From the NCBI GenBank assembly GCA_013177995.1, contig JABLXN010000003.1, positions 1 through 64,000 on the forward strand: a stretch of DNA of 64,000 nucleotides, read 5' to 3'. The notes below the pieces were generated by a model. The model was not told the DNA's origin. It did no database searches and worked only from the letters and a program-made list of their open reading frames with translations. Positions within the stretch are counted from its first letter, which is position 1. Every line of letters begins with the position of its first letter. Below, piece after piece: positions 1 to 64,000 of the stretch. The DNA comes from Brevinematales bacterium. Lineage in GTDB: Bacteria; Spirochaetota; Brevinematia; Brevinematales; Thermospiraceae. A program made the translations under genes and the position numbers.

Positions 1-127
1 CAAAGGTGAGGAGATAGCCCGTTATCCATGGAAAGAAAAAGTTGAAAATTCCACCAGGTAGAGGTACACTTATGAGGTATTCAGTTTCTATGTGGAAATA
101 CCCCTTCTGTTAATGTGTGGAACGACA
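1..127. repeat. Right-hand end of a large-repeat copy (partial)
   Basis: The 12 bases at 116-127 (TGTGGAACGACA) are identical to the right boundary of the 51866-52708 repeat. The stretch at about 76-97 (AGGTATTCAGTTTC then ATGTGGAA) resembles 52680-52702. The rest of 1-75 shows no clear similarity, and any remaining part lies outside the window. No gene is visible here; the short reading frames starting at 115 and 117 have no family features. Confidence 0.45.
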
Positions 128-203
128 AAACAAAAGAAAATACCCTCTTGAGCATATTTTTCCTAATAACCTTCTCCCTGAAACCCCTTTTCATAATAAA
201 CAT

Positions 204-232
204 TTGCCAAAAACAAAAAAAGTATGTATACT
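204..232 (+). promoter_or_regulatory. Promoter for the Mrp gene
   Basis: TTGCCA at 204-209 and TATACT at 227-232 are separated by 17 bp and lie 27 bp before the start codon. Spacing and hexamers match a sigma-70-type promoter. Confidence 0.6.
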
Positions 233-259
233 ATACCAAGAACACAAAAGGAGTACTCC

Positions 260-1027
260 ATGTCAAACTCTTCTCAACCAAAGGGAAATATCAAACACGT
301 GATAGGCGTCATGAGCGGAAAAGGTGGAGTGGGAAAATCAACGGTGAGTTATCTTTTAGCCACCGCTCTCAAACTCAAGGGATACAGGGTAGGCGTTCTT
401 GATGCTGATCTGACGGGAGCAAGTATTCCCCGTCTTTTCAATCTCAAAAGAGGCGCCATCCAGACTGAGGGAAACTTCCTCCTTCCCTTTGAAACCCAGC
501 ACGGAATCAAGATAGTATCGATGAACCTCATTCTCCAGGAGGAAACCCAGCCCCTCATCTGGCGCGCCCCTCTTCTCAATCAGGCTGTGGTCCAGTTCTG
601 GGAACAGGTTGTGTGGGGGGATCTGGATTACCTTGTAGTGGACCTCCCCCCGGGAACAGCGGATATTGTTCTCACCGTGATGCAAAAGATCCCTCTCTCC
701 GGGCTTGTGGTGGTCACTACCCCTCACGACGTTGTCTCCATGGTGGTCTCAAAATCCATTGCTATGGCACAGGCTATGCATGTTCCCATCATTGGCCTGG
801 TAGAGAACATGAGTTATTTCGTATGTCCTCACTGTGGCAAGCCCATTGATCTGCTCTCAAGCGACAGTTCTCTCTCTGATATGATTGTTCTTGCCAAAAT
901 TCCGATGATACCGGCCATAGCCCGTATCTCCACAGATGGACTCAATGTTGGGGACGAAACCATAGGCACCCTTCTCATCTCCTTAGCCGACAACACCATA
1001 AAACGTATTGAAGAGGTAAAGGCATGA
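260..1027 (+). CDS. Mrp/NBP35-family iron-sulfur carrier ATPase
   Basis: Cytosolic P-loop ATPase of the Mrp/ApbC/NBP35 group, which by family knowledge carries and delivers iron-sulfur clusters to apoproteins. Length 255 aa. Visible features are the deviant Walker A GKGGVGKST at residues 20-28, the DADLTGASIPRLF switch region near 49-60, DLPPGT at 128-133, and a CPHC pair at 189-192 expected to hold the bridging cluster between two subunits. An upstream in-frame start at 224 exists, but ATG 260 is preceded by AAAAGGAG at a good distance and gives the usual N-terminus. It overlaps the next gene by 4 bases (ATGA), so the two are probably co-translated. The family is certain; the exact client proteins are not. 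Confidence 0.92.
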   Translation: MSNSSQPKGNIKHVIGVMSGKGGVGKSTVSYLLATALKLKGYRVGVLDADLTGASIPRLFNLKRGAIQTEGNFLLPFETQHGIKIVSMNLILQEETQPLIWRAPLLNQAVVQFWEQVVWGDLDYLVVDLPPGTADIVLTVMQKIPLSGLVVVTTPHDVVSMVVSKSIAMAQAMHVPIIGLVENMSYFVCPHCGKPIDLLSSDSSLSDMIVLAKIPMIPAIARISTDGLNVGDETIGTLLISLADNTIKRIEEVKA

Positions 1028-1350
1028 TCATCACTCACAATAGCGTGGAAAGACGCTTTGAGGGAAGTAGCGAAGGAAAAGACTTTTTTGTAGAGTATGA
1101 TTTTTCCCCCGATGGAGAAATCCTCATCACCCATACCTATGTCCATCCAGATCTTCGTGGGCACGGAATTGCCGCTCATCTTTTAGAAAACCTTTCAAAA
1201 TGGGCGGAAGAACAACAAAAAAGGGTTATCCCCATTTGTTCGTATGCTGTCGTTTTTTATAAAAGGCACAGAGAATACCAGCACCTTCTCAAAAACGAAG
1301 ACACACTTTCAACACCCGGTTCCTGTGCCATTCCCCGTAAAAAGCACTGA
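1024..1350 (+). CDS. Small GNAT-fold acetyltransferase (YjdJ/Gcn5-like)
   Basis: A 108-aa protein of the short GNAT-like family (the N-acetyltransferase-like domain typified by E. coli YjdJ). The acetyl-CoA-binding signature is visible as VHPDLRGHGIAAHLL at about residues 40-55, followed by a helix and the ICSYAVVFYKRH segment that is typical of this group. It starts inside the last codon of the Mrp gene (ATGA overlap), which suggests joint expression. The substrate is unknown, and many members of this small family have no assigned reaction. The C-terminal 20 residues look unstructured. Confidence 0.8.
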   Translation: MIITHNSVERRFEGSSEGKDFFVEYDFSPDGEILITHTYVHPDLRGHGIAAHLLENLSKWAEEQQKRVIPICSYAVVFYKRHREYQHLLKNEDTLSTPGSCAIPRKKH

Positions 1351-1375
1351 TGTTCTCATCAAGCCCCAACGCTTT

Positions 1376-2176
1376 TTATCTCTCTTCTATGAGATTCACT
1401 GTTGAAAGAATCTCAAGCATCTTCTCGTGAACAAGCCCATTGGTGGCCACAATATGCTTGTCAAAGGGGGTAAACTCTCCACCCCTGTAGTTAGTCACCC
1501 TTCCACCTGCCTCCTTCACAAGAAGCATTCCTGCGGCTGTATCCCAGGGCTTGAGATTCTCTTCGTAGAAGGCCTCAAAACGCCCACAGGCCACATAGGC
1601 AAGATCCATTCCCGCTGAACCAAGACGACGAAACCCCTCAAAATCCCTCACTAACGCAGGAAGTGGTTTCATCACCTCTTCTATCCTGCCCTCCCGTTCA
1701 TAGGGAAACCCTGTCACCACTAACGCCTTCCCAATATCGCCGATGGGAGATACCCGAACAGGTTTCCCATTGAGAAATGCCCCCTGTCCCTTGACCGCCC
1801 AGAAGGTTTCATTCAAAATCGGATTGTAGATAACCCCCACCACTACTTCCTTTGAAACCTCAAGCCCGATCGACACACACACAAAGGGAATCTGGTGAGT
1901 GAAATTCACCGTCCCATCAAGTGGATCGACAATCCAGCGCAAATCCGCTTCCCCTTCCCTTGAAAGCATCTCCTCTGTGAGAACGGATGCCTCAGGAAAC
2001 CACCGTACAAGCGTCTCCACAATAACCTCTTCCGCACGCCTATCATACTCCGTCACCGGATCAGCAAACCGCTTGAATTGAATCTCCTTGGGAAGAGAAA
2101 ACCCCTCTTTGATAACCTTGCCCCCGAGCCATGCTGCCTTCAGGGCTACTTTGAGCGCCTGATTATAATCTTTCAT
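1376..2176 (-). CDS. Inositol monophosphatase family protein
   Basis: A 266-aa metal-dependent sugar or inositol phosphatase of the IMPase/SuhB/CysQ family. The metal-binding signature WIVDPLDGTVNFTH lies near residues 84-97 and the C-terminal WDTAAGMLL near 208-216; acidic metal ligands also precede the first motif. The start chosen is ATG 2176, which gives a normal N-terminus and overlaps the end of the upstream fusion gene by 14 bases; a longer frame back to 2266 would extend far into that gene. AAGGGA precedes this start. Translation is probably coupled to the ATP-grasp/oxidase gene. The substrate (inositol-1-phosphate, a nucleotide 3'-phosphate, fructose bisphosphate) cannot be read from the sequence. 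Confidence 0.88.
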   Translation of the reverse strand: MKDYNQALKVALKAAWLGGKVIKEGFSLPKEIQFKRFADPVTEYDRRAEEVIVETLVRWFPEASVLTEEMLSREGEADLRWIVDPLDGTVNFTHQIPFVCVSIGLEVSKEVVVGVIYNPILNETFWAVKGQGAFLNGKPVRVSPIGDIGKALVVTGFPYEREGRIEEVMKPLPALVRDFEGFRRLGSAGMDLAYVACGRFEAFYEENLKPWDTAAGMLLVKEAGGRVTNYRGGEFTPFDKHIVATNGLVHEKMLEILSTVNLIEER

Positions 2177-4424
2177 AAAGTATGTCCCTTTTCCCTTTGA
2201 TTTTTTCCACAGCATCAACGCCGACCAGGGAAAGAGCCTTGGCAAGTTCGTTTCTGAGAGTATCAAAGTAATACCTCACGCCGGCCACTCCCTGACCCAC
2301 CGCATAGATCATCACCGGTCGGCCAATCATCACCATATCTGCCCCAAGCGCAAGAGCCCTTACCACATCCCATCCACTTCGGATCCCCCCATCTAAGATC
2401 ACAGGAAAATCCCACCCCACAGCCTCCCTCACGACGGGAAGAGCATCCACAGGGGCTATAGTCGCATCACTAACCCTGCCCCCATGATTAGAAACCACAA
2501 TAGCAGCTGCCCCCGCCTCTTGAGCAAGTTTTGCGTCCACAGGAGAAAGGATACCCTTGAGAATAAAGGGAACCTTCACCACCCCTATCAGGTCGGCGAG
2601 TTCTTCGACACTTTTCGTCACCGTCGATTGCTTTTTCATCTCCATGGTCACAAAAGAAGCGGCGTCAATATCCATACCCACAGCCACAGCCCCGGCCTCT
2701 TCTGCAGCCAAAAGCCTCTCCACAATCATCCCCCTGTCCATCCGGGGCTTAAAAAACGGAATAGCAAGCCCAAAATTCTCCAGAATCACCTTTATCCCAA
2801 TCCGGTATTTGGTGGGCGTTGCCCCATCACCAACCGTTCCTAAAAGTCCCGCGTGATTGGCCCCCTTCACCATAGCCCGTGCTAACTCGAGTTCAGAGAT
2901 AGCCCCTCCGAGATTCGTAATAGCCCCTGTAATGGGAGAAGGCAAGACGGGCATAGAAAGAGAGAAACCAAAAAGAGAGGTTTCAAGAGAAACCATGGTT
3001 GCCTGATGAATATACGAAGGTATCACATCCCAGCGGCGAAGTCTCTCCACGGCACGGGTAAATCCTGTCCCAAGACCCACACCACCTACCCCTGGAACCA
3101 TCCCGCGACATTTCACCCCATCGCAATCCTGACAAACAAAACACCGCCCATTGAAACGAGTTCTTGCCCTCTCCAGAAGAACAGAAACATTGATACTTTC
3201 TTCTTCCGTGGGCCGAGTCTTCACTTCTATGGCACGAACGGCCTGATGAGAAGCATGAAGAGCCTCTTGATAGGTAGGAGCACAAACAATCACATGCCCA
3301 GCTTTATCAAGATTATTTTGTGGTTCGCGGATCCTGTCCCCTATCTTCACATCAACAAAAACATCCTTCACATACGGAAGAGAAAGGGCTTTTTCCACCC
3401 CTGCAATCTTTTCCACCACCCCCGGCGAAGGAATGATCGCCCTTTCAATAGAAACATAGTCCCGTTTTGGTTTCACATCCCCTATCCCCATCCCTAAATG
3501 AATGCGCAGAATATTTTCCATGAGATCGATACCGGTGGCATAAGGATAGGTATGCGTTGACATGAATCCACCAGAAAGACGAGCCGCAATCTCTCCTACA
3601 AAACTCCCCGTTGGTGTTACCTTGATATCCCCCTTGGCCGCCCCCAACGTGATCCCAAGAGCCTTCACCCCTCGCTGAAAAACCTCAAGCCCTGAAAGAA
3701 TCACCTCCTGGGGCATTTGCGAAGGAAGAATATGCCCTGTCTCCACAAAATAGGGGGCATATTCAATAATCCGATCCGCTACCCCTGTGATAAAAATCTC
3801 CCCCTCTACCACCAAAGCATCTATGCTCAATTCCACCCCATCAATATACTGTTCTATCAAGATACGACCACTTCTTGCATAACGAAAGGCTAAATCACAT
3901 GCTTCCTTCAAATCCTCAAGGGTGGAAACACGCCGGACCCCCCTCGCACCCATATTATCCACCGGCTTGACCACACAATCCCCACCCAACCTCTCAAACA
4001 CCTCTAAAGCCTTAGCATAACTTTCCACCATCTCAAAATCAGGAACTGGAACCCTCGCCTGCCGAAGAGTCTGCCGCATGAGATGCTTATCCGTTGCCCG
4101 ACGGGCCACCTCCGGATCAATACCTGGCACTCCAAGCTTTTGGGCACTCAAAGCCACGGTATAAGAAGCATCTGTTCCCACAGTAAGCACGGCATGAAGA
4201 GGATGTTTTTCCCGACTGACCTGAACAAGGGCTTCTGAGACCACCTCTGCATCAAGAGTACTGGCCGGCACGTAGGTACTTGCCTCTTTCACCCCGGGAG
4301 CCTCTGGGTTCCGATCCACCACTACCACGTAGGCACCCAAGTCTTTTGCCCGACGAATCACCGGGAGTTGAAGCACCCCTCCTCCAATAATCGCTACCCC
4401 CTTTCCCTTGAAAAGATCTCCCAT
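2163..4424 (-). CDS. ATP-grasp domain fused to FMN-dependent alpha-hydroxy-acid oxidase-like domain
   Basis: A 753-aa two-part protein. Residues about 8-400 form a carbamoyl-phosphate-synthase-like ATP-grasp ligase: nucleotide-fold start AIIGGGVLQLPVIRRAKDLG, VVKPVDNMGARGV near 151-163 as the ATP-gripping lysine loop, and FVGEIAARLSGG near 275-286. Residues about 428-753 form a TIM-barrel FMN oxidase of the lactate oxidase/glycolate oxidase group. They show VVSNHGGR and DGGIRSGWDVVRALALGADMV, the usual FMN-phosphate segment. The junction carries four cysteines (428, 431, 434, 439) before GMVPGVGGVG. A Cys-rich N-terminus of this type is known from stand-alone anaerobe members, and a metal or cluster site is an inference. 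The start has a GAGGAG ribosome site. The substrate is unknown; the neighbouring phosphatase suggests a small phosphorylated or hydroxylated metabolite. Confidence 0.85.
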   Translation of the reverse strand: MGDLFKGKGVAIIGGGVLQLPVIRRAKDLGAYVVVVDRNPEAPGVKEASTYVPASTLDAEVVSEALVQVSREKHPLHAVLTVGTDASYTVALSAQKLGVPGIDPEVARRATDKHLMRQTLRQARVPVPDFEMVESYAKALEVFERLGGDCVVKPVDNMGARGVRRVSTLEDLKEACDLAFRYARSGRILIEQYIDGVELSIDALVVEGEIFITGVADRIIEYAPYFVETGHILPSQMPQEVILSGLEVFQRGVKALGITLGAAKGDIKVTPTGSFVGEIAARLSGGFMSTHTYPYATGIDLMENILRIHLGMGIGDVKPKRDYVSIERAIIPSPGVVEKIAGVEKALSLPYVKDVFVDVKIGDRIREPQNNLDKAGHVIVCAPTYQEALHASHQAVRAIEVKTRPTEEESINVSVLLERARTRFNGRCFVCQDCDGVKCRGMVPGVGGVGLGTGFTRAVERLRRWDVIPSYIHQATMVSLETSLFGFSLSMPVLPSPITGAITNLGGAISELELARAMVKGANHAGLLGTVGDGATPTKYRIGIKVILENFGLAIPFFKPRMDRGMIVERLLAAEEAGAVAVGMDIDAASFVTMEMKKQSTVTKSVEELADLIGVVKVPFILKGILSPVDAKLAQEAGAAAIVVSNHGGRVSDATIAPVDALPVVREAVGWDFPVILDGGIRSGWDVVRALALGADMVMIGRPVMIYAVGQGVAGVRYYFDTLRNELAKALSLVGVDAVEKIKGKRDILYERL

Positions 4425-4447
4425 TTTTCTCCTCTTGTCTATAATAC

Positions 4448-4480
4448 AAAAAAGGCACGGAATAGCCCATGCCTTTTTTT
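4448..4480 (-). terminator. Rho-independent terminator of the SpoIIE-STAS operon
   Basis: Arms AAAAAAGGCA (4448-4457) and TGCCTTTTTT (4470-4479) are complementary with a 12-base loop. The run of T on either strand makes it usable in both directions. It lies just after the STAS gene on the minus strand and just before the ATP-grasp gene, so it separates the two units. Confidence 0.75.
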
Positions 4481-4521
4481 CATCTCAAAAAGAAAGCCTC
4501 AGGGAATGAAAAATCACCCGC

Positions 4522-4857
4522 TTATTTGAAAGCGGCGAGGGCATCTGCTTCGCTATCGTAGATCTCAAAGAAACTGGTAAGCTTGGTGAGTTCGAAGACC
4601 TTCCGTACAGAGGCATACACATTGATAAGCTTCATGGCGCCCCCTACCTTCTTCAAATTAGACAAACTGGAGATCAATACCCCAATACCGGAACTATCAA
4701 TGTAGCTCACCTTGTCTAAATTGATGATGATATTGACCTTGCCCTTATTGATCTCATCCTTGATCTTCTCCTTGATCTCAGGAGCATTGTACAGGTCAAT
4801 CTCACCCTTGATGTCAAAAATAACCACATCCCCTGTTTCTCTGCGGTTTATCTCCAT
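4522..4857 (-). CDS. STAS-domain anti-sigma-factor antagonist
   Basis: A 111-aa single-domain STAS protein of the SpoIIAA/RsbV type. By family knowledge these bind an anti-sigma kinase when unphosphorylated and are switched by a SpoIIE/RsbU phosphatase. The phosphorylation loop DSSGIGVLIS is intact at about residues 56-65. ATG 4857 is preceded by GGAGGAGG; an earlier TTG at 4872 falls on that ribosome site, so it is not used. It lies immediately downstream of the membrane SpoIIE phosphatase, which is the obvious candidate to dephosphorylate it. No partner kinase or sigma factor is in this window. Confidence 0.92.
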   Translation of the reverse strand: MEINRRETGDVVIFDIKGEIDLYNAPEIKEKIKDEINKGKVNIIINLDKVSYIDSSGIGVLISSLSNLKKVGGAMKLINVYASVRKVFELTKLTSFFEIYDSEADALAAFK

Positions 4858-4894
4858 ACCGGCCTCCTCCAATTTTTCTCTCTTATATTATAGC

Positions 4895-6988
4895 CTATTT
4901 TGCTTTCAAAATCAAGAGGGTTTCATCATCATGCTGGGGCGCATTCCCCACAAAGCGATTCACCTCTTCCAGAATCTTGTTGGCAATTTCACGTGCTGAT
5001 TCACGCTTATAGGTACGAATCACATTCTGAAGCCTCTCCATTCCAAATTCTTCATGCTGAAGATTCATAGCCTCGGTAATACCATCCGTATACAGTACGG
5101 CAATATCGCCACTTTCAAGAGTAGTAAAATCCTGCCCATACGTCACTTCTGGCATAATACCCACCGGCATACCCTCGGTATCCAGGAAATGGAAGGTATC
5201 CTCCGAAGCCCGATACAACACAAGAGGACCATGCCCGGCATTGGTATAGTTCATGAGACCCTTTTCCGCATCATAGAGGAGATAAAACCCTGTCGCATAC
5301 CTATCCTCAACAATCTCCTGGGCAATGGTATTATTGAGCCGTTCAAGAATATGCTTTGTTTCCGCATCCAAAGAAGCAATCGTCCTGAGAATACTTCGAA
5401 TCATCACCATGATGAGAGCGGCAGGCACACCCTTTCCCGATACATCAAACATGGTGAGCGCAATCTTATTATTACCAAAATCAATGTAATCATAATAATC
5501 ACCACCCACTCCCTTCGCCGGGATAGAAAACCCGTAGAGTTCATATTTATCAGTATCAGGAAAACTATGGGGAATGAGAGAACTCTGAATCTCTCCTGCC
5601 ACACCTATCTCTTTCTCTGCCTGTTTCTTCTCAAGCACTTCCTGGTACATCTGGATCTGTTGGATGTTAATAGCGGCCTGTTCTGCCAGGGTTTCCACAA
5701 GACTCAGGTCATTGGCAAGAAAAGACCTCGCATCATCAATCACGGTAAGCACACCAAAGACATTGTCTCTTGACTTCAGGGGAACCGCAATAAAAGACGT
5801 CACCATGAGATAGTCCGGTACAGGTTGTACATACCGGCTGGAGCGAACCGCATCCGGAATATAGATAGGCTCTCCCTCTTCAAGCACCTGACCCAAAAGC
5901 CCTTCTCCTACCGCAATCCGTTCCAGTTTGAATTTTTCAATCAGCATGGATTCCGTCACTGTCATGCCATCGCCGACCTTGAAGGGCTTGGTTGGGGGAT
6001 ACACCCCACTGACATACTTCACCTGCAGCCTGTTGGTCACCGGATCCTTGAGGAGAATAGCCCCACCACGAGCATTGGTACCCCTCACAGCCGCATCCAC
6101 AATACGCTTGATCACTACATCCAGTTCCAGTTCTCCAGAACCCACCACCGCACTGATGTCACGCATGAGTTGGATAATAATATCCTTTTCCTTGTCAAGG
6201 TTTTCTACCTTGGCTTCAAGACCTGCCACAAACTCTCTCTGAACCCCAAAGGAAAATACCGCCATGGCTATCACGCCAACCCAGGAAAGCACAAGCCATC
6301 CCGGCATCTGATAAAAAGCCACTAACATCGAGAAAAGATGGAAGAGCATCTCCTCCACAATATAGGCAAGAAGAAGCGGACGATAGCGATAGATGGGTTT
6401 GAGAAGGTCAATCGTATAACCATAGATAGAACCAAGGCTGAGCCACATCCAGATAAGAAGTCCCACCCGCCAGAGAGAGAGAAACGCTCTCCCCGCAAAC
6501 CCGAGAAAAAACCTATCCAAAAACTCACTTTCGAGACTGAAGCCCTGACGTGCCTGACTCAAGCCAATCACAAGAAGACCAAGAAGCGATAGCACAAGAA
6601 GAACAATCTGAGTAGTGAAGAAAATTCGTATTGCCTTGGTTTTTTTCCGTTCTGCTTCCCTCTTTTCAAGAATAAAAAACCTCGCCACAAACACGACAAC
6701 ACCTGTTTCAAACACATGCCAGAGAAGATATCGCCAATTGTAAAAGTTCACATAGGCTGGATTAGGAACGGTCTGTTCGATATTTGAAATACCCACCTGC
6801 TGTTTCACAAACTCAATATCAAGAAACCCTATCACACTATACAAAAGGGACTTGACAAAAACAAAGGTAAAAAACCAGAAAAGAAACTGGAATAGTCGCT
6901 CTTTGTAGCTTCGTGCCTGAACCGCCATGACAAGCGCAAAGAAAAAGGCAATAACCAGCGGTACCCCAAAGTAGAGATCAAGCTGCAT
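4895..6988 (-). CDS. Membrane GAF-SpoIIE (PP2C-type) serine phosphatase
   Basis: A 697-aa sensor phosphatase. Residues 1 to about 260 contain roughly seven hydrophobic segments (start QLDLYFGVPLVIAFFFALVM). A short coiled coil follows, then a GAF domain at about 285-450 and a SpoIIE/PP2C domain at about 480-697. PP2C metal-site motifs are all present: GVGGDYYDY, FDVSGKGVPAALI, NAGHGPLVLY, LYTDGITEA, HDDETLLI. It probably dephosphorylates the STAS protein encoded 37 bases downstream in response to a membrane or small-molecule signal. ATG 6988 has AGGAGG seven bases before it; the in-frame start at 7003 would overlap that ribosome site. The signal it detects is unknown. Confidence 0.92.
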   Translation of the reverse strand: MQLDLYFGVPLVIAFFFALVMAVQARSYKERLFQFLFWFFTFVFVKSLLYSVIGFLDIEFVKQQVGISNIEQTVPNPAYVNFYNWRYLLWHVFETGVVVFVARFFILEKREAERKKTKAIRIFFTTQIVLLVLSLLGLLVIGLSQARQGFSLESEFLDRFFLGFAGRAFLSLWRVGLLIWMWLSLGSIYGYTIDLLKPIYRYRPLLLAYIVEEMLFHLFSMLVAFYQMPGWLVLSWVGVIAMAVFSFGVQREFVAGLEAKVENLDKEKDIIIQLMRDISAVVGSGELELDVVIKRIVDAAVRGTNARGGAILLKDPVTNRLQVKYVSGVYPPTKPFKVGDGMTVTESMLIEKFKLERIAVGEGLLGQVLEEGEPIYIPDAVRSSRYVQPVPDYLMVTSFIAVPLKSRDNVFGVLTVIDDARSFLANDLSLVETLAEQAAINIQQIQMYQEVLEKKQAEKEIGVAGEIQSSLIPHSFPDTDKYELYGFSIPAKGVGGDYYDYIDFGNNKIALTMFDVSGKGVPAALIMVMIRSILRTIASLDAETKHILERLNNTIAQEIVEDRYATGFYLLYDAEKGLMNYTNAGHGPLVLYRASEDTFHFLDTEGMPVGIMPEVTYGQDFTTLESGDIAVLYTDGITEAMNLQHEEFGMERLQNVIRTYKRESAREIANKILEEVNRFVGNAPQHDDETLLILKAK

Positions 6989-7011
6989 GCAAAGCCTCCT
7001 CAAATCTCACC

Positions 7012-8895
7012 CTAATATCCTAAGATAAATTTTAATTTTGTCAAGTCTTTTTCCCCAAAATCTTTTTCACGAATAAAATAAAGCCTCTCTTTTTCATCAT
7101 AATCCAATCGGCTCTCTTTTGCCACCGCTTCCAGAAGACTCTCATTCTCACTCACCTTCTTCACCACCACCCGAAGAAGCGGTTCACCCGTTCGCCGTTC
7201 AAAACCTACCCACCGTTCGCCTATCTTCACTCCCTGGAGCGAACCCGCAGCCAGCAAGTACTGACTTCTGGTTTCTACCCTCTTCAGGAGATAAATATCC
7301 GGAAAAACCTCATCAAGCCAGCTCGCTACTCTCCAGATATTCTCTCCCATATTCTTCTCATCAAAGGGGAAGGTCTTCATCGCTATCGTCGTATTGTTGC
7401 CATCCACAATCTCAACCTGGACGATATCCTGCCCTTTCTTCACCCCAATTCGCACAAAAAAACCCAGTCTTTCTTTCCGAAGAAGGGACAAAAGATCTTT
7501 TGTGCTGTTTGATTGTCGGATATCTCCCCCGGAAAACTTAAATTTACCAAAAAATTTGCTATACTCTAAAAAAACGTTCTGATACACCTCTGCAAGATTG
7601 AGAAAATCACTCTCTACTACGACGTATCCCTGATAGATATGCCTCACAGGTTTATCAATCACCATCTCTTTTCTAGCTATTCGCCACTCATAACGAGAAA
7701 GCTTATCCCTTATCTTCACATCAGAATAAAAACGTTTGAGTACCAGAAGTTCCTCGTAGGCTTCCGCCCACATCCCCTTTTCTTCATAAAAAGACACCAG
7801 ATCAAAACGGGCTTCTTTGAGATAGGGATCGATGCCTATGGCTCGGCGAAGAAGCACAAAATAGCGCTTGAGATCACCGGAGGTTTTTGTTTTCTTTGCC
7901 TTCTCATAGAGTCGCGCGGCTTCAGCCACCCTCTCTTCACTTCCCACTTCCTCATTGACACGAAGATACTCCTGATACCCGAATTCATACAACTCGTATT
8001 TTGGAACCAACTCAAGGGCTTTTTTATAGTAGTCGATAGCGCGACTTTCTTTCATCCGCCCATACGCAAGAGCCATTTTGTAGGCAAGCTCTGCCAAAGA
8101 CTCAGGGGTATGATAGACTCGCTCGTTTTCTAACCACTCATAGTGCTTAATCGCTTCCTTCTCCATTCCAAGGGCAAGATAGGCATCCCCAAGGACTTGT
8201 CTGCCGGAAACAAAATGATCGAAAAGATCCACCGCCCTGCGAAGAACCTCAATGGCCTCTTCATACCTTCCTGCCTGAAAATAAAATTCCCCCAAAGCCA
8301 AATGAGTTTCCCGCCTGCGTGGTTCCATCCGAAGCGCCTTGGCAAACGATGCTTCAGCTTCCCTCATATTCCCTTTCACCTCATAATACTTCCCTAAGGC
8401 AATCACATTCTGCCAGTCCTCAGCATCATACCGTAAGGCCCGCTGAAGGGATTGATACGCAAGGGAAAGCCTATTCTGCCTCAGATAAAGCATACCAAGT
8501 TCTCTATGAGCAGAAGCCATGGCCGGATATTGTTTCAGGATATCCTGATAGACCTTTTCGGCTTTGGTATATTCCTTGAGTTCCCGATAACAGTTCCCCA
8601 TGAGAATACTGCTTTCTGTGTCCTGTCGATTGTAACGCAGAGCCTTCTGCGTCGCCTCCAAGGCCTCTTGATACTGTTCCAGGGCGTAATACACCATCGC
8701 TAAATACCGATACGCATCCCCATAGGAAGGATTGTTTTTCAAAACCGTGCGGATATAATCCAAGGCATCTAAATAGGCTTCCTTCTCATAGGCCTGACGA
8801 CCAAGCGAAAGCCTTTCCACCTCTGAGATCTGCCCCCAGAAAGGCAGAAAAAGCCCAAGACATACGACAAAGAGCACACCTTTTCTCAAACGCAT
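7012..8895 (-). CDS. Secreted TPR-repeat protein
   Basis: A 627-aa protein with an N-terminal signal sequence (RLRKGVLFVVCLGLFLPFWG) and about ten TPR units through residue 400, easily seen as repeated A-x-x-YxxG and KAL-x-x-P patterns. The last 220 residues form a separate domain of no family I recognise, including FVRIGVKKGQDIVQVEIVDG and WLDEVFPDIYLLKRVE, which read as mixed beta. It is likely periplasmic and may be a scaffold for the operon's signalling proteins. The start codon overlaps the stop of the DUF2225 gene (TGATG), so translation is coupled; an adjacent GTG at 8898 is also possible. The TPR assignment is firm, the role is not. Confidence 0.82.
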   Translation of the reverse strand: MRLRKGVLFVVCLGLFLPFWGQISEVERLSLGRQAYEKEAYLDALDYIRTVLKNNPSYGDAYRYLAMVYYALEQYQEALEATQKALRYNRQDTESSILMGNCYRELKEYTKAEKVYQDILKQYPAMASAHRELGMLYLRQNRLSLAYQSLQRALRYDAEDWQNVIALGKYYEVKGNMREAEASFAKALRMEPRRRETHLALGEFYFQAGRYEEAIEVLRRAVDLFDHFVSGRQVLGDAYLALGMEKEAIKHYEWLENERVYHTPESLAELAYKMALAYGRMKESRAIDYYKKALELVPKYELYEFGYQEYLRVNEEVGSEERVAEAARLYEKAKKTKTSGDLKRYFVLLRRAIGIDPYLKEARFDLVSFYEEKGMWAEAYEELLVLKRFYSDVKIRDKLSRYEWRIARKEMVIDKPVRHIYQGYVVVESDFLNLAEVYQNVFLEYSKFFGKFKFSGGDIRQSNSTKDLLSLLRKERLGFFVRIGVKKGQDIVQVEIVDGNNTTIAMKTFPFDEKNMGENIWRVASWLDEVFPDIYLLKRVETRSQYLLAAGSLQGVKIGERWVGFERRTGEPLLRVVVKKVSENESLLEAVAKESRLDYDEKERLYFIREKDFGEKDLTKLKFILGY

Positions 8896-9791
8896 CACTC
8901 CTCTCCATCCATAGAATGATCCGTTTGAATCCCTAACTGGGTTTCCAAGGTAGCCAATTCTGCATTTATTTTGTCCCTTACCTCACGGGAAAGATTGAGA
9001 AGAACCTCCGGAGTATCCTTCTTCTTCTTTCCAAGGCCATATACCTTACTCAAAATTCGCTTCACTTCTTCATATACCTTGATTTTCTGGTAGGGGTCTT
9101 CTATATAAATACTCATTTTGTACTTCAGCATTCCCAAGATATAGAGAACCCCCTGATACCCATAATTATGGTCAGTATCAGGACCAAGATTTCGACAGGA
9201 TTCAAGGGGTTCTATGGCCTTAGCCTGTCTCTCCATAGCGGCTTCATAGAATTCTGCTGCCTTTTTATAAAAAATTTCAGAGAGTTCCTGATAACGATCA
9301 TCCTTGGTTTCCTGGTACAGATCCTTCATAAGCCACGCCGTCCGAAGGGAATAAATACCCCTCTTGATGGTGGGAGAAAATTTTCTTGGTTCAAAAAAAC
9401 CATAGGAAGAAATAGCTAAAATATAACTCCCCACCCCCGCCACCAAATCCCGCCTCTGCGTATAATCCGGAATACGCCCAAAAAGCTTCACAAGATATTT
9501 GGCTCTCACATCCCTGTACTCCGCCACCTGTGGAATCACCTTGGGGGGAAGTTTCTCAAAATCCTCGTCAGCAGAAGCATACAGACAATTGGGACAAACC
9601 GTGATGGGATAAATCAGCGGATTGATAGTTCCATACTTCTGCGTGGGAATATAAAGACGTCGAAGCTCCTCTGTAAGTTTTCCCGCATTGAGCCTTCCTC
9701 TCCCCGTGAGAAGCTCCTCTCTACGAAAATTTGTCCCGCATACAGGACAGGTAATCTCCTGTTTGGAAAAAAACGTGACTTCTTCTGGCAT
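8895..9791 (-). CDS. DUF2225 family protein with zinc-ribbon cysteines
   Basis: A 298-aa cytosolic protein matching the DUF2225 pattern: an N-terminal zinc-ribbon pair CPVC at residues 15-18 and a second pair CPNC at 66-69, then a long helical part with TPR-like character (YYKAAEFYEAAMERQAKAIEP-like region near 180-200). The function of the family is not established; members in Firmicutes and spirochaetes are often beside signalling genes. The ribosome site before ATG 9791 is weak. It sits between a 36-aa membrane peptide and the TPR protein within the same operon, and overlaps the latter by one base. Confidence 0.85.
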   Translation of the reverse strand: MPEEVTFFSKQEITCPVCGTNFRREELLTGRGRLNAGKLTEELRRLYIPTQKYGTINPLIYPITVCPNCLYASADEDFEKLPPKVIPQVAEYRDVRAKYLVKLFGRIPDYTQRRDLVAGVGSYILAISSYGFFEPRKFSPTIKRGIYSLRTAWLMKDLYQETKDDRYQELSEIFYKKAAEFYEAAMERQAKAIEPLESCRNLGPDTDHNYGYQGVLYILGMLKYKMSIYIEDPYQKIKVYEEVKRILSKVYGLGKKKKDTPEVLLNLSREVRDKINAELATLETQLGIQTDHSMDGEE

Positions 9792-9803
9792 ACCAAAAAC
9801 ACC

Positions 9804-9914
9804 CTACAACCCCATAGAAAGGGACACCCATACCGCCTGAGGAACGACAAGCACAACGACTAAAAGAACCACTATAAACCCTATCAAAAGCCACGGAGAA
9901 AAGGTTTTTTCCAT
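9804..9914 (-). CDS. 36-aa single-span membrane peptide
   Basis: A small gene read directly from the sequence: ATG at 9914, stop TAG at 9804-9806, 36 residues. AAGGAGG at 9922-9928 lies seven bases before the start. The product begins MEKTFSPWLLIGF, has one strongly hydrophobic span of about 17 residues (LLIGF to VVLVV), and ends SLSMGL. Charge lies at the N-terminus only. It fills the gap between the ComFB-like and DUF2225 genes, all on the same strand. Small single-span proteins of this kind often modulate membrane partners; here the SpoIIE phosphatase of the same operon is a candidate, but that is inference. Confidence 0.65.
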   Translation of the reverse strand: MEKTFSPWLLIGFIVVLLVVVLVVPQAVWVSLSMGL

Positions 9915-9927
9915 CTCTCAGCCTCCT

Positions 9928-10581
9928 TTATACGTATATATCCGGAACCTCAAACATCTCTTCAAACACCTCATCGCCCGACTTCCATACCCTTGGAGCA
10001 ACCCTGAGCGAAAACGAATACTGATGCCTTTTGGAGAAGGTATTCACCTGAATAGCAAAGATAAACTCTCTTTCGCTGGTATTCTGTGCTTCCTCGGGAA
10101 GAGGCGCAAAAGCATACCATCCCCCCTCATCGGGCTTGATATGGTAGGGATTGTACCATTTGACATAATAACTCGGGACAAGCTTTTCTTCCAAGAAGAG
10201 ACTCACCTCTCCATCCTCTATGGGGGCCATCGTCCGTCCCTCTAATACCCTCCCATAGATCTTCGGAAAAAAATAATACGCCTTCCCTTCTTGCAAAACA
10301 TGCTGGGGAGTTTTCTCTCCCTCGCCAGATCGCTGGACAATCTTGAGAGCCTGCGAAAGAAGAACCCAGATATCAGCCAGAAACTGCGGATCACTCTCAT
10401 ATTTCTGAATCATATACACAAAACCACGACTGCTGGTGGTATAAAGAGGCCGCATCCTGTTCAAAACATACGCCGTCATTTCCACCTTTTGCGTAGGTGA
10501 GAGAATACCAGCCTTGGCCTCTTCCATCTCCTCAATTCTATGCCACACGATATCCTCAAGGATATTTTTTAACTGCGCCAT
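9928..10581 (-). CDS. ComFB-like domain protein
   Basis: A 217-aa protein whose first 65 residues follow the ComFB pattern: LKNILEDIVWHRIEEM, then a short link, then TAYVLNRMRPLYTTSSRGFVY (residues about 4-57). The usual cysteines between these helices are missing. The remaining 150 residues are a separate beta-rich part with no family I can name (YYVKWYNPYHIKPDEGGWY region). ComFB-type proteins in cyanobacteria have been described as cyclic-di-GMP receptors; whether this one binds it is an inference. It is the first gene of the operon that ends in the SpoIIE and STAS genes, transcribed from a good promoter at 10602-10630. Confidence 0.6.
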   Translation of the reverse strand: MAQLKNILEDIVWHRIEEMEEAKAGILSPTQKVEMTAYVLNRMRPLYTTSSRGFVYMIQKYESDPQFLADIWVLLSQALKIVQRSGEGEKTPQHVLQEGKAYYFFPKIYGRVLEGRTMAPIEDGEVSLFLEEKLVPSYYVKWYNPYHIKPDEGGWYAFAPLPEEAQNTSEREFIFAIQVNTFSKRHQYSFSLRVAPRVWKSGDEVFEEMFEVPDIYV

Positions 10582-10601
10582 ATCCTCTCCTTGTCTCTAT
10601 T

Positions 10602-10630
10602 ACTTTAACAGTAAACACCAAAAAAGTCAA
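10602..10630 (-). promoter_or_regulatory. Promoter of the ComFB-to-STAS operon
   Basis: On the minus strand TTGACT (10625-10630) is followed after 17 bp by TAAAGT (10602-10607), about 20 bases before the ATG at 10581. It is divergent from the metK promoter. Confidence 0.6.
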
Positions 10631-10683
10631 GATTTGGAAGTGCTGAACTTCATCTCACCCAAACTTTTCCTTTTTTCAAAAGT

Positions 10684-10712
10684 TTGCAGAAAAAAAGAGA
10701 AAAGTGTATAAT
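10684..10712 (+). promoter_or_regulatory. metK promoter
   Basis: TTGCAG (10684-10689), 17 bp, TATAAT (10707-10712). The 35-base leader is too short for a SAM riboswitch, and none is visible. Confidence 0.7.
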
Positions 10713-10747
10713 ATATATCTAAAATTACTTAAAGAAAGGAGTCCTCT

Positions 10748-11908
10748 ATGAGTAGTAAACGCTACCTTTTCACCTCCGAGTCGGTCAGTGAAGGTCATCC
10801 CGATAAGCTTGCCGATCAGATTTCTGATGCGGTACTCGATGCCTGTTTACGGGACGACCCAAATTCTCGTGTAGCTTGTGAAGTGTTTACTACTACAGGC
10901 ATGGTCCTTATCGGTGGAGAAATCACTACTTCCACCTATGTAGATTTCCAGGAAGTAGCCCGTGGTGTAGCCAAAAAAGTAGGATATACCCGACCAGAAT
11001 TTGGCCTTGACTACGAATCCATGGCTGTTATCAATACTGTCCATAGCCAGTCACCAGATATCTCTCAGGGTGTTTCTGGAGAAGGGCTTTTCAAGGGGCA
11101 ACAGGGAGCAGGAGATCAGGGAATGATGTTTGGCTTTGCCTGTCGGGAAACCCCAGAACTTATGCCCGCCCCTATCATGTACGCCCACAAAATCCTGATG
11201 TACGCCTCCAAACTTCGAAAGAGTGGAGAACTCACCTGGCTCCGTCCTGATTCCAAAAGCCAGGTGACCCTGGAATACGAAGGACATAAACCCGTTCGTG
11301 TTCATACCGTGGTTCTTTCCCATCAGCATGATGAGACTATCTCGTATGAGGATCTCAAACACGAACTCATTGAAAGGGTGATTAAACCCATTCTTGAACC
11401 AACCGGTCTTTTAGATGCCAATACCAAGTACTTCATTAACCCCACGGGGCGCTTTGTAATAGGTGGTCCCCATGGCGACACGGGTCTCACCGGCCGCAAG
11501 ATTATTGTGGATACGTATGGTGGTATGGGGCGACACGGCGGTGGCGCCTTTAGTGGCAAGGATCCCACAAAGGTCGATAGAAGCGCTGCCTATATGGCCC
11601 GCTATGTTGCCAAAAACCTCGTGGCCAGTGAACTCTGTGAACGTTGTGAGATTCAGGTTTCCTATGCGATTGGGGTTCCTTTCCCCATCTCTGTGATGGT
11701 GGATACCTACGGAACAGGAAAGGTGCCTGACGAGAAACTCGCTGATATGGTTACCAAGGTCTTTGATCTCTCCCCGGCTGGTATCATCAAAACCTTAGAC
11801 CTTCGCCGACCTATCTACCAGGCAACAGCCGCCTATGGCCATTTCGGAAGAGAAGAATTCCCATGGGAAAAGACAGACCGTGTGCAGGATATCCTGAAAC
11901 TTGTTTAA
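10748..11908 (+). CDS. metK: S-adenosylmethionine synthetase
   Basis: Makes S-adenosylmethionine from methionine and ATP in the cytosol. The 386-aa length and the motifs are canonical: [18 protein letters not shown] near residues 13-30, [13 protein letters not shown] near 119-131, and the phosphate loop [19 protein letters not shown] near 258-276. The start has AAAGGAG at 10735-10741. It has its own promoter and no terminator before the next gene, so some read-through into the UDP-sugar genes is possible. Nothing unusual was seen. Confidence 0.97.
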
Positions 11909-11955
11909 TTGATACCTGAAATATATTATATATAGAATATTTGAAAGGTGGAAAT

Positions 11956-13293
11956 ATGAGGGTTGGGATCATCGGAACAGGGTATGTAGGAATCGTCTCT
12001 GGTGTCTGTTTTGCCGAGATGGGTCATCAGGTGGTCTGCTTTGATGTGGACCAGAAAAAACTTGCTCTCTACAGACAAGGCAAATCCGCCATCTATGAAC
12101 CAGGGCTTGAGGAACTTCTCACCAAAAACCTTGCAGCCAAGCGAATACGTTTCACGGACGTCATCACAGAGATGCTCCATGATTCTGATATTATCTTCAT
12201 CTGTGTGGGTACTCCACCCCTTCCCGATGGTTCTGCTGACCTTTCTCAGGTAGAGACCGCTGTTCGAGAGATAGCCGAAAATACCCCCCACGGAGCCTAC
12301 AAGATTATTGTAGAGAAAAGTACTGTACCTGTAGGTACTCACAAGCGACTCAAAAATATTACGAGACTGTACAACAAATCACAGGCCAAATTCGACTTTG
12401 TGGTCAATTCTGAATTTCTCAAAGAAGGCGATGCTATCCACGATTTTATGCACCCGGATCGTGTGGTTATCGGAGTAGAAACAGATGAGGCAAAGAACCT
12501 GATGATCCAGCTGTATGAGCCATTCAAAGACAAGATCCTTGTTACCGATCCCTCCAGTGCGGAAATCATCAAGTATGCCTCAAACTCATTCCTCGCTACG
12601 AAAATTTCATTCATCAACATGGTCGCTGACCTCTGTGAAAAAACGGGGGCTGATGTGAGTCTGGTGGCGGAAGGCATGGGACTTGATAAACGCATTGGAA
12701 GGGCCTTCCTCAATGCCGGTATAGGATACGGGGGAAGTTGTTTCCCCAAGGATGTAAAGGCTTTTATCCATGTGATGGAACAGCATGGTGTTGAAGCCTC
12801 TATTTTAGAGGCCGTGGATACCTTCAATACCAAGCGTTTCCATCGAATGGTAGAGATCCTCAAAGAAGAAATCTGGATCCTCAAAAACAAGCATATTGCT
12901 ATGTGGGGACTTGCTTTCAAACCCAATACCGACGATATCAGAGAAGCTCCGGCTATCAAGATTGCCCAGGAACTCCTTGATGCCGGCGTTATTCTCCACC
13001 TTTATGATCCGGCGGCTATGGAAAACTTCCAGAAGCTTTTTCCTCCTTCGGATAGGGTACACTATGCCCTCACCCCCCTTGAGGCCATTCAGGATGTTGA
13101 AGGGCTTCTCTTGGTTACCGAATGGGCGGAATTCAAGAAAATCCCCCTCAAGACTATCTATGAAAAGATGAAGCTTCCTGTGGTTATCGATGGTCGAAAC
13201 CTCTTCCCCGCCGAGGAGATGATAAAACATAATTTCCGGTATTTCCCTGTGGGTAAAGGCAAAGTCCTTGACCGCATGAACGAAACGAAGTAG
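11956..13293 (+). CDS. ugd: UDP-glucose 6-dehydrogenase
   Basis: Oxidises UDP-glucose to UDP-glucuronate with two NAD+. The 445-aa protein has the N-terminal Rossmann motif GIIGTGYVGIVSG (residues about 4-16), the catalytic cysteine in GYGGSCFPKD (near 257), and the C-terminal UDP-binding domain with WGLAFKPNTDDIREAPA. ATG 11956 follows AAAGGTGG; the TTG at 11941 in frame is not needed. A weak promoter (TTGATA at 11909) may lie in the gap after metK. The UDP-xylose synthase gene starts 6 bases after its stop, so the two form a UDP-glucose to UDP-glucuronate to UDP-xylose route. Confidence 0.95.
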   Translation: MRVGIIGTGYVGIVSGVCFAEMGHQVVCFDVDQKKLALYRQGKSAIYEPGLEELLTKNLAAKRIRFTDVITEMLHDSDIIFICVGTPPLPDGSADLSQVETAVREIAENTPHGAYKIIVEKSTVPVGTHKRLKNITRLYNKSQAKFDFVVNSEFLKEGDAIHDFMHPDRVVIGVETDEAKNLMIQLYEPFKDKILVTDPSSAEIIKYASNSFLATKISFINMVADLCEKTGADVSLVAEGMGLDKRIGRAFLNAGIGYGGSCFPKDVKAFIHVMEQHGVEASILEAVDTFNTKRFHRMVEILKEEIWILKNKHIAMWGLAFKPNTDDIREAPAIKIAQELLDAGVILHLYDPAAMENFQKLFPPSDRVHYALTPLEAIQDVEGLLLVTEWAEFKKIPLKTIYEKMKLPVVIDGRNLFPAEEMIKHNFRYFPVGKGKVLDRMNETK

Positions 13294-13299
13294 GTTCCT

Positions 13300-14256
13300 A
13301 TGAAACGTGTACTTATTGCCGGCGGTGCTGGGTTTATTGGAAGTCATCTTTGTGAGAGATTTTTAGATGAGGGGTATGAGGTTTTCTGTGTGGACAACCT
13401 TTACACTGGCACACGAGAAAACATCATTCATCTTGAAGCCAACCCCCATTTCCATTTCATAGAAGAGTCCATCCTGAACCCTCTTGATATGAGGTGTGAA
13501 ATCATTCTCAATTTTGCCTGCCCTGCGTCTCCCCCACACTATCAAAAAGATCCCATCTACACAGCTCGTACCAGTTTTGAAGGGACTTTTCACCTTCTTG
13601 AACTGGCAAGAAAAAACAACGCTCGTTTTCTTATGGCTTCTACCAGTGAGGTGTATGGAGATCCGGAAGTTCACCCCCAGAGTGAATCCTACCGGGGAAA
13701 TGTGAATCCCATTGGGATCCGGAGTTGTTATGATGAGGGCAAACGAATTGCCGAAACTCTCACCATGGACTATAGACGCTTTTACGGGCTTGATACCAAA
13801 ATCATCCGCATCTTCAATACCTATGGACCTCGCATGCTTGAAAATGACGGAAGGGTGGTCTCAAATTTCATTGTTCAGGCCATTCAGGGAAAACCCCTCA
13901 CCATTTATGGAGATGGCTCACAAACCCGAAGTTTCTGCTATGTCTCTGACCTTGTCGAGGGAATCTACCGCATGACCATGAAAGAGAATTTCTCAGGCCC
14001 CGTCAATCTTGGTAACCCGGAAGAATATACCATGAAAGAACTGGCTCACTTAGTCCTTGAACTCACCGGAAGCCGTTCTTCTCTTGAGTTTCTCCCTCTT
14101 CCAGAAGACGATCCCAAAAAACGCCGCCCTGATATTACCTTGGCAAAAAAAGAACTCAACTGGTCTCCCCAGGTTCCCGTACGGGAAGGTCTCAAAGCCA
14201 CTATCGAGTACTTCCAGAAGAAACTAAAAGCCGGGGCTTCCCAGAGACAGCCATAA
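13300..14256 (+). CDS. UDP-glucuronate decarboxylase (UDP-xylose synthase) type SDR
   Basis: Extended short-chain dehydrogenase of 318 aa. The NAD-binding GGAGFIGSHLCERFL lies at residues 8-22, STSEVYGDPEVHPQ supplies the Ser/Thr of the active site, and SCYDEGKR the Tyr-x3-Lys pair. The pattern RSCYDEGKRIAET together with NTYGPRM is characteristic of UXS rather than of 4-epimerases, and the gene directly follows ugd, which would supply its substrate. The product, UDP-xylose, would serve surface polysaccharide synthesis. The final 56 bases overlap the 3' end of the convergent deacetylase-like gene. Confidence is high for the family and good for the reaction. Confidence 0.88.
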   Translation: MKRVLIAGGAGFIGSHLCERFLDEGYEVFCVDNLYTGTRENIIHLEANPHFHFIEESILNPLDMRCEIILNFACPASPPHYQKDPIYTARTSFEGTFHLLELARKNNARFLMASTSEVYGDPEVHPQSESYRGNVNPIGIRSCYDEGKRIAETLTMDYRRFYGLDTKIIRIFNTYGPRMLENDGRVVSNFIVQAIQGKPLTIYGDGSQTRSFCYVSDLVEGIYRMTMKENFSGPVNLGNPEEYTMKELAHLVLELTGSRSSLEFLPLPEDDPKKRRPDITLAKKELNWSPQVPVREGLKATIEYFQKKLKAGASQRQP

Positions 14257-15187
14257 ACTCCCGCCCATAGGAAGTCATATCAGCAAAACGTATTTTGCCC
14301 TGCAAAAAGGCATTGGTGTTGGTAGAGAGGAATCGTTTCAGGTGATTCACCTCAACGGGCTGAGTGCCATTGGCATGGGAAAGCACCACCGCCCAGCGAG
14401 GCATCCTTTTCTGTCCAATCCAGATGGTGGTATCGAGCGCTATCACTCCCAATTCTCCAAGGACCTGTATTTCATCGGGATGATAACGAAGACCAGGGAA
14501 ACGAAACCATATCGAGGGAAGAATCCCATGAGAGAGCATGGCTACCTCGGTATTGGTGATTTCAGCGATCAAGTCCTTTCTTGTCCATTGATTGGAATAA
14601 ATATGATGGGCATACGTATGATTTCCTGCCACTACCTTCAACCTGCGCTGTTTTAACCAGGCTAAATCATTGGTATGGGTGATAATCCATTTCCCGGAAA
14701 AAAATACCACCACAGGAAGAGGTTGTCCTGTAAAAGAAGATGTTTCTTCTAAGGCCAAAAAAAACTCCCTGCTCATCGCCTTTGAAGTAGGACAAAGGTC
14801 CGTCGTAAGGACTAACGTGAGAGCAGAAGAACAAACCCTCCCACCCTCCATGGCATGACCAAGAGGAGTCTTCTGGAGAAGCATTCTCTGAAGAAGAAGT
14901 TCATACAGGGTATTGGAGACATTGGTTGCTCTCAACCCCCTGTTTTCTGGCACAAGAAGAGAATCCAAAGAGTTTTCATTTACTGCCAAAAAATATCTTC
15001 CATTTCCTGTCCCTATGAATCGCAAAAGACGAAAAACCTCCCCATTCAACGCCACCTGCGCCTGGGTAATCTTGTACACTTCGGGGACAAAAAAAGGCTC
15101 AAAAAATACCTGAGAAATCTCCCCATCCCCCCATCCCTGAGAGAGCATACCCCCTATCCAGAAAACCACAAAAAAGCGTTTCACCAT
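14201..15187 (-). CDS. Exported polysaccharide-deacetylase-fold protein with altered motif 1
   Basis: A 328-aa protein with a signal sequence (KRFFVVFWIGGMLSQGWG). The C-terminal half has the NodB-like deacetylase fold: motif 2 is NHTYAHH, followed by WFRFPGLRYHPDE (motif 3 area) and VVLSHANG (motif 5 area). Motif 1, normally TFDDGP, reads TTDLCP, so the second Asp, a metal ligand, is replaced by Leu. Activity is therefore uncertain. The first 130 residues are unassigned. It starts 8 bases after the ATP-grasp ligase gene with a GAGGAGG ribosome site, so the two are one operon. Its 3' end overlaps the UDP-xylose synthase gene on the opposite strand by 56 bases. Confidence 0.75.
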   Translation of the reverse strand: MVKRFFVVFWIGGMLSQGWGDGEISQVFFEPFFVPEVYKITQAQVALNGEVFRLLRFIGTGNGRYFLAVNENSLDSLLVPENRGLRATNVSNTLYELLLQRMLLQKTPLGHAMEGGRVCSSALTLVLTTDLCPTSKAMSREFFLALEETSSFTGQPLPVVVFFSGKWIITHTNDLAWLKQRRLKVVAGNHTYAHHIYSNQWTRKDLIAEITNTEVAMLSHGILPSIWFRFPGLRYHPDEIQVLGELGVIALDTTIWIGQKRMPRWAVVLSHANGTQPVEVNHLKRFLSTNTNAFLQGKIRFADMTSYGREFMAVSGKPRLLVSSGSTR

Positions 15188-15195
15188 ACCTCCTC

Positions 15196-16707
15196 TCAGG
15201 AAGAGAGAAGATTTTTCCGTCGGCTGACTTCTAAAGCAAAGTACTGCATGATATGACGATAGAGACGATCCCGCAGAATCTTATCCTCAATTCCAGCATC
15301 AATATTCGGGTTATCATTGATTTCAATCAAATAAAACTGGTCCCCAACCTGCTTGATATCCAGTCCATACAGCCCCTTGCCCACCAATCTGGCTGCTTTG
15401 AGCGCCATGGAGATAAGTTTCCGTGGGGCAAGTTCCACAGGAAGAGTCTCAAACCTCCCGTATTTATCCTGCCCTTCCTTGGCGTAATTGACAATCTGCC
15501 AGTGTTTGCTGGCCATGTAGTACTTGCAGACATAGAGAGCCTCGCCGTTGAGTACTCCCACCCGCCAATCAAAACTGGTGGGAAGAAACTCCTGGACAAC
15601 AATCAGATCACTCATATCAAGAAGCCTTTCCGCTTCCCGAAGAAACTCTGCCTCATCATTGACCTTTACCACTCCTCGAGAAAAAGAGCTATCGGGTTGT
15701 TTCATCACACAAGGGAAAGACACCTCTCTGACTAACTTTTCGGTATTGTCCTCATGTAAAATCCATGTTTTTGGGGTAAGAATTCTTGCCCGATGCATGA
15801 GTTCGGCAAGATAGACCTTGTTGCTACAGCGGATAATAGACAAAGGATCATCTATCACCACAAGCCCCTCTGCTTCCGCCCGCTGAGCAAAACGAAAGGT
15901 ATGATGGTTTACCCTGGTTGTCTCACGAATAAAAAGGGCATCAAACTCAGCGATTTTGCTATAATCATCCTTGGTGATAAACTCCACATTGAATCCCACA
16001 GCCTCGGCTGCCTTTTCAAACTTTTGAAGGGCTTTGGTATTGGATGGGGCATCGCTTCCCTCTTCAGGATTTACCAGGATAGCCATATCATACGGAGAAG
16101 AATGCCGTTTTTTATGATAAAAGTTCTTGGTGGCAAAATACACATCCGCAAATTCCACCACCCACATCTTTTCTGCATCAGGAATTTCATTGGCGGAAAT
16201 AGGAACAATACTCTGCACCTCCCAATGACCATTGGGTTTCACAAACACAGCCTTGATAAGCGGTGCCTGAAAGATAGAAAAAATAGCCTGCCCTAGCCTC
16301 TCATAATCCTTTCGCACCGTATGACCAAAATAGATCCTCATCGTAAACATGGGGACATTTTTGCCACTACTTAATTTGGTTTCCTGAACATCTGAAGGGG
16401 GGGCTTTTTCAAGGGTCGTACTGATGAGTCTCTCAAGGTCCTCTGTGAGAACCTTGACAACACTCTGGGTTTTCATCTCCTGAATCGTGGCAACGGTAGG
16501 CATCACCTTGTGCTGTCTCGCTGCGGCAAGAAGAGAGACATAATACCCTATAGATTGATACCGATACGAACGACAAAGATTGAAAACCTTGATATTTTTG
16601 TCCTGAATAAACTCATCCTTGGTGAGATAATCCTTGGCAGATACCACCCTGATATGAGAAGAATGAAAGAACCAATCCTTGGGATTATTTACGACCACAC
16701 AGATCAT
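15196..16707 (-). CDS. RimK-type ATP-grasp ligase with RLAN N-terminal domain
   Basis: A 503-aa enzyme. The first 200 residues (ICVVVNNPKDWFFHS, then the DYL and RSYRYQSIGYYVSLLAAAR segments) match the RLAN domain found only in front of certain RimK-like ligases. The second half is an ATP-grasp domain: FPCVMKQPDSSFSRGVVKV as the lysine loop near 325-345, VVQEFLPTSFDWRVGVL, and GLYGLDIKQ with the metal-binding LIEINDNPNID near 460-470. ATP-grasp members form peptide-like amide bonds by way of an acyl phosphate; the substrate here is unknown. ATG 16707 follows GAGGAGG; an alternative GTG at 16737 would extend it by 10 residues. A 20-codon reading frame ends on its start codon. Confidence 0.85.
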   Translation of the reverse strand: MICVVVNNPKDWFFHSSHIRVVSAKDYLTKDEFIQDKNIKVFNLCRSYRYQSIGYYVSLLAAARQHKVMPTVATIQEMKTQSVVKVLTEDLERLISTTLEKAPPSDVQETKLSSGKNVPMFTMRIYFGHTVRKDYERLGQAIFSIFQAPLIKAVFVKPNGHWEVQSIVPISANEIPDAEKMWVVEFADVYFATKNFYHKKRHSSPYDMAILVNPEEGSDAPSNTKALQKFEKAAEAVGFNVEFITKDDYSKIAEFDALFIRETTRVNHHTFRFAQRAEAEGLVVIDDPLSIIRCSNKVYLAELMHRARILTPKTWILHEDNTEKLVREVSFPCVMKQPDSSFSRGVVKVNDEAEFLREAERLLDMSDLIVVQEFLPTSFDWRVGVLNGEALYVCKYYMASKHWQIVNYAKEGQDKYGRFETLPVELAPRKLISMALKAARLVGKGLYGLDIKQVGDQFYLIEINDNPNIDAGIEDKILRDRLYRHIMQYFALEVSRRKNLLSS

Positions 16708-16766
16708 TTTTCCCCTCCTCTCCAGGAAGGGAAACACGCTGGTAAGGGATCAATATCGTCAATCAT
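16704..16766 (-). CDS. Possible 20-aa leader peptide coupled to the ATP-grasp ligase
   Basis: An ATG at 16766, with AGAGG upstream, opens a 20-codon frame (MIDDIDPLPACFPSWRGGEK). It stops at TGA 16704-16706, overlapping the ligase start (AATGA). It lies between the promoter and the ligase. It could be a coupling peptide, a regulatory leader or a substrate peptide for the ligase. There is no homology evidence, and a frame of this size could occur by chance. Confidence 0.35.
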   Translation of the reverse strand: MIDDIDPLPACFPSWRGGEK

Positions 16767-16793
16767 AGAGAGACCTCTTTTTTTGCTTTTATG

Positions 16794-16822
16794 AGTATAC
16801 AGAAAAATCCCAAAAAACTCAA
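16794..16822 (-). promoter_or_regulatory. Promoter of the RLAN ligase/deacetylase operon
   Basis: On the minus strand TTGAGT (16817-16822), 17 bp, TATACT (16794-16799), about 28 bases before ATG 16766 and 87 before the ligase start. The rest of the gap to 16974 shows no gene. Confidence 0.6.
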
Positions 16823-16974
16823 GTTTTTCTTTTGCTCTTTTTCAAAAGTGAGAAATTTCCACTTCTGGCAATCCCCTGTCTCACCTACCTCGTGGCTACA
16901 GAAATGATGCCAAAACCTTTTCGCTGAAATGCCTCATGCCTCTCCACTCTCCATAGCCTGCATACTTTCTCAGT

Positions 16975-17005
16975 AAAAAAAGGGGTGCTCCCATGGGGAG
17001 CACCC
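16975..17005 (-). terminator. Terminator of the 17.0-18.0 kb barrel-protein gene
   Basis: A perfect 10-bp stem, GGGTGCTCCC (16983-16992) with GGGAGCACCC (16996-17005) and an ATG loop. On the minus strand it is followed by a run of T (complement of A at 16975-16981). It lies directly after the stop of the barrel-protein gene. Confidence 0.85.
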
Positions 17006-17014
17006 TTCGTCTTC

Positions 17015-18007
17015 TTAAAAAGCAAGGGAGATGGGCACAATAGTCACCGCAAGAGCGTTGTTGAGCGGATTCCACTCAAGAGCGATATCCGAGACAAAGA
17101 AGTGGGTACCTAACATAAGCCTCATGTTAAAAAGATCATAGGAAGCCTTTCCTTCTCCTTTGAGTTCTACTGATTGATTGCCAAGAGAACCTGTGGTATC
17201 GGTAAAAGATACTTTACTCGTGAGAGCGGTATTCACCTCCCCAAAATTGAAGTTCACACCGACCCCACCATAAATGTCAAACATCATCACCGAAAGTCCC
17301 CCAACGACCTTCAACCCAAGAGAAGAACCACCCCAGCGGTTTTCCATGGCCATGGTCATCTCATTGGTACCAATAACCGTTGTATCAGCATAAGCGACTG
17401 TAGCCATCTTCTGAGAAGCCCCAATCACCCCTCCATCATAGTCATAGGATACCCTGGCTTCAATCTGGCTCTTGGCAAAGACCAAATTGATACCGGTTAT
17501 CTTATACCGTGCCTCAGCCCCAAAGTGGAAAAATCCCAATTTGACATAGTTGTCTGCCGTACCAAACTGAAGTTCTGGGAAAAATCCAAGCCGAAGTCCT
17601 ACATCCATAGGAATCACAGGAAGCCCTATCTTGGCGTAGAGCATATCATAGCTCAAGGGAAGAAGCCCCACCACCTTGGCCATGGCTTCAAAACCAGCTG
17701 CATTTTTGGAGGTCATCTCCCCCGTAAGAGACGAGGTGTTCCCTGAAAAAATCACTGGCCACAGATACCCTGGAAGGGCCGTTCCAGCCCCTAGTCCCAC
17801 CTTGAGACCCAAAAAACCTGAGGCATTGGCTGGGGTTACATTCCCGGATCCGGTATAGTAACCCACATTCTTTGCTAACGAAGCTGCCACCTGCTTTGAG
17901 CCGTCGTCAAGCACCTTCTTGAGATCATTGGTCATGTCATCAAACTGCGTTCCAAACATCACACCTGCTATAAGAAGCCCCGCACCAATCTTCCACCATG
18001 GTTTCAT
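17015..18007 (-). CDS. Exported probable outer-membrane beta-barrel protein
   Basis: A 330-aa protein with a signal sequence (KPWWKIGAGLLIAGVMFG). The body is rich in Gly and aromatic residues, with alternating hydrophobic stretches such as YDMLYAKIGLPVIPMDVGLR and VKLGFFHFGAEARYKITGIN, and it ends in Phe (PISLAF), as many outer-membrane barrels do. I do not recognise a named family; it resembles uncharacterised spirochaete barrel proteins in style. GGAGG precedes the start. It ends with a strong terminator and starts 22 bases after the LiaF-like gene, so they share a transcript. Function could be a porin or structural role. Confidence 0.65.
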   Translation of the reverse strand: MKPWWKIGAGLLIAGVMFGTQFDDMTNDLKKVLDDGSKQVAASLAKNVGYYTGSGNVTPANASGFLGLKVGLGAGTALPGYLWPVIFSGNTSSLTGEMTSKNAAGFEAMAKVVGLLPLSYDMLYAKIGLPVIPMDVGLRLGFFPELQFGTADNYVKLGFFHFGAEARYKITGINLVFAKSQIEARVSYDYDGGVIGASQKMATVAYADTTVIGTNEMTMAMENRWGGSSLGLKVVGGLSVMMFDIYGGVGVNFNFGEVNTALTSKVSFTDTTGSLGNQSVELKGEGKASYDLFNMRLMLGTHFFVSDIALEWNPLNNALAVTIVPISLAF

Positions 18008-18029
18008 ATATACCTCCTTTTTGTAGGGT

Positions 18030-18572
18030 TTATTTCACCTTGAATTCCACAGAACCAAAGACGGCATTGGCTACAATGACCACCGCCGACTGAGCCTCCG
18101 AAGAAAGAGAACCAAAACTCACACTCTTCCTATCCGGAAATTGAACGCTACCGAAAACGGCATGCCCCTCTAAACGAACAGGCACATCTCGGGGCAAGGT
18201 TACCACCACAGAACCAAATATAGCATTACACTCAATCACCCGCTTTTCTTCTCCCTTAAGCGAAGAAAAATCCGCCTCCAGTGAACTGAAAATGGCGTTA
18301 AAAGTAGAAGCCCCTTCTTCTAAAGAAACTGCTCCTGAAGAGAATATCCAGCTTCTCTCCGAACCGTCTCGGATTACCCTTTCCTGCGGTCCCCACTTCC
18401 ATGGGGGCTGAAAGATAAGCCCAAATCCAAGGTAAATGAGAAAAAGAGCAAGTCCTATCCGAAAAAGGGGAAGATCAATATTCCAGAAGGCCTTCAAAAT
18501 AAGCGAAATACCAAAAAGAATAAAAAGCACACCGATAAACACCGTAAAAGCCTCAAAACTAAACCACCGCAT
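18030..18572 (-). CDS. LiaF-like membrane protein
   Basis: A 180-aa protein with two N-terminal membrane spans (FTVFIGVLFILFGISLILKA and FRIGLALFLIYLGFGLIF). A C-terminal beta-helical part of the LiaF/cell-wall-stress response type follows. It contains the phrase NAIFGSV or close relatives five times (NAIFSSL, NAIFGSV, HAVFGSV, NAVFGSV), which is the repeating rung of that fold. In Firmicutes LiaF restrains an envelope-stress kinase; no kinase is next to it here. The start has AGGAGG and the gene has its own promoter (TATAGT at 18591-18596). It is followed by the barrel protein, which fits an envelope role. Confidence 0.75.
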   Translation of the reverse strand: MRWFSFEAFTVFIGVLFILFGISLILKAFWNIDLPLFRIGLALFLIYLGFGLIFQPPWKWGPQERVIRDGSERSWIFSSGAVSLEEGASTFNAIFSSLEADFSSLKGEEKRVIECNAIFGSVVVTLPRDVPVRLEGHAVFGSVQFPDRKSVSFGSLSSEAQSAVVIVANAVFGSVEFKVK

Positions 18573-18590
18573 AGAAACCTCCTTATGTTT

Positions 18591-18619
18591 ACTATAACAT
18601 CTTTTCCTAAAAAAATCAA
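18591..18619 (-). promoter_or_regulatory. Promoter of the LiaF-like gene
   Basis: On the minus strand TTGATT (18614-18619), 17 bp, TATAGT (18591-18596), just upstream of the AGGAGG and ATG 18572. Confidence 0.55.
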
Positions 18620-18684
18620 ATCAAAAGAATTCACTGGTGAAAAGATCTTAGAACAAAAAACTTTCGCCAAAAAAGAGCGTCCTC

Positions 18685-20256
18685 TCAGAAAAGCTCTGCC
18701 TCACTATCTAAACGATAATGTGCCCCTCGACTCTCCCTATTGGTCCAGGCATGCTGGGCCACAATAAGCCCCGTCTGAACGGCATTTCGAAGTTCGATAA
18801 TCTCAGGAGAAAGCTTGGTATCACGATAAAAATCTTCTACGTCTTCTCGAAGATTCTTGAGATCAACAAGCGCCCTCTTGAGACGCTTCTTTGTTCTCAC
18901 AGCCCCCACATAGTTCCACATCATATTGCGAAGAAGAGCCCAATCCTGATAGATGAGTGCAGGATCCAAAGTTTCCGTTCCCGTATCCTTCCACTCAGGG
19001 ACCTCATCATAGGGCTGATACTCCCAGCTCTCTCTATGGGCCGCAAGATAGCGAGCAATTCTTCGCCCAAAAACCACCCCCTCAAGAAGCGACGTGCTGG
19101 CCAACCGATTTGCCCCATGAAGCCCTGTACAGGCCACTTCTCCAACGGCAAAAAGCCTCTGGATAGTTGTCTGTCCATTCATATCCGTATATACTCCCCC
19201 ACAGGAGAAGTGATACGCCGGCACAACAGGCACAGGATCTGTGGTAATATCAATCTTGTATTCAAGGCATTTCTGATAGATGGTCGGAAAACGGCTTTGA
19301 ATCTTTTCTTTGCCAAGACGGGCTATATCCAAGTACACACACGGTTCATGGGTGGCATACATCTCGGAGAGAATAGCCCTCGTTACCACATCCCTTGGCG
19401 CAAGATCCCGAAGCTCATGATAACGTCCCATAAAGGCTTCTCCATTTTTATTCACCAGAACAGCCCCTTCTCCCCGAACCGCCTCTGAGATAAGAAAATT
19501 GCTTGCCCTCGGATGAAACAGGGTCGTTGGATGAAACTGCGTATACTCCATATTGATAAGTCTCGCCCCCGCACGATAGGCCATCGCATACCCATCCCCT
19601 GTGGCACCCGAAGGGTTTGTTGTATGAAGGTAAATCTGACCCATACCTCCCGTGGCCAAAATCACATTTTTCGCCAAAAGCTTCTCCACACGCCCCGTTG
19701 TCTGATTCAGGGCATATACCCCCAGAGCTGTAGGAGGAAGATACATTCTATTGGCATAACGCGTATGATGATCAAGGGTGATAATATCAATAGCATGATA
19801 CCCACACCGAAATTCCACTCCCGGGGTTCGACGCAGAGTGGCTATGGCTGCTTCTTCGATAGCCCTGCCTGTACTATCCAGAGCATGGAGAATACGACGA
19901 ACCGAATGAGCCCCCTCTTCCGTGAGATCATAACTTCCCTCATCATTACGAGAAAAAGCAATACCAAAAGCCTGCAGGAGTACCTCATTCACAGCCTCTT
20001 CCGCTTCGGTGGCCACAATCCTTGCTGCTTCTGGATTGGCTATCCCTGCCCCAGCCCTGAGTATATCCTCCATGAGAAGTTCCGGAGAATCGTCCGGACC
20101 TTTGTAGACAATCCCACCTTGAGCGTAATAGGTATTGGATTCGTGAGGATCCTTTGCCTTGGTAAGTAAAAGAACGGAAAGTCCCTCTTTAGCCAAAAGA
20201 TAAGCTGTCGTCGCACCTGCAATTCCACTTCCAATAACCAGCGCATCCCACATCAT
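18685..20256 (-). CDS. nadB: L-aspartate oxidase
   Basis: FAD enzyme of NAD synthesis that oxidises L-aspartate to iminoaspartate. The 523-aa protein has the dinucleotide motif VIGSGIAGATTAYLLAKEG (residues 7-25), SNTYYAQGGI near 41-50, ATGGMGQIYLHTTNP, the conserved QFHPTTL, SEAVRGEGAVLVN, and the C-terminal helical domain with RNMMWNYVGAVR. The same fold includes fumarate reductase and succinate dehydrogenase flavoproteins, but QFHPT with the short length and this C-terminus fits NadB. nadA and nadC are not in the window. Start 20256 (or the next ATG at 20253) follows the map stop by 3 bases. Third gene of the bactofilin-map-nadB operon. Confidence 0.92.
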   Translation of the reverse strand: MMWDALVIGSGIAGATTAYLLAKEGLSVLLLTKAKDPHESNTYYAQGGIVYKGPDDSPELLMEDILRAGAGIANPEAARIVATEAEEAVNEVLLQAFGIAFSRNDEGSYDLTEEGAHSVRRILHALDSTGRAIEEAAIATLRRTPGVEFRCGYHAIDIITLDHHTRYANRMYLPPTALGVYALNQTTGRVEKLLAKNVILATGGMGQIYLHTTNPSGATGDGYAMAYRAGARLINMEYTQFHPTTLFHPRASNFLISEAVRGEGAVLVNKNGEAFMGRYHELRDLAPRDVVTRAILSEMYATHEPCVYLDIARLGKEKIQSRFPTIYQKCLEYKIDITTDPVPVVPAYHFSCGGVYTDMNGQTTIQRLFAVGEVACTGLHGANRLASTSLLEGVVFGRRIARYLAAHRESWEYQPYDEVPEWKDTGTETLDPALIYQDWALLRNMMWNYVGAVRTKKRLKRALVDLKNLREDVEDFYRDTKLSPEIIELRNAVQTGLIVAQHAWTNRESRGAHYRLDSEAELF

Positions 20257-20259
20257 GGT

Positions 20260-21030
20260 CTATTCCCATGCCGAAAGAATAAGGGGTTCTCCATCGGTGA
20301 TCGCTATCGAGTGTTCCCAGTGAGCAGCACGACTTCCGTCCCTGGTTACCACACTCCAGCCATCGGGAAGAACTTTCACCTCATGGGTCCCAAGAGTCAC
20401 CATCGGTTCAATCGCTATCACCATACCCTTTTTTAGTTTCGGTCCCTTCCGCTTGGGATCATAATAATTCAAAACCGGGGGATCCTCATGAAGGGCTTTT
20501 CCAACCCCGTGGCCACAGTAATCCCGCAAAATCCCATACCCTTTTGGAAGAAGATAGGAAGAAATAACCCTTCCAATTTCGTTCAGATAGACCCCTTCAT
20601 GGCATACCTCGATAGCTAAATCAAGGGCCTTCTTGGTATCTTCGACTAATTTTCTATCTCGCTCTGACACATCCCCAACAAGGTAGGTATAGGAAGCGTC
20701 CCCGTAATAGCCATGGAAATCCACCCCTATATCCACACTCACAATATCGCCGGATTTCAGCTCATACTCTCCAGGGATTCCGTGAATCACTACCTCATTT
20801 ACAGAGATACAACTTGCCGCGGGATAAGGACGAAAAGACCCTCCCGGTGTGTATCCCTTGAAAGAAGGACGTGCCCCCCGGGAGAGAATCATATCCTCGA
20901 TCATGGCATCTATTTCCTTCGTCTTCACTCCTGGACGTATATAAGGATGAAGCGAACGAAATATAGAGGCAATAATCTGATTGCTCTTTCGTATGTACTC
21001 TATTTCGATACTGTTTTTGAGAAGGATCAT
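20260..21030 (-). CDS. map: Type I methionine aminopeptidase
   Basis: Removes the initiator methionine from nascent proteins. The 256-aa protein carries the five metal ligands of the family: Asp in VSVDIGVDFHGYYGDASYTY (two Asp), His in CGHGVGKALHEDP, Glu in IAIEPMVTLG, and Glu in HWEHSIAIT. There is no N-terminal zinc-finger extension. The start overlaps the bactofilin stop by four bases (ATGA), so translation is coupled, and nadB follows 3 bases after the stop. The combination with bactofilin and nadB is not functionally obvious and probably reflects housekeeping co-expression. Confidence 0.96.
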   Translation of the reverse strand: MILLKNSIEIEYIRKSNQIIASIFRSLHPYIRPGVKTKEIDAMIEDMILSRGARPSFKGYTPGGSFRPYPAASCISVNEVVIHGIPGEYELKSGDIVSVDIGVDFHGYYGDASYTYLVGDVSERDRKLVEDTKKALDLAIEVCHEGVYLNEIGRVISSYLLPKGYGILRDYCGHGVGKALHEDPPVLNYYDPKRKGPKLKKGMVIAIEPMVTLGTHEVKVLPDGWSVVTRDGSRAAHWEHSIAITDGEPLILSAWE

Positions 21031-21506
21031 AAAAATTTGCTATCTTTTTCTTTAGCGGAAGTAATCTCCGGGATCTTTTCCTTTTTCTCCTCAAACATAG
21101 CATCAAAATTGATAGAAGGACCAGCGTTGTAGGCATCCTCGATGAGTTTTTCCACTTCCTTCTTCTGACCGGCGGTAATAAGAATATTTCCCTTGATAAC
21201 TACCCCTGGTTCCATGGAAAGCTGGGGAGCTGTTACATTCCCGAGAACCCGTCCGGTAGCTAAAAGTTTCACCTCTTCCAATGCCTCAAGGTCTCCCACC
21301 ACCACACCTGCTACGGTAATCTTTCGCGCTCGAAGAACCTGGGTTTTGACCTTTCCGGTTTCGCCAATATAGAGATGATCCTCTACACGAAGCTCGCCCT
21401 CAAATTTTCCATCAACCTGCAAAGAACCATGAACAAAAAATTTCCCTTGAAACGCTGAACCTTCACCGATAATTGTATTGAGTGCGCCTTCAATTTTGGG
21501 TGGCAT
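21027..21506 (-). CDS. Bactofilin
   Basis: A 159-aa member of the bactofilin family (DUF583), a self-assembling cytoskeletal beta-helix protein. The core GEGSAFQGKFFVHGSLQVDG through VLGNVTAPQLSMEPGVVIKG (residues about 14-110) shows the Gly-rich rungs. The short tails on both sides are charged, and the C-terminal 45 residues are likely disordered (KEVEKLIEDAYNAG onward). In curved and spiral bacteria bactofilins help set cell shape, which fits a spirochaete-like host, but that is inference. ATG 21506 has GAGGAGG before it and a promoter at 21533-21561. First gene of the operon with map and nadB. Confidence 0.93.
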   Translation of the reverse strand: MPPKIEGALNTIIGEGSAFQGKFFVHGSLQVDGKFEGELRVEDHLYIGETGKVKTQVLRARKITVAGVVVGDLEALEEVKLLATGRVLGNVTAPQLSMEPGVVIKGNILITAGQKKEVEKLIEDAYNAGPSINFDAMFEEKKEKIPEITSAKEKDSKFL

Positions 21507-21532
21507 GTTTTCCTCCTCTTGTCATATTTTTT

Positions 21533-21561
21533 ATTATAGCCTACCTTCAGCAAAAAGTCAA
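21533..21561 (-). promoter_or_regulatory. Promoter of the bactofilin-map-nadB operon
   Basis: On the minus strand TTGACT (21556-21561), 17 bp, TATAAT (21533-21538). One of the closest matches to consensus in the window. Confidence 0.7.
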
Positions 21562-21650
21562 TTTTTCAGCCATTCCATATCAACTCATAGAGGATGGAGG
21601 GAAAGAGAGTCTTGGGCCTATACTCTTTCCCACCCAAAAAACCCCAAAAT

Positions 21651-21679
21651 TTGAATTTCCTTCTCACTTCATCTATAAT
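21651..21679 (+). promoter_or_regulatory. Promoter of the ctpA-accD-lptB-dnaJ-like operon
   Basis: TTGAAT (21651-21656), 17 bp, TATAAT (21674-21679), 32 bases before the ATG of the protease gene. Confidence 0.65.
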
Positions 21680-21710
21680 ATACTCTACAAAAACCAAAAA
21701 AGGAGTGTAT

Positions 21711-23177
21711 ATGCGTTCACAAAAACGGTTTTATCTTCTCACGTTTCTCTTGGGGTGTTTAGTAGGGGGGCTTATTATTGGCCTCCAGCAAACCTTTGTC
21801 AATCCCCTCTACGCCCAGAGAACTACAGCTACCCTCCCACAGCTTGATCCTGAATACACCAAATACATGAATATGTTCTTAACCGCCTACAATATTATCA
21901 GAGAACAATTCTACGATGAAAAACAAACCACCCCCAAGGTTCTTTTTTATGGGGCAATCAAGGGAATGTTAGAAAATACGGGAGATCCCTACACCACCTT
22001 CATGGATCCACAACTTACCAAAGAGTTCAATATCGACATAGGGGGAACCTTTGGGGGACTTGGCATCCATATTGGTGACAGAAACGGGCAACTCACCATC
22101 ATTGCCCCCATCGAAGATACTCCCGCCTGGAAAGCTGGACTCAAGCCTAACGACAAAATCTTAGAAATTGATGGGAAATCTACCAAAGGGCTCACTTCAA
22201 CAGAAGCGGTAAATATTCTCCGGGGAAAACCCGGCACCAAAGTGACCCTCACCATTGGCCGAGACGGTGTAGAACCCTTCCAGGTTACCATCACCCGTGC
22301 GGTCATCAAGGTCCCCACTGTGAAATCCTCCATCATCGAAACAAACAACAAACGGTATGGCTATATCCGCCTCATAGAATTCAGTATGCCTACCGCCCTT
22401 GACTTCAAAAACACCCTTGAACAGATGACGAAGTCCAATCTCTCCGGTCTTATCATAGACCTGCGGAACAATCCCGGGGGACTTCTTTCAGCTGTTTCAG
22501 AATGTGCCAACTATTTCCTTTCAGAGGGCCTTATTGTGTATGTGAGGGGAAGAAACAACCAGCTTGCTGAAGATTACCGGGCTATTCCTCAGAAGCGACT
22601 TATTCCAGAAACTCTTCCGCTTGTTGTGCTCATCAATGAAGGAAGTGCCAGTGCAAGCGAAATCTTTGCCGGGGCTATGCAGGACACCAAACGAGGGGTT
22701 ATTGTAGGTACCAAGAGCTACGGCAAGGGTTCTGTGCAGCAGACCTATCCTTTCCCCGAAGATGGCTCGCAAATCAAATTTACCGTGGCGAAGTACTTCA
22801 CACCGGCTGGAAGAACCATCGACAAGGTAGGAGTACAACCAGATATAGAAGAAAAATACTGGGCTGAAACTTTAAGCGACATTGAGAAAAATGCTCTTGT
22901 GAAACTTCAATCTACCAACCTTATCAAGGAATTTCTCAAAGAAAAGCCCAACTACACCAGAAATGATGTGGCTACTTTCCAGACAAATCTCATGAAAGCC
23001 GGTCTCCCTGTTCCACTTCTTGCCCTGGATTACCTGCTTTATTCGGAGAAAATGATAGATCAACTTCCCCCTGTGTATAATCTTGAGTATGACAACCAGC
23101 TCCGAAAGGCCTTAGAAGTGCTTGAGAACTACAAGAAATACCAGAAGCCCATCCAGTATTACAAAGAAGCCAAATAG
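21711..23177 (+). CDS. C-terminal processing protease (S41, CtpA/Prc type)
   Basis: A 488-aa periplasmic serine protease that trims the C-terminus of exported proteins. A signal anchor lies at residues about 9-32 (LLTFLLGCLVGGLIIGLQQT). A PDZ domain follows at about 115-200 (FGGLGIHIGDRNGQLTIIAP, then ILEIDGKSTKGLTSTEAV). The S41 catalytic core has LIIDLRNNPGGLL, the nucleophile Ser in NEGSASASEIFAG, and the Lys in TKSYGKGSVQQTY. ATG 21711 has AAAAGGAG before it; the frame extends back to 21594 but the added part has no signal. It is followed 18 bases later by accD. The client proteins are unknown. Confidence 0.92.
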   Translation: MRSQKRFYLLTFLLGCLVGGLIIGLQQTFVNPLYAQRTTATLPQLDPEYTKYMNMFLTAYNIIREQFYDEKQTTPKVLFYGAIKGMLENTGDPYTTFMDPQLTKEFNIDIGGTFGGLGIHIGDRNGQLTIIAPIEDTPAWKAGLKPNDKILEIDGKSTKGLTSTEAVNILRGKPGTKVTLTIGRDGVEPFQVTITRAVIKVPTVKSSIIETNNKRYGYIRLIEFSMPTALDFKNTLEQMTKSNLSGLIIDLRNNPGGLLSAVSECANYFLSEGLIVYVRGRNNQLAEDYRAIPQKRLIPETLPLVVLINEGSASASEIFAGAMQDTKRGVIVGTKSYGKGSVQQTYPFPEDGSQIKFTVAKYFTPAGRTIDKVGVQPDIEEKYWAETLSDIEKNALVKLQSTNLIKEFLKEKPNYTRNDVATFQTNLMKAGLPVPLLALDYLLYSEKMIDQLPPVYNLEYDNQLRKALEVLENYKKYQKPIQYYKEAK

Positions 23178-23195
23178 ACGAAAACGGAGGTGCGT

Positions 23196-24038
23196 ATGGC
23201 CTGGTTTGTAAAACCACAATATACGATCAAAAAGAGTGCCACTATCAAACAAAACGAAGGACTCTGGACCAAATGTCCTGAGTGCCATTCCATCATCTAC
23301 AACCAGGATTGGGAAAACAATCTCCACGTATGTCCCCATTGTGGCTTTCACGACAAGCTGAACGCCTTTGAGAGAATCCAGATGCTTATCGATCCAGGGA
23401 CATTCGTGGAAACATTTAACAATATCGTTTCCGCCGATCCCCTTAACTTTAATGACGGCACCCCCTACATTGAGAAGGTAAAAAATGCCATGCTCAAAAC
23501 CAACCTCAAGGATGCCGTGGTTACCGGCTACGGAAAACTTGAAGGTCATATGATCGAATTAGCCGTTATGGATTTTAACTTCCTTGGTGGAAGTATGGGA
23601 TCGGTTGTCGGAGAGAAGATCACCTTAGCTATCGAAAATGCCACCAAACACAAACGCCCTCTTGTCATTGTCTGTGCTTCCGGTGGAGCACGAATGCACG
23701 AAGGTATTCTTTCTCTCATGCAAATGGCTAAAACCTCTGCGGCTCTCAAACGCTTCTCTGATGAAGGAGGGCTTTATATCGCCGTCCTCACCAATCCCAC
23801 CACAGGAGGAGTCACCGCATCCTTTGCCATGCTTGGGGATGTAATTATTGCTGAAAAAAAGGCTCTCATCGGCTTTGCTGGTCCACGTGTGATAGAACAG
23901 ACCATCAAACAAAAACTCCCACCGGGCTTCCAGAGTGCAGAATTTCTCTTAGAGCATGGATTTGTTGATATTGTGGTAGAACGCAAAGACCTCAAATCCA
24001 CCATCGCACGAGTTATCTCCTACATCAAAGGAAAATAG
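23196..24038 (+). CDS. accD: Acetyl-CoA carboxylase carboxyltransferase subunit beta
   Basis: Beta subunit of the carboxyltransferase that makes malonyl-CoA for fatty-acid synthesis. Length 280 aa. The N-terminal zinc ribbon is visible as CPECHSI and HVCPHCGFH, then the crotonase-like core with MDFNFLGGSMGSVVGEKI and VIVCASGGARMHEGILSLMQ, the carboxybiotin/acetyl-CoA site, and PTTGGVTASFAMLGD. ATG 23196 is chosen because GGAGG lies five bases before it. accA is not in the window. The stop is followed after one base by the start of the lptB-like gene. Confidence 0.96.
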   Translation: MAWFVKPQYTIKKSATIKQNEGLWTKCPECHSIIYNQDWENNLHVCPHCGFHDKLNAFERIQMLIDPGTFVETFNNIVSADPLNFNDGTPYIEKVKNAMLKTNLKDAVVTGYGKLEGHMIELAVMDFNFLGGSMGSVVGEKITLAIENATKHKRPLVIVCASGGARMHEGILSLMQMAKTSAALKRFSDEGGLYIAVLTNPTTGGVTASFAMLGDVIIAEKKALIGFAGPRVIEQTIKQKLPPGFQSAEFLLEHGFVDIVVERKDLKSTIARVISYIKGK

Positions 24039-24039
24039 C

Positions 24040-24801
24040 ATGCTCACCAGAGAAGAAAACGCAAGAGAATACCTTGCCGAAGGGATCGTGGTAGACAATC
24101 TTGTCAAGATTTACAAAAAACGCCGCGTCGTTCAGGGCATCAGTTTTCACATCCGAAGAGGAGAAGTGGTCGGACTCCTTGGTCCAAACGGCGCGGGAAA
24201 AACCACAACCTTCTATATGATCGTCGGCCTGGTTCGACCGAATGAGGGACGTGTCTATCTCAATGGAGAAGATATCACCAGTTATCCCATGTACAAACGA
24301 GCCAGAATGGGGATAGGCTATCTTCCTCAGGAAATCTCCATCTTTCGCCAGCTCTCTGTAGAAGACAACATCAAAGCTGTTTTGGACATCCACGGCAAAA
24401 CAAAAGACGAAGTTGAAGAAACCACCGAAAAACTTCTCTCCCAATTAGGCCTTCAGAAAGTTCGTAAACAGATGAGTTTTACCCTCTCGGGGGGAGAAAA
24501 AAGACGACTTGAAGTAGCAAGGCTTCTTGCCCTCAAACCAGATTTTCTCCTCTTAGATGAACCTTTTACAGGAATTGATCCGATTGCCATTGCCGATATC
24601 CAGAACCTTGTTCTCCAGCTCAGGGAAGAGATGGGACTTGGTATCCTCATCACCGATCATAACGTTCGGGAAACCCTCCGCATCACGGACCGTTCTTATA
24701 TCATTTACGAAGGCAAAATTCTTGTTTCCGGCACCAATGAGGAACTCACCACCAACGAAGAAGCAAGACGTATCTACCTAGGACAAAATTTTGATATGTA
24801 G
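24040..24801 (+). CDS. lptB: LPS-export ABC transporter ATPase
   Basis: A 253-aa ATPase of the LptB/LivF-like branch that powers lipopolysaccharide transport with LptFG. Walker A GPNGAGKTT near residues 48-56, a Q-loop in GYLPQEISIFRQLS, the signature LSGGEKRRLE, Walker B FLLLDEPFTGID and the H-loop ITDHNVRETL are all intact. The Q-loop sequence and ITDHNVRETL are typical of LptB. There is an extra 14-residue N-terminal stretch (LTREENAREYLAEG). LptFG, LptC and LptA are not encoded nearby. The start sits one base after the accD stop. It supports an LPS-bearing outer membrane in this organism. Confidence 0.88.
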   Translation: MLTREENAREYLAEGIVVDNLVKIYKKRRVVQGISFHIRRGEVVGLLGPNGAGKTTTFYMIVGLVRPNEGRVYLNGEDITSYPMYKRARMGIGYLPQEISIFRQLSVEDNIKAVLDIHGKTKDEVEETTEKLLSQLGLQKVRKQMSFTLSGGEKRRLEVARLLALKPDFLLLDEPFTGIDPIAIADIQNLVLQLREEMGLGILITDHNVRETLRITDRSYIIYEGKILVSGTNEELTTNEEARRIYLGQNFDM

Positions 24802-24809
24802 GGAACATC

Positions 24810-25433
24810 ATGAAAGACCCCTATGAAATTCTGGGGCTTGAACCTACGGCTGACATTGAAACAATCAAAAAACGTTTCAGAGAACTTTCCAAAAAATTCC
24901 ACCCTGACAAAAATCCTGCTACTCAGGAAACTTACAAGGAGATCGTGGCTGCGTATCGTCTCCTGATAAGCGAAAAGGCCATCTCTCCCACCAATCGTGA
25001 GTCCCAGAAATCCTTTCCCACCATACCCACAGAACGCATTCATTATAACCTTTCTCTTGCCAATATCCTTGCCGAAGGTTTCAAGGTAAGTCGGGATTTT
25101 TCCACCGAAGATTACCTTGACCACTTTCAAGCCGACATCACCGTTGAAATCTATAAACTGGAACTTGTGTTAGGATACCAGATCCCTCTGATGATCCCCA
25201 CAAAACAAACCTGTCCCGTGTGTGGAGGCCACCAGGAACACTGCTACCGCTGTCAGGGAAAGGGATATATTCATCAGACTCTCACCTGGCATATCACCCT
25301 TCCGCCAAGTACACGACCAGAAGAGATTGTGTCTATCGATCTCACCCCTCTCAAAGAAACCTATCCTACCCTTCAACTCAAACGACAATCCCTTCGTCTT
25401 CGTTGTCATATCATCGACGCCCAAGAGATCTAA
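24810..25433 (+). CDS. J-domain protein with a reduced zinc region
   Basis: A 207-aa DnaJ-like co-chaperone. The J domain spans residues 1 to about 68 (DPYEILGLEPTADIETIKKR, then KKFHPDKNP with the HPD tripeptide that stimulates DnaK). A middle region without Gly/Phe richness follows, then only two of the four CxxC motifs of a full DnaJ (CPVCGG and CYRCQGKG near residues 134-150). The C-terminal client domain is short. It is therefore a specialised J protein rather than the housekeeping DnaJ. The start lies 8 bases after lptB, so it is the last gene of that operon; a 168-bp repeat follows its stop. Confidence 0.82.
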   Translation: MKDPYEILGLEPTADIETIKKRFRELSKKFHPDKNPATQETYKEIVAAYRLLISEKAISPTNRESQKSFPTIPTERIHYNLSLANILAEGFKVSRDFSTEDYLDHFQADITVEIYKLELVLGYQIPLMIPTKQTCPVCGGHQEHCYRCQGKGYIHQTLTWHITLPPSTRPEEIVSIDLTPLKETYPTLQLKRQSLRLRCHIIDAQEI

Positions 25434-25451
25434 CCAAGAAGTAAAATATTC

Positions 25452-25617
25452 TGAGACCTTTGCACGAATGTGCGAAGGTCTCAAAAAAGTAGTAAAAAAC
25501 AAAAAATAGTATAAAAATGTTTCTTAACGTAATAAATAAAACTATTCCTTTGAACAAAAAAAGACAAATAAGCCCTTGTAAATGGAAAAAGCGGGGGAGA
25601 GGGGCGTAGCCCCTGAC
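25452..25617 (+). repeat. 168-bp-class intergenic repeat, copy 1
   Basis: Begins with a hairpin (GAGACCTTTGCAC, loop GAAT, and the complementary arm with one G-T pair; 25453-25482). An A/T-rich stretch follows with AATAAATAAA, then AAGACAAATAAGCCCTTGTA and GCGGGGGAGAGGGGCGTAGC, ending in CCCCTGAC with a GGGGC-GTA-GCCCC stem at 25601-25613. The reverse complement of almost the whole unit recurs at 34473-34640. It lies between two convergent genes. No reading frame of substance is present. The remaining gap to 25792 holds a small GCACG/CGTGC stem near 25628-25646 and nothing else recognisable. Confidence 0.8.
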
Positions 25618-25792
25618 CTAGAAAGGGCACGAAAGCACCCGTGCAAGGGTCTCTTTTTTTAGACCTCTCCTTTTCTCAAAAAGATGTCGTATAAACTATT
25701 AAAATAAAAAGAGATAGAAGCGTTTTCTTTGAAGAAAGGAGATATCTCCTCCCCTTCCTGCGTGTCCTCTCCCCCGAGAAATACCCCACCAA

Positions 25793-28700
25793 TCACCCCT
25801 CACAAATATCCTCAAAAAACCGCAAAAGCCTATTGACCTTCATCTCAACACTTCCCTCAAAACTCTCATAAAGAATAACAGACGGCTCAGCAGGATCAAG
25901 CTCAAAACGGTGTTTGCCTGTGCGACTCACCGCAAGAAGCTTCTCCACATTTACCACCTGGGGATGGACAAAATGGATATGAATATACTTCTTTTTCTCG
26001 ATGATAGAATCCACTCCCAATTGTTTCGCCCGAATTTTGAGCCTCGCTATCTCAAAAAGGGTCTCCATATCAGCTGGATACGGTCCATACCGATCTCTCA
26101 AGATCTCTGAAAGCCTCTTGATATCCTCCTCAGTAGAAACAGAGAGAATCAGTTTATACACCTCCATCTTCTCCACAGAAGACTGAATATAACCATCAGG
26201 AATAGCTGCTGTATAATTGAGGTCTATCAGCGGTTCTACCACAGGTTTATACTCCCCTTTCAGTCTCTGAATCTCCTCTCGAAGCATACGAACATAGAGA
26301 TCATACCCAACCGCCAAGATATTCCCGTGCTGCTCTTTCCCTAAGATATTCCCGGCCCCACGAATCTCCAGATCCTTCATGGCTACTTGAAAACCTGCTC
26401 CCAGATCCGTATACTCACTAATCACAAAAAGCCTCTTATGAGCATTTTCGGTGAGAGCACGCCCAGAAGGATACAGAAAATAGGCATATCCCAATTCTTT
26501 CCCCCTTCCGACACGTCCTTTCAGCTGATACAACTGGGAAAGACCATAACGGTGAGCATCACTCACAATCAGCGTATTGGCTTTCGGAATATCCAGCCCT
26601 GACTCCACAATGGTTGTCGAAACAAACACATTGTACTCCCCTCTCACAAACCCCATAAAGGCATGGTCAAGCATCTCTTCTTCCATCTGCCCATGACCGA
26701 TAATCACCCTTGCCTCTGGGACCTCCTGTTGAATCCGATACGCATATTCGGCAAGATTTTTAATCGTATTGTGAATAAAATACACCTGTCCTCCCCGTCG
26801 AAATTCCTCCTGGATGGCATAACGTACAATCTCCCAGCTAAAATCCGCCACGGTTGTTTCCACAGGGATTCGCATGTCCGGAGGGGTTTGCAAAAGACTC
26901 ATATCCCGAATGGACGCAAGGGCTAAATTGAGTGTTCTCGGGATGGGCGTTGCCGAAAGACTCAAAAAATCCACATGAGGGTAGCGTTCCTTCAGAATCT
27001 CCTTTTGTTCGACTCCAAACTTGTGTTCCTCATCCAGAATCACAAGCCCCAAGTTATGAAATTCCACCCGGGAAGAAAAGAGTTTATGAGTCCCAATCAA
27101 AATATCAATCTGGTGGTTTTTCAGAGCTTCAAGGATAAGCTTTTCCTGTGTCCTTTCCGTAAAACGAGAGAGAAAGGCAATCTTCACAGGGAAACCCTCA
27201 AAACGCCTCGTAAACGTGTAGTAATGTTGCTCCACCAAAACGGTGGTAGGAGCTACCACCGCCACCTGTTTCCCATCCATCACCGCTTTGAAAGCCGCTC
27301 TCATGGCTACTTCTGTTTTTCCAAACCCCACATCCCCACAGAGAAGCCTATCCATAGGGAGAGAAGACTCCATATCCCTCTTTATCTCCTCAAGTACCTT
27401 CACCTGATCAGGGGTTTCAATGTACTCGAATTTATCCTCAAATTCTCTCTGCCATACGGTATCCGGAGAAAAGGCATGCCCTTTGTATGACTGCCTCTTG
27501 GCATAGAGAGAAACCAGCCTCTTCGCAAACTCAGCGACGCTCTTTTCCACCGCCTCTCGCTTCTTTGCCCAGCTCTTACTACCCAAAGAATCAAGGGTAG
27601 GTTTATGCGATGGATCCCCGATGTATTTTCCAATGAGAGAAGACTGCTCAAGAGGAACATAGAGTTTTTCCCCCTGGGCATACTCAAGGTGAATATAGTC
27701 TTTTTCCTTGCCTAAGATAGAAAGCCTTTCCACACCCCGAAAGATACCAATCCCATAATTCAGGTGAACCACATAATCCCCGATGGCAATACTGGCCAAA
27801 TCATCAACAAGCGTATCCATTTGCCTGAGACGTTTACGAAACACCCGTTTTTTGCCGGAAATATCACTCTCAGAAAGAAAGAGAATCTTTCCCGTTCTCC
27901 ATTCAAAACCATGTTCATAATCCATCACCACAATACTTACCTGAGGGAGATCCATCTCCTCCCGGGAAACCCTCTTTGCGGCAAAAGACTGCAAAATCCT
28001 CTCAAGCCTTTTGGCAAGATCCTCAAACTCAACCGCTATCACTACTTTGTAGCCATCAGCTAAATAATGGTGAGCAAGACTCTCCATGAAAAGAGAAAAC
28101 CCCTCCCCATACAGAGGAGCCTCTGCAATACCGGGAAGAAGTACCTCTTCCTCTCCTGTTCTCACACAAACCCATTCATGAGAAATATCACGAGAAAACT
28201 CTTCCCATGACCAGAAGAGATTTTCCATCCCCATATACTTCTGGTACATAGCCCCCCAGAGAGTCTCTCTTTCCCCAGAGGTAAAGACAACCGTCTTTTC
28301 AGAGGCATACTTGAGCAAGCTCACCAGCTCACTATACCCCCGAACAAAAGTGGAATGGGCTTTTGCAATATCCTCATCTTCTTTTGTCCTGGGAAACTCC
28401 CATTCACCGGCAAATTCAGTAGCCGGAAGAAGAATAATCTCATCTACCTTTTCCAAAGAAGTCTGTGAAGCCACATCAAAGAACTTGATTTCCTCGATGA
28501 CATCATCAAAAAACACGATACGACACGGTTTATCCAAATGAGAAGAAAACACATCCACAATATCCCCTTTTACCGCAAAGGAAGCAGGTTCAAGGACTTT
28601 GTAATCTCGAAGATAATGCGAACGACCCAACCATGCAATAAACTCTTCTCTGTCTATCTTTTTGCCAATTTTTATTGTTCTTGCCGATTTCTGAAAAAAG

Positions 28701-29080
28701 GCTGGAGGGGGAAGTTTTCTTCCCAAGGCTTCCGGGGTTCCTATAATGACCTCGCCATGGCCATCCAAAAGACGGGCAAGGGTTCTCATTCTGTCTCCCA
28801 GTTTGTCAAGAGAGGGAAGAACATGGGCATAAGGCATCACATCCACTTCAGGGAAAAAACTTGCCCTTCCTCCGACACTGAGAACACTCTGGTAGACTTC
28901 CTCGGCTTCAATCTCATTTCGTGCCACATAAATCACCTGATATCCCTTCTGTTGAAGCAAAGTAAACCAGAACCCCAAAAAACCCAAGGGAAGAAAAGAG
29001 GTTATTTCCCTCTTCTCAAGGGCTGTCTGGATCTTTTGCCAATCAAGAGAATTTGACAAAGCCTCAAGCAAAGCCTTCAT
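25793..29080 (-). CDS. mfd: Transcription-repair coupling factor
   Basis: A 1095-aa DNA translocase that removes stalled RNA polymerase and recruits excision repair. The UvrB-like N-terminal part is followed by the polymerase-interacting domain (GDYVVHLNYGIGIFRGVERL near 440-460). The RecG-like translocase has Walker A LCGDVGFGKTEVAMRAAF, the DEEH box in LVILDEEHKFGV and SATPIPRTLNLALASIRDMS. Motif VI is GRVGRGKELGYAY, and the C-terminal UvrA-binding-like domain closes the protein. Full length with no disruption. It starts 17 bases after the 29.1-29.9 kb gene and is the last gene of that run. Confidence 0.96.
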   Translation of the reverse strand: MKALLEALSNSLDWQKIQTALEKREITSFLPLGFLGFWFTLLQQKGYQVIYVARNEIEAEEVYQSVLSVGGRASFFPEVDVMPYAHVLPSLDKLGDRMRTLARLLDGHGEVIIGTPEALGRKLPPPAFFQKSARTIKIGKKIDREEFIAWLGRSHYLRDYKVLEPASFAVKGDIVDVFSSHLDKPCRIVFFDDVIEEIKFFDVASQTSLEKVDEIILLPATEFAGEWEFPRTKEDEDIAKAHSTFVRGYSELVSLLKYASEKTVVFTSGERETLWGAMYQKYMGMENLFWSWEEFSRDISHEWVCVRTGEEEVLLPGIAEAPLYGEGFSLFMESLAHHYLADGYKVVIAVEFEDLAKRLERILQSFAAKRVSREEMDLPQVSIVVMDYEHGFEWRTGKILFLSESDISGKKRVFRKRLRQMDTLVDDLASIAIGDYVVHLNYGIGIFRGVERLSILGKEKDYIHLEYAQGEKLYVPLEQSSLIGKYIGDPSHKPTLDSLGSKSWAKKREAVEKSVAEFAKRLVSLYAKRQSYKGHAFSPDTVWQREFEDKFEYIETPDQVKVLEEIKRDMESSLPMDRLLCGDVGFGKTEVAMRAAFKAVMDGKQVAVVAPTTVLVEQHYYTFTRRFEGFPVKIAFLSRFTERTQEKLILEALKNHQIDILIGTHKLFSSRVEFHNLGLVILDEEHKFGVEQKEILKERYPHVDFLSLSATPIPRTLNLALASIRDMSLLQTPPDMRIPVETTVADFSWEIVRYAIQEEFRRGGQVYFIHNTIKNLAEYAYRIQQEVPEARVIIGHGQMEEEMLDHAFMGFVRGEYNVFVSTTIVESGLDIPKANTLIVSDAHRYGLSQLYQLKGRVGRGKELGYAYFLYPSGRALTENAHKRLFVISEYTDLGAGFQVAMKDLEIRGAGNILGKEQHGNILAVGYDLYVRMLREEIQRLKGEYKPVVEPLIDLNYTAAIPDGYIQSSVEKMEVYKLILSVSTEEDIKRLSEILRDRYGPYPADMETLFEIARLKIRAKQLGVDSIIEKKKYIHIHFVHPQVVNVEKLLAVSRTGKHRFELDPAEPSVILYESFEGSVEMKVNRLLRFFEDICEG

Positions 29081-29097
29081 GACACCACTCGATATCC

Positions 29098-29883
29098 CTA
29101 TTCTCCAAAATACACAAGGAGGATCAGATCAACCTCTTTTTGGGATATTCGCAGCCCTTCTGAGGTCAATTTTTGATAGATGTCCTTGCGTCCCCAGTGA
29201 GGATTATTCTTTTTGGTGACTACCACTCTCTCAATCTTCTCATCAGCGATTGGTCTCAACTGGCCAAAGAAATTCCGATTGAGATAGGCAATCCAAAGCT
29301 TTTTGAGGGCTGTATTCTCGGCTTCGAGAACAACCTGCCTTTCCTCGACCTCTTCGACCTTTTGAAGGAGAATATCCATGTCATCAGAACGCATATAAAG
29401 AGCTGGATACTTCACCGCTCGATGCATACGAGAGAGAAGTTCCTCTTCGTTCTCATACGCCGCTCGCATACGCACAAGATTTGTCCCTACTATCATCTTG
29501 AAATCATAAAAAAGCCCCATTCGCCACGAAAATCGTATCCCAGCCGGAATATACGAAACCATATTTTCCCCACGGTATATGACCACCTTCGGAAGCACAA
29601 GAATCTCAAGACCGTTTTCCGTCGGGATAAAGGAAACGCTCTCCGGTACAATCCTCGACCATTGAGCCACAATATCCTTGATCTGCAAAAGTACTCCCAC
29701 CTGCTCCTCTAAAAGAAGCGAAGTATTCTCCACAGAAAAAACAAAACCTCGATTGTCCTTCAAAATCACCATGGGAATCTCATTCTTATTGGTCTGTTGA
29801 ACAACCTCAAGGTTATACCCCTGCCAATCAATAGCCCACAGAGAGGTAAACATTACCATACACAGAAAAAAACTTTTCTTCAT
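29098..29883 (-). CDS. Exported protein with a C-terminal helical tail, unassigned
   Basis: A 261-aa protein of no family I recognise. It has a signal sequence (KKSFFLCMVMFTSLWAID). The first half is beta-rich (NGLEILVLPKVVIYRGENMV). A coiled coil lies near residues 165-195 (LLQKVEEVEERQVVLEAENT). The last 50 residues read like a helix-turn-helix (NNPHWGRKDIYQKLTSEGLR), which would be odd in an exported protein. The start overlaps the upstream gene's stop by 4 bases. It sits with a class III cyclase, a coiled-coil membrane protein and mfd. Confidence 0.65.
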   Translation of the reverse strand: MKKSFFLCMVMFTSLWAIDWQGYNLEVVQQTNKNEIPMVILKDNRGFVFSVENTSLLLEEQVGVLLQIKDIVAQWSRIVPESVSFIPTENGLEILVLPKVVIYRGENMVSYIPAGIRFSWRMGLFYDFKMIVGTNLVRMRAAYENEEELLSRMHRAVKYPALYMRSDDMDILLQKVEEVEERQVVLEAENTALKKLWIAYLNRNFFGQLRPIADEKIERVVVTKKNNPHWGRKDIYQKLTSEGLRISQKEVDLILLVYFGE

Positions 29884-31235
29884 AATCCCTCTCCTTTGAG
29901 TCGTAATACAATTCTATCAAAGACCTGAAATTCCTTTTTGCTGTCATACCATTCCACTGGTTCAACAAACACTGATTGATAATTGGAAAGGATAAAACGT
30001 ACCCGCGCAATCATCTGATTGTCCTGTCGGAAGACATATCCTGTATCTCCTGTCCTCACAGAATACACTGGATCCATCACCACAAGAGCCACCTTGCCCG
30101 GCGAAATCACAAGACCGTTTTCTCCTCTCTCCCGCACATAACGGGCCAACCCCTGCAGCGTGCGTTTCCAGATCTGTTCTCTCTCTTCTAAGATATCTCC
30201 CACTACCCGACCAAGGGCTTCATATTCCCCCCGTATCCCGGAAGCATAGGCATAAATCTGAGCAAGGGCCACAGGCACACTATTGGTGTACGGCACAAGA
30301 AGAAGCCTCTTGAGAAGCCTTTCCTGATAGGATTGCTGTCTTGAAACCTCCTCAAGAGAAAAGGGAATCCCATACTTCTGAATCACAGACGCCCATACCG
30401 GAGAAGCTGGACGACTGGAAACCTGATAATGCAGAGCCTCTTCAAGATCAGGGGTGGTCAAAAGAGGATTATACCGACGAATAAGGGTCTCTATATAACG
30501 TTCATAGTAGCGCTTCAATTCCAGTTTCTCCTGCTCATAACGGCGTTTCTGTTCTGCGATCTGATTCTGGTAATACTCTTGTTGTTTTTTTAACCTTGCC
30601 TCATACGCCTGCCTCGTAGCATCCCCTACAGGAGTTTTTTTAGCCACACCTTTGACCTCTTGTTGATACTTCTGGCTTTCTTCCTCCAAACGCCCTATCT
30701 CCTCCTCCTTGGCCTGAATCTGAGGAAGATAGGTCTCCTCCAATTGCTTGAGTTCTCTCAGGGCATTGGTGGCTATTTGAGCCAATTTTTTGAGCTTTTC
30801 TTCCTCAGAAAGATCCTGCTGAGCAAGAAGAAGTTCTTCCTGCACCTTACGCTGTCTCACCTTGGCCTGAAGATCTCTATACTCCTGTTTCAACGTATCA
30901 AGCTCAAACCTTGCCTGAGAAAGGGCATCCTGACTTTTGGCATAATTTTCGAGAATCTCCTTGAGATTCAAGTCCTGAAAATCCTCTACCTTTACCTCAG
31001 TAGTGACGGCATGCTCACGGTACCATCGTGCCACAAAAAAACTCAGGGCTACGACCACTCCACTCACCAGGATAATGGTCAAATAAAGAAGATAGGGACG
31101 ATTCTTCTTTGTCTTGGCAAATTCCTCTTCCAGAATATAGAGAGGTGGTTTTTCCCCCTCATGACTGATATCCTCTGCTAAGAAAAACGACTTTGGATCC
31201 TGTATCCACTGGGTTATTTGCTTGTCATGGTCCAT
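29880..31235 (-). CDS. Single-span membrane protein with long coiled coil, unassigned
   Basis: A 451-aa protein. Residues about 1-48 are cytoplasmic; one membrane span follows (YLLYLTIILVSGVVVALSFF), then a long coiled coil of about 180 residues (QDALSQARFELDTLKQEYRD through KRRYEQEKLELKRYYER) and a C-terminal globular part near 330-451 with a short beta-domain end (VRTGDTGYVFRQDNQMIARV). No named family is visible. ATG 31235 has GGAG six bases before it; the ATG at 31247 lacks a spaced ribosome site. It overlaps the cyclase gene by 22 bases. A mechanical or scaffolding role in the envelope is a guess. Confidence 0.7.
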   Translation of the reverse strand: MDHDKQITQWIQDPKSFFLAEDISHEGEKPPLYILEEEFAKTKKNRPYLLYLTIILVSGVVVALSFFVARWYREHAVTTEVKVEDFQDLNLKEILENYAKSQDALSQARFELDTLKQEYRDLQAKVRQRKVQEELLLAQQDLSEEEKLKKLAQIATNALRELKQLEETYLPQIQAKEEEIGRLEEESQKYQQEVKGVAKKTPVGDATRQAYEARLKKQQEYYQNQIAEQKRRYEQEKLELKRYYERYIETLIRRYNPLLTTPDLEEALHYQVSSRPASPVWASVIQKYGIPFSLEEVSRQQSYQERLLKRLLLVPYTNSVPVALAQIYAYASGIRGEYEALGRVVGDILEEREQIWKRTLQGLARYVRERGENGLVISPGKVALVVMDPVYSVRTGDTGYVFRQDNQMIARVRFILSNYQSVFVEPVEWYDSKKEFQVFDRIVLRLKGEGL

Positions 31236-32896
31236 ATCCCACTCCATCCTTTTGGTGGTTTTTTGCCCTCTATTCTCTCAAGAAACACCGCAGCACAAGG
31301 GAGTGATATCTGGCGGTACCACTCTTCTGCCTTTTCCCATTCTCCTTCATAGTAGGCTTGAAGAGCTTTCTCAAAAATCTTGATCTCCTGTTCTCTCTTC
31401 TCATCTATCTGGGAACGGAAAAGAGGCCAAAAAATACGTTTTCCCTCTGTTTTCCCTTTGACCTGGACCTGATCCAGCTCTACAAAGAGAAACTCCTCCC
31501 CATACCCGTTCCCTTCCACATCCTGCTTCACATACTCCGAACAAATCACAGGAACCCCATACACCCGCGTAAGACCCTCAAGTCGCGAAGCGGAGTTCAC
31601 ATTATCGCCAATAACTGTGTTTGTCATACGTTCATAGGAACCAATATTCCCATAGAAAACCCGGCCTCCATCAATACCCACCCCCACCTCAAGCATCACC
31701 GCCTTGAGAAGTCTCTCTTCCTCTTCTGTGAAGGATTGTTTGAGTTCAAGAAGCTTTTGCTTTTTTTCCTGCATCTTGTCCCTCAGAGACTGGGCAACCC
31801 GCTGAATACCATACGCCGCCTGAAGAGCCTGATAGGACTTGTTCTTTCCCCCTTCAAGCACACCAAAAACCGCCAACAGAGCATCGCCAATGATAGAGCC
31901 AATAATCCCTTCCCGATTCAAAACCTCACGAATGGCTCTGTCATAATGAAGATTGAGAAGCTTGATGATATCCGTCCCCAAGGTCTCGGTAATAAAAGTA
32001 AAACTCTTGATATCAGAAAATAACACCGTGAGTTCCCTTTCCCGCCCCTCAAGCCGAACTTCCTTCTCCCGATACGCCTGAAGAGCAATGTCCTTGTTCA
32101 CAAATTTACGAAAGATAAAAAGAAGATTATTCACCGTACTGGAAAGAGAATTAAAGGCCGCCCCCAAAAAGGTGATATCGTCATTTGATGCCCCCCGCAG
32201 ATCAATGATATCGAGACGCTGTTCCTGGGTCATCTTGAGAATGCTCTCTGTCATCACCTGAAGATACTTCGTGGCTGATCTGATCAGACGAAGCCCCACC
32301 CAGGTAAGGAGAAGAGAGATAACGACAATGAGCCCCAACACAATCCAGAAAATCTGCCTCGACTTGGCATAAAACTCCTGCAGCTTCTCTCCCCGAAGAA
32401 GAAAAGCCTTCCAGCGAGGATGATATTTGTACACAAAGACGTATTCTTTTCCTTCTGTCCGCACAGAAAGAAATCCATCATCTGTTCCCTGATTCTGACG
32501 CTGAAGAAGGGTTTCAAGTACTGCCTGTCCTACTGCTTCCGCCCCACTCCCCGCCGCTGCTATCACTTCTCCTGCTGGATCCACCATGACAAAAAACGAA
32601 CCTTTGTTTTTGAAGGTCATTGTGGCTTTGTTTGTGAGGGCATTCTTGACCTGTTCAAGGTCCTTTTGAATCTCATAAATTTCATACTGATTGCCCGCAT
32701 AGGTATAGAGTTCCTTGAGATTCTCTACCAGAAGAAGTCTCAGCTGTTCCACCAAGGCTTCCTGATGAAGAGTGAGATTAATATAGTTGGTGGCAAAGTT
32801 TGACACTAACATAAAGACTGAAAAAATCAGGGCTATCCGAAGGGCAAAAGGCACAATACGGGTTTTCCCAACCCTGCGCAAAGGCTTTCCGGCCAT
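31214..32896 (-). CDS. Membrane class III nucleotide cyclase (sensor-HAMP-cyclase)
   Basis: A 560-aa sensor cyclase. A membrane span near residues 15-37 and another near 180-205 (IFWIVLGLIVVISLLLTWVG) bracket an extracytoplasmic sensor domain. A HAMP-like region follows, then the class III cyclase domain from about 285. Both metal Asp are visible (LFSDIKSF and IIGDALLAVF), as are the Asn and Arg of NVNSASR. The position normally filled by the substrate-choosing Lys (K-x-x-G-D) is Ser here (SIIGD), so the product is uncertain. The C-terminus has a short TPR-like stretch. A promoter lies at 32920-32948. First gene of a probable operon ending in mfd. Confidence 0.87.
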   Translation of the reverse strand: MAGKPLRRVGKTRIVPFALRIALIFSVFMLVSNFATNYINLTLHQEALVEQLRLLLVENLKELYTYAGNQYEIYEIQKDLEQVKNALTNKATMTFKNKGSFFVMVDPAGEVIAAAGSGAEAVGQAVLETLLQRQNQGTDDGFLSVRTEGKEYVFVYKYHPRWKAFLLRGEKLQEFYAKSRQIFWIVLGLIVVISLLLTWVGLRLIRSATKYLQVMTESILKMTQEQRLDIIDLRGASNDDITFLGAAFNSLSSTVNNLLFIFRKFVNKDIALQAYREKEVRLEGRERELTVLFSDIKSFTFITETLGTDIIKLLNLHYDRAIREVLNREGIIGSIIGDALLAVFGVLEGGKNKSYQALQAAYGIQRVAQSLRDKMQEKKQKLLELKQSFTEEEERLLKAVMLEVGVGIDGGRVFYGNIGSYERMTNTVIGDNVNSASRLEGLTRVYGVPVICSEYVKQDVEGNGYGEEFLFVELDQVQVKGKTEGKRIFWPLFRSQIDEKREQEIKIFEKALQAYYEGEWEKAEEWYRQISLPCAAVFLERIEGKKPPKGWSGIWTMTSK

Positions 32897-32919
32897 ACCG
32901 TCCCCCTTTTCTTGGATAA

Positions 32920-32948
32920 AGTATACACCAAAAACAGAGAAAATGCAA
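32920..32948 (-). promoter_or_regulatory. Promoter of the cyclase gene
   Basis: On the minus strand TTGCAT (32943-32948), 17 bp, TATACT (32920-32925). It is followed by AAAAGGGGG before ATG 32896. Confidence 0.65.
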
Positions 32949-33107
32949 AAAATTGGTCCTGTGACTCAGGGATACCCTTCTCAACAGGTACACCGTGTCT
33001 TCGGAAACTCGTCCAAAAGGAGAGACTTTACATAGGGGAACAAGATCATCAAAAAGAAAATATCTTTTGTCATCAAGAGAGGGAAAAATCGATGGGAAAC
33101 GTTTGTT

Positions 33108-33186
33108 CTCTCCTTTTTTCAAAAGAAATTACAATAATTCATTGGAAAGAAACGAAATAAACACCAATTTTTTGAAAAAAGGAGAG
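33108..33186. repeat. 79-bp palindromic element, copy 1
   Basis: Perfect 17-bp inverted ends: CTCTCCTTTTTTCAAAA at 33108-33124 and its complement at 33170-33186, enclosing A-rich sequence. A diverged copy lies at 51785-51861 and a single right arm at 34657-34673. The gap 32949-33107 before it contains nothing else I can identify. Confidence 0.65.
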
Positions 33187-33240
33187 AGCTTATCCCTTTC
33201 CCCAAAAGGAAAGAAAGTCATCTCTCAAAAAAGTCCATAA

Positions 33241-33277
33241 AAAAAGCCCCTCACCTCTCACGGTAAGGGGCTTTTTT
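33241..33277 (-). terminator. Terminator of the HEAT-repeat gene
   Basis: Arms AAAAAGCCCCT (33241-33251) and AGGGGCTTTTTT (33266-33277) with a 14-base loop. T runs exist on both strands. It lies directly after the stop of the minus-strand gene. Confidence 0.75.
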
Positions 33278-33286
33278 CTCTTTTTC

Positions 33287-34294
33287 CTACTTGTTGGTGA
33301 CGGTATTCGTATTGGTCAAAACCTGATTGGTAGAAGTATTGGTAAGATGTGTCACATCCACTCCCAAAGCTTGAAGAGCATTCTTGGCCTCTTTACGCAC
33401 AGAAACCTCAGGATCATAGAGGGCCTTGTACTTCAGTATCTCAATAGCGCGAGTTTCTTTTATCTTGGCGAGTGTCTTAATGGCCTCGGTACGAAGAAGA
33501 ATGTTGTCCGAACGAGTGTACTGGATCACCTTTTCTCCTACCTGTGGTCCAGAGAGAAAAGCAAGCCCGGCAAGCCCCCAGACCCTTACATTGACATCCT
33601 CTTTTTCGTTATCAATCACAGGGGCCAGAATATCAAAAGCCTCCGCAACCTTTGTTTTTCCAAGGGCATAGGCACTATACATCCTCACTTCTTTGACCTC
33701 AGCAGGATCATTGATAAGCGTCTTCAAAAGTTCTATACTTGATTTACCCCCTATACTTCCAATAGCTACCGCCGCTGCCCCACGGACTTCTTTGGTGTAT
33801 TGATAATTCGAGAGAATACCTAACACTGTTGGCTCAGCGGGTTTATACTCAAGTTCACCCAAAGCCCGAAGAATGGTTGCCACTAACAGACTCTCCTTGG
33901 TATCCTCAAGTCGGTTGGTGAGATGAGAAAAAAGATAAGGAGCGGCAGACTGTACTTTCAACTCACTACAACCAAAAGCAATACGACGCAAGACCTCACT
34001 ATTGGTTTCCCGCTGCACTGCCTGAAGCCAGGGCTCCTGATTGGATAGCTTGAGTTCTATCATCGCATAAGCGGCTTCTCCACGAACATTGGGATTGTCG
34101 TCTGTAGCCAGAGCCTTCATAATCAGGTCATATCCCTCCACCGCCTTGTTATCCTTGATGGCCTTGATAACGCCAATCCGTTGAGAGGAAATACCATACT
34201 GCATGGTCTTCTGCCACTGTTCTAAAACCTTTGGATCTACGGCAAAAACAAACGAAAACACAAAAAGACTCAAGAGAAAAATCCGTCTTTTCAT
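33287..34294 (-). CDS. Exported HEAT-repeat protein
   Basis: A 335-aa protein with a signal sequence (KRRIFLLSLFVFSFVFAVDP) and about eight HEAT-type helical repeats covering residues 30-315. The units are seen as AAYAMIEL, AAAVAIGSIGG, SAYALGKTKV and VRKEAKNALQALG at about 33-residue spacing. It ends in a Thr/Asn-rich tail (TNTSTNQVLTNTNTVTNK) that is probably disordered. The start follows a clear GAGGAGG. Repeat proteins of this type serve as periplasmic binding scaffolds; no partner can be assigned. It stands alone between a terminator and a repeat-bearing gap. Confidence 0.85.
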   Translation of the reverse strand: MKRRIFLLSLFVFSFVFAVDPKVLEQWQKTMQYGISSQRIGVIKAIKDNKAVEGYDLIMKALATDDNPNVRGEAAYAMIELKLSNQEPWLQAVQRETNSEVLRRIAFGCSELKVQSAAPYLFSHLTNRLEDTKESLLVATILRALGELEYKPAEPTVLGILSNYQYTKEVRGAAAVAIGSIGGKSSIELLKTLINDPAEVKEVRMYSAYALGKTKVAEAFDILAPVIDNEKEDVNVRVWGLAGLAFLSGPQVGEKVIQYTRSDNILLRTEAIKTLAKIKETRAIEILKYKALYDPEVSVRKEAKNALQALGVDVTHLTNTSTNQVLTNTNTVTNK

Positions 34295-34472
34295 GAGTCC
34301 TCCTCATTTATGTATCGGACAAAAAGAAAAAAAATAGAGAAAAAAGACCTTTTTCAAAAAGAAATTGCTTTTTTATCTCTTCTTTCTTTCATATCTCCCG
34401 GGGCTTCCCCGGAGTGAGAAAAGCGATAACTTGATAGAAACCTCCACACGGATGTTTTCTTCCCCTGTCTGC

Positions 34473-34640
34473 GTCAGGGGCTACGCCCCTCTCCCCCGCT
34501 TTTTCTGTTTACAAGGGCTTATTTGTCTTTTTTATTCAAAAAAATTGGTTTATTTATTACAGTACGGAATATTTTGATACTAATTTTTGTTTCTTTATTA
34601 CTTTTTTGAGACCTTTGCACGAATGTGCAAAGGTCTCAAA
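34473..34640 (-). repeat. 168-bp-class intergenic repeat, copy 2 (inverted)
   Basis: The reverse complement of the 25452-25617 element with few changes over the whole length. Its hairpin (34605-34640) is a perfect 16-bp stem with the loop GAAT. A single 17-bp arm of the 79-bp element follows at 34657-34673. The element lies in the 444-base gap between the HEAT-repeat gene and the glycosylase gene; the remainder of that gap (34295-34472, 34674-34738) shows only A/T-rich leader sequence and a CGGGG/CCCCGG stem near 34399-34414. Confidence 0.8.
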
Positions 34641-34738
34641 GAAATAAAACCCTTTTTTTTGAAAAAAGGAGAGATCGTTCCACACCCCATCCCTTCCCTC
34701 TCCACGTCACAAAAACTCTCCCACATCCTTTTCTCTTT

Positions 34739-35401
34739 TCACTTGAAAATCAGCCCGGTCTTTTCATAAAAAATGAGAAAATCCATCACTGCTACAGGAA
34801 GAGAAAGCGTTTCTGCCCACCTTTGCAAAAGCCTCTCATACTCCTCATACCGCTTTTCCGAAAGAGATGACGGTATCACCACCCCAAACCTCTGTGATAA
34901 CATCCGAAGCACATGCCTATCAAGAATAGCCAGTTCCAGCCCAAACCCCGTATTACGAAGAAAGTGACTGGCCTCTTTCCAGCCAATACCCCTCATCGTT
35001 TTGACAAGCCAGCGCCGCATGAGAAAAGCTTCCTTCAAGGATTCAAGTTTTCCCCGAAGCGACCATCCAGAAGAGAAACACTGAGTTCTATTATACACAA
35101 GAGAGATTGCCTTGGTATGACGAAAACGCACCCGATGAAGATGGGGAGAAATCTTTTCAGGACTCCCTTCCCACAAAAGGCCAAGATGTTTGAGATGTTC
35201 AAGGGTCCTCTGGGCTTCAAGAGGCTTTGCCTGGGGAGTAAGGGTACAAAAAGCCAGTTCTTCAAAAAGCCTTCTATCGTCCGCCTCTTGCCGCAAAGAC
35301 AAAAACTCTCCTATCCTGTCTTCAATTTCTCTTTTTTTGTCCTCATACAGAATGAGAAGCCTTTCATCCAAGGAATGCATATCTACGCTGGAAAGAACCA
35401 T
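34739..35401 (-). CDS. Ogg2-type 8-oxoguanine DNA glycosylase/AP lyase
   Basis: A 220-aa helix-hairpin-helix base-excision enzyme of the Ogg2 branch, known mainly from archaea and thermophilic bacteria. The catalytic Lys lies in MRGIGWKEASHFLRNTG and the Asp in LAILDRHVLRML, in the proper order and spacing for an HhH-GPD protein. The N-terminal helices (LAFCTLTPQAKPLEAQRTLE) also fit. It should remove 8-oxoguanine and cut the strand by beta-elimination. The start at 35401 overlaps the DUF554 gene by 19 bases and has no strong ribosome site, so translational coupling is likely; ATG 35380 is an alternative. Confidence 0.82.
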   Translation of the reverse strand: MVLSSVDMHSLDERLLILYEDKKREIEDRIGEFLSLRQEADDRRLFEELAFCTLTPQAKPLEAQRTLEHLKHLGLLWEGSPEKISPHLHRVRFRHTKAISLVYNRTQCFSSGWSLRGKLESLKEAFLMRRWLVKTMRGIGWKEASHFLRNTGFGLELAILDRHVLRMLSQRFGVVIPSSLSEKRYEEYERLLQRWAETLSLPVAVMDFLIFYEKTGLIFK

Positions 35402-36069
35402 GAAAGAAGAATAACTATTACCAATGCCGGTAAAAAAGAAGCTGTACGAATAGGCTTTAGTCCTAAAAGTTTGATCCCTATCCCGAGCACAAGAATTCCC
35501 CCTGTGCCGACTAACTGCGCTATCACAAACTCACTGAGAAGTGGTCCCACCCACTTCGCAAGAAGAGTAAGCCCTCCCTGAAACACAAGCACCACAAATC
35601 CGCTGGCAAATACCCCCCAACCCCACGTAGTGGCTAACACCATTGAAGCAAAACCATCTAAAAGCGCTTTGGTGAAAAGAATCGTCGATTCTCCCTGAAG
35701 TCCTTCCTGAAGACATCCTGTAATCGTCATAGCCCCCACACAAAACAATACCGACGCAGATACAAGCCCTTCAGCAAAATTGGATTCACCCATCCGAAAT
35801 CGTTTTCCCAATTTCTCACCCAAAGAAACAAAAAAATCCTCAAGCCTCATCCATTCTCCCAAAAGTCCCCCACCAACAACACTCAAGATAACAGGAAGCG
35901 GACTTTTCATAGAAAGCATCATCGACAAACTGAGCATCATGGTAGAAAGCCCCAATCCCTGAAAAACAATCCCCTCATACTTTTCTGACACAAAGCGCCT
36001 GAAACCTATCCCCACCAGACTCCCGGCAAAAACGGTTCCCGCATTAACAATACTTCCAAGCAAAATCAT
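35383..36069 (-). CDS. DUF554 family membrane protein
   Basis: A 228-aa integral membrane protein with about seven hydrophobic segments, starting [20 protein letters not shown] and including [20 protein letters not shown], the conserved core of DUF554 (E. coli YqgA type). The biochemical role of the family is not settled; transport has been proposed. It overlaps mnmG by four bases at its start and the glycosylase gene at its end, so it is an internal member of a tightly packed operon. Confidence 0.85.
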
Positions 36070-37952
36070 CCCTGTCTCCTTTCTTTGAGATAAATGAGAA
36101 GCACCTGAATGGCCGCTGGCCTTACCCCTGGTATACGAGAAGCCTGCCCTAAAGTCAAAGGTCTCACAGCTGAGAGTTTCTCTACCTCTTCCAGACGAAG
36201 ACTTGGTACCCGACTATAATCAAAATCTTCCGGAATACGAAAAGATTCAAGCTCTGAAAACTGGGCTACCAATCGCTTTTCCTCTTCAATATACCCTTCG
36301 TATTTGATCTCTATTTCCACAGCTTCCCGTTCCTCGCTATCTTCCAGTGCCCTTTCAAGAAAATGCATAGCCAATGTCTCATAAGAAACCATTGGCCGTC
36401 TCAGAAGCTCTGCAAGCGATGTAGGTTTATGGATCTCTCCTATCCCCAGTCCCCTGAGTTTTTCATTGGTTTCCTTGGTAGGATAAAGACGAAGCCCCTT
36501 CAAACGCAAAACCTCTTCATCAACCCGGGTATATTTTTCCTTTGTTTTCTGGTATCTCTCCGATGACAAAAGCCCCAATTGATACCCTACAGGAGCAAGG
36601 CGACGATCGGCATTATCCTCTCGAAGAACCAAGCGATACTCTACCCGTGACGTAAACATACGATACGGTTCATTGGTCCCCCGCGTGGTGAGATCATCAA
36701 TGAGTACCCCAATATACCCCATGGACCTATCCATCACAAAGGGTGGTTTCCCCTGAACCTGAAGAGCCGCATTGATCCCGGCAATAAGACCCTGGGCTGC
36801 TGCCTCTTCATACCCTGTAGTTCCATTGATCTGCCCGGCAAGAAAAAGCCCTTTTACCCGCTTGGTTTCAAGCGTGGGATAGACCTCTGTCGGGTCCACA
36901 TAGTCATGTTCAATCGCATACGCCGGGCGTAACATCACAGCCCTTTCAAGGCCGGGGATACTTTTTATAATCTCCAGTTGTACCTCAACAGGAAAACCAT
37001 TGGAAATCCCATTAGGATAATACTCAATGGTAGTACGCCCCTCTGGCTCCAAAAACACATGATGTTCCTCTTTCTCAGGAAACTTCATCACCTTGTCCTC
37101 AACAGATGGACAATACCTCACCCCCGTCGCCTGAATCTGACCGGAGTACATCGGAGCCAAGTGAATATTTTTTCGGATAATGTCGTGGGTTTTGGCTGTG
37201 GTATGAGTAAGATAACAGGGCATCTGCTCTTGATACAAAAACTCCCGTGTGCGTTCTGTCCAGAAGGAAAATGGTCGCACTGGGGTATCGCCAGGTTGTA
37301 ATGTCATCACAGAAAAATCAATCGTCCGCCCATCAAGCCTTGCCGGTGTTCCTGTTTTGAATCGCCCCATTCGAAAACCAAGCCGCTGAAGGGTGCGAGA
37401 AAGCCCAACCGCCGGTCCCTCCCCAAGCCTTCCAGCCCCATAAATAGTCGTTCCTATATGAATCTTCCCATTCAAAAATGTTCCAGGGGTAATCACTACT
37501 GCCAAAGCCTCATAGACCACCTGACTCACTGTTCCCACCCCATGAACCTTGCCATCCTCTACCCAGATATCTTCAACCAGATCCTGTTTCACATCAAGCC
37601 CTTCTTGATGCAGGACTACCCCCTGCATGTACTGACGATAGGCGGCTTTATCAGCCTGGACCCGTGTGGAACGAACAGCCGGCCCCTTTCTCATATTGAG
37701 CGTCCGAAACTGAATACCAGTCCTGTCAGCCGCCAGCCCCATCTCTCCCCCAAGGGCATCCACTTCCTTCACAAGTTGTCCTTTTCCAATCCCCCCAATA
37801 GAAGGATTACATGGCATCTGCCCAATGAGATCAATATTCGACGACAAAAGAAGCGTCCGACATCCCATACGACTTGACGCAAGTGCCGCCTCAATACCCG
37901 CATGGCCTCCACCAATAACAATCACATCATACTTCACAGGAAATACAAACAC
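36066..37952 (-). CDS. mnmG: tRNA uridine-5-carboxymethylaminomethyl modification enzyme
   Basis: The FAD-dependent partner of MnmE that modifies the wobble uridine of certain tRNAs. The 628-aa protein has the FAD motif [21 protein letters not shown] at the N-terminus. It also has [24 protein letters not shown] with the conserved Cys-Asn-Pro, [11 protein letters not shown], the cysteine motif [31 protein letters not shown] and the C-terminal helical MnmE-binding domain. Start GTG 37952 follows AGGAGAG. mnmE is not in the window. The upstream gene, 9 bases away, is a GGDEF protein. Confidence 0.96.
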
Positions 37953-37961
37953 AACTCTCTC

Positions 37962-40900
37962 CTAAGATTTGAGAACACAACGATTTTTTCCCTGTTTTTT
38001 GGCTTCATAGAGAGCCTGATCGGCCATTTGCAAGAGATGCTCATCCAGTATCCCACCCTCTCCCCCATACTCCACAATTCCAATAGAAAAGGTTGGCAGG
38101 ATATCAATTCCCAAAACCTCCACCACCTTCGATGGCACCTCTTTTTGAATCCGATGTCCAAGCGCAAGGGCCTTCTCCCCTGAGGTTTCAGGTAAAAGAA
38201 CCACAAACTCATCCCCCCCATACCGGAAAATAAGATCGACCTTCCGAAGCATAGCCTGAAGATATCGTCCACTGAGAGCTAAAACCTTGTCTCCTACCGT
38301 ATGCCCATACGTATCATTGATCATCTTGAAATTATCCATATCAAGAAAAAGTATTGAGAGACAACTTTTCATTTTTCCCCCATACCGTCTGATCCGCTCC
38401 ATCTCCTCACCAAGGCGTCTCTGAAGAGCCATCCTGTTCATGGCCCCCGTCAGGGGATCATGAATAGCCATCTCCTCAAGACGATGATAGGCTTCTTCAA
38501 GCTCTTTCTTTTGATGTTCGATTTCCTTCACATAGACTAAGCGTTGAAGACTTAGAGCCATCTGCTGTCCGATAAGCCTCAAAACCTTGAGATCCTCCCG
38601 CGAAAGCATGGTATTTCCACGCTGAGTCCCACAGAGCAGAAGCCCCTTATGACTATTCCAGGAAAGCGGTATCACAATGAGAGAAGCCAATAGTTCACTC
38701 GTTCTCCAGGCGACATTCGTCTTCTCATCACAACGGAAAATCCTCTCTTCTTCAGAAGATGCTATTTCTCTAAGAAAACTCTCCATATCATGACAGGGGA
38801 CCTCTATCCCTGCATGAAACACCTCTCGCCATGTATTTCCTACCTTCTCCAGAAAACAGGCAAAGTCAATCAAAAAATGCTGCACCAATTTGGTCAGGGT
38901 CCTTTCAACAAGTTCATGTGGCTGAGAACTCTCTATAAAATCCTGTTGAAGAAGATTGAGAACATGGATATCCTGCATCTGACGATAGATCTCGGAGACC
39001 TTGTGTTCGGCTTTGGCAAGTTCCCGCAGAGAAGAAAAATTTGGCATCTCCTCGATACGAAAAAGTGGCGAAGAAATCTCTTCCCTCCGATGAGAAAAAA
39101 CCGTCCTGTAGGATGCGTACTCTCTCATCTCACTTTGCCTGATACCCTCTTTCCACATTTGAATGGAGAGTTCCTCATTTCCCATTTTCCTGTATATCTG
39201 CGAAGTGATATAACAATACCACGGAATCATGTAGCCAATATTATCATTGGTTCGGTGGAGGTAATAATTCGCTTCCCGCAAACGTTGAATCACATCTTCA
39301 TTCTTCTTTTCATGAAACGCCAAAAGACCAAGAAGCATGGCAATAAAAAAATACTCCTCATTTTTTTCCAGATATGGGAGAAGTTTTCTCACCCGTATCT
39401 GATTTATACAATCATAGGCAAGCGTCCATTCGCCCTGAAGAGCATACACTGTACCTAACACAGCATAGATACCAAAAAGAGAGTGATAGGCAAGTCCATT
39501 CATCCCCAAAATCTGGATAAGCTTGAGCACCTCCTCGAAAAAGACCCTCGCGTGTTTCTCATCAAGCCCCAAAAGACAATTCATACCCATATTGAAATAG
39601 GTCATCGCTATCTCGTGAAAATCCTTCAGAGAAAAGAGATACTCTAACGCCTGCGTATAATACTGATGAGCCTCCTCATATCGCCCAGTCATATAGTAAT
39701 AAAAACCTACCCCGTTATAGCCATAGGCAATCTCAAGGGGAAGCCCCATCCTTTTTTTGAGCACAAGGCTTCGACGATACCAGGTAATCACCTGATCGTA
39801 CTGCCCCATCACCGCATAAATAAGCCCACGAATCTGATACCCATGACTGAGACGATAGGTATTGCGAAGCTTTTTCGCAAGAGAAATCCCTTTCTCATTG
39901 AGAAGAAGGGTATTGTATTTATCAACATCAGAAGCGTACTCAGAATAGATACCGTAGGGATTGATATAAATAAGCGCCAAATGATTTTCATAATTCAATT
40001 CTATGGCAAGATTTATAATTTTTTCATAAATCTCTCGCCACGGCCTTGGTTGCTGTTTACGATTTTTGTCTTCGATTTGAAAATAGAGAAAAAACGCCTC
40101 AAAATAGGTTCTCTTCTCCTTTTCAGATTCGGGAAGATGAAAGGCCTTCTCAAGAAGGGTAAGCGCATCAGCAATCGAATCCTTCATAAAAAAGACAAAA
40201 GCCATATCCCTGTAAAGCCGAATGCGATCTGACGGGGAACTCGGCATCCTCTCCATCAGCACAAAAGCCATATTGAGATAATGAGCCGCCTCATTGTATT
40301 CCTTGAGAATAGCCGCTGCCTTGCCTGTTTGCCAGGCCAAAAGCATCTGAGAACTCTCACCCCAGTCGTGCCTCTCACTTCTCTCAAGGTACTGAATACC
40401 CATCTGATAAGCATCTCTTACCGCATTACACATGAGAAAAGAATATTGAAGTTGAAGAAGACGATCAGGATTTTTGGTAAACAACCAGAGTGGCCTTTCC
40501 TCCTCCCCCTTACCCATATCCTCCTCTTCCCAGAGTTCAAACACCTGATTCTTCTCCTGACAAAAGACCACCAATTCACTGAGAGCACGACAAGAACCTA
40601 ACCTTTCAGAAGAAAAGGTCCCATAGATCCGGACCAATGAACCTGTTACCTGAGAGAAAACACGGAGAAACTCAATACTCGACTCGGGAGCAAGATGAAG
40701 ATTTCTCAGAAACACCACCAGCGGTTTCTCACCCACAACCAATCGAAGATAGAGCCTTTTGATCCCTTCAATACATTCCTCTATCTCGTAAAAGACCTCT
40801 TCTTCAATCAAAGGTTCTAAGCGAGAAGGAGTACCTGTCTGAAGGACCGATTCTATGAGTTGTTCAAGAACATAGTAGATCTTTTCCTCTCGATAGAGAC

Positions 40901-41147
40901 GATGACGGGCTGTTTCAGGGAGTTTCTCGAGTTCTGTTAACACCAGCTGAAGCCACGGAGCATAGGGGGCAAAAAGATTTTCATCCCGGTAATCATAGAC
41001 AACTGATCGCCTTTCCCTCTTTTCAATCTCGTTGAGAAACTCCTCAAAAAGAGAGTCTTCCTCTCCATTCAAAAGAACAAAAGACCTCTCTTCTTCGACA
41101 ATGTTTTTCAAAAAAGCCTGATGTTTCCTTTTTTCAGTTGTGGGCAT
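37962..41147 (-). CDS. Large TPR-GAF-GGDEF diguanylate cyclase
   Basis: A 1061-aa signalling protein with no membrane span. Residues 1-220 resemble an AAA/STAND-type NTPase that has lost its P-loop (FVLLNGEEDSLFEEFLNEIE at the Walker A position). About 12 TPR units follow to residue 680, a GAF-like domain near 715-870, a short coiled coil and a GGDEF domain at about 895-1061. The active site is intact (RYGGDEFVVLLPE), and a product-inhibition I-site RKVD lies five residues before it. It should make cyclic-di-GMP. ATG 41147 has AGGAG five bases upstream; the first frame codon GTG 41153 lies within that site. Confidence 0.88.
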   Translation of the reverse strand: MPTTEKRKHQAFLKNIVEEERSFVLLNGEEDSLFEEFLNEIEKRERRSVVYDYRDENLFAPYAPWLQLVLTELEKLPETARHRLYREEKIYYVLEQLIESVLQTGTPSRLEPLIEEEVFYEIEECIEGIKRLYLRLVVGEKPLVVFLRNLHLAPESSIEFLRVFSQVTGSLVRIYGTFSSERLGSCRALSELVVFCQEKNQVFELWEEEDMGKGEEERPLWLFTKNPDRLLQLQYSFLMCNAVRDAYQMGIQYLERSERHDWGESSQMLLAWQTGKAAAILKEYNEAAHYLNMAFVLMERMPSSPSDRIRLYRDMAFVFFMKDSIADALTLLEKAFHLPESEKEKRTYFEAFFLYFQIEDKNRKQQPRPWREIYEKIINLAIELNYENHLALIYINPYGIYSEYASDVDKYNTLLLNEKGISLAKKLRNTYRLSHGYQIRGLIYAVMGQYDQVITWYRRSLVLKKRMGLPLEIAYGYNGVGFYYYMTGRYEEAHQYYTQALEYLFSLKDFHEIAMTYFNMGMNCLLGLDEKHARVFFEEVLKLIQILGMNGLAYHSLFGIYAVLGTVYALQGEWTLAYDCINQIRVRKLLPYLEKNEEYFFIAMLLGLLAFHEKKNEDVIQRLREANYYLHRTNDNIGYMIPWYCYITSQIYRKMGNEELSIQMWKEGIRQSEMREYASYRTVFSHRREEISSPLFRIEEMPNFSSLRELAKAEHKVSEIYRQMQDIHVLNLLQQDFIESSQPHELVERTLTKLVQHFLIDFACFLEKVGNTWREVFHAGIEVPCHDMESFLREIASSEEERIFRCDEKTNVAWRTSELLASLIVIPLSWNSHKGLLLCGTQRGNTMLSREDLKVLRLIGQQMALSLQRLVYVKEIEHQKKELEEAYHRLEEMAIHDPLTGAMNRMALQRRLGEEMERIRRYGGKMKSCLSILFLDMDNFKMINDTYGHTVGDKVLALSGRYLQAMLRKVDLIFRYGGDEFVVLLPETSGEKALALGHRIQKEVPSKVVEVLGIDILPTFSIGIVEYGGEGGILDEHLLQMADQALYEAKKQGKNRCVLKS

Positions 41148-41162
41148 GTTCACTCCTATTCG

Positions 41163-42464
41163 TTATCCCCTCCAGTGAAGAATTCTGACCTCTCCAGGAT
41201 GTAGATTATAGTCATAACTTTCACCGGGCACATATACCTGAGGATTTTCTATCGAAAGATCCTGGAGTGTAACTAACGATGGCCCAAAATACTGCCCCAA
41301 ATGACCAAGATACACCTTTTGCATGTTATACGCATCCTGATTCAGGATCACAAGAGCCTTGGATTTTTTATCTTCACTTACCTTGAGCATAACCAGCACA
41401 TTGTGCATATTCTCATGGTGAATAATAATATTCTCTGTCTCTTCACTGAAAAGAGGGTACTCCTGTCTGATCTGGTTTATCCTTGTGATGAAAGCCGTTA
41501 AATCATAGTTTACCGGTTCCCAATCATTGGGCGTGGTGAATACCACATCCGTCTTCTTTCGAAAACCATATTCCAGACCGACGGGAATCATCCATCCAGA
41601 CGAGAAAAAGGCTGTAAAAAGAATTCTCTGTTTGATAGCGGGAAGATGGTTTTTGAGTTCCATGGCAAGACGCATGGTATCATGCGACTCAGGAAAAGAA
41701 ATCGAAGGGCACATTGTTCTCATTTGATTGTACTGTTCAAAAAGCCACGGATCCCGATAGTTCCACCACTTGGAGGAATTGAAGATATAATCAAACCCCG
41801 ACTGGGCTAAGGAAAGTGTCTGCTGAGGGGTACAACCAAGGCTTTCCGCAAAAAACACCACATCCTCTTTTTTGGATCTTGCCGCCTGTATGAGACGCTT
41901 CCAGAGATCAGGAGGCACCTGATAGGCGGCATCTGCACGGAAACCATCAAAACCCTTGTCAATATAATAAAGCACCAGTTCTTCCCAGTACTTCCAGAGA
42001 TTTTCTCTATCTGGAGAGTTTTCGTTGTCTATCTCTGCAAGATCCCCCCATTCCACCCAATGACCATTATCCCACGCCCCGGGACTTTTGACTTCCCCCT
42101 TCTCATCACGCTTGTACCACTCCGGATGAACACGAACAAAAGGGTGATCCTTTGCTGTATGGTTAATAACGAGATCCATGATAACCTTGAGTCCCCTCTT
42201 GTGAGCTTCCTCAAGCATGTTTTCCAGTTGTCTCACAGGAGGAAGAGAACTATTGGGGTTCACAAACATGGGGTTGAAATCATAGTAGTCCTTGGGAGCA
42301 TAGAGGCTTCCTGAAAAACCAGGGTAATGAAAGGGATTCACATATACCCAGTCAAATCCCATTTCTTTGATACGATCAAAATGGACGGTCCAGTTTTCCA
42401 TCCTGCCAACTAAACGGGGAAAGAGATTGTAGATTCTTGCCCCCTTCTGTTTTGTATGAGCCAT
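41163..42464 (-). CDS. GH13 alpha-amylase-family enzyme, maltosyltransferase-like
   Basis: A 433-aa cytosolic protein (no signal). The GH13 barrel is complete: VIMDLVINHTAKDHP (region I), GFDGFRADAAY with the nucleophile Asp (region II), VVFFAESLG with the acid/base Glu (region III) and ISFPESHDT with the third acid (region IV). SESHD-like region IV and HPEWYKRDE resemble the GlgE maltosyltransferase branch more than classical amylases, but the long GlgE N-terminal domain is missing. It could act on maltose-1-phosphate, on intracellular alpha-glucans or in transglycosylation. The stop is followed 15 bases later by the GGDEF gene, so the two are linked. Confidence 0.82.
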   Translation of the reverse strand: MAHTKQKGARIYNLFPRLVGRMENWTVHFDRIKEMGFDWVYVNPFHYPGFSGSLYAPKDYYDFNPMFVNPNSSLPPVRQLENMLEEAHKRGLKVIMDLVINHTAKDHPFVRVHPEWYKRDEKGEVKSPGAWDNGHWVEWGDLAEIDNENSPDRENLWKYWEELVLYYIDKGFDGFRADAAYQVPPDLWKRLIQAARSKKEDVVFFAESLGCTPQQTLSLAQSGFDYIFNSSKWWNYRDPWLFEQYNQMRTMCPSISFPESHDTMRLAMELKNHLPAIKQRILFTAFFSSGWMIPVGLEYGFRKKTDVVFTTPNDWEPVNYDLTAFITRINQIRQEYPLFSEETENIIIHHENMHNVLVMLKVSEDKKSKALVILNQDAYNMQKVYLGHLGQYFGPSLVTLQDLSIENPQVYVPGESYDYNLHPGEVRILHWRG

Positions 42465-42550
42465 GACTGCCTCCCTCTATCTCTTTCAATTATTATAGCA
42501 CAAAAAAAGAAAAATAGCAATGAAAGTCTCCTCATAGAAGGTGTGAGCTT

Positions 42551-43312
42551 TGTCGTTCCACACTCATACAGAATGAATATCTTCACACAAAAACTGAATA
42601 CTTGTTCAACCATTTTTCTTCTTTCAATTTTGGGCCACTTTTGTTACTCATCTTCCTTCTTCTACGAAGCGCTCCCGCGTGGGGCAAAAAGGTCTTGTCC
42701 TCGTCGCATGCTACGCATGCGCCTCGGACGGAAGTTCGGCCGCTTTTGCGGGCCATGGGAGAACGTTTCTCCTGGGAGGGCAAGTCCTTCCTCCGTGGGC
42801 GACCTCAACTTGTCCTCCTGACTTCGGAAGCATAGCGCCCACCTTGCTTCGCCGATTCCCCGCCAAAGCGGGGTCCCCGCGGCTATGCTTCGGTGGGCTT
42901 TTCGGGCAGGGCAACAGAAGAGGTCGCCCCGGACACCTCCTGTGTCCTCCCATCGGAAGGACTTGCCCATCAGGAGTACAAAGGGCCCTGTTCACAACCG
43001 CAAAAGCGGCCTGTGGGGGTACAGAAAAAAAAGGGGGATGAAAAAAGAACGGGGCTCTTTCTCCAGGAAGGACCTCTCTCACCCCCCCACCGCAGGCAGG
43101 GGCGGGACTATGGCGATGTTTCAGCAACAGGGAACTGTGGGGGATAGAGGAGCCCGGCTATCACCCTGTTTCAGCCAAGGTTGTGCAAACGTGAGCGAGT
43201 AGCTATTACCATGTTTCGGCAAAAACCTCCGCTTCTGGCTGAAACATAGTGATAGCCATGTCTTGCCGCCATGTTTTCAAGACGAACTTTTCCCTCTTCC
43301 CGTCTCATAAGA
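42551..43312. repeat. Large GC-rich repeat, copy A
   Basis: Begins with TGTCGTTCCACAC at 42551-42563. The first 230 bases (to about 42800) and the last 200 (from about 43093) are close to the copy at 51866-52708, whereas the middle is unrelated. The terminal section holds a motif like GCTATCACCATGTTTCAGC at 43108, 43157 and 43202 and inverted at 43237-43257. It is much more GC-rich than the flanking DNA. Several open frames overlap each other on both strands but none is conserved between the copies, so I call no gene. It fills most of the gap 42465-43543. Confidence 0.75.
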
Positions 43313-43342
43313 GAGCCCTTTGCACGAATGTGCAAAGGGCTC
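43313..43342. repeat. Third copy of the GAAT-loop hairpin
   Basis: GAGCCCTTTGCAC (43313-43325), loop GAAT, GTGCAAAGGGCTC (43330-43342): a perfect 13-bp stem. Compared with the copies at 25453 and 34608 one A-T pair is replaced by C-G on both arms. It marks the right edge of large repeat A. A TATAAT sits at 43394-43399 in the leader of the following gene without a good partner. Confidence 0.7.
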
Positions 43343-43543
43343 GATGTGATTATTTTGGCATTATCACCTTATCCGAAAAAATTTTTCCATTCTTATAATA
43401 TAACATATATAAAATATTCTGTTTATGAAAAATTTTTCTTTCCATTTTTTATTTCAAAAAATAGTACATTTTTCCTCCCCTCCTTGAGTTTCCTCTTTTT
43501 CCTATCCGATATACATAGTACCATAATCAATGAGGGAGAGCCT

Positions 43544-45808
43544 ATGAAAAAAATATTTCTGTTTTTCTTCCTTCCACTCCTGTGCTATGGGCTCTCGTTG
43601 TCTTCCAGTCTCACCACCATTTCAGAACCTGTTTTCTTGGCTACCAAAGGAAATCCCCCAGGGGCTGAAAAGATAGACTTCGACGACAGTTCCTGGACCC
43701 GCCTACGTATGCCCACCAATCTCAGGACGGTTCTGGGAGAGGCTGAAGACTACTGGGTTAGGCTTCATGTGTATGTACCCAAAAACCATTCTGAGCTATC
43801 AGCTCTATGCGTGGGTTTCATTTACACGTCGGATGCTTTTTATCTCAACGGTACCCTAAAAGGCGACCGTGGTCTCTATCCCCTCTTTTCTAATCAACAT
43901 GATGTGATTCGCTTTTATTTTCTTTACCCACTTCAAAAAGGAGAAACCAACATTTTGGCCTGGCACATCAAAGGAAACTTTGAAAACTATACAGGAATGC
44001 AACGCTTCTCCATTATCATAGGTCCGGCTCACAAACTATTCTGGAAAATCTATTCGCTTGATGTGATCAGCTTGGGCTTTTTGATTGTCTATAGTGTTAT
44101 TATGATGTATTTTTTTCTCTTTTTTCTCCGTCGTCCCATAGAAAAAGACTATCTCTTTTTTGCCCTTTTCCTTTTTTTCCTTATTCTTTATTCCCTGGCA
44201 AGATTACAAATTAAGCATTTTGTTTTTACCAACTATACCTTCTGGAAACAAAGTGAATTTATTGGATACTATCTTCTTTTACCTACAGTTCTTCTTTTCT
44301 TCAGACAATTTTTACAACGAACAGATTTATTTGGGAAAATTCTTGTTTTTCTTACCCTTCTTATGGGAATACCAGGCATAATTATTGCACTTCTCAAAGA
44401 TTGGGGACTTGCGAATACCTATAACTTCAAAATCTATCAAATAAGCGTTTTCCCTGTTTCTATTTTATACATCATAGGGATTCTTGTGATCTCAGCACAA
44501 AAAAGAAAAGAAGCTTTATGGTTACTGATCGGATTTTTGTTTTTGCCTTTTGGAATTGTCTATGACATTCTTGTGGCAAGGGGAATTATATCTACTACCC
44601 CTATTTTTCCCTTCGTCTTTTTCGGCTTCGTCATCTTTTTTGCTCTTGTGTTAGCCAACAGGTTTGTCCAGCTCTACTACGAACTGGAAGACCTCAACAA
44701 AAATCTTGAACAAAAAGTCCACGATCGAACCCGTGAATTAGAAGAAAGCAATGAACGCCTCCTCCAGGCTCAGAAACAAATCCAGTTTGAACTTGAACTC
44801 GCCCAGCGAATCCAGCAGTCCATGATGCCAACACAGTTTGACAGCATGCATCCTGTGAAACTCCATGGAACCTACCTCCCGATGGAGGAACTGGGGGGAG
44901 ACTTCTACGATGTCTACAAAACAGAAAACCGTTATCTCCATCTCATTATTGCCGATGTTTCCGGTCATGGAGTGCCTTCAGCTCTCATCGCCATGATGGC
45001 CAAGGCTTTCATAAACTACTATAGTGAACATAATCCTCACCCCGCCTCTGTAGTCTCCTCTGTGAATAACGACCTTTGCCGCCAGTTAAATGATGTAGAA
45101 AACTACCTCACCCTCTTCTATGCGGTTGTAGATACAGCCACCAATACCCTCTCGTATGTCAATGCGGGCCATGTCACCATCTTTCTTCTCAAGCAAAACG
45201 GAGAGATCAAAAAACTCCCCGCCCAAACACCCTTTTTGGGCAAATTCGAAAATCTTCACTTCTCCGAAGAAACCCTCTCTCTGGAAGCAGGTGACAAACT
45301 GATTCTCTACACGGATGGCATCACCGAAAGTCGCAATGAAAACAATACCCTCTTTGGAGAAGGCCACCTCATGGATATCCTTTCTCTTCACAGCACCCTC
45401 TCTCCAGAAGAACTTACCTCTCTTATTCTCAACGAACTTGATAAGTTTCGTGGAAATGTCCCCTATGGGGATGATATTACGCTTCTCGTGGTTGAATTCC
45501 CCGCTGAAGCCAAAGAAATCATCCATCAGGAAGATATTGGCAAACTCTATGAGAAAGCCCTGATAAACTACAAAAACAAGCATCTGGAAGAAGCAGAAAA
45601 ACTCCTCACCATCCTCCTCAATCAGCACGCCATGTCTCCTGAAGACACTTACCGTATTTCCATTCTTGCCGGAAATCTTGCCTCCCAGCTGAATAAATGG
45701 CAGGATGCCTATACGTACTGGAAAAAAGCCCTTGATATCCATCCAGAGAATGAAAAACTCAGGGCCAATGTCCTTGCTCTTGAAAAAAGACTTGACAAAA
45801 AACCATAA
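43544..45808 (+). CDS. Membrane SpoIIE phosphatase with 7TM-DISM-type sensor
   Basis: A 754-aa protein. Residues 1-18 are a signal sequence. An extracytoplasmic beta-sandwich follows to about 190 (DFDDSSWTRLRMPTN is a carbohydrate-binding-like fold start), then about seven membrane spans (190-400), a coiled coil (NLEQKVHDRTRELEESNERL) and a SpoIIE domain at about 420-645. Metal motifs are intact: LGGDFYDV, IADVSGHGVPSALI, NAGH, LYTDGITES, YGDDITLLVV. A short TPR tail ends the protein. The frame opens at 43271, but ATG 43544 with GGGAGAG before it gives the signal sequence. Its STAS partner is not adjacent. Confidence 0.9.
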   Translation: MKKIFLFFFLPLLCYGLSLSSSLTTISEPVFLATKGNPPGAEKIDFDDSSWTRLRMPTNLRTVLGEAEDYWVRLHVYVPKNHSELSALCVGFIYTSDAFYLNGTLKGDRGLYPLFSNQHDVIRFYFLYPLQKGETNILAWHIKGNFENYTGMQRFSIIIGPAHKLFWKIYSLDVISLGFLIVYSVIMMYFFLFFLRRPIEKDYLFFALFLFFLILYSLARLQIKHFVFTNYTFWKQSEFIGYYLLLPTVLLFFRQFLQRTDLFGKILVFLTLLMGIPGIIIALLKDWGLANTYNFKIYQISVFPVSILYIIGILVISAQKRKEALWLLIGFLFLPFGIVYDILVARGIISTTPIFPFVFFGFVIFFALVLANRFVQLYYELEDLNKNLEQKVHDRTRELEESNERLLQAQKQIQFELELAQRIQQSMMPTQFDSMHPVKLHGTYLPMEELGGDFYDVYKTENRYLHLIIADVSGHGVPSALIAMMAKAFINYYSEHNPHPASVVSSVNNDLCRQLNDVENYLTLFYAVVDTATNTLSYVNAGHVTIFLLKQNGEIKKLPAQTPFLGKFENLHFSEETLSLEAGDKLILYTDGITESRNENNTLFGEGHLMDILSLHSTLSPEELTSLILNELDKFRGNVPYGDDITLLVVEFPAEAKEIIHQEDIGKLYEKALINYKNKHLEEAEKLLTILLNQHAMSPEDTYRISILAGNLASQLNKWQDAYTYWKKALDIHPENEKLRANVLALEKRLDKKP

Positions 45809-45823
45809 AGACAGGAGGTTTCT

Positions 45824-46018
45824 ATGAGTTCGTCTCTCATGCTCATGATTGGTGGTTCTCTCACTGGTCTTCTCTTTCTCGTGGTACTTCTGATGGGACT
45901 GAAAATCATCCCCGGTGGACTGGTATGGCACAAGCGTATAGGTATCACCGCCATGATACTTGGCATAGGCCACGCCATTGGTGGCATACTCAACTTCTTT
46001 GGACTTTTGCCCTTTTAA
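45824..46018 (+). CDS. 64-aa two-span membrane protein
   Basis: A small gene with AGGAGG at 45812-45817 and ATG at 45824. The product has two hydrophobic segments (LMLMIGGSLTGLLFLVVLLM and ITAMILGIGHAIGGILNFFG) around a short basic loop (WHKR). No family is recognised. It sits 15 bases after the SpoIIE gene and 3 before the hydrolase gene, so it is part of that operon; the ribosome site and spacing argue that it is real. Confidence 0.75.
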   Translation: MSSSLMLMIGGSLTGLLFLVVLLMGLKIIPGGLVWHKRIGITAMILGIGHAIGGILNFFGLLPF

Positions 46019-46021
46019 CCA

Positions 46022-47293
46022 ATGAGATACCACCTCTGGCTCCTCAATGCTACGGAATCCCTTCTTGCCCCTCGTTCTATCCAGAAAAAAATAGAACACT
46101 TGTTTGACGTTCCCCTTCTCTGGGAAACACGTACAATCGAAGAAAACAGCGTCTGTAACCTCATGCCAGATGAAGAGTACTTTGTCCCTATGGCCATCAA
46201 GTGCTTAGGCAGTCTCTGGGACCATCCCTCAGAGATGACCACTGAAGGAAAACGTATCCTTTCCCAGATGAAAAAACTCTACTTTGAACGATGGAAACTC
46301 CCCTCATGGGAAAGCTTCTGGGATCAAACCTCGGATTTTCATTCGATGAAGACACCTATAGGAGTGGGATACTACGATCTCATCCGGAGCCGTCACAAAG
46401 AAGGCGATAAACACATCCTCATTGGCTACAGTCAGGGAGGGGTGGTGGCAAGATTCCTTGCCTTTATAGATGAATACCTCTTTGGTAATCATCTGATTGA
46501 TGGTGTTATCACCATTGCTTCTCCCCTGCGAGGTTCCCCCCTCGCCGATCCCTTTCATAGAGAAGAAGTCACCAATGCCATGATCAAGATCCTTTTGGCC
46601 CTCTTTTCCTTCTACAAAGAGTATGATGCAATACCTGGCTTTGTGCGGGTTATCAGTTCTCTTGAAAAAAGGATCGACTTCGAAGATGTCTATTCCCTTC
46701 TTTCTGATTGGACCACTGAAAGCCTTTCCCTTGGGAATGTCTCCCCCTACTATCCAGCCATCGGAAAGTACCTTGCCACCTTCCTCAAGTGGCTCTCCGG
46801 CCTAAGGGGTATCAAAGAGAGTGCCTTCTGGGAACTCGCTCCAGAACGGGTCATAAGCCCTTTTTCTGTGCTTGGTCTGGTTCAAAAACCCCTCAAAGCC
46901 CATACCGCCGCTATCGTTACCTGCAATCATTCTGTTTATGATATCGCCCGTGATTATTTTGCCCTCACCCAGGGAAACTGGATTCGATGGCTCTGGAAAA
47001 TAGGCAAAGAATGGCTTCTCTCTCAAAAAGTAGGGGGCCAAAGCCTCAAAAGAAATCTTCTCACCATCCAGAACCTCTATGACAGAGAGATTATGGGGCT
47101 TGGTGAAGGAGAGGCTCATGATTTTATGGTTCCCGCTGAGAGGCAATACATAGAAAAATCGCCTTCCTTAGGACTTTTCTTTGCCTCCAGGGCAAGCCAT
47201 CTCAGCGGCAAAGATCCCTTCTCCCCTGGAGGAAAAGAGATTCTACAAGCAATTATATCTGCTATGAAAAAATATACCCTATGCCAGAAGTAA
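46022..47293 (+). CDS. Lipase-like alpha/beta hydrolase
   Basis: A 423-aa protein with the nucleophile elbow GYSQGGVVARFLAF near residues 139-152 and a later CNHSVYD that could hold the catalytic His. The short lid-like section NHLIDGVITIASPLRGSPLA is typical of lipase or PGAP1-like hydrolases. No signal sequence is visible, so it is probably cytosolic. The substrate is unknown. Its ATG comes 3 bases after the preceding stop, with little ribosome site of its own. The stop overlaps the next gene by 13 bases. Confidence 0.8.
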   Translation: MRYHLWLLNATESLLAPRSIQKKIEHLFDVPLLWETRTIEENSVCNLMPDEEYFVPMAIKCLGSLWDHPSEMTTEGKRILSQMKKLYFERWKLPSWESFWDQTSDFHSMKTPIGVGYYDLIRSRHKEGDKHILIGYSQGGVVARFLAFIDEYLFGNHLIDGVITIASPLRGSPLADPFHREEVTNAMIKILLALFSFYKEYDAIPGFVRVISSLEKRIDFEDVYSLLSDWTTESLSLGNVSPYYPAIGKYLATFLKWLSGLRGIKESAFWELAPERVISPFSVLGLVQKPLKAHTAAIVTCNHSVYDIARDYFALTQGNWIRWLWKIGKEWLLSQKVGGQSLKRNLLTIQNLYDREIMGLGEGEAHDFMVPAERQYIEKSPSLGLFFASRASHLSGKDPFSPGGKEILQAIISAMKKYTLCQK

Positions 47294-47994
47294 CTCTTCG
47301 TCTCTACGGTTATTTGGCCAAAATCGCCGGGAAAAGAGAAATTTCTCTCTCTTTTCCTCTCCTTCCTACAGTCAAGCACCTTGCGGAACACCTTGGCATT
47401 CCCCACATAGAGATAGACCTGATTCTTATCAACGGAGAAGAGAAAGATTTTTCGGCCATTCCTCTCCATGGTGATAGAGTCGCCCTCTATCCTCGATGGC
47501 ATCATCTCCCGGTAAGCCATCTCCAGGAGAATCCCCCTCAACTCGCTTTTGTCGTGGATGTGAATTTAGGCCAACTCGCCAAACTCCTCAGAATGCTTGG
47601 TTTTGATACTCTTTATAATAATCATTATACAGACAGAGAACTTCTTGAGATTGTACATGAGGAAAAACGTATCCTTCTCACCAGAGATAAGGCCCTGCTG
47701 TATCACCAATCTGTGAAATGGGGACACTGGGTAATGGCCACCAATCCCTATGAGCAAATCGCAGAAGTTGTTGATCTCTATAATCTCTATGACCATCTTT
47801 TTCCGCTCACACGTTGCCTTCTATGTAATGAACCCCTCATTTCCATAGACAAAAAGTCTATTGAGCCCCAGCTTCCCCCTCGAGTAAAAGAATGGTGTGA
47901 AGAATTTTACCTATGCCCCACGTGCAAGCGAGTTTATTGGAAGGGAAGCCATTACGATCACATGATGGCATGGATAGAAAAATTGCGAAAATAA
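47281..47994 (+). CDS. Mut7-C RNase-domain protein with ubiquitin-like N-terminus
   Basis: A 237-aa protein. Residues 1-80 read as a ThiS/MoaD-like beta-grasp fold (VTLRLYGYLAKIAGKREISL). The rest is the Mut7-C PIN-like nuclease domain: VVDVNLGQLAKLLRMLGFDT, LLTRDKALL, and a C-terminal zinc ribbon with CLLCNEP and CPTCKRVYW. The combination is a known architecture; its RNA target is unknown. The start lies within the hydrolase gene, and a strong terminator follows 4 bases after the stop, so it closes the operon that begins with the SpoIIE phosphatase. Confidence 0.88.
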   Translation: MPEVTLRLYGYLAKIAGKREISLSFPLLPTVKHLAEHLGIPHIEIDLILINGEEKDFSAIPLHGDRVALYPRWHHLPVSHLQENPPQLAFVVDVNLGQLAKLLRMLGFDTLYNNHYTDRELLEIVHEEKRILLTRDKALLYHQSVKWGHWVMATNPYEQIAEVVDLYNLYDHLFPLTRCLLCNEPLISIDKKSIEPQLPPRVKEWCEEFYLCPTCKRVYWKGSHYDHMMAWIEKLRK

Positions 47995-47998
47995 AAAA

Positions 47999-48025
47999 AG
48001 CGCCAGGAGAACCTGGCGCTTTTTG
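47999..48025. terminator. Bidirectional terminator between Mut7-C and amylase genes
   Basis: Perfect 9-bp stem AGCGCCAGG (47999-48007) and CCTGGCGCT (48012-48020), loop AGAA, with T on the right (48020-48025) and A on the left, so it can serve both convergent genes. Confidence 0.88.
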
Positions 48026-48031
48026 TTTGTC

Positions 48032-51000
48032 CTACCGCAAATACAAACCATCGACACCAATCTTGCCCGGACCATTGAGAACATAAATCCCGGCTGAGTT
48101 AGCTTTGACAGTAAAGGTAATAGTACCATTATTCACCGTAATCACATTCCCCGTCACGGCATCTCGATAGGTTCCATTACGCACTCCAGAAACGGTAATC
48201 GTCTGCTGACTTCCGATGGTAAGTCCAACCACTACATAACTCTCACCATTGTTGTAATCTCGGACAAAACTGATTCCACTTCCCCATTCGTTTACCTGCT
48301 GCATGGGAGCCTTTTGCAGAGCAGGAATAGCCCGACGAATTTGATTGAGACGTTTGATATGCTGATAGAGAGGATGAGACTGGGTTGTAGAAATCTTTGT
48401 AGCCGTCAGATTATCCCCATAGTAGGCTCTTCCAGTCTGATCAATAGTCATGGTAGCATTCACAATATCCTGTGGAGCCCCTTTCTGAAATTCAATTTCC
48501 TCTCCATAGTACAGACAAGGTATTCCTCGAATCGTCCAGAGAAGATTGTAGGCAGCCGCAGCCATCCATTGTTCCCCTTTGAAGCGGTACATAAAATCAT
48601 TATCAGGTCCCACGTCGTGATTTTGTAGGAAAGTGACAAGTTTTGTTGCGTCCCCATAGACCCAGTCCATGGCAAGAATACCGCCAACCCCACTGAACGA
48701 TCCCTTGCTTACATTATCTCTAAAGGTAGAGAAAAGCGAGAAATCCAATACCGAGAACCCTGAATCTCCACCCGAGTTGGGATTGTTTTCATCATTGCCG
48801 AGACGTGTATACCACCAGGGACGAAGCCTTGAAGGAGCATTGTCTCCCCCTAAGTTTCCCCACCCTGTACCTTTGACCAGGTTCTCACCAAAGACAAAGA
48901 GAGAGGGCTTTCTGGCCTTCCAGCGATTCACAAAACCGTTGAGCAGGCTACTACGTTCCACATGTTTCACCGTATCAAGACGAATCGCATCAACCCCCAT
49001 ATCAAGATAGCGATAGATAGCTTCATTGATATAATTTCTGACCACTTCACTCTCGGTATTGAGGTCAATACAATCACCCGCCATACTGGTTACCCAGAGT
49101 CTCTCAGGATTTTCCCAATCGCCGCCCTGTACATAACCAGCCTGGTGATACCAATCATTGATGGTCGTTCCAGCTACAGTCGTGCCCGTCAGAGGATAGA
49201 ATGTTCCAAAGAATTTCCCGCCATCGTTAATATTGAGAGGAGCACCGGTTACCTGATCATAGATAACATTGGTACCATAAGGATCACTTGTCTGGTAGGC
49301 TTTGAACCAGGAGGGAGCGATGGGGTTGTCATTGTCCTCCCGATAAGGATGTTTGTAGTCGCCGAGATTGTAGAGATATGGCCAGTTTGCCCAGTTAGTG
49401 GAACTCACCGGCGTTCCCTGAGGTCGGAAGTATTTGATGGGATAACGAGAGAGCCACACCTTACCACGAATCCCATAGCTTGAGGAGTGATTGACCACCA
49501 CATCCATCACTATCTTGAGCCCTTTGGCATGAGCGGCATTGATCAGATCCTGAAAGGTAGCCCCAGGGGATTCAAGACGGGGATCCACCTTTGTCCAGTC
49601 ATAAATATGATATCCATGATAGTCGAGACCACTTCTGTTCTCAAATGGGGGAGTAATCCAGATAGCAGTGAAACCAAGGTCTTTGATATAATCTAACTTC
49701 TCAATGAGCCCTTTGAAGTCTCCTCTCCAGTGAGGATCTCCCACCTTGATACGATCACGATTATAATAATTGTTGTTAGGATCACCATCATAGAAGCGAG
49801 TGGTGATCACAAAGTAAATCGTCTCCTCTCGAAAATCCACACCTGTAGGCTGGCTTCCCACCACCACACTCACACTGTCCTCAGCCGTATTGCCCGCTGT
49901 ATTACTCACCTGAACACGTACCGTTTTTGTCCCTGCTGTGCTAAAGGTGAGAGAAATAGCTGCTGTCGCGGAGAAGGCTGTATCCCATGTCCCGTTCCCA
50001 TCCGTATCCCAGCGAAAACGAAGGGCAGAAAGGCTATCCTTCTCATCATAGGAGTTGGAAGCATTGAAAAAGAAGGTCGTGGATGTGGTTCCAGTCGTCG
50101 GAGAAGCACTCAAAACAGGAATAGGAATACGAACCATGCGGAAGGTCACCGAATTGGTAGTCGAACAAAGCCCTGCGGTGTCCTTCGCATAGACATAGAC
50201 TCTGTTTGTCCCCTCAGGCAGGTCATAGATAACCCTCCAGTTAGAACTATTGGCATCCACCAAAACAAAACTGCCATTATTGGTTTTGACATACACACCG
50301 GCCACTCCCCTGTTATCCCACACCGTCCCCTGAATGGTAATCGTAGGCGTTTTGGCACTGGAATTATTGGTTGGGGAAGTAATAGTCACCACAGGTCTTG
50401 TTGTATCCGGACCATTGGGATTGTTGGTCGTTATCATACCATTGGATACCCAGATCTCTCTGTCAGATGTTCTGTAGTCCATATTATTGTTATTGTCCCA
50501 GGTACCACTTCCATTGTTGAACACAAAGGTAAGAACATTGGAATACATCGGAATTTCTTTCACATACCAGGAGCCGCCCTCTGCTGCCATCGTTTGACCA
50601 GGAACAGAAGTCCATCCCAGCCCATTATTATAGTGAATATTGACTGTTGTCCACCCTGTGCGAAAATAGTGGACCTTGATACTATTGGTATTGGTAACCA
50701 CAGAAAGCGATCTGACCACCAGTTTCTCTTCATTTTCATAGTAAATAAATTCATATTTGCCGTTAGCCGGAATAGAAAGGGTAATATTTCCCCCACCCTG
50801 AGCAAGAGAAGTCACCGTCTGGGGAAGAGATGTCCCACTCGAAGAACCAAGCCCTCGGTTGATATCCCAGGCGTTATTCATCGCTAACTTATACGATACA
50901 GAACCAGCAGAAAGAGTAATCTCTCCCCTCCAGACATAGTTCGACACAAGCGTCAATGCGGGAGCAGATGTTGCCGACCAGCTTCCTAAATCTGCCGTAC

Positions 51001-51508
51001 TTCCCGGTACCCTCACGACGGTGTATTTTGACACTGGTCCTGTTGAAGTTGCCACCGTTACCGTAAGTTTCTCCTGTCCCTCGTAATAGGTAAACGTATA
51101 ATAGCCGTTGGAAGGCACAGAAAGGGTAATATTTCCCCCACCCTGAGCAAGAGAACTCACCGTCTGGGGAAGAGATGTCCCACTCGAAGAACCAAGCCCT
51201 CGGTTGATATCCCATGCATTATTCATCGCCAATTTGTACGACACAGAACCTGCCTTGAGATACACAATCCCCTGCCAGACCCCATTGGAGATAAGAGAGA
51301 GCGCCGGCGCCGTAGAAGCCGACCAGTTGGAGAGTTCAGCCACACTCCCCGTCACTCTCACCACAGAATACCCCGAAGAAAAAGTCGCATAGGCAATAGC
51401 AGGGGCCTTCTTTGCCTCTTCGTTTGCCTGCTGCACCTCAGGGGCTGTCAATTGGCATGCCACCAAGAAGACACTCATACCTAATCCCACCAGCCATCGG
51501 TTTTTCAT
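48032..51508 (-). CDS. Multi-module GH13 alpha-amylase lipoprotein with starch-binding domains
   Basis: A 1158-aa surface or periplasmic lipoprotein: signal peptide with lipobox VFLVACQ near residues 11-17. Two near-identical starch-binding-type modules follow (each with SYKLAMNNAWDINRGLGSSS), then a CBM25-like module (FRTGWTTVNIHYNN), a bacterial Ig-like module, a PKD-like module (DTDGNGTWDTAFS), and a GH13 barrel from about residue 530 with C-terminal beta domain. Catalytic residues: Asp in DAIRLDT, Glu in VFGENLV, Asp in FLQNHD. It should cut starch or glycogen outside the cytoplasm. ATG 51508 with AAAAGGAGG is the start; the frame runs back to 51703. Three repeated ATTTCAAGAATAT boxes lie upstream. 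Confidence 0.92.
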   Translation of the reverse strand: MKNRWLVGLGMSVFLVACQLTAPEVQQANEEAKKAPAIAYATFSSGYSVVRVTGSVAELSNWSASTAPALSLISNGVWQGIVYLKAGSVSYKLAMNNAWDINRGLGSSSGTSLPQTVSSLAQGGGNITLSVPSNGYYTFTYYEGQEKLTVTVATSTGPVSKYTVVRVPGSTADLGSWSATSAPALTLVSNYVWRGEITLSAGSVSYKLAMNNAWDINRGLGSSSGTSLPQTVTSLAQGGGNITLSIPANGKYEFIYYENEEKLVVRSLSVVTNTNSIKVHYFRTGWTTVNIHYNNGLGWTSVPGQTMAAEGGSWYVKEIPMYSNVLTFVFNNGSGTWDNNNNMDYRTSDREIWVSNGMITTNNPNGPDTTRPVVTITSPTNNSSAKTPTITIQGTVWDNRGVAGVYVKTNNGSFVLVDANSSNWRVIYDLPEGTNRVYVYAKDTAGLCSTTNSVTFRMVRIPIPVLSASPTTGTTSTTFFFNASNSYDEKDSLSALRFRWDTDGNGTWDTAFSATAAISLTFSTAGTKTVRVQVSNTAGNTAEDSVSVVVGSQPTGVDFREETIYFVITTRFYDGDPNNNYYNRDRIKVGDPHWRGDFKGLIEKLDYIKDLGFTAIWITPPFENRSGLDYHGYHIYDWTKVDPRLESPGATFQDLINAAHAKGLKIVMDVVVNHSSSYGIRGKVWLSRYPIKYFRPQGTPVSSTNWANWPYLYNLGDYKHPYREDNDNPIAPSWFKAYQTSDPYGTNVIYDQVTGAPLNINDGGKFFGTFYPLTGTTVAGTTINDWYHQAGYVQGGDWENPERLWVTSMAGDCIDLNTESEVVRNYINEAIYRYLDMGVDAIRLDTVKHVERSSLLNGFVNRWKARKPSLFVFGENLVKGTGWGNLGGDNAPSRLRPWWYTRLGNDENNPNSGGDSGFSVLDFSLFSTFRDNVSKGSFSGVGGILAMDWVYGDATKLVTFLQNHDVGPDNDFMYRFKGEQWMAAAAYNLLWTIRGIPCLYYGEEIEFQKGAPQDIVNATMTIDQTGRAYYGDNLTATKISTTQSHPLYQHIKRLNQIRRAIPALQKAPMQQVNEWGSGISFVRDYNNGESYVVVGLTIGSQQTITVSGVRNGTYRDAVTGNVITVNNGTITFTVKANSAGIYVLNGPGKIGVDGLYLR

Positions 51509-51527
51509 ACCGACCTCCTTTTCAGCA

Positions 51528-51598
51528 ATTTCAAGAATATTGCAAGAAATATGCCAAAACATATCAATATTCCAAATGTATAATATTTCAAGAATATA
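51528..51598 (-). promoter_or_regulatory. Three repeated boxes upstream of the amylase gene
   Basis: Box consensus ATTTCAAGAATAT on the plus strand: 51528-51541, 51539-51552 (ATTGCAAGAAATAT) and 51585-51598. The first two start 11 bp apart, one DNA turn. They lie 20-90 bp before the start codon, a typical place for operator boxes. No confident -35/-10 pair was found, though a TTGAAA lies within the distal box. Confidence 0.4.
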
Positions 51599-51784
51599 TA
51601 TAGAAATACCTTCTGCGAAAAGAAAAAAGAATAAGCAATAAAAAATAAACCCATTGCATAAGAGTTTCACATTATGCCCTTCGTAAAAATGCATTTTGCA
51701 CAATTGTTTTTTTGATACTTTTTCCTCTTTTTTTATCCGGAAAAAAACAAAAAAGTTTTCTTCATTTCAAGACCTCTTTTTGCT

Positions 51785-51861
51785 CTCTCCTTTTTTCAAA
51801 AAAGTATCCAAAAAGCCATTGAAATGAAAAGAAATAACAACACGTCATTTGAAAAATAGGA
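51785..51861. repeat. 79-bp palindromic element, copy 2 (diverged)
   Basis: The left arm is identical to the 17-bp arm at 33108; the right arm (about 51847-51861) is decayed. The internal A-rich sequence (CATTGAAATGAAAAGAAATA) resembles 33138-33160. It adjoins the left end of large repeat B. Confidence 0.5.
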
Positions 51862-51865
51862 AATA

Positions 51866-52708
51866 TGCCGTTCCACACACATACAGAATGGTTATCTTCA
51901 CCTAAACACTGAATACTTATTCAACCATTTTTCTTCCTTCAATTTTGGGCCACTTTTGTTACTTATCTTCCTTACTTCTACGAAGCGCTCCCGCGCGGGG
52001 CAGAAGGGGCCTTGTCCTCGCCCTATGCTCTCGCATGCGCCCCGGACGGAAGTTCGGCCGCTTTTGCGGGCCATGGGAGGACGTTTCTCTTCGGAGGGTA
52101 AGTCCTTCCTCCGAAGGCGACCCCCACTCCTCCTCCTGACGTTGGGAGAAGCACTTCCGTGCGGGACAAAAGGGGCTCCGCCCCTTTTGAAATCCCCGCC
52201 CCGCCCCTGCACCGGTTTCTGTAGCATTCCGTCCACCGTCTCATCTTGCTGGCTGGAAGAAAAACCTGTAGTCTCCCTCTCTTCTGTAGCCGCCCGGGGA
52301 CAGACCTCCATGTCTGACCCCGGTCTTCCTCGCCACCTCCTGTGGCTCGGACATCGGCAGGAGAACGGGACCTTCTCCCACCAGCCCGCATGGCTTCAAC
52401 CCCCTTCGGGGCTTCTCTCACCCTGCACCGTAGCAGAGGCGGGGATGGGCTATGGCGATGTTTCAGCAACAGGAAACCGTATGGGGATAGAAGAACCCGG
52501 GGCTATCACCATATTTCAGCAGAACAACCGTTAGGTTAAACGTTTAACCAGCGAAACCTTTGGCTGAAACATGGTAATAGCCATATTTTGCTGCCATGTT
52601 TTCAAGGCCAACTTTTTCCTATCACGTATCATAACAGAAAGTTTTTGGATTATTTTCCTTCTTTGTCAAATGTGGAGATAGGTATCCAGTTTCATATGTG
52701 GAACGACA
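51866..52708. repeat. Large GC-rich repeat, copy B, with inverted ends
   Basis: Starts TGCCGTTCCACA (51866-51877) and ends TGTGGAACGACA (52697-52708), an 11/12 inverted match. Left 230 and right 200 bases match copy A; the middle differs and includes GGGGC-TCC-GCCCC-type stems. The motif GCTATGGCGATGTTTCAGC occurs at 52449, 52501 and inverted at 52562-52582, with a perfect 16-bp palindrome GGTTAAACGTTTAACC at 52534-52549. No gene is called. It accounts for most of the 1.3-kb gap between the amylase and ABC-transporter genes; 51599-51784 before it shows only A/T-rich DNA. Confidence 0.75.
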
Positions 52709-52748
52709 CTTAAAAAATAAGAAAATAATAGCCCCACCATCCACTTTT

Positions 52749-52777
52749 TTGCATCATTTCCACAAAAGTGCTATAAT
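52749..52777 (+). promoter_or_regulatory. Promoter of the ABC-exporter/GT2 operon
   Basis: TTGCAT (52749-52754), 17 bp, TATAAT (52772-52777), 43 bases before the ATG. It lies 40 bases beyond the end of large repeat B. Confidence 0.75.
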
Positions 52778-52820
52778 ATACCCTTGAAAACCACAAAAAT
52801 TCTCCATACAAGGAGATCCT

Positions 52821-53732
52821 ATGCTTGAAGTTCGTCATGTTACCAAACGCTACGGCCAGTTTGAGGCTGTGTCTGATATCTCCTTTTCAGTAAAGAAGGG
52901 TTCCATCGTGGCCTTCCTTGGCCCCAACGGTGCCGGAAAAACAACCACCATGCGTATGATCACAGGCTATATGCCTCCCACCAGTGGATCCATTCTCTTA
53001 GAAGGAATGGACGTCTTTGAGGAAGCAGAAGTGTGCAAACAGAAGATTGGCTATCTCCCTGAAAACCCTCCCCTCTACCCAGAACTCACTGTCTATGAAT
53101 ACTTAGAGTTTGTGGCTAACATCAAGCAGGTTCCTCCAGAGAAAAAAGCGGCGGCCATTGACGAAGCCATTGAAAAAACCAATCTCCAGGAACGCCGGCA
53201 TACCCTTATTGCCCAGCTTTCCAAAGGACTCAAGCAGAGAGTGGGCATTGCAGGAGCGGTGGTCAATCAACCCTCTCTTCTTATCCTTGATGAACCCACG
53301 GTGGGACTTGATCCTCTCCAGGTCATCGAAATCCGAAACCTCATCAAACAACTGGCGAAAGAAGAAGGGCGAACGGTGATGCTTTCCACGCACATCCTTG
53401 CTGAAGCAGAAGAAATCTGTGAAGAGGCTATCATTATTCACAATGGACGTATTATGGCAAGCGAATCCATTGATAAACTCAAACAGGGCCTCAAAGAACA
53501 ATTCCATATCACCATAGAAGTGAAAAGAGAAAGCCACAAAATCCCTGATATCCTTGCGGGAATAGAGGGTATTGTTGAGGTAAAACCCACAGAGAACGGG
53601 GCTATCCTCACCAGCACCCGTGATTGCCGGGAAGAGGTTGCCACCCGGGTAGTTCAGGGTGGTCTTGGTTTAGTAGGACTCTCTCAGAATATCGAAGACC
53701 TTGAAAGTGTCTTCCTCAAACTGGTCAAATAG
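52821..53732 (+). CDS. ABC transporter ATPase, GldA-like
   Basis: A 303-aa ATPase of the ABC-2 exporter class. Walker A GPNGAGKTTTM near residues 36-46, the Q-loop GYLPENPPLYPELTV, the signature in LSKGLKQRVGIAGA (a degenerate LSGGQ), Walker B LLILDEPTVGLDP and the H-loop STHILAE are present. About 80 extra C-terminal residues form the small regulatory domain seen in GldA/NatA proteins. With the following two genes it forms a Gld-type exporter set; in Bacteroidetes this type is linked to gliding, elsewhere the cargo is unknown. AAGGAG precedes the start. Confidence 0.9.
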   Translation: MLEVRHVTKRYGQFEAVSDISFSVKKGSIVAFLGPNGAGKTTTMRMITGYMPPTSGSILLEGMDVFEEAEVCKQKIGYLPENPPLYPELTVYEYLEFVANIKQVPPEKKAAAIDEAIEKTNLQERRHTLIAQLSKGLKQRVGIAGAVVNQPSLLILDEPTVGLDPLQVIEIRNLIKQLAKEEGRTVMLSTHILAEAEEICEEAIIIHNGRIMASESIDKLKQGLKEQFHITIEVKRESHKIPDILAGIEGIVEVKPTENGAILTSTRDCREEVATRVVQGGLGLVGLSQNIEDLESVFLKLVK

Positions 53733-53741
53733 GAGAAACCT

Positions 53742-54446
53742 ATGTGGAGCGTATTTCAGAAGGAACTCAAAGTCTATTTTTCCTCTATCCTGGGGTATGG
53801 GATTTTGTCTCTCTATCTCCTTATTGCGGGTATCTTCTTTATCATGTCCTACGCCACGCCCGTTGGCATTAGTTCTTTTACAGGCTTTTTCTCTGTGATG
53901 AACACCACTATTCTTTTTGTGATTCCCTTTCTTACGCTACGGACCATCGCCGAAGAATATCGTTATGGCACCATGGAGCTTCTCTTCACCTCTCCTCTCT
54001 TCTCCTGGGAGGTGGTGGTCGGGAAATTCCTTGCAAGTTTTGTGTTTACCGCTATTGCTGTGACCCTCCTTCTTGTCTATCCTCTTGCCCTGAGTTTTTA
54101 TGCCCCTGTGGAATGGGGAATGGTCCTCTCCAGTTATGTGGGAATGCTTTTGTCGGTTGCCTTTTTCGTTGCCCTTGGTATTTTTGCCTCAAGCCTCACC
54201 CAGAATTTGGTGATCGCCGGTCTTCTTTCTTTTGGTTTTTTTGTAATTCTGGTGAGTTTTTCTTCTCTTGCCATGGTCTCTCAGGAGGTGGTTTCCGCTA
54301 TTTTTAAGGAACTTTCGTATTATACCCACTACCAGCAGTTTGCTCAGGGAGTTATTCGCTGGGTGGATTTTCTCTACTTTGTGTTAGGAACCTTTTTGTG
54401 GCTGTATCTCACGGAATGGAGACTCTCCTCTCGAATCTGGAAATAA
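53742..54446 (+). CDS. ABC-2 permease, GldF-like
   Basis: A 234-aa permease with six hydrophobic segments (GYGILSLYLLIAGIFFIMSY, TTILFVIPFLTLRTIAEEYR and four more). The conserved cytosolic loop YRYGTMELLFTSPLFSWEVV is the ABC-2 and GldF hallmark. It starts 9 bases after the ATPase gene and 12 bases before the GldG-like gene. The cargo is unknown. Confidence 0.9.
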   Translation: MWSVFQKELKVYFSSILGYGILSLYLLIAGIFFIMSYATPVGISSFTGFFSVMNTTILFVIPFLTLRTIAEEYRYGTMELLFTSPLFSWEVVVGKFLASFVFTAIAVTLLLVYPLALSFYAPVEWGMVLSSYVGMLLSVAFFVALGIFASSLTQNLVIAGLLSFGFFVILVSFSSLAMVSQEVVSAIFKELSYYTHYQQFAQGVIRWVDFLYFVLGTFLWLYLTEWRLSSRIWK

Positions 54447-54458
54447 GGAGCACATCAT

Positions 54459-56087
54459 ATGAAGAAGAAGCTTTCTTTAGTTATAGGAAGTATCGCTCTT
54501 GTTCTTCTCGTCTCTCACTGGCTTGTCTGGATTCTCTGGGGAACAAAAAGTTTGATTTTTTCAATACTTGTCATCACAGAAGTTTTGCTTGCCCTCACGG
54601 CCCTTTTTCTCTTCAAGGACATCTGGATAGCCTGGCTGAAAAAAAGCCGTACCATCACGGGGCTTCAGAAAGGGGTGGAGTTTGCCTTTGTTATTGGGGT
54701 TATGGTACTGTTGTATCTTGTTGTCAACCAGAATCAGGCTCGCTTGGATCTCACCGCTCAGGGACTCTATCGCCTCTCCCCGGAAACTACCTCTCTTCTG
54801 AAATCTCTCACCAATGAGCTGAAAATTATCTCTTTTCGACCGGATGCGGCAAGTGGACCAGCGATAGAGTATCAGGAAAATCTTCTCAAGACCTACAAAG
54901 CCAAAAGTAAATATATCTCTCTTCAGTTTGTAGATCCCATCAAAAACCCTGTTCTCGCCTCGGAATATAAACTCACCGAAGAAATCAGCACCATTTTTGA
55001 GTTTGGAGGAAACAGGGTAGCGGTAAGTATCCGGGAGGTCATGGACCAGGATGCTCAAACCGGTCGTATGAACTATCGTGGTGAAGAGGCTTTCACGTCG
55101 GCTATCAAGAGTCTTCTCGATAGTGATGTGAGAAAAGCCTATGTCTTAGCTGGTCATGGGGAGTTTTCCCCAAACACCACTTCCTATCAAGGGTATAGCG
55201 ATTTCTTCACCGCGCTTTCCCACGACATGATTGAGTGGAAGAGTCTCGACCTCACCAAGTTTGTCGAAATCCCTCAGCATACCTCCCTTTTGATTATTGG
55301 ACGTCCTACCCATACCTTCTCTGTAGCCGAACTTGATACCATCAAAGACTATGTGGATAGAGGGGGTAACCTTCTTGTCTTCGTCGAACATGATACCACC
55401 TACCTCTTGAACGATATTCTCAAGGAATTTGGGGTGTTTTTTGAACCCAACATTGTCATTGAAGAGGAAAACTATATCCCGCAGTTGGGGAATACCGTTT
55501 TCTCTCCTCGTTTGATCCCTCATCAGATTACCGATCCACTTCTCAGGAGAAAATTGCCGGTGGTTGTTGGAGCCGCCATGGGACTTGTTTCTGTGAAAGA
55601 AACAAACATCGGAAACATTTCTCTTGAAATAACCCCTCTTCTCCTCAGCTCTAAAACCTCGTATGCAGAGCGCTCGCTTGAATCCATCCGAAAACGCAAG
55701 GCCATCAAAGATAAAGAAGACTGGGAAGGTCCTCTTCCCTTGGGTTTTGCTGTTGTCCGGAAAAAACTTCAGATATTCCGCTCCCTTGATGGGGCTATCA
55801 CCAACACGGTTGAATCACGGCTCGTGGTTTTTGGCGATGCCGACATGGCCAATAACGCCTACCTTGCCCAGTGGGCAAACAAGGATCTCCTGCTCAACGC
55901 GGTGAACTTTCTTGTGAAACGGGAGCGAAAAATTACCTTGAGACCAAAGGCACCTCTCATTGCTGAATACAATCTCTCTTCTACCGACCAGGCGATCCTT
56001 ATTTCTCTCGCCATTCTTCTTGTGATTGGCTATATCGTCACAGGGGTGGTGGTCATCTATAACCGTCGAAAAAGGGTCAAAGGATAA
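54459..56087 (+). CDS. GldG-like ABC-transporter auxiliary protein
   Basis: A 542-aa membrane-anchored protein. Two hydrophobic segments lie in the first 60 residues and a third near 75-90. The GldG/ABC-auxiliary domain then runs outside (LDLTAQGLYRLSPETTSLLK, YVLAGHGEFSPNTT, VDRGGNLLVFVEHDTTYLLN). A C-terminal membrane span follows (AILISLAILLVIGYIVTGVV) with a basic tail. The family usually partners a GldF permease; here the two genes are adjacent. It overlaps the glycosyltransferase gene by one base (TAATG), which ties the two translationally. Confidence 0.88.
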   Translation: MKKKLSLVIGSIALVLLVSHWLVWILWGTKSLIFSILVITEVLLALTALFLFKDIWIAWLKKSRTITGLQKGVEFAFVIGVMVLLYLVVNQNQARLDLTAQGLYRLSPETTSLLKSLTNELKIISFRPDAASGPAIEYQENLLKTYKAKSKYISLQFVDPIKNPVLASEYKLTEEISTIFEFGGNRVAVSIREVMDQDAQTGRMNYRGEEAFTSAIKSLLDSDVRKAYVLAGHGEFSPNTTSYQGYSDFFTALSHDMIEWKSLDLTKFVEIPQHTSLLIIGRPTHTFSVAELDTIKDYVDRGGNLLVFVEHDTTYLLNDILKEFGVFFEPNIVIEEENYIPQLGNTVFSPRLIPHQITDPLLRRKLPVVVGAAMGLVSVKETNIGNISLEITPLLLSSKTSYAERSLESIRKRKAIKDKEDWEGPLPLGFAVVRKKLQIFRSLDGAITNTVESRLVVFGDADMANNAYLAQWANKDLLLNAVNFLVKRERKITLRPKAPLIAEYNLSSTDQAILISLAILLVIGYIVTGVVVIYNRRKRVKG

Positions 56088-57805
56088 TGCGTCCTACAGA
56101 AAAGCTTCCAGTTGCCCATCTTCTCGATGGGCAACTTTTGTCTATCATTATGCCCTTTTATAATGAAGGGGAAGTCATTGTTTCCAACGTCCAGCAGGTT
56201 CTCAAAGCCTGTGAAGAAATGGGTATTCGGGTAGAAATTGTGGCGGTGGATGACGGATCTTCTGATGATGGTTATCAGAAACTTGTCAAAGCCTTTGAGG
56301 GTGAAAAACGGGTTATCGCCATCCGTAATGAAACCAACTTTGGCAAGGGGTGGGCTCTCAAAACAGGGTATGAGTTTTCTCATGGGGAGTATGTGCTTTT
56401 TCTTGATGCTGACCTTGAACTTTCTCCCTGGCATATCCCTCAGTTTTTGACCCGTCTTTTTCAAGAGCAGGCTGATGTCGTCATCGGGAGTAAACTCCAC
56501 CCTGAATCTGAAGTAAACTATCCTACTATTCGACGAATCCTTAGTAGAGGCTACTATTTTTTCATACGACTCCTCTTTCATCTTCCCATCATGGATACCC
56601 AAACAGGCATCAAACTTTTCCGAAGGGAAGCCCTCGAAGCCTCCCTCCCCAAAACCCTTGTGAAACGTTTTGCCTTTGACATTGAACTCCTTGTGGTCAT
56701 TATTGCTGAGGGGTTTCGGATTATTCCCGCCCCTGTTACGCTTCACTTTAGTCGGGGAGGTATAGGAAACATACGTCTCAAGACCATCTGGAACATCTTC
56801 TTTGATACCTTGGCGGTGGTGTATCGTTTTCATATCCTTCGTTATTATCGAAGAAAACTTGGTCAACCCCTCCATTATCACTGGCGGGTTATTCTCTTTT
56901 CAGACACCATGGATGCCCATGAGGTAGCCAATCTTCGCCGGTATCTTGCCCTGCCCTATGGAAAGTATGAGGTTATCGTCTTAGGTCCCGTAGAGCCTCC
57001 TTTCCACCACCCCCTCCTTCAGTGGAAAAAGGCTACCGAATCTTCTTACGCTGAAAGGCTTTTCCACCATAAAGAAGTCATAGAAAATTCAAGAGATGGT
57101 TATCTCTTAGGGACCCTTCTTTTTTCCCCTGACCAGAAGATCTTTTTGAATAGTGGACGACTTCTTTCCCTTCCTGAGGTGGGAATGGTAGGAGGCTTCG
57201 TGATGCCTGCCCCTGATGAAACCCAAAGCGGGAGGTTTTTTTATCACATCACAAGAAGTGTTTTTCTCAATGGTCCCCTTGCCTACAGGTACAAACATGG
57301 GGTTCAAAAAACGGTGGAAGAACTTGGCCTCGAAGGATGCATGGTAAAAAAAGAAGTCCTCGAAGCCTGGTTTTCTCTCCCTTCCCACAACCACGAAAAA
57401 CTCGAACATCAGCTCTCCCTCACCTGTAAAAAAATAGGCAAATCCCTTCTCTATTCGCCAGATATTGTGATGTTTGGCTATTTTCCTCAGAAAACACGAG
57501 ATTTTCTTTTCTGGCTTATTCATCAAGCGATGATTCGTTCCCGCCAGAAAGAGGGACTTCTGGCATGGTATATTCTCTTTTCTGGTTTTTTGTCCCTCTG
57601 GCTTCTTCTCGTCCTCTCGGTATGGCTAAACCCATGGTTATCGCTTCCGTGGTTCATGTACTATTTCTTTCTTCTTTTCGTATGGCCTTTCTCCGGTCAG
57701 GCAAAGGGTATAAAAAAGCCTCTTCAAGGCCTTCTTTTAGCCATCTCTCAGGTAGTTTATCTCTGGGCATTTTTTACTCATCATAGACAACAAAAAAGAA
57801 CATGA
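56087..57805 (+). CDS. GT2 glycosyltransferase with C-terminal membrane segment
   Basis: A 572-aa protein. The N-terminal 230 residues are a GT-A family 2 transferase: LSIIMPFYNEGEVIVSNVQQ, VAVDDGSSDDGYQKLV, and the metal-binding DADLELSPW near 105-113, close to dolichyl-phosphate-mannose synthase types. The middle part (270-460) looks like a second, degenerate GT2 domain without clear DXD (VGGFVMPAPDETQ region). Two or three membrane spans end the protein (WYILFSGFLSLWLLLVLSVW). It probably acts on a lipid-linked or surface sugar at the inner face of the membrane. Last gene of the Gld-like operon. Confidence 0.85.
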   Translation: MRPTEKLPVAHLLDGQLLSIIMPFYNEGEVIVSNVQQVLKACEEMGIRVEIVAVDDGSSDDGYQKLVKAFEGEKRVIAIRNETNFGKGWALKTGYEFSHGEYVLFLDADLELSPWHIPQFLTRLFQEQADVVIGSKLHPESEVNYPTIRRILSRGYYFFIRLLFHLPIMDTQTGIKLFRREALEASLPKTLVKRFAFDIELLVVIIAEGFRIIPAPVTLHFSRGGIGNIRLKTIWNIFFDTLAVVYRFHILRYYRRKLGQPLHYHWRVILFSDTMDAHEVANLRRYLALPYGKYEVIVLGPVEPPFHHPLLQWKKATESSYAERLFHHKEVIENSRDGYLLGTLLFSPDQKIFLNSGRLLSLPEVGMVGGFVMPAPDETQSGRFFYHITRSVFLNGPLAYRYKHGVQKTVEELGLEGCMVKKEVLEAWFSLPSHNHEKLEHQLSLTCKKIGKSLLYSPDIVMFGYFPQKTRDFLFWLIHQAMIRSRQKEGLLAWYILFSGFLSLWLLLVLSVWLNPWLSLPWFMYYFFLLFVWPFSGQAKGIKKPLQGLLLAISQVVYLWAFFTHHRQQKRT

Positions 57806-57918
57806 AGAACCCTCAATAGGGAATGAAAGAAAAAGCCCTTTCCTTTGATGAAAGGGGATAGCATCTATTTCTTCTCTATAATAAATTATACCTTTTTCCT
57901 TTCTTCTTTGCATAAAAA

Positions 57919-57947
57919 AAGGCTGTCCGGTATAACCGGACAGCCTT
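57919..57947 (-). terminator. Terminator of the sugar-binding lipoprotein gene
   Basis: Perfect 13-bp stem AAGGCTGTCCGGT (57919-57931) and its complement (57935-57947), loop ATA. On the minus strand the stem is followed by a T run (complement of A at 57914-57920). Confidence 0.88.
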
Positions 57948-57964
57948 GAGAAAAGACTTTCTTT

Positions 57965-59329
57965 TTATTCTTCGCTACCAGAAACAGCTGCCTGACTCTT
58001 GAGAGCCATGATATCCTTCACAATCGAATCAAGAGCTAAAATCACAGACTTCGCATCCTTGCGACCAAAGAACACATCCTCAAGTTGCTCATCAAGTTTC
58101 TGGCGAACCTCAATCCAGCTGGGAACCAGAGGAGGAAGTTTAGCCCCGGGAAGCTGAGCAATAAATGGATCCTCTTCCGGTTTGTTTCTTGCCAGGTGAG
58201 GCTGATTGACCAGCACTTCTTTGGACTTGAGGTAGGAATCGGAAGCCACGAGAGACTTGCGGCTTGGCACAGCAAGACCACCCTCAGCCGTAAATACCTG
58301 TCCCTCATAACTGGTGAGGAACTTCACGAGTTCCCAGGCCTCTTTGGGATGCTTAGTATTGGCATTGATAGAAAGAGACACCGTCACCACGACAGAAACC
58401 TTGTTCTTCTTGCGAGGAAGCTGAGAGAGATTCCATTTGAACTTGTCAATATTCTTGAAGCGGAGCTGCACCCAGCGACCATACATACACATAGCCGTCT
58501 GGCCTGCTACAAAGCTGGCATCGCCACCAAGCTCACGAGAAGCCGTTACCGAAGGAGCCACTTTGTATTTGTTCATGGTATCAGCCACAAACTGAATAGC
58601 CTCAGCATTGGCATTGAGATACTTGGGATCAGCCAGCACCCAGTTTCCTTTCGCATCAAAGATCTCTCCACCATTCTGGAGGATAAAGTTATAATACCAG
58701 TTTGCCCAGGTTTCATTGAGCCAACCATACTGATCAGGCACACCATCACCATTGGAATCCTTGGTGAGCTTCTGAGCAGCCTTGATCAGATCATCCCATG
58801 TCCACTTTTCATTGGGATAAGCCACCCCTTCTTTGTCAAACATATCCATGTTGTAGTAAATCGCAAAGGTTGTCCAGTCCTTGGGAATACCATAGAGTTC
58901 TCCACCAAAGCGGAACGCATCCACAAGAGAAGGATAAAAATCTTCAAACTGGAAGTCGGGGTCGTTCACAAACTCATCAAGAGGATAGAGAAGCCCTTTG
59001 CTGGCATAATCATAAAAACTCTCCACATGGAGATAATGCACATCAGGTGGCGTTCCACCAGCATACATGGTCTGGAGCTTGTCTCCAAAAGAGAGAGAGT
59101 CGGTATGGATCACCTTGAGCCCAATATTGGGGTGCTTCTTCTGGAACTCCTGAAGCACCTTGTACACAGCAAGCTTCTCTTCAGGGGTGCCCCACATAGC
59201 AAAAGTAAGCACGACATCACCGGTTTCCTTGAGCTTGAGACTGGTATCTCCCTCGCCCTTCTTCCCACAACTGGAGAAGAAAAGCCCCATGACAGCAAGA
59301 CCCAGTACAGCCCATTTCCACTGTTTCAT
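57965..59329 (-). CDS. Sugar-binding ABC-transporter lipoprotein (family 1 SBP)
   Basis: A 454-aa lipoprotein with lipobox LFFSSCG near residues 16-22. The mature part has the family-1 solute-binding pattern: VLTFAMWGTPEEK, FQKKHPNIGLKVIHTDS, YGIPKDWTTFAIYYN, TWDDLIKAAQKLT, and NGDGVPDQYGW. Such proteins bring sugars, often maltodextrins or other oligosaccharides, to inner-membrane permeases. No permease or ATPase genes are next to it, so it is an orphan. It has its own promoter (59389-59416) and a strong terminator. ATG 59329 follows AAAGGAGG. Confidence 0.93.
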   Translation of the reverse strand: MKQWKWAVLGLAVMGLFFSSCGKKGEGDTSLKLKETGDVVLTFAMWGTPEEKLAVYKVLQEFQKKHPNIGLKVIHTDSLSFGDKLQTMYAGGTPPDVHYLHVESFYDYASKGLLYPLDEFVNDPDFQFEDFYPSLVDAFRFGGELYGIPKDWTTFAIYYNMDMFDKEGVAYPNEKWTWDDLIKAAQKLTKDSNGDGVPDQYGWLNETWANWYYNFILQNGGEIFDAKGNWVLADPKYLNANAEAIQFVADTMNKYKVAPSVTASRELGGDASFVAGQTAMCMYGRWVQLRFKNIDKFKWNLSQLPRKKNKVSVVVTVSLSINANTKHPKEAWELVKFLTSYEGQVFTAEGGLAVPSRKSLVASDSYLKSKEVLVNQPHLARNKPEEDPFIAQLPGAKLPPLVPSWIEVRQKLDEQLEDVFFGRKDAKSVILALDSIVKDIMALKSQAAVSGSEE

Positions 59330-59388
59330 TGGAACCTCCTTTTTGTATAATCATTCAAAATCACTTCACAACTTCCCATCTTCTCTAT

Positions 59389-59416
59389 ATTTTACCGTAA
59401 AAATTTTTTTTGTCAA
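59389..59416 (-). promoter_or_regulatory. Promoter of the sugar-binding lipoprotein gene
   Basis: On the minus strand TTGACA (59411-59416, perfect -35), 16 bp, TAAAAT (59389-59394). Confidence 0.65.
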
Positions 59417-59504
59417 TAGTCTGCAGACAAAAATCCACACACCCCTCTTATTCTCTTTCAGCCCACTACCCCATCGCCTATGGCACTCTTTTAGAGAAGT
59501 CTTT

Positions 59505-62500
59505 TTATGACTTCTTTTTCCCTTGTTCTTGCTTTCTTTTTTTGCGTTCCTGCATCCACTGGTAGAGACGTTCCGCCTGCAAAAGGAAGGTTTCAAATCG
59601 GGCCTCAATAATCTGCGAGAAGGGATTTCCATCAAGCTCAATACTGAGAAAAGGAAGCTTGTCCATATATTCAGCCAGGTCTTCATAATCCTCTTTATTG
59701 CCGGCCCGCCATTCTGCTTCTCGTTTCCCTTCTACCGACATTTCTCTCGTAGCCACAGCCTCCGTCATACGGGAATTCATACAGCCAAACGGCCCCACGT
59801 TGATAACCCCACAATACTTATCCACCAGTTTGGCCAGGGCGGCTCCCGAAGAAAGTCCAGGTTCTCCTGTGAGTTCCCAGCGGAAGAAATGCTGCGAACG
59901 CTTCATATACTCCCGGATATTTATGAGTTCATACTCATAGAGCCCTGTTTTCGCTAAAATCCTTTTGATCCGCCGTTCATGATAATCCTGTACATAATCA
60001 CTAATGGCCGCTTCTATCCGTCCCACAAGATTGGTCTTGAGTTCAAACATATTGATATCCCGGAGAAAGTCCGTATATCTCACCCATTCGGTTACCGGCG
60101 CATCAAGCATCACAAACCCATGTTCGGCAAGCTTCTCAGGAATTCCCATCAGGGAGAAATGATCCCGGCGAACAAAAATCTCCCCCACCACCCCAATATA
60201 CTTCGCGTCGGTAATAGGACGAACCAGCTTTATCTCTGAGAGCCTTTTTGCACTCTCTTTGAGTTGCCCATAGAAAGAACGCTTCCTTGAACCATCAATA
60301 ACCGCTATCAGCTTCTCAAACTCTTCCTGATAGATTTTGAGGGCCGATTCTCTGTCAACAGCCATCGCCTTGATAGCCGCCTTGATATCATCCATGACAT
60401 CCATGAGATACACCGCTCTCGCAATATGCAAACGGAAGGGAATACCAAGGCCGGCATAGCCATTATCATTACTGAGACCCAGCACAGCCACGTTGCGAAG
60501 CTGAAGCTTGTCAATCATTCTCTCAAGAAGGGTCTTGTATTGCCCCACACGACAGCATCCTCCAGCCTCTACAATAAAGACCACCAGCCTTTCTTCAGGA
60601 TTTTCCCGATACTTAATATATTTAAGCACCTCTCCAAGGATGTTGATGATGGGGAGACATTCCTTGCTGGTGGTCACCGACCGACCCAAGTTCAGGGCTT
60701 CTCTATCACACACAGGAAGCGGTTCAGCATTCCATCCCACCCGCCGCAGGGCGGCCGCCGCTCCAGCAGCAAAACTCTCTCCCATAGAAGGAACCACCGC
60801 CTTGATAGAAGGATGCCTATAAGGAAGCACCTCTCCCGCAGAATCCACATACTCCACATGTCCCCATTCATTGATGCGGGTTTCGGCACGACGGAAAACA
60901 GGCTCAGCATCAATGATTTTGTCCCGGAGTTTCATATAGTTTCTTACCACATCAAGAAAGGCCTCCACACGGGTATTTACGCCGGCATCAGCGGTATGCG
61001 TATCCACCTCAAGGGTCAGGGACGGTTTGGTTCCCATCAGATCACGAAAATGAGTCACCATCATCGAATCAATAGCGCAAAGAAAATTGGTAAAATACAC
61101 CCCAAAAAGTTGTGGATGATTTTTCACAATCCTTGCGGCACGGATGATTCGCTGGCCCATTTCCCAGTAGGTATTGCGATAGTTTTCTTCTTTCTCATAC
61201 TCAAGAAAATCATACGGCAGAATATAAATACCACGAGAAGCAAATTTGAAAGGAATACCTTTGTTCGCCTCTTCAGCAAAGGCATTATAGGGATGGCCAA
61301 AAAGAACAATGGCTATTTTACTGGGATCCTTCTCCAGTTCCTTGAGCACTTTTCTTCCTTCTTCTTTCATCGCCTGGAAAAAGGCTTTCTGCTTTTCGTA
61401 GGCTACACGATGAGCACGTTTGCCATCAGCCGCCGAAAATCCCATCTCCTGAGCCAGTTTCACAAACTGTTCCTCTTCTGTATGAAACCCACGCATGAAA
61501 TTCAACACAGGAGTAAGCATCTTTGGAGGATTGGGATGATCCTTCAAAAATGTCGCCTGCTGATAATAAGGTTCTCCCTGCACAAACATACAGACCGTCT
61601 GGTATTCCTTGCGATATTCTGGTTGTTCTGTCACATGCATTTCCATAATCTGGGGAGAAAAGATATAGTCAGGCTTTTTCTCAAGCAAATCCTCAAACAT
61701 CCCGAGAGCAATCTGACCCGAAAGACAAAAACTTGTCATTCCTTTATCAATACCACTCTGCCTCACCTCCTCTGGCAATATCACCTTGCATCCAAGTTCA
61801 GTGAAAAAGTTATAATAGAAGGGATACAGGGTATGGGTATGGAAGGATTTATTGATACCAACAACAGGCGCATTCTCCGGAAGGTTTTTGGGTTCACAAA
61901 AGGTTTTGAAAAGAAGCTCACGACGTTTCAATACATAATCATAGGACTTCGTATCCACCTGAATATGATGAATCTGGTTATAGTATTTATTACATGCTCC
62001 ACCAAAGGGAAACATCTTGCCCTTCACCTTGATCATAGCAATCTCACATTTGCGGTCACAATTCTCCGGTTTCCCCTGACAGATAAAACTTTTCCCATAC
62101 TCTATCTCACGAGAAGCAAGATCATTAAGGTCATACGAAGAAGGCTTCAAAAAGCCCATAGAGAGCATTTCTTTGATCTCGAGGGCTACCCCATACGCCC
62201 CCATAAGTCCTGGTTCAGGGGGAACAATAATCTTCTTCCCAGTAAGGCTTGCCATCGCAAGGGGTACCGCCCGGTTATAACACACCCCTCCCTGCATAAA
62301 GATTTTGTTCCCAACCTGACGAGCCCCTTTTACACGGTTCACATAATTCATACAAATAGAATACACAAGACCCGCAATAATATCTTCTTTTTCAATACCC
62401 TCTTGAGTGGCTATCTTGATATCGGAAGAAATAAAAGCGGCACACTGATCGGAAAAGTTCGGAGGACGTTTTGATTTGAGAGCAATATCCGCAATCTCCT

Positions 62501-63854
62501 CGGTTTTTACCCCCATGGATTCATACGCCGATTCCTCAAGAAAACTCCCCGTTCCTGCCGAACAGGCCTCATTCATCGCATAGTCAGAAGCCACTCCATT
62601 GACAAGATAGGTATATTTCGCATCCTGACCCCCAATCTCAAAGATGGTATCCACCTCAGGGTCAAAATGAGCTGCTGCTCGAGCATGCGCAATAATCTCG
62701 TTGATAATGCCATCGGTCTCTGCATGAAGACCTGCAATATGACGCCCGCTTCCGGTAACCCCAAGCCCAATAATCTTCACTCTTTTCCCACCAAGCTGCT
62801 GAGAAAGACCTCGATAACAATTTCTGGAGGCTTCAATAGGGTTTCCATTAGTTCTGAGATAAACAGAGGCTAAAATTTTATCATCTTTTGTTCGGAGAAG
62901 CACCGCTTTGGTGGTAGTGGAACCCACATCAAGCCCCAAAATACACTCATCCCCCTCCTCGGCTACCCCACGTTCCATGGTTTTGAATTCCACCATGTCC
63001 TGATAATCAGAAAGGGGACTCAAAAAGGTAAACGAGGAATGATGTTCCTTGAAAATGTGGTCTGTCCCCTCCTGAAAGGTAGCCTGGTTTTCCCATGCCC
63101 ACAGCGCAGCCCCATAAGCCTCAAAATACGGGGCTTCTTCAGGAACATAAATCTCCTCATATCCCTCCCGAAGCACCTCAATCATCACTGCATTCTGCGC
63201 CGTTCCCCCTACAATAATAGCCCTTTTGGCGTTAATTTTCACTAAAAGTTCCTCAATCTTCTTGGCCATCATACGGGAAAGCCCCGCCGCCACATCAGGA
63301 ATAGGAACCCCTATATTGAGCGCATGCGTACAGTCGGACTTCGCAAACACTGAACAACGGCTGGAGAGATTATGGGGGTGTTTTGACTCACGAGCATAGC
63401 GAATGGCCTCTTCGACAGAGAGATTCATACGACGAATCTGCTGAAGAAAAAACTCTCCTGTTCCGGAAGCACATTTGTTTCCAGAGCTAATGCTGGAAAT
63501 ACGCCCCTTCTGGTCAAGACCATAGACCATAAAGGTTTCCCCACCCGCTGAAACAATGGCATCATAGTGCCTGTTTCCATGCTTTTTCACAAGATACCTA
63601 TACGCTATTTCAGTGGCCTCAGGTTCCGTGATGGATGGAAGCGTTGTGATACGCCGGAATTTACGCCCCGTCAGAGCCACATAGGCGTTATCAAGGGGAA
63701 AACGGGTGAGAATCTCTTTGAGTTTAGATTTAGGATCTCCTTCGTGAGCAAGCCTTTCAAAACGAACAACCTTTGGGTCATGAGAGACATCGAGCTCTAC
63801 CACACTGATGGTAGAAGCCCCAAGACAAATACCAATCGAACGAGACTTTTTCAT
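59505..63854 (-). CDS. Large acyl-CoA dehydratase activase-type protein (two ASKHA modules)
   Basis: A 1449-aa protein of the BadF/HgdC activase class. Two ASKHA ATPase modules are visible, at about residues 5-275 (SSGNKCASGTGEFFLQQ, SSRCSVFAKSDC) and 305-580 (ILGLDVGSTTTKAVLL, NEACSAGTGSFLEES, SDQCAAFISSDI). Each has the Cys pair expected to hold a cluster between subunits. The DUF2229-type part follows from about 640 (VVGINKSFHTHTLYPFYYNF) with ECLPIINILGEVLKYIKY and AGGCCRVGQYKTLL in the C-terminal HgdB-like part. By analogy it uses ATP to drive low-potential electron transfer to a partner dehydratase or related enzyme; none is encoded here. Start ATG 63854 has AAGGAG. Confidence 0.9.
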   Translation of the reverse strand: MKKSRSIGICLGASTISVVELDVSHDPKVVRFERLAHEGDPKSKLKEILTRFPLDNAYVALTGRKFRRITTLPSITEPEATEIAYRYLVKKHGNRHYDAIVSAGGETFMVYGLDQKGRISSISSGNKCASGTGEFFLQQIRRMNLSVEEAIRYARESKHPHNLSSRCSVFAKSDCTHALNIGVPIPDVAAGLSRMMAKKIEELLVKINAKRAIIVGGTAQNAVMIEVLREGYEEIYVPEEAPYFEAYGAALWAWENQATFQEGTDHIFKEHHSSFTFLSPLSDYQDMVEFKTMERGVAEEGDECILGLDVGSTTTKAVLLRTKDDKILASVYLRTNGNPIEASRNCYRGLSQQLGGKRVKIIGLGVTGSGRHIAGLHAETDGIINEIIAHARAAAHFDPEVDTIFEIGGQDAKYTYLVNGVASDYAMNEACSAGTGSFLEESAYESMGVKTEEIADIALKSKRPPNFSDQCAAFISSDIKIATQEGIEKEDIIAGLVYSICMNYVNRVKGARQVGNKIFMQGGVCYNRAVPLAMASLTGKKIIVPPEPGLMGAYGVALEIKEMLSMGFLKPSSYDLNDLASREIEYGKSFICQGKPENCDRKCEIAMIKVKGKMFPFGGACNKYYNQIHHIQVDTKSYDYVLKRRELLFKTFCEPKNLPENAPVVGINKSFHTHTLYPFYYNFFTELGCKVILPEEVRQSGIDKGMTSFCLSGQIALGMFEDLLEKKPDYIFSPQIMEMHVTEQPEYRKEYQTVCMFVQGEPYYQQATFLKDHPNPPKMLTPVLNFMRGFHTEEEQFVKLAQEMGFSAADGKRAHRVAYEKQKAFFQAMKEEGRKVLKELEKDPSKIAIVLFGHPYNAFAEEANKGIPFKFASRGIYILPYDFLEYEKEENYRNTYWEMGQRIIRAARIVKNHPQLFGVYFTNFLCAIDSMMVTHFRDLMGTKPSLTLEVDTHTADAGVNTRVEAFLDVVRNYMKLRDKIIDAEPVFRRAETRINEWGHVEYVDSAGEVLPYRHPSIKAVVPSMGESFAAGAAAALRRVGWNAEPLPVCDREALNLGRSVTTSKECLPIINILGEVLKYIKYRENPEERLVVFIVEAGGCCRVGQYKTLLERMIDKLQLRNVAVLGLSNDNGYAGLGIPFRLHIARAVYLMDVMDDIKAAIKAMAVDRESALKIYQEEFEKLIAVIDGSRKRSFYGQLKESAKRLSEIKLVRPITDAKYIGVVGEIFVRRDHFSLMGIPEKLAEHGFVMLDAPVTEWVRYTDFLRDINMFELKTNLVGRIEAAISDYVQDYHERRIKRILAKTGLYEYELINIREYMKRSQHFFRWELTGEPGLSSGAALAKLVDKYCGVINVGPFGCMNSRMTEAVATREMSVEGKREAEWRAGNKEDYEDLAEYMDKLPFLSIELDGNPFSQIIEARFETFLLQAERLYQWMQERKKRKQEQGKKKS

Positions 63855-63894
63855 AGACAGGTTCTCCTTGTGTGGATAAAAGATTCATCTGTTA

Positions 63895-63923
63895 AGTATA
63901 ACGGCAAGGCCAAAAAAATGCAA
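63895..63923 (-). promoter_or_regulatory. Promoter of the activase gene
   Basis: On the minus strand TTGCAT (63918-63923), 17 bp, TATACT (63895-63900), 40 bases before ATG 63854. Beyond it to 64000 nothing else is recognisable. Confidence 0.7.
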
Positions 63924-64000
63924 TTTTTGTCTTTTTTCGCCATTCACGAAAAAGCAGCCTTTTTACCTACTCACACAAGAAATCTCTTCATACAAAGACC

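Follow-up and report, generated by a model that had tools for sequence, protein, structure and literature searches.

A long-lived fusion of an ATP-grasp ligase and an FMN 2-hydroxy-acid oxidase-type barrel in Spirochaetota and Nitrospinota

What does a cell gain by joining a carboxylate-activating ligase to a flavin-dependent oxidase? The question is raised by a gene of a Brevinematales bacterium that lies at 2163..4424 on the minus strand of the window, i.e., of the whole 64,000-nucleotide stretch of DNA analyzed here. The frame opens with an ATG at 4424, preceded by AGAGGAG, and runs to a stop codon at 2163-2165, encoding 753 residues; the window genome holds one close copy. The initial annotation described a single frame that joins an ATP-grasp ligase to an FMN oxidase, and this description stands: all domains score above their Pfam cut-offs, and an AlphaFold2 model built on 37 aligned fusions has a mean pLDDT of 91.5 and a pTM of 0.84. 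Two complete, known catalytic frames are carried by one chain, their catalytic residues are conserved, and the fusion is long-lived; the family assignment of each half is practically certain. A sequencing error that would have merged two genes is ruled out, since the long frames examined across the phylum and in Nitrospinota contain no internal stop. A literature search found no description of a ligase-oxidase fusion, which in itself does not prove that no report exists.

The N-terminal half (residues 1-405; 3210..4424, minus strand) is of the L-amino-acid-ligase type. It contains ATP-grasp_4 (PF13535) at residues 149-290, with 56 bits against a curated cut-off of 27, and an LAL_C2 subdomain (PF18603; residues 331-403, 3216..3434, minus strand), with 77.6 bits against 29.4. 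Residues 8-405 of the model best match the L-amino-acid ligase BL00235 (3vot; VIA-align Z 40.4, rmsd 2.5 over 379 residues, 25% identity), a member of the ATP-grasp/LAL_C2 family that resembles the whole 405-residue half. Lys153 is invariant in the 37 aligned fusions, but what we take to be the usual ATP-grasp E-x-N metal pair reads E278-x-A280 in 34 of them, a difference from BL00235. The half is thus a carboxylate-activating ATP-grasp enzyme, as first annotated, but not a carbamoyl-phosphate-synthase-like one: the NCBIfam CarB model (TIGR01369) gives 50.4 bits against a cut-off of 1027.

The C-terminal half (residues 406-753; 2166..3209, minus strand) scores 196.5 bits with FMN_dh (PF01070; cut-off 24.9), the best stretch spanning residues 588-743, and residues 412-753 of the model match mandelate oxidase (5zzp; VIA-align Z 38.2, rmsd 2.4 over 315 residues). 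With the FMN (S)-2-hydroxy-acid oxidases acting on mandelate, glycolate and lactate (5zzp, 1gox) it shares the barrel and the catalytic Lys623, His647 and Arg650; the segment from Lys623 (KGI) to His647/Arg650 (NHGGR) lies at 2475..2558 on the minus strand and aligns with canonical members; K623 and R650 are present in 37/37 aligned fusions and H647 in 35/37. The hydroxy-acid-oxidase barrel of the initial annotation is therefore retained, and the isoprenoid-type (IDI-2) role suggested with it is dropped (TIGR02151, 48.9 bits against a cut-off of 281.3). The pre-mycofactocin synthase MftD belongs to the same FMN_dh superfamily; identity with it was rejected (TIGR03966, 118.9 bits against 470.85). 

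Compared with the canonical oxidases, the fusion barrel lacks the long segment after Asp and has gained a four-cysteine motif. The window protein has no Tyr at the places aligned with Tyr24 and Tyr129, which we take to be the active-site numbering of the canonical glycolate, lactate and mandelate oxidases. An alignment of nine Cys-family sequences with 12 canonical ones shows replacement of the segments that carry these tyrosines, and in the fusions the Gln-Leu-Tyr129 segment has become Lys-Pro (K559 in 35/37, P560 in 37/37). Because both tyrosines are missing, the substrate is probably neither glycolate nor lactate, and even a hydroxy-acid substrate is only presumed.

The motif C428-x2-C431-x2-C434-x4-C439 (3108..3143, minus strand) is invariant in 37/37 aligned fusions, an alignment from which four further long frames of family f14, which lack these cysteines, were left out. 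Relative to 12 canonical FMN oxidases, it is inserted immediately ahead of the G-G segment downstream of Tyr24. The cysteines had been placed correctly in the initial annotation but tied to the joint between the halves, a connection that does not hold: the motif also stands at the start of stand-alone oxidases from spirochaetes and clostridia, and in f14 (four sequences) all four cysteines disappear together with NHGGR, so the motif belongs to the chemistry of the oxidase. Stand-alone "alpha-hydroxy-acid oxidizing proteins" of anaerobes (e.g., Vescimonas WP_212821939.1) are of the same subfamily as the FMN half, at 37-46% identity, but have no attached ligase; the second cysteine is absent from a few relatives (L075, L190). 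Located where canonical members have the Tyr24 segment, the four cysteines would coordinate a metal, most likely as an Fe-S cluster, which may exchange electrons with a carrier and make O2 unnecessary. With the fusion, a Cys4 subfamily of hydroxy-acid oxidases becomes apparent; the sequence-search matches include no solved structure of it.

The fusion is of old origin and widely distributed among spirochaetes and marine Nitrospinota. Whole-protein matches were found in 226 of 294 Spirochaetota genomes (E<=1e-22), and the fusion belongs to a nearly phylum-wide, mostly single-copy, uncharacterized spirochaete enzyme. A single frame covers both halves in 82/294 genomes, and a further 24/294 hold the long frame of f14. 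Full-length fusions occur in 33/77 Nitrospinota genomes, at 45-48% identity, making Nitrospinota and Spirochaetota the two phyla with such fusions among the four searched. Neither the 247 Desulfobacterota nor the 118 Nitrospirota genomes searched gave a match over both halves at E<=1e-60; at this threshold, one-half matches are found in 28/247 and 13/118 genomes, respectively, and are to the oxidase half only in 22/247 and 13/118. With long frames in 106/294 Spirochaetota and 33/77 Nitrospinota genomes, the halves are neither always separate nor joined by error. Among the 188/294 Spirochaetota genomes without a fused frame, 79 hold both halves, 38 the ligase alone, two the oxidase alone and 69 neither (kinship uncorrected); numerous separate oxidases fall into subclades other than that of the fusion. 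A spirochaete genome of 1.14 Mb has separate genes for an oxidase and a ligase of the family. An apparent natural split in genome G139 was discarded, as each piece runs to the end of its contig (10,857 and 25,168 bases).

What might the two halves do together? Judged from sequence, the first would convert a carboxylate and ATP into an acyl phosphate and pass it to an amine or a similar nucleophile, and the second, an FMN barrel with Lys, His and Arg, would take a hydride from a 2-hydroxy acid, or act in reverse. We tentatively favor, at somewhat less than even confidence, a bifunctional small-molecule enzyme that combines 2-hydroxy-acid dehydrogenation with ATP-dependent ligation on a small carboxylic acid. 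That the halves act one after the other on a single acid, probably of the malate or citrate kind, is a slightly more tentative proposal. A shared substrate of this kind is suggested by relatives that sit in TCA and ATP-citrate-lyase gene runs; speaking against a two-step sequence, the gene-neighbor comparison found no neighbor conserved across the spirochaete fusions, 38/294 genomes have the ligase without a detectable oxidase, and the Nitrospirota and Desulfobacterota genomes include matches to the oxidase half only.

The main rival, favored by decayed forms though unlikely on the whole, is that the ligase does the enzymatic work, with the FMN barrel chiefly a structural support or redox-sensing regulator that decays where the switch is not needed, except in the parts contacting the ligase. 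Frames of f14 (L060-L063; 715-723 aa) keep the barrel at near full length without the four cysteines and NHGGR; the call of a degenerate oxidase rests on these four frames of the 24 f14 genomes, and in the tree f14 separates as a starred clade with a branch length of 2.99. Shorter frames of 540-600 aa in other lineages end in a 30-column remnant resembling the final strand and helix of the barrel: an hhalign comparison with six tails gives a score of 29.0 (P 0.0013), whereas 30 column shuffles reach no more than 16.6; single tails by themselves gave no significant match. This remnant may pack on the ligase. The ligase half is also the more common, with matches in 223/294 Spirochaetota genomes at 1e-40, against 187/294 at 1e-10 for the oxidase half. 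Yet most fusions keep Lys, His, Arg and the four cysteines, needless in a mere scaffold, and among the matches listed the oxidase occurs alone in many anaerobes and in Asgard archaea. The ligase, for its part, can work without the oxidase, as indicated by the 38/294 ligase-only genomes and by the lineages in which the oxidase is dead or deleted.

In the ligase tree, stand-alone ligases fall into more than one group, with at least three label changes forced by starred branches (a quick tree with a poor root and long rows). Their scatter and the barrel-end remnants fit a fused ancestor from which the oxidase was lost or deleted several times. The last ~35 aa of L066, L069, L082, L087, L091 and L131 retain a W..RGG.QG..Y..D-like pattern despite deletion of the oxidase. 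In three f14 genomes (G026, G038, G049), an intact Cys4 oxidase is also encoded separately (L072-L074). Family f21 is a second ATP-grasp/Cys4-oxidase fusion of very divergent sequence, encoded at L070:7839-10007, L071:7399-9561 and L079:7148-9316; its ligase half is 21-25% identical, and its genomes also keep the main ligase alone. With its ATP-grasp half on a branch 6.52 long, f21 is only a candidate for an independent second fusion; by its FMN half it clusters with short stand-alone oxidases (97/98).

The fusion could also serve co-production only, the halves being independent enzymes of a common pathway without a shared intermediate. That each half also occurs alone agrees with this idea, which we consider less likely still, the covalent joint having been kept across two phyla despite a loose gene order.

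The genomic setting in Nitrospinota is more regular. The next gene after the fusion encodes a protein of 261-325 aa with a weak HpcH/HpaI aldolase match at 16/17 loci. Both ATP-citrate-lyase (ACL)-like genes, first an ATP-grasp/citrate-binding subunit and then a succinyl-CoA-ligase/citryl-CoA-lyase-like subunit, lie near the fusion at 14/17 loci, and the four genes form an uninterrupted run at 10/17. The run of fusion, HpcH/HpaI-like gene and both divergent ACL genes was seen at L258-L271 and L136. The authors of the Nitrospina gracilis genome assume function for two genes whose similarity to recognized ACL subunits is very low; it is on such poorly matching ACL genes that the reverse TCA cycle of Nitrospinota is assumed to rest, and the passages concerned do not mention the fusion (PMC3578206).

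Asgard archaea have the stand-alone oxidase in comparable company. At L191, the gene order is fumarase, FMN oxidase, two citrate synthases and an aconitase-sized gene; at L190, the oxidase is followed by citrate synthase and aconitase; and at L193, it follows a 2-oxoacid:ferredoxin oxidoreductase. The L190/L191 oxidases are of the subclass without the second cysteine (seen in L190). The lactate/malate dehydrogenase family PF02866 is absent from 3/3 Asgard genomes, but this was discarded as proof of an Asgard role, as PF02866 is also absent from 4/5 spirochaete genomes tested, and PF00180 is present in 7/7 genomes tested; PF02866 is present in 5/6 Nitrospinota genomes tested.

A broader reading, which we regard as a long shot, would place the fusion in an undescribed branch of central carboxylic-acid metabolism, as a two-step enzyme in which a flavin/Fe-S 2-hydroxy-acid dehydrogenase works with a low-potential carrier and is coupled to ATP-dependent ligation. 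If true, the Nitrospinota fusion would act in citrate cleavage (reverse TCA cycle) as an unrecognized component next to the very divergent ACL genes, and the Asgard stand-alone oxidase would replace malate dehydrogenase. Because the Nitrospinota relative adjoins ACL genes, the biochemistry of this one protein would bear on marine carbon fixation. Elsewhere, stand-alone ligases on plasmids (L254, L255, L256) lie in capsule, O-antigen or nonulosonate clusters, at 34-36% identity in Parabacteroides and Solidesulfovibrio and 32% in Enterococcus; this context would fit amide formation, but with a different substrate.

Closer to the window gene, an inositol-monophosphatase-family gene lies 3' of the fusion (1376..2176, minus strand; PF00459, 249 bits). 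The initial annotation had it overlapping the fusion, which it does, though start analysis points to an ATG at 2176 and an overlap of 14 bases rather than 104. A three-step route that would include this phosphatase, as then proposed, is hardly credible: the two genes lie on one strand and their arrangement recurs in L032 and L033, but among the neighborhoods compared the phosphatase directly follows the fusion only within the genus of the window, and a different gene follows it in Nitrospinota. In L043 and L044, a phosphatase homologue is found two genes away on the opposite strand. Other neighbors are similarly bound to lineages, e.g., an MnmA-type gene in L054-L056 and TPR and unknown genes in f14. 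A gene for a TrpB-like PLP enzyme (NF009057/TIGR01415) is found directly upstream of the fusion in L034 (6442-7803) and L036-L038, families f2/f3. In the window, genes for a STAS protein and a GAF/SpoIIE-phosphatase protein, likely a regulatory switch pair, lie just upstream of the fusion (4522-7003, minus strand), and within this genus and order several further genomes have homologues of them upstream of the fusion.

Follow-up and report, generated by a model that had tools for sequence, protein, structure and literature searches.

Non-autonomous derivatives of insertion sequences are a known kind of mobile DNA, and those without genes are usually short, AT-rich and uniform. Among insertion sequences, the IS1202 group is characterised by TGT/ACA ends, target duplications of 16-28 bp and family transposases of 394-507 aa (PMC10132070). 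Here we describe dozens of large, GC-rich and modular gene-less copies in a Brevinematales-type spirochaete. Their exchangeable cargo includes a folded, covarying segment that matches no Rfam family, together with operator-like sites and the sites of a second transposon. The stretch analysed (the window) comprises bases 1-64000 of contig C23 in a genome of 2.38 Mb and 57 contigs (G000), which was compared with two genomes of the same genus, G001 and G002 (the latter a single contig of 2.5 Mb). The focal element, copy B (Table 1), is located between two divergently transcribed genes. Copy B is very likely a non-autonomous element that an IS1202-like insertion sequence mobilises in trans and whose cargo forms a recombining mosaic of other repeats.

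Table 1. Features of the gene-less elements and their surroundings, in window coordinates.
Feature	Position	Strand	Basis or remark
Copy B, entire gene-less element of 843 bp	51866..52708	+	both ends common to at least 27 other two-ended copies and the full insertion sequence
Left end, module L1: terminal repeat TGCCGTTCCACA and subterminal ..CACTGAATAC	51866..51926	+	78% identity over 51 bp with the left end of the insertion sequence
Right end, module R2, terminal repeat TGTGGAACGACA	52641..52708	+	52657-52708: 94% identity over 52 bp with the right end of the insertion sequence
Left flank, decayed target-site duplication TTTGAAAAATAGGAAATA	51848..51865	+	matches right flank 11/12 ungapped
Right flank, decayed target-site duplication CTTAAAAAATAAGAAAATA	52709..52727	+	flank comparison; exact 17-19-bp duplications at other copies
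Joint sequence GAAGCGCTCCCGCGCGGGGC.., copy 1	51982..52009	+	at ~position 116 in most copies
Joint sequence, copy 2; the pair encloses module X3-X4	52148..52175	+	pair also found as direct repeat D7
Module X3-X4, common to copy A	52011..52148	+	33 copies in own genome, 69-100% identical
Module B1-B2, missing from copy A	52149..52440	+	occurs 22 times in the genome, at 75-100% identity
R1, conserved folded RNA-like core	52244..52393	-	covariance model match 159.8 bits; 13 covarying pairs
M site (~19-20 bp)	52448..52467	+	M-site mapping
M site	52501..52520	+	M-site mapping
P palindrome GGTTAAACGTTTAACC, LacI-type operator-like	52534..52549	+	site counts; position upstream of a LacI-family regulator
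M site, inverted	52563..52582	-	M-site mapping
Copy A of the same family, which has lost its right terminal repeat; modules L1-L2-X3-X4-A1-A2-R0-M	42551..43314	+	
End of full-length insertion-sequence copy; contig begins within; terminal repeat 116-127	1..128	-	

Gene-less copies and the partner insertion sequence

The original prediction described a GC-rich repeat with inverted ends and a swapped middle, and each of these traits is borne out. The terminal repeats of copy B, starting at 51866 and ending at 52708, agree inversely at 11 of 12 positions. G+C reaches 61-62% in the cores and 53-54.5% in whole copies, above the 45.9% of the window. Copies A and B resemble each other at their ends (88% over the left 280 bp, 71% over the right ~240 bp) and differ in their middles. 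Copy A does belong to the family, but it had been taken for a full copy and lacks an intact right end: the last ~70 bp are lost, homology ends at ~43314 and a separate hairpin follows. The predicted third right end at 116-127 is likewise a real end, though one of a full insertion sequence in reverse orientation rather than of a third gene-less copy. The window also holds another repeat family, a ~200-bp inverted pair at 25449-25654 and 34436-34646 that begins with the hairpin GAGACCTTTGCACGAATGTGCAAAGGTCTC; this hairpin also adjoins copy A and IS1595-like genes.

Searches of the whole genome with the two ends recovered 47 matches for the first 235 bp of copy B (copy A at E 2e-81) and 89 for the last 289 bp. 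Pairing of ends at the matching loci yielded at least 28 two-ended copies without the partner transposase (565-2410 bp), many single ends and three full insertion sequences (1365-1372 bp) that have the same ends as the gene-less copies. Dozens of further copies exist, and no conserved open frame runs through them. A transposase gene is missing inside the gene-less copies, most of which hold no long frame beyond expectation; exceptions holding other genes are found on contigs C32 (ISH6-like) and C4 (IS1595-like). The C32 cassette (2410 bp) contains a nested ISH6/ISLre2-like transposase gene (L168, 3111-4343). Element modules occur also outside two-ended copies (C10, C36, C25), hence transposition by shared ends is not the sole route of spread.

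The full element has TGT...ACA termini with imperfect terminal repeats (TGTCGTTCCACA / TGTGGAACGACA) and encodes a transposase of 404 aa (L056, 1583-2797). The transposase is intact in two of the three full elements, with the C8 copy open and the C12 copy carrying one internal stop. Both NCBIfam matches, ISNCY_2 (E 2.5e-37, 128.9 bits, cut-off 250) and IS481 (E 4e-35, 121.6 bits, cut-off 224), score under the curated cut-offs, which makes any family name approximate. The protein is ~24% identical to ISNCY-annotated plasmid proteins, its rve domain (E 2e-5) falls under the cut-off, and the D, D and E residues were picked by eye in the L056 protein. Several contigs start or stop inside further copies of the full element, a probable cause of the assembly breaks.

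Most target duplications measure 17-19 bp, and full and gene-less forms do not differ in this length, which is the strongest evidence for one transposase moving both. An exact 18-bp duplication flanks two of the three full insertion sequences, and exact duplications of 17-19 bp occur at C3:36217, C13:7363 and C2:11998, with AACACCCGTGCAAGGGTC on either side of the gene-less copy C3:36217-37378. A duplication score of at least 7 was reached by 17 of 31 true flank pairs versus 7 of 930 mismatched pairs under the same scoring. The duplication is not clear at 14 of the 31 copies, and that of copy B has decayed to the best ungapped stretch given in Table 1.

No congener analysed carries these copies. 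A search of 59 relatives, including both congeners, with the 145-bp left end returned only two chance-level matches of 24-33 bp. The nearest named relative is the Brevinematales bacterium SKW221 MAG (locus L061), with 88% identity over the 1223-aa protein encoded beside copy B. In this relative, the genes flanking copy B are collinear and separated by ~370 bp without the element, compared with ~1040 bp here. This interval is free of the element, but its intergenic DNA has diverged too far to define an empty site to the base. The 1223-aa gene itself contains a 188-bp direct repeat (85%; 50721-50908 and 51066-51253), which probably reflects duplication of an internal domain. The non-autonomous mobile unit first proposed agrees with the wide dispersal of the copies, with ends that also occur on an element encoding a transposase, with long target duplications and with absence from the syntenic locus of a congener.

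We suggest that the partner transposase, ISNCY/IS481-like and in its features nearest to the long-duplication IS1202 group, recognises the ends of copy B. It would have worked in trans, inserting with an 18-bp stagger, and so have spread the ~40 copies through the genome. Interior repeat modules would then be exchanged or deleted by recombination at a recurrent 28-bp joint. In one module lies a conserved folded segment of ~150 nt on the minus strand. The 3' part contains ~19-bp M sites of the kind that also flank an IS1595-like transposase, and a LacI-type operator-like palindrome separates these sites.

Modular interior and the folded segment R1

Across all copies the modules keep one order: L1-L2 is followed by X3-X4 and/or B1-B2, after which come A1-A2, R0, the M and P sites, and R1-R2. 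The R1 in this order belongs to the right end and is separate from the folded core R1. The 28-bp joint GAAGCGCTCCCGCGCGGGGCAAAAGGGG and close variants recur at the left of the interior in most copies and directly before B1 in B-bearing copies, and both positions are occupied in copy B (51982, 52148), around X3-X4. Among the 27 informative two-ended copies, 11 contain X only, nine B only and seven both. Deletion or exchange between joints would explain the X and B states and most swaps of the middle, with the joints themselves pointing to recombination. Interiors built from modules that meet at a recurrent sequence match the predicted gene-less cassette with an exchanged middle.

On either strand, the fold of copy B is far more stable than those of shuffled sequences (z -7.5 and -7.1). 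The copies of module B1-B2 show paired changes in several helices, and homologues are present in G002, where one helix is quite different in sequence and pairing is kept. In a minus-strand alignment of 21 R1 sequences, 96.6% of cells are paired and 13 pairs are changed on both sides. Double-change cells number 35 versus 6.3 +/- 2.4 in shuffled and at most 8 in slid alignments. A covariance model run on 393 genomes of the phylum matched only the own species and G002, at least seven times each, with no match in the congener G001; on the extracted loci it gave 27 matches in G000 and 7 in G002. Helices 1, 3 and 4 are 94-99% paired in G002 and helix 2 is 21% paired. Helix 2 is not formed there, thus the claim for R1 is limited to helices 1, 3 and 4. 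The window contains no Rfam match at gathering thresholds and only chance-level matches at a relaxed threshold, and a tRNA scan returned nothing. Judged by this alignment, R1 is a conserved folded segment of ~150 nt with strong covariation, outside Rfam. The G-U pairs speak for an RNA read from the minus strand, though much of this signal lies in helix 2, and R1 would presumably be transcribed. The paired changes could also arise by arm-to-arm correction of palindromes.

A cellular role of R1 is possible. In G002, R1 copies lie between genes at 389-404 kb (clustered), 2172-2175 kb and 1632 kb (L303-L305). In L305, and judged by sequence also in L286/L288, the gene following R1 codes for a common ..MTAAYxNTDLGVGxMVGSWAGSWAGNIFGG.. 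segment, suggesting module arrays. Pfam searches of the genes beside R1 in G002 gave no match except one NADase_transloc domain, and for this reason a reading of these loci as toxin modules stays a guess. We raise only tentatively, as a rather unlikely idea, that R1 represents a new genus-specific class of structured nucleic acid, either an RNA or a single-stranded DNA recombination site. Such a class would travel on gene-less mobile elements in one species, would occupy the borders of gene modules in the other, and would act in trans or as a recombination joint and not as passive filler.

M sites, P palindromes and alternative explanations

Counts of the M site (GCTMTNNCCNTNTYNCAG) are 240 in G000, 482 in G002 and one in G001, against 0-1 for a reversed-pattern control. 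An IS1595-like gene is bracketed by M in all three genomes. The M variants of G000 and G002 differ (..TTTCAG vs ..TTGCAG), and the corresponding transposases are 44% identical. The M-bracketed gene matches the IS1595 zinc ribbon PF12760 over the cut-off (43.8 bits) and the DDE domain PF12762 just under it. Members of the IS1595 family generate 8-bp target duplications; the two IS1595-like copies in G000 show no flank duplication by eye, with their exact boundaries uncertain. In G002 (L231-L250), degenerate M sites of ~19 bp form long arrays with a 30-40-bp pitch, which surround a 266-aa IS1595-like transposase at many loci. Reiterated and extended ends of this kind are unusual for a bacterial insertion sequence. 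Readings of M as a coding repeat, a DNA uptake sequence or parS were dropped given the clustered 30-40-bp pitch, variable positions off-codon and a lack of resemblance to parS by eye. M was also rejected as the boundary of the transposable cassette, as boundaries track the TGTCGTTCCACA ends.

In each of the three congeneric genomes, the P palindrome lies a short distance upstream of a gene for a LacI-family regulator. Sites with at most one mismatch number 52 in G000, 31 in G002 and 4 in G001, and in several G002 elements P lies ~256 bp upstream of the IS1595-like gene. The LacI-family regulator at L230 (1674-2726), which has P just upstream of its own start codon, is plausibly the autoregulated owner of these operator-like sites and might bind them. 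A GC-rich island beside an apparent GroEL-like gene (L180, 2840-3930) carries M and P alternating ~75 bp apart, without insertion-sequence ends.

The covariation of R1 bears on whether the GC-rich modules are a functional unit under selection, such as a host non-coding RNA or a recombination element folding as single-stranded DNA, later flanked by insertion-sequence ends. We consider this possible but doubtful. R1 covaries across species with helix sequences replaced, and G002 has at least seven R1 copies, between genes at 389-404 kb, though the left end was not found there. The presence of R1 in just two of the 393 phylum genomes, and its absence from the congener G001, argue against a core function, and correction between palindrome arms during replication can produce paired changes without selection. 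It is unlikely that the copies are dead insertion sequences, immobile today, in which the gene was replaced via gene conversion among repeats. Exact 17-19-bp duplications and intact transposases point to fairly recent movement, against which stand the 70-90% identity of copies to one another and the several duplications that are decayed or missing.

Even less probable is that the cassette is the vehicle of an IS1595-like transposon, with M as its terminal repeats and the IS1595-like transposase moving the whole. Apart from the M-bracketed genes in G000, G001 and G002, such a gene does lie within one two-ended cassette (C4:64618-66392). However, M is internal to the cassettes, the cassette limits and the 17-19-bp duplications fall at the terminal repeats of the insertion sequence and not at M, and no obvious duplication flanks the two IS1595-like copies of G000. 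A degenerate protein-coding gene running through all copies is scarcely credible. Some stop-free stretches exceed shuffled maxima, for example 222 codons in copy B, but such long runs are to be expected when G+C is 60%, and those of most copies stay within the shuffled range. Module order, length and indels differ between copies, so that no single frame passes through all of them, and a protein-coding interior was rejected.

Comparison with known mobile elements

Copy B, which we infer from shared ends and duplications to be mobilised in trans by the partner insertion sequence, resembles several described systems; a search of the literature on repeats in Brevinematales found nothing specific. 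If the elements are mobile, LacI-type operators and a structured RNA-like segment would spread into promoter regions, and they would provide a directly testable case of regulatory or RNA cargo travelling without genes.

The partner shares with the IS1202 group (PMC10132070) the 5'-TGT/ACA-3' ends, an extra inner copy of the end sequence near the end, a single, putatively DDE-type transposase (404 aa here) and long duplications (17-19 bp here). It differs by its ~24% identity to ISNCY transposases, NCBIfam scores under cut-off and a length of 1.37 kb, shorter than most members. We therefore liken it to IS1202 by its features rather than regard it as a proven member. Like MITEs and mobile insertion cassettes (PMC10969869), the gene-less copies lack a transposase, carry the terminal repeats of a resident insertion sequence, are flanked by target duplications, lie between genes and form stable folds. 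Unlike these, copies without nested genes are much larger (565-1307 bp), GC-rich rather than AT-rich, and combine a modular, exchangeable interior with sites that belong to another transposon family. TIME mosaic transposons (PMC4133298) are likewise non-autonomous mosaics with modular cores, whereas they have Tn3-family ends, 5-6-bp duplications and gene cargo in place of the IS1202-like ends, 17-19-bp duplications and gene-less cargo found here. Coxiella QMITEs are similar in number (~50 copies) and their sequence is a possible source of structured small RNAs, but they measure 150-400 bp, and cross-species covariation is not mentioned in the parts of the report consulted (PMC5896051). Inverted pairs of ~19-bp M sites forming solo ~55-bp hairpins at many loci recall REP/REPIN palindromes, which differ in that M is linked to an IS1595-like DDE transposase and shows no GTAG tag. 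The assignment of this family to non-autonomous insertion-sequence derivatives, with an unusual GC-rich interior that forms a recombining mosaic, is well supported; such derivatives are known, and the present elements are new in their size, composition, modularity and covarying cargo.
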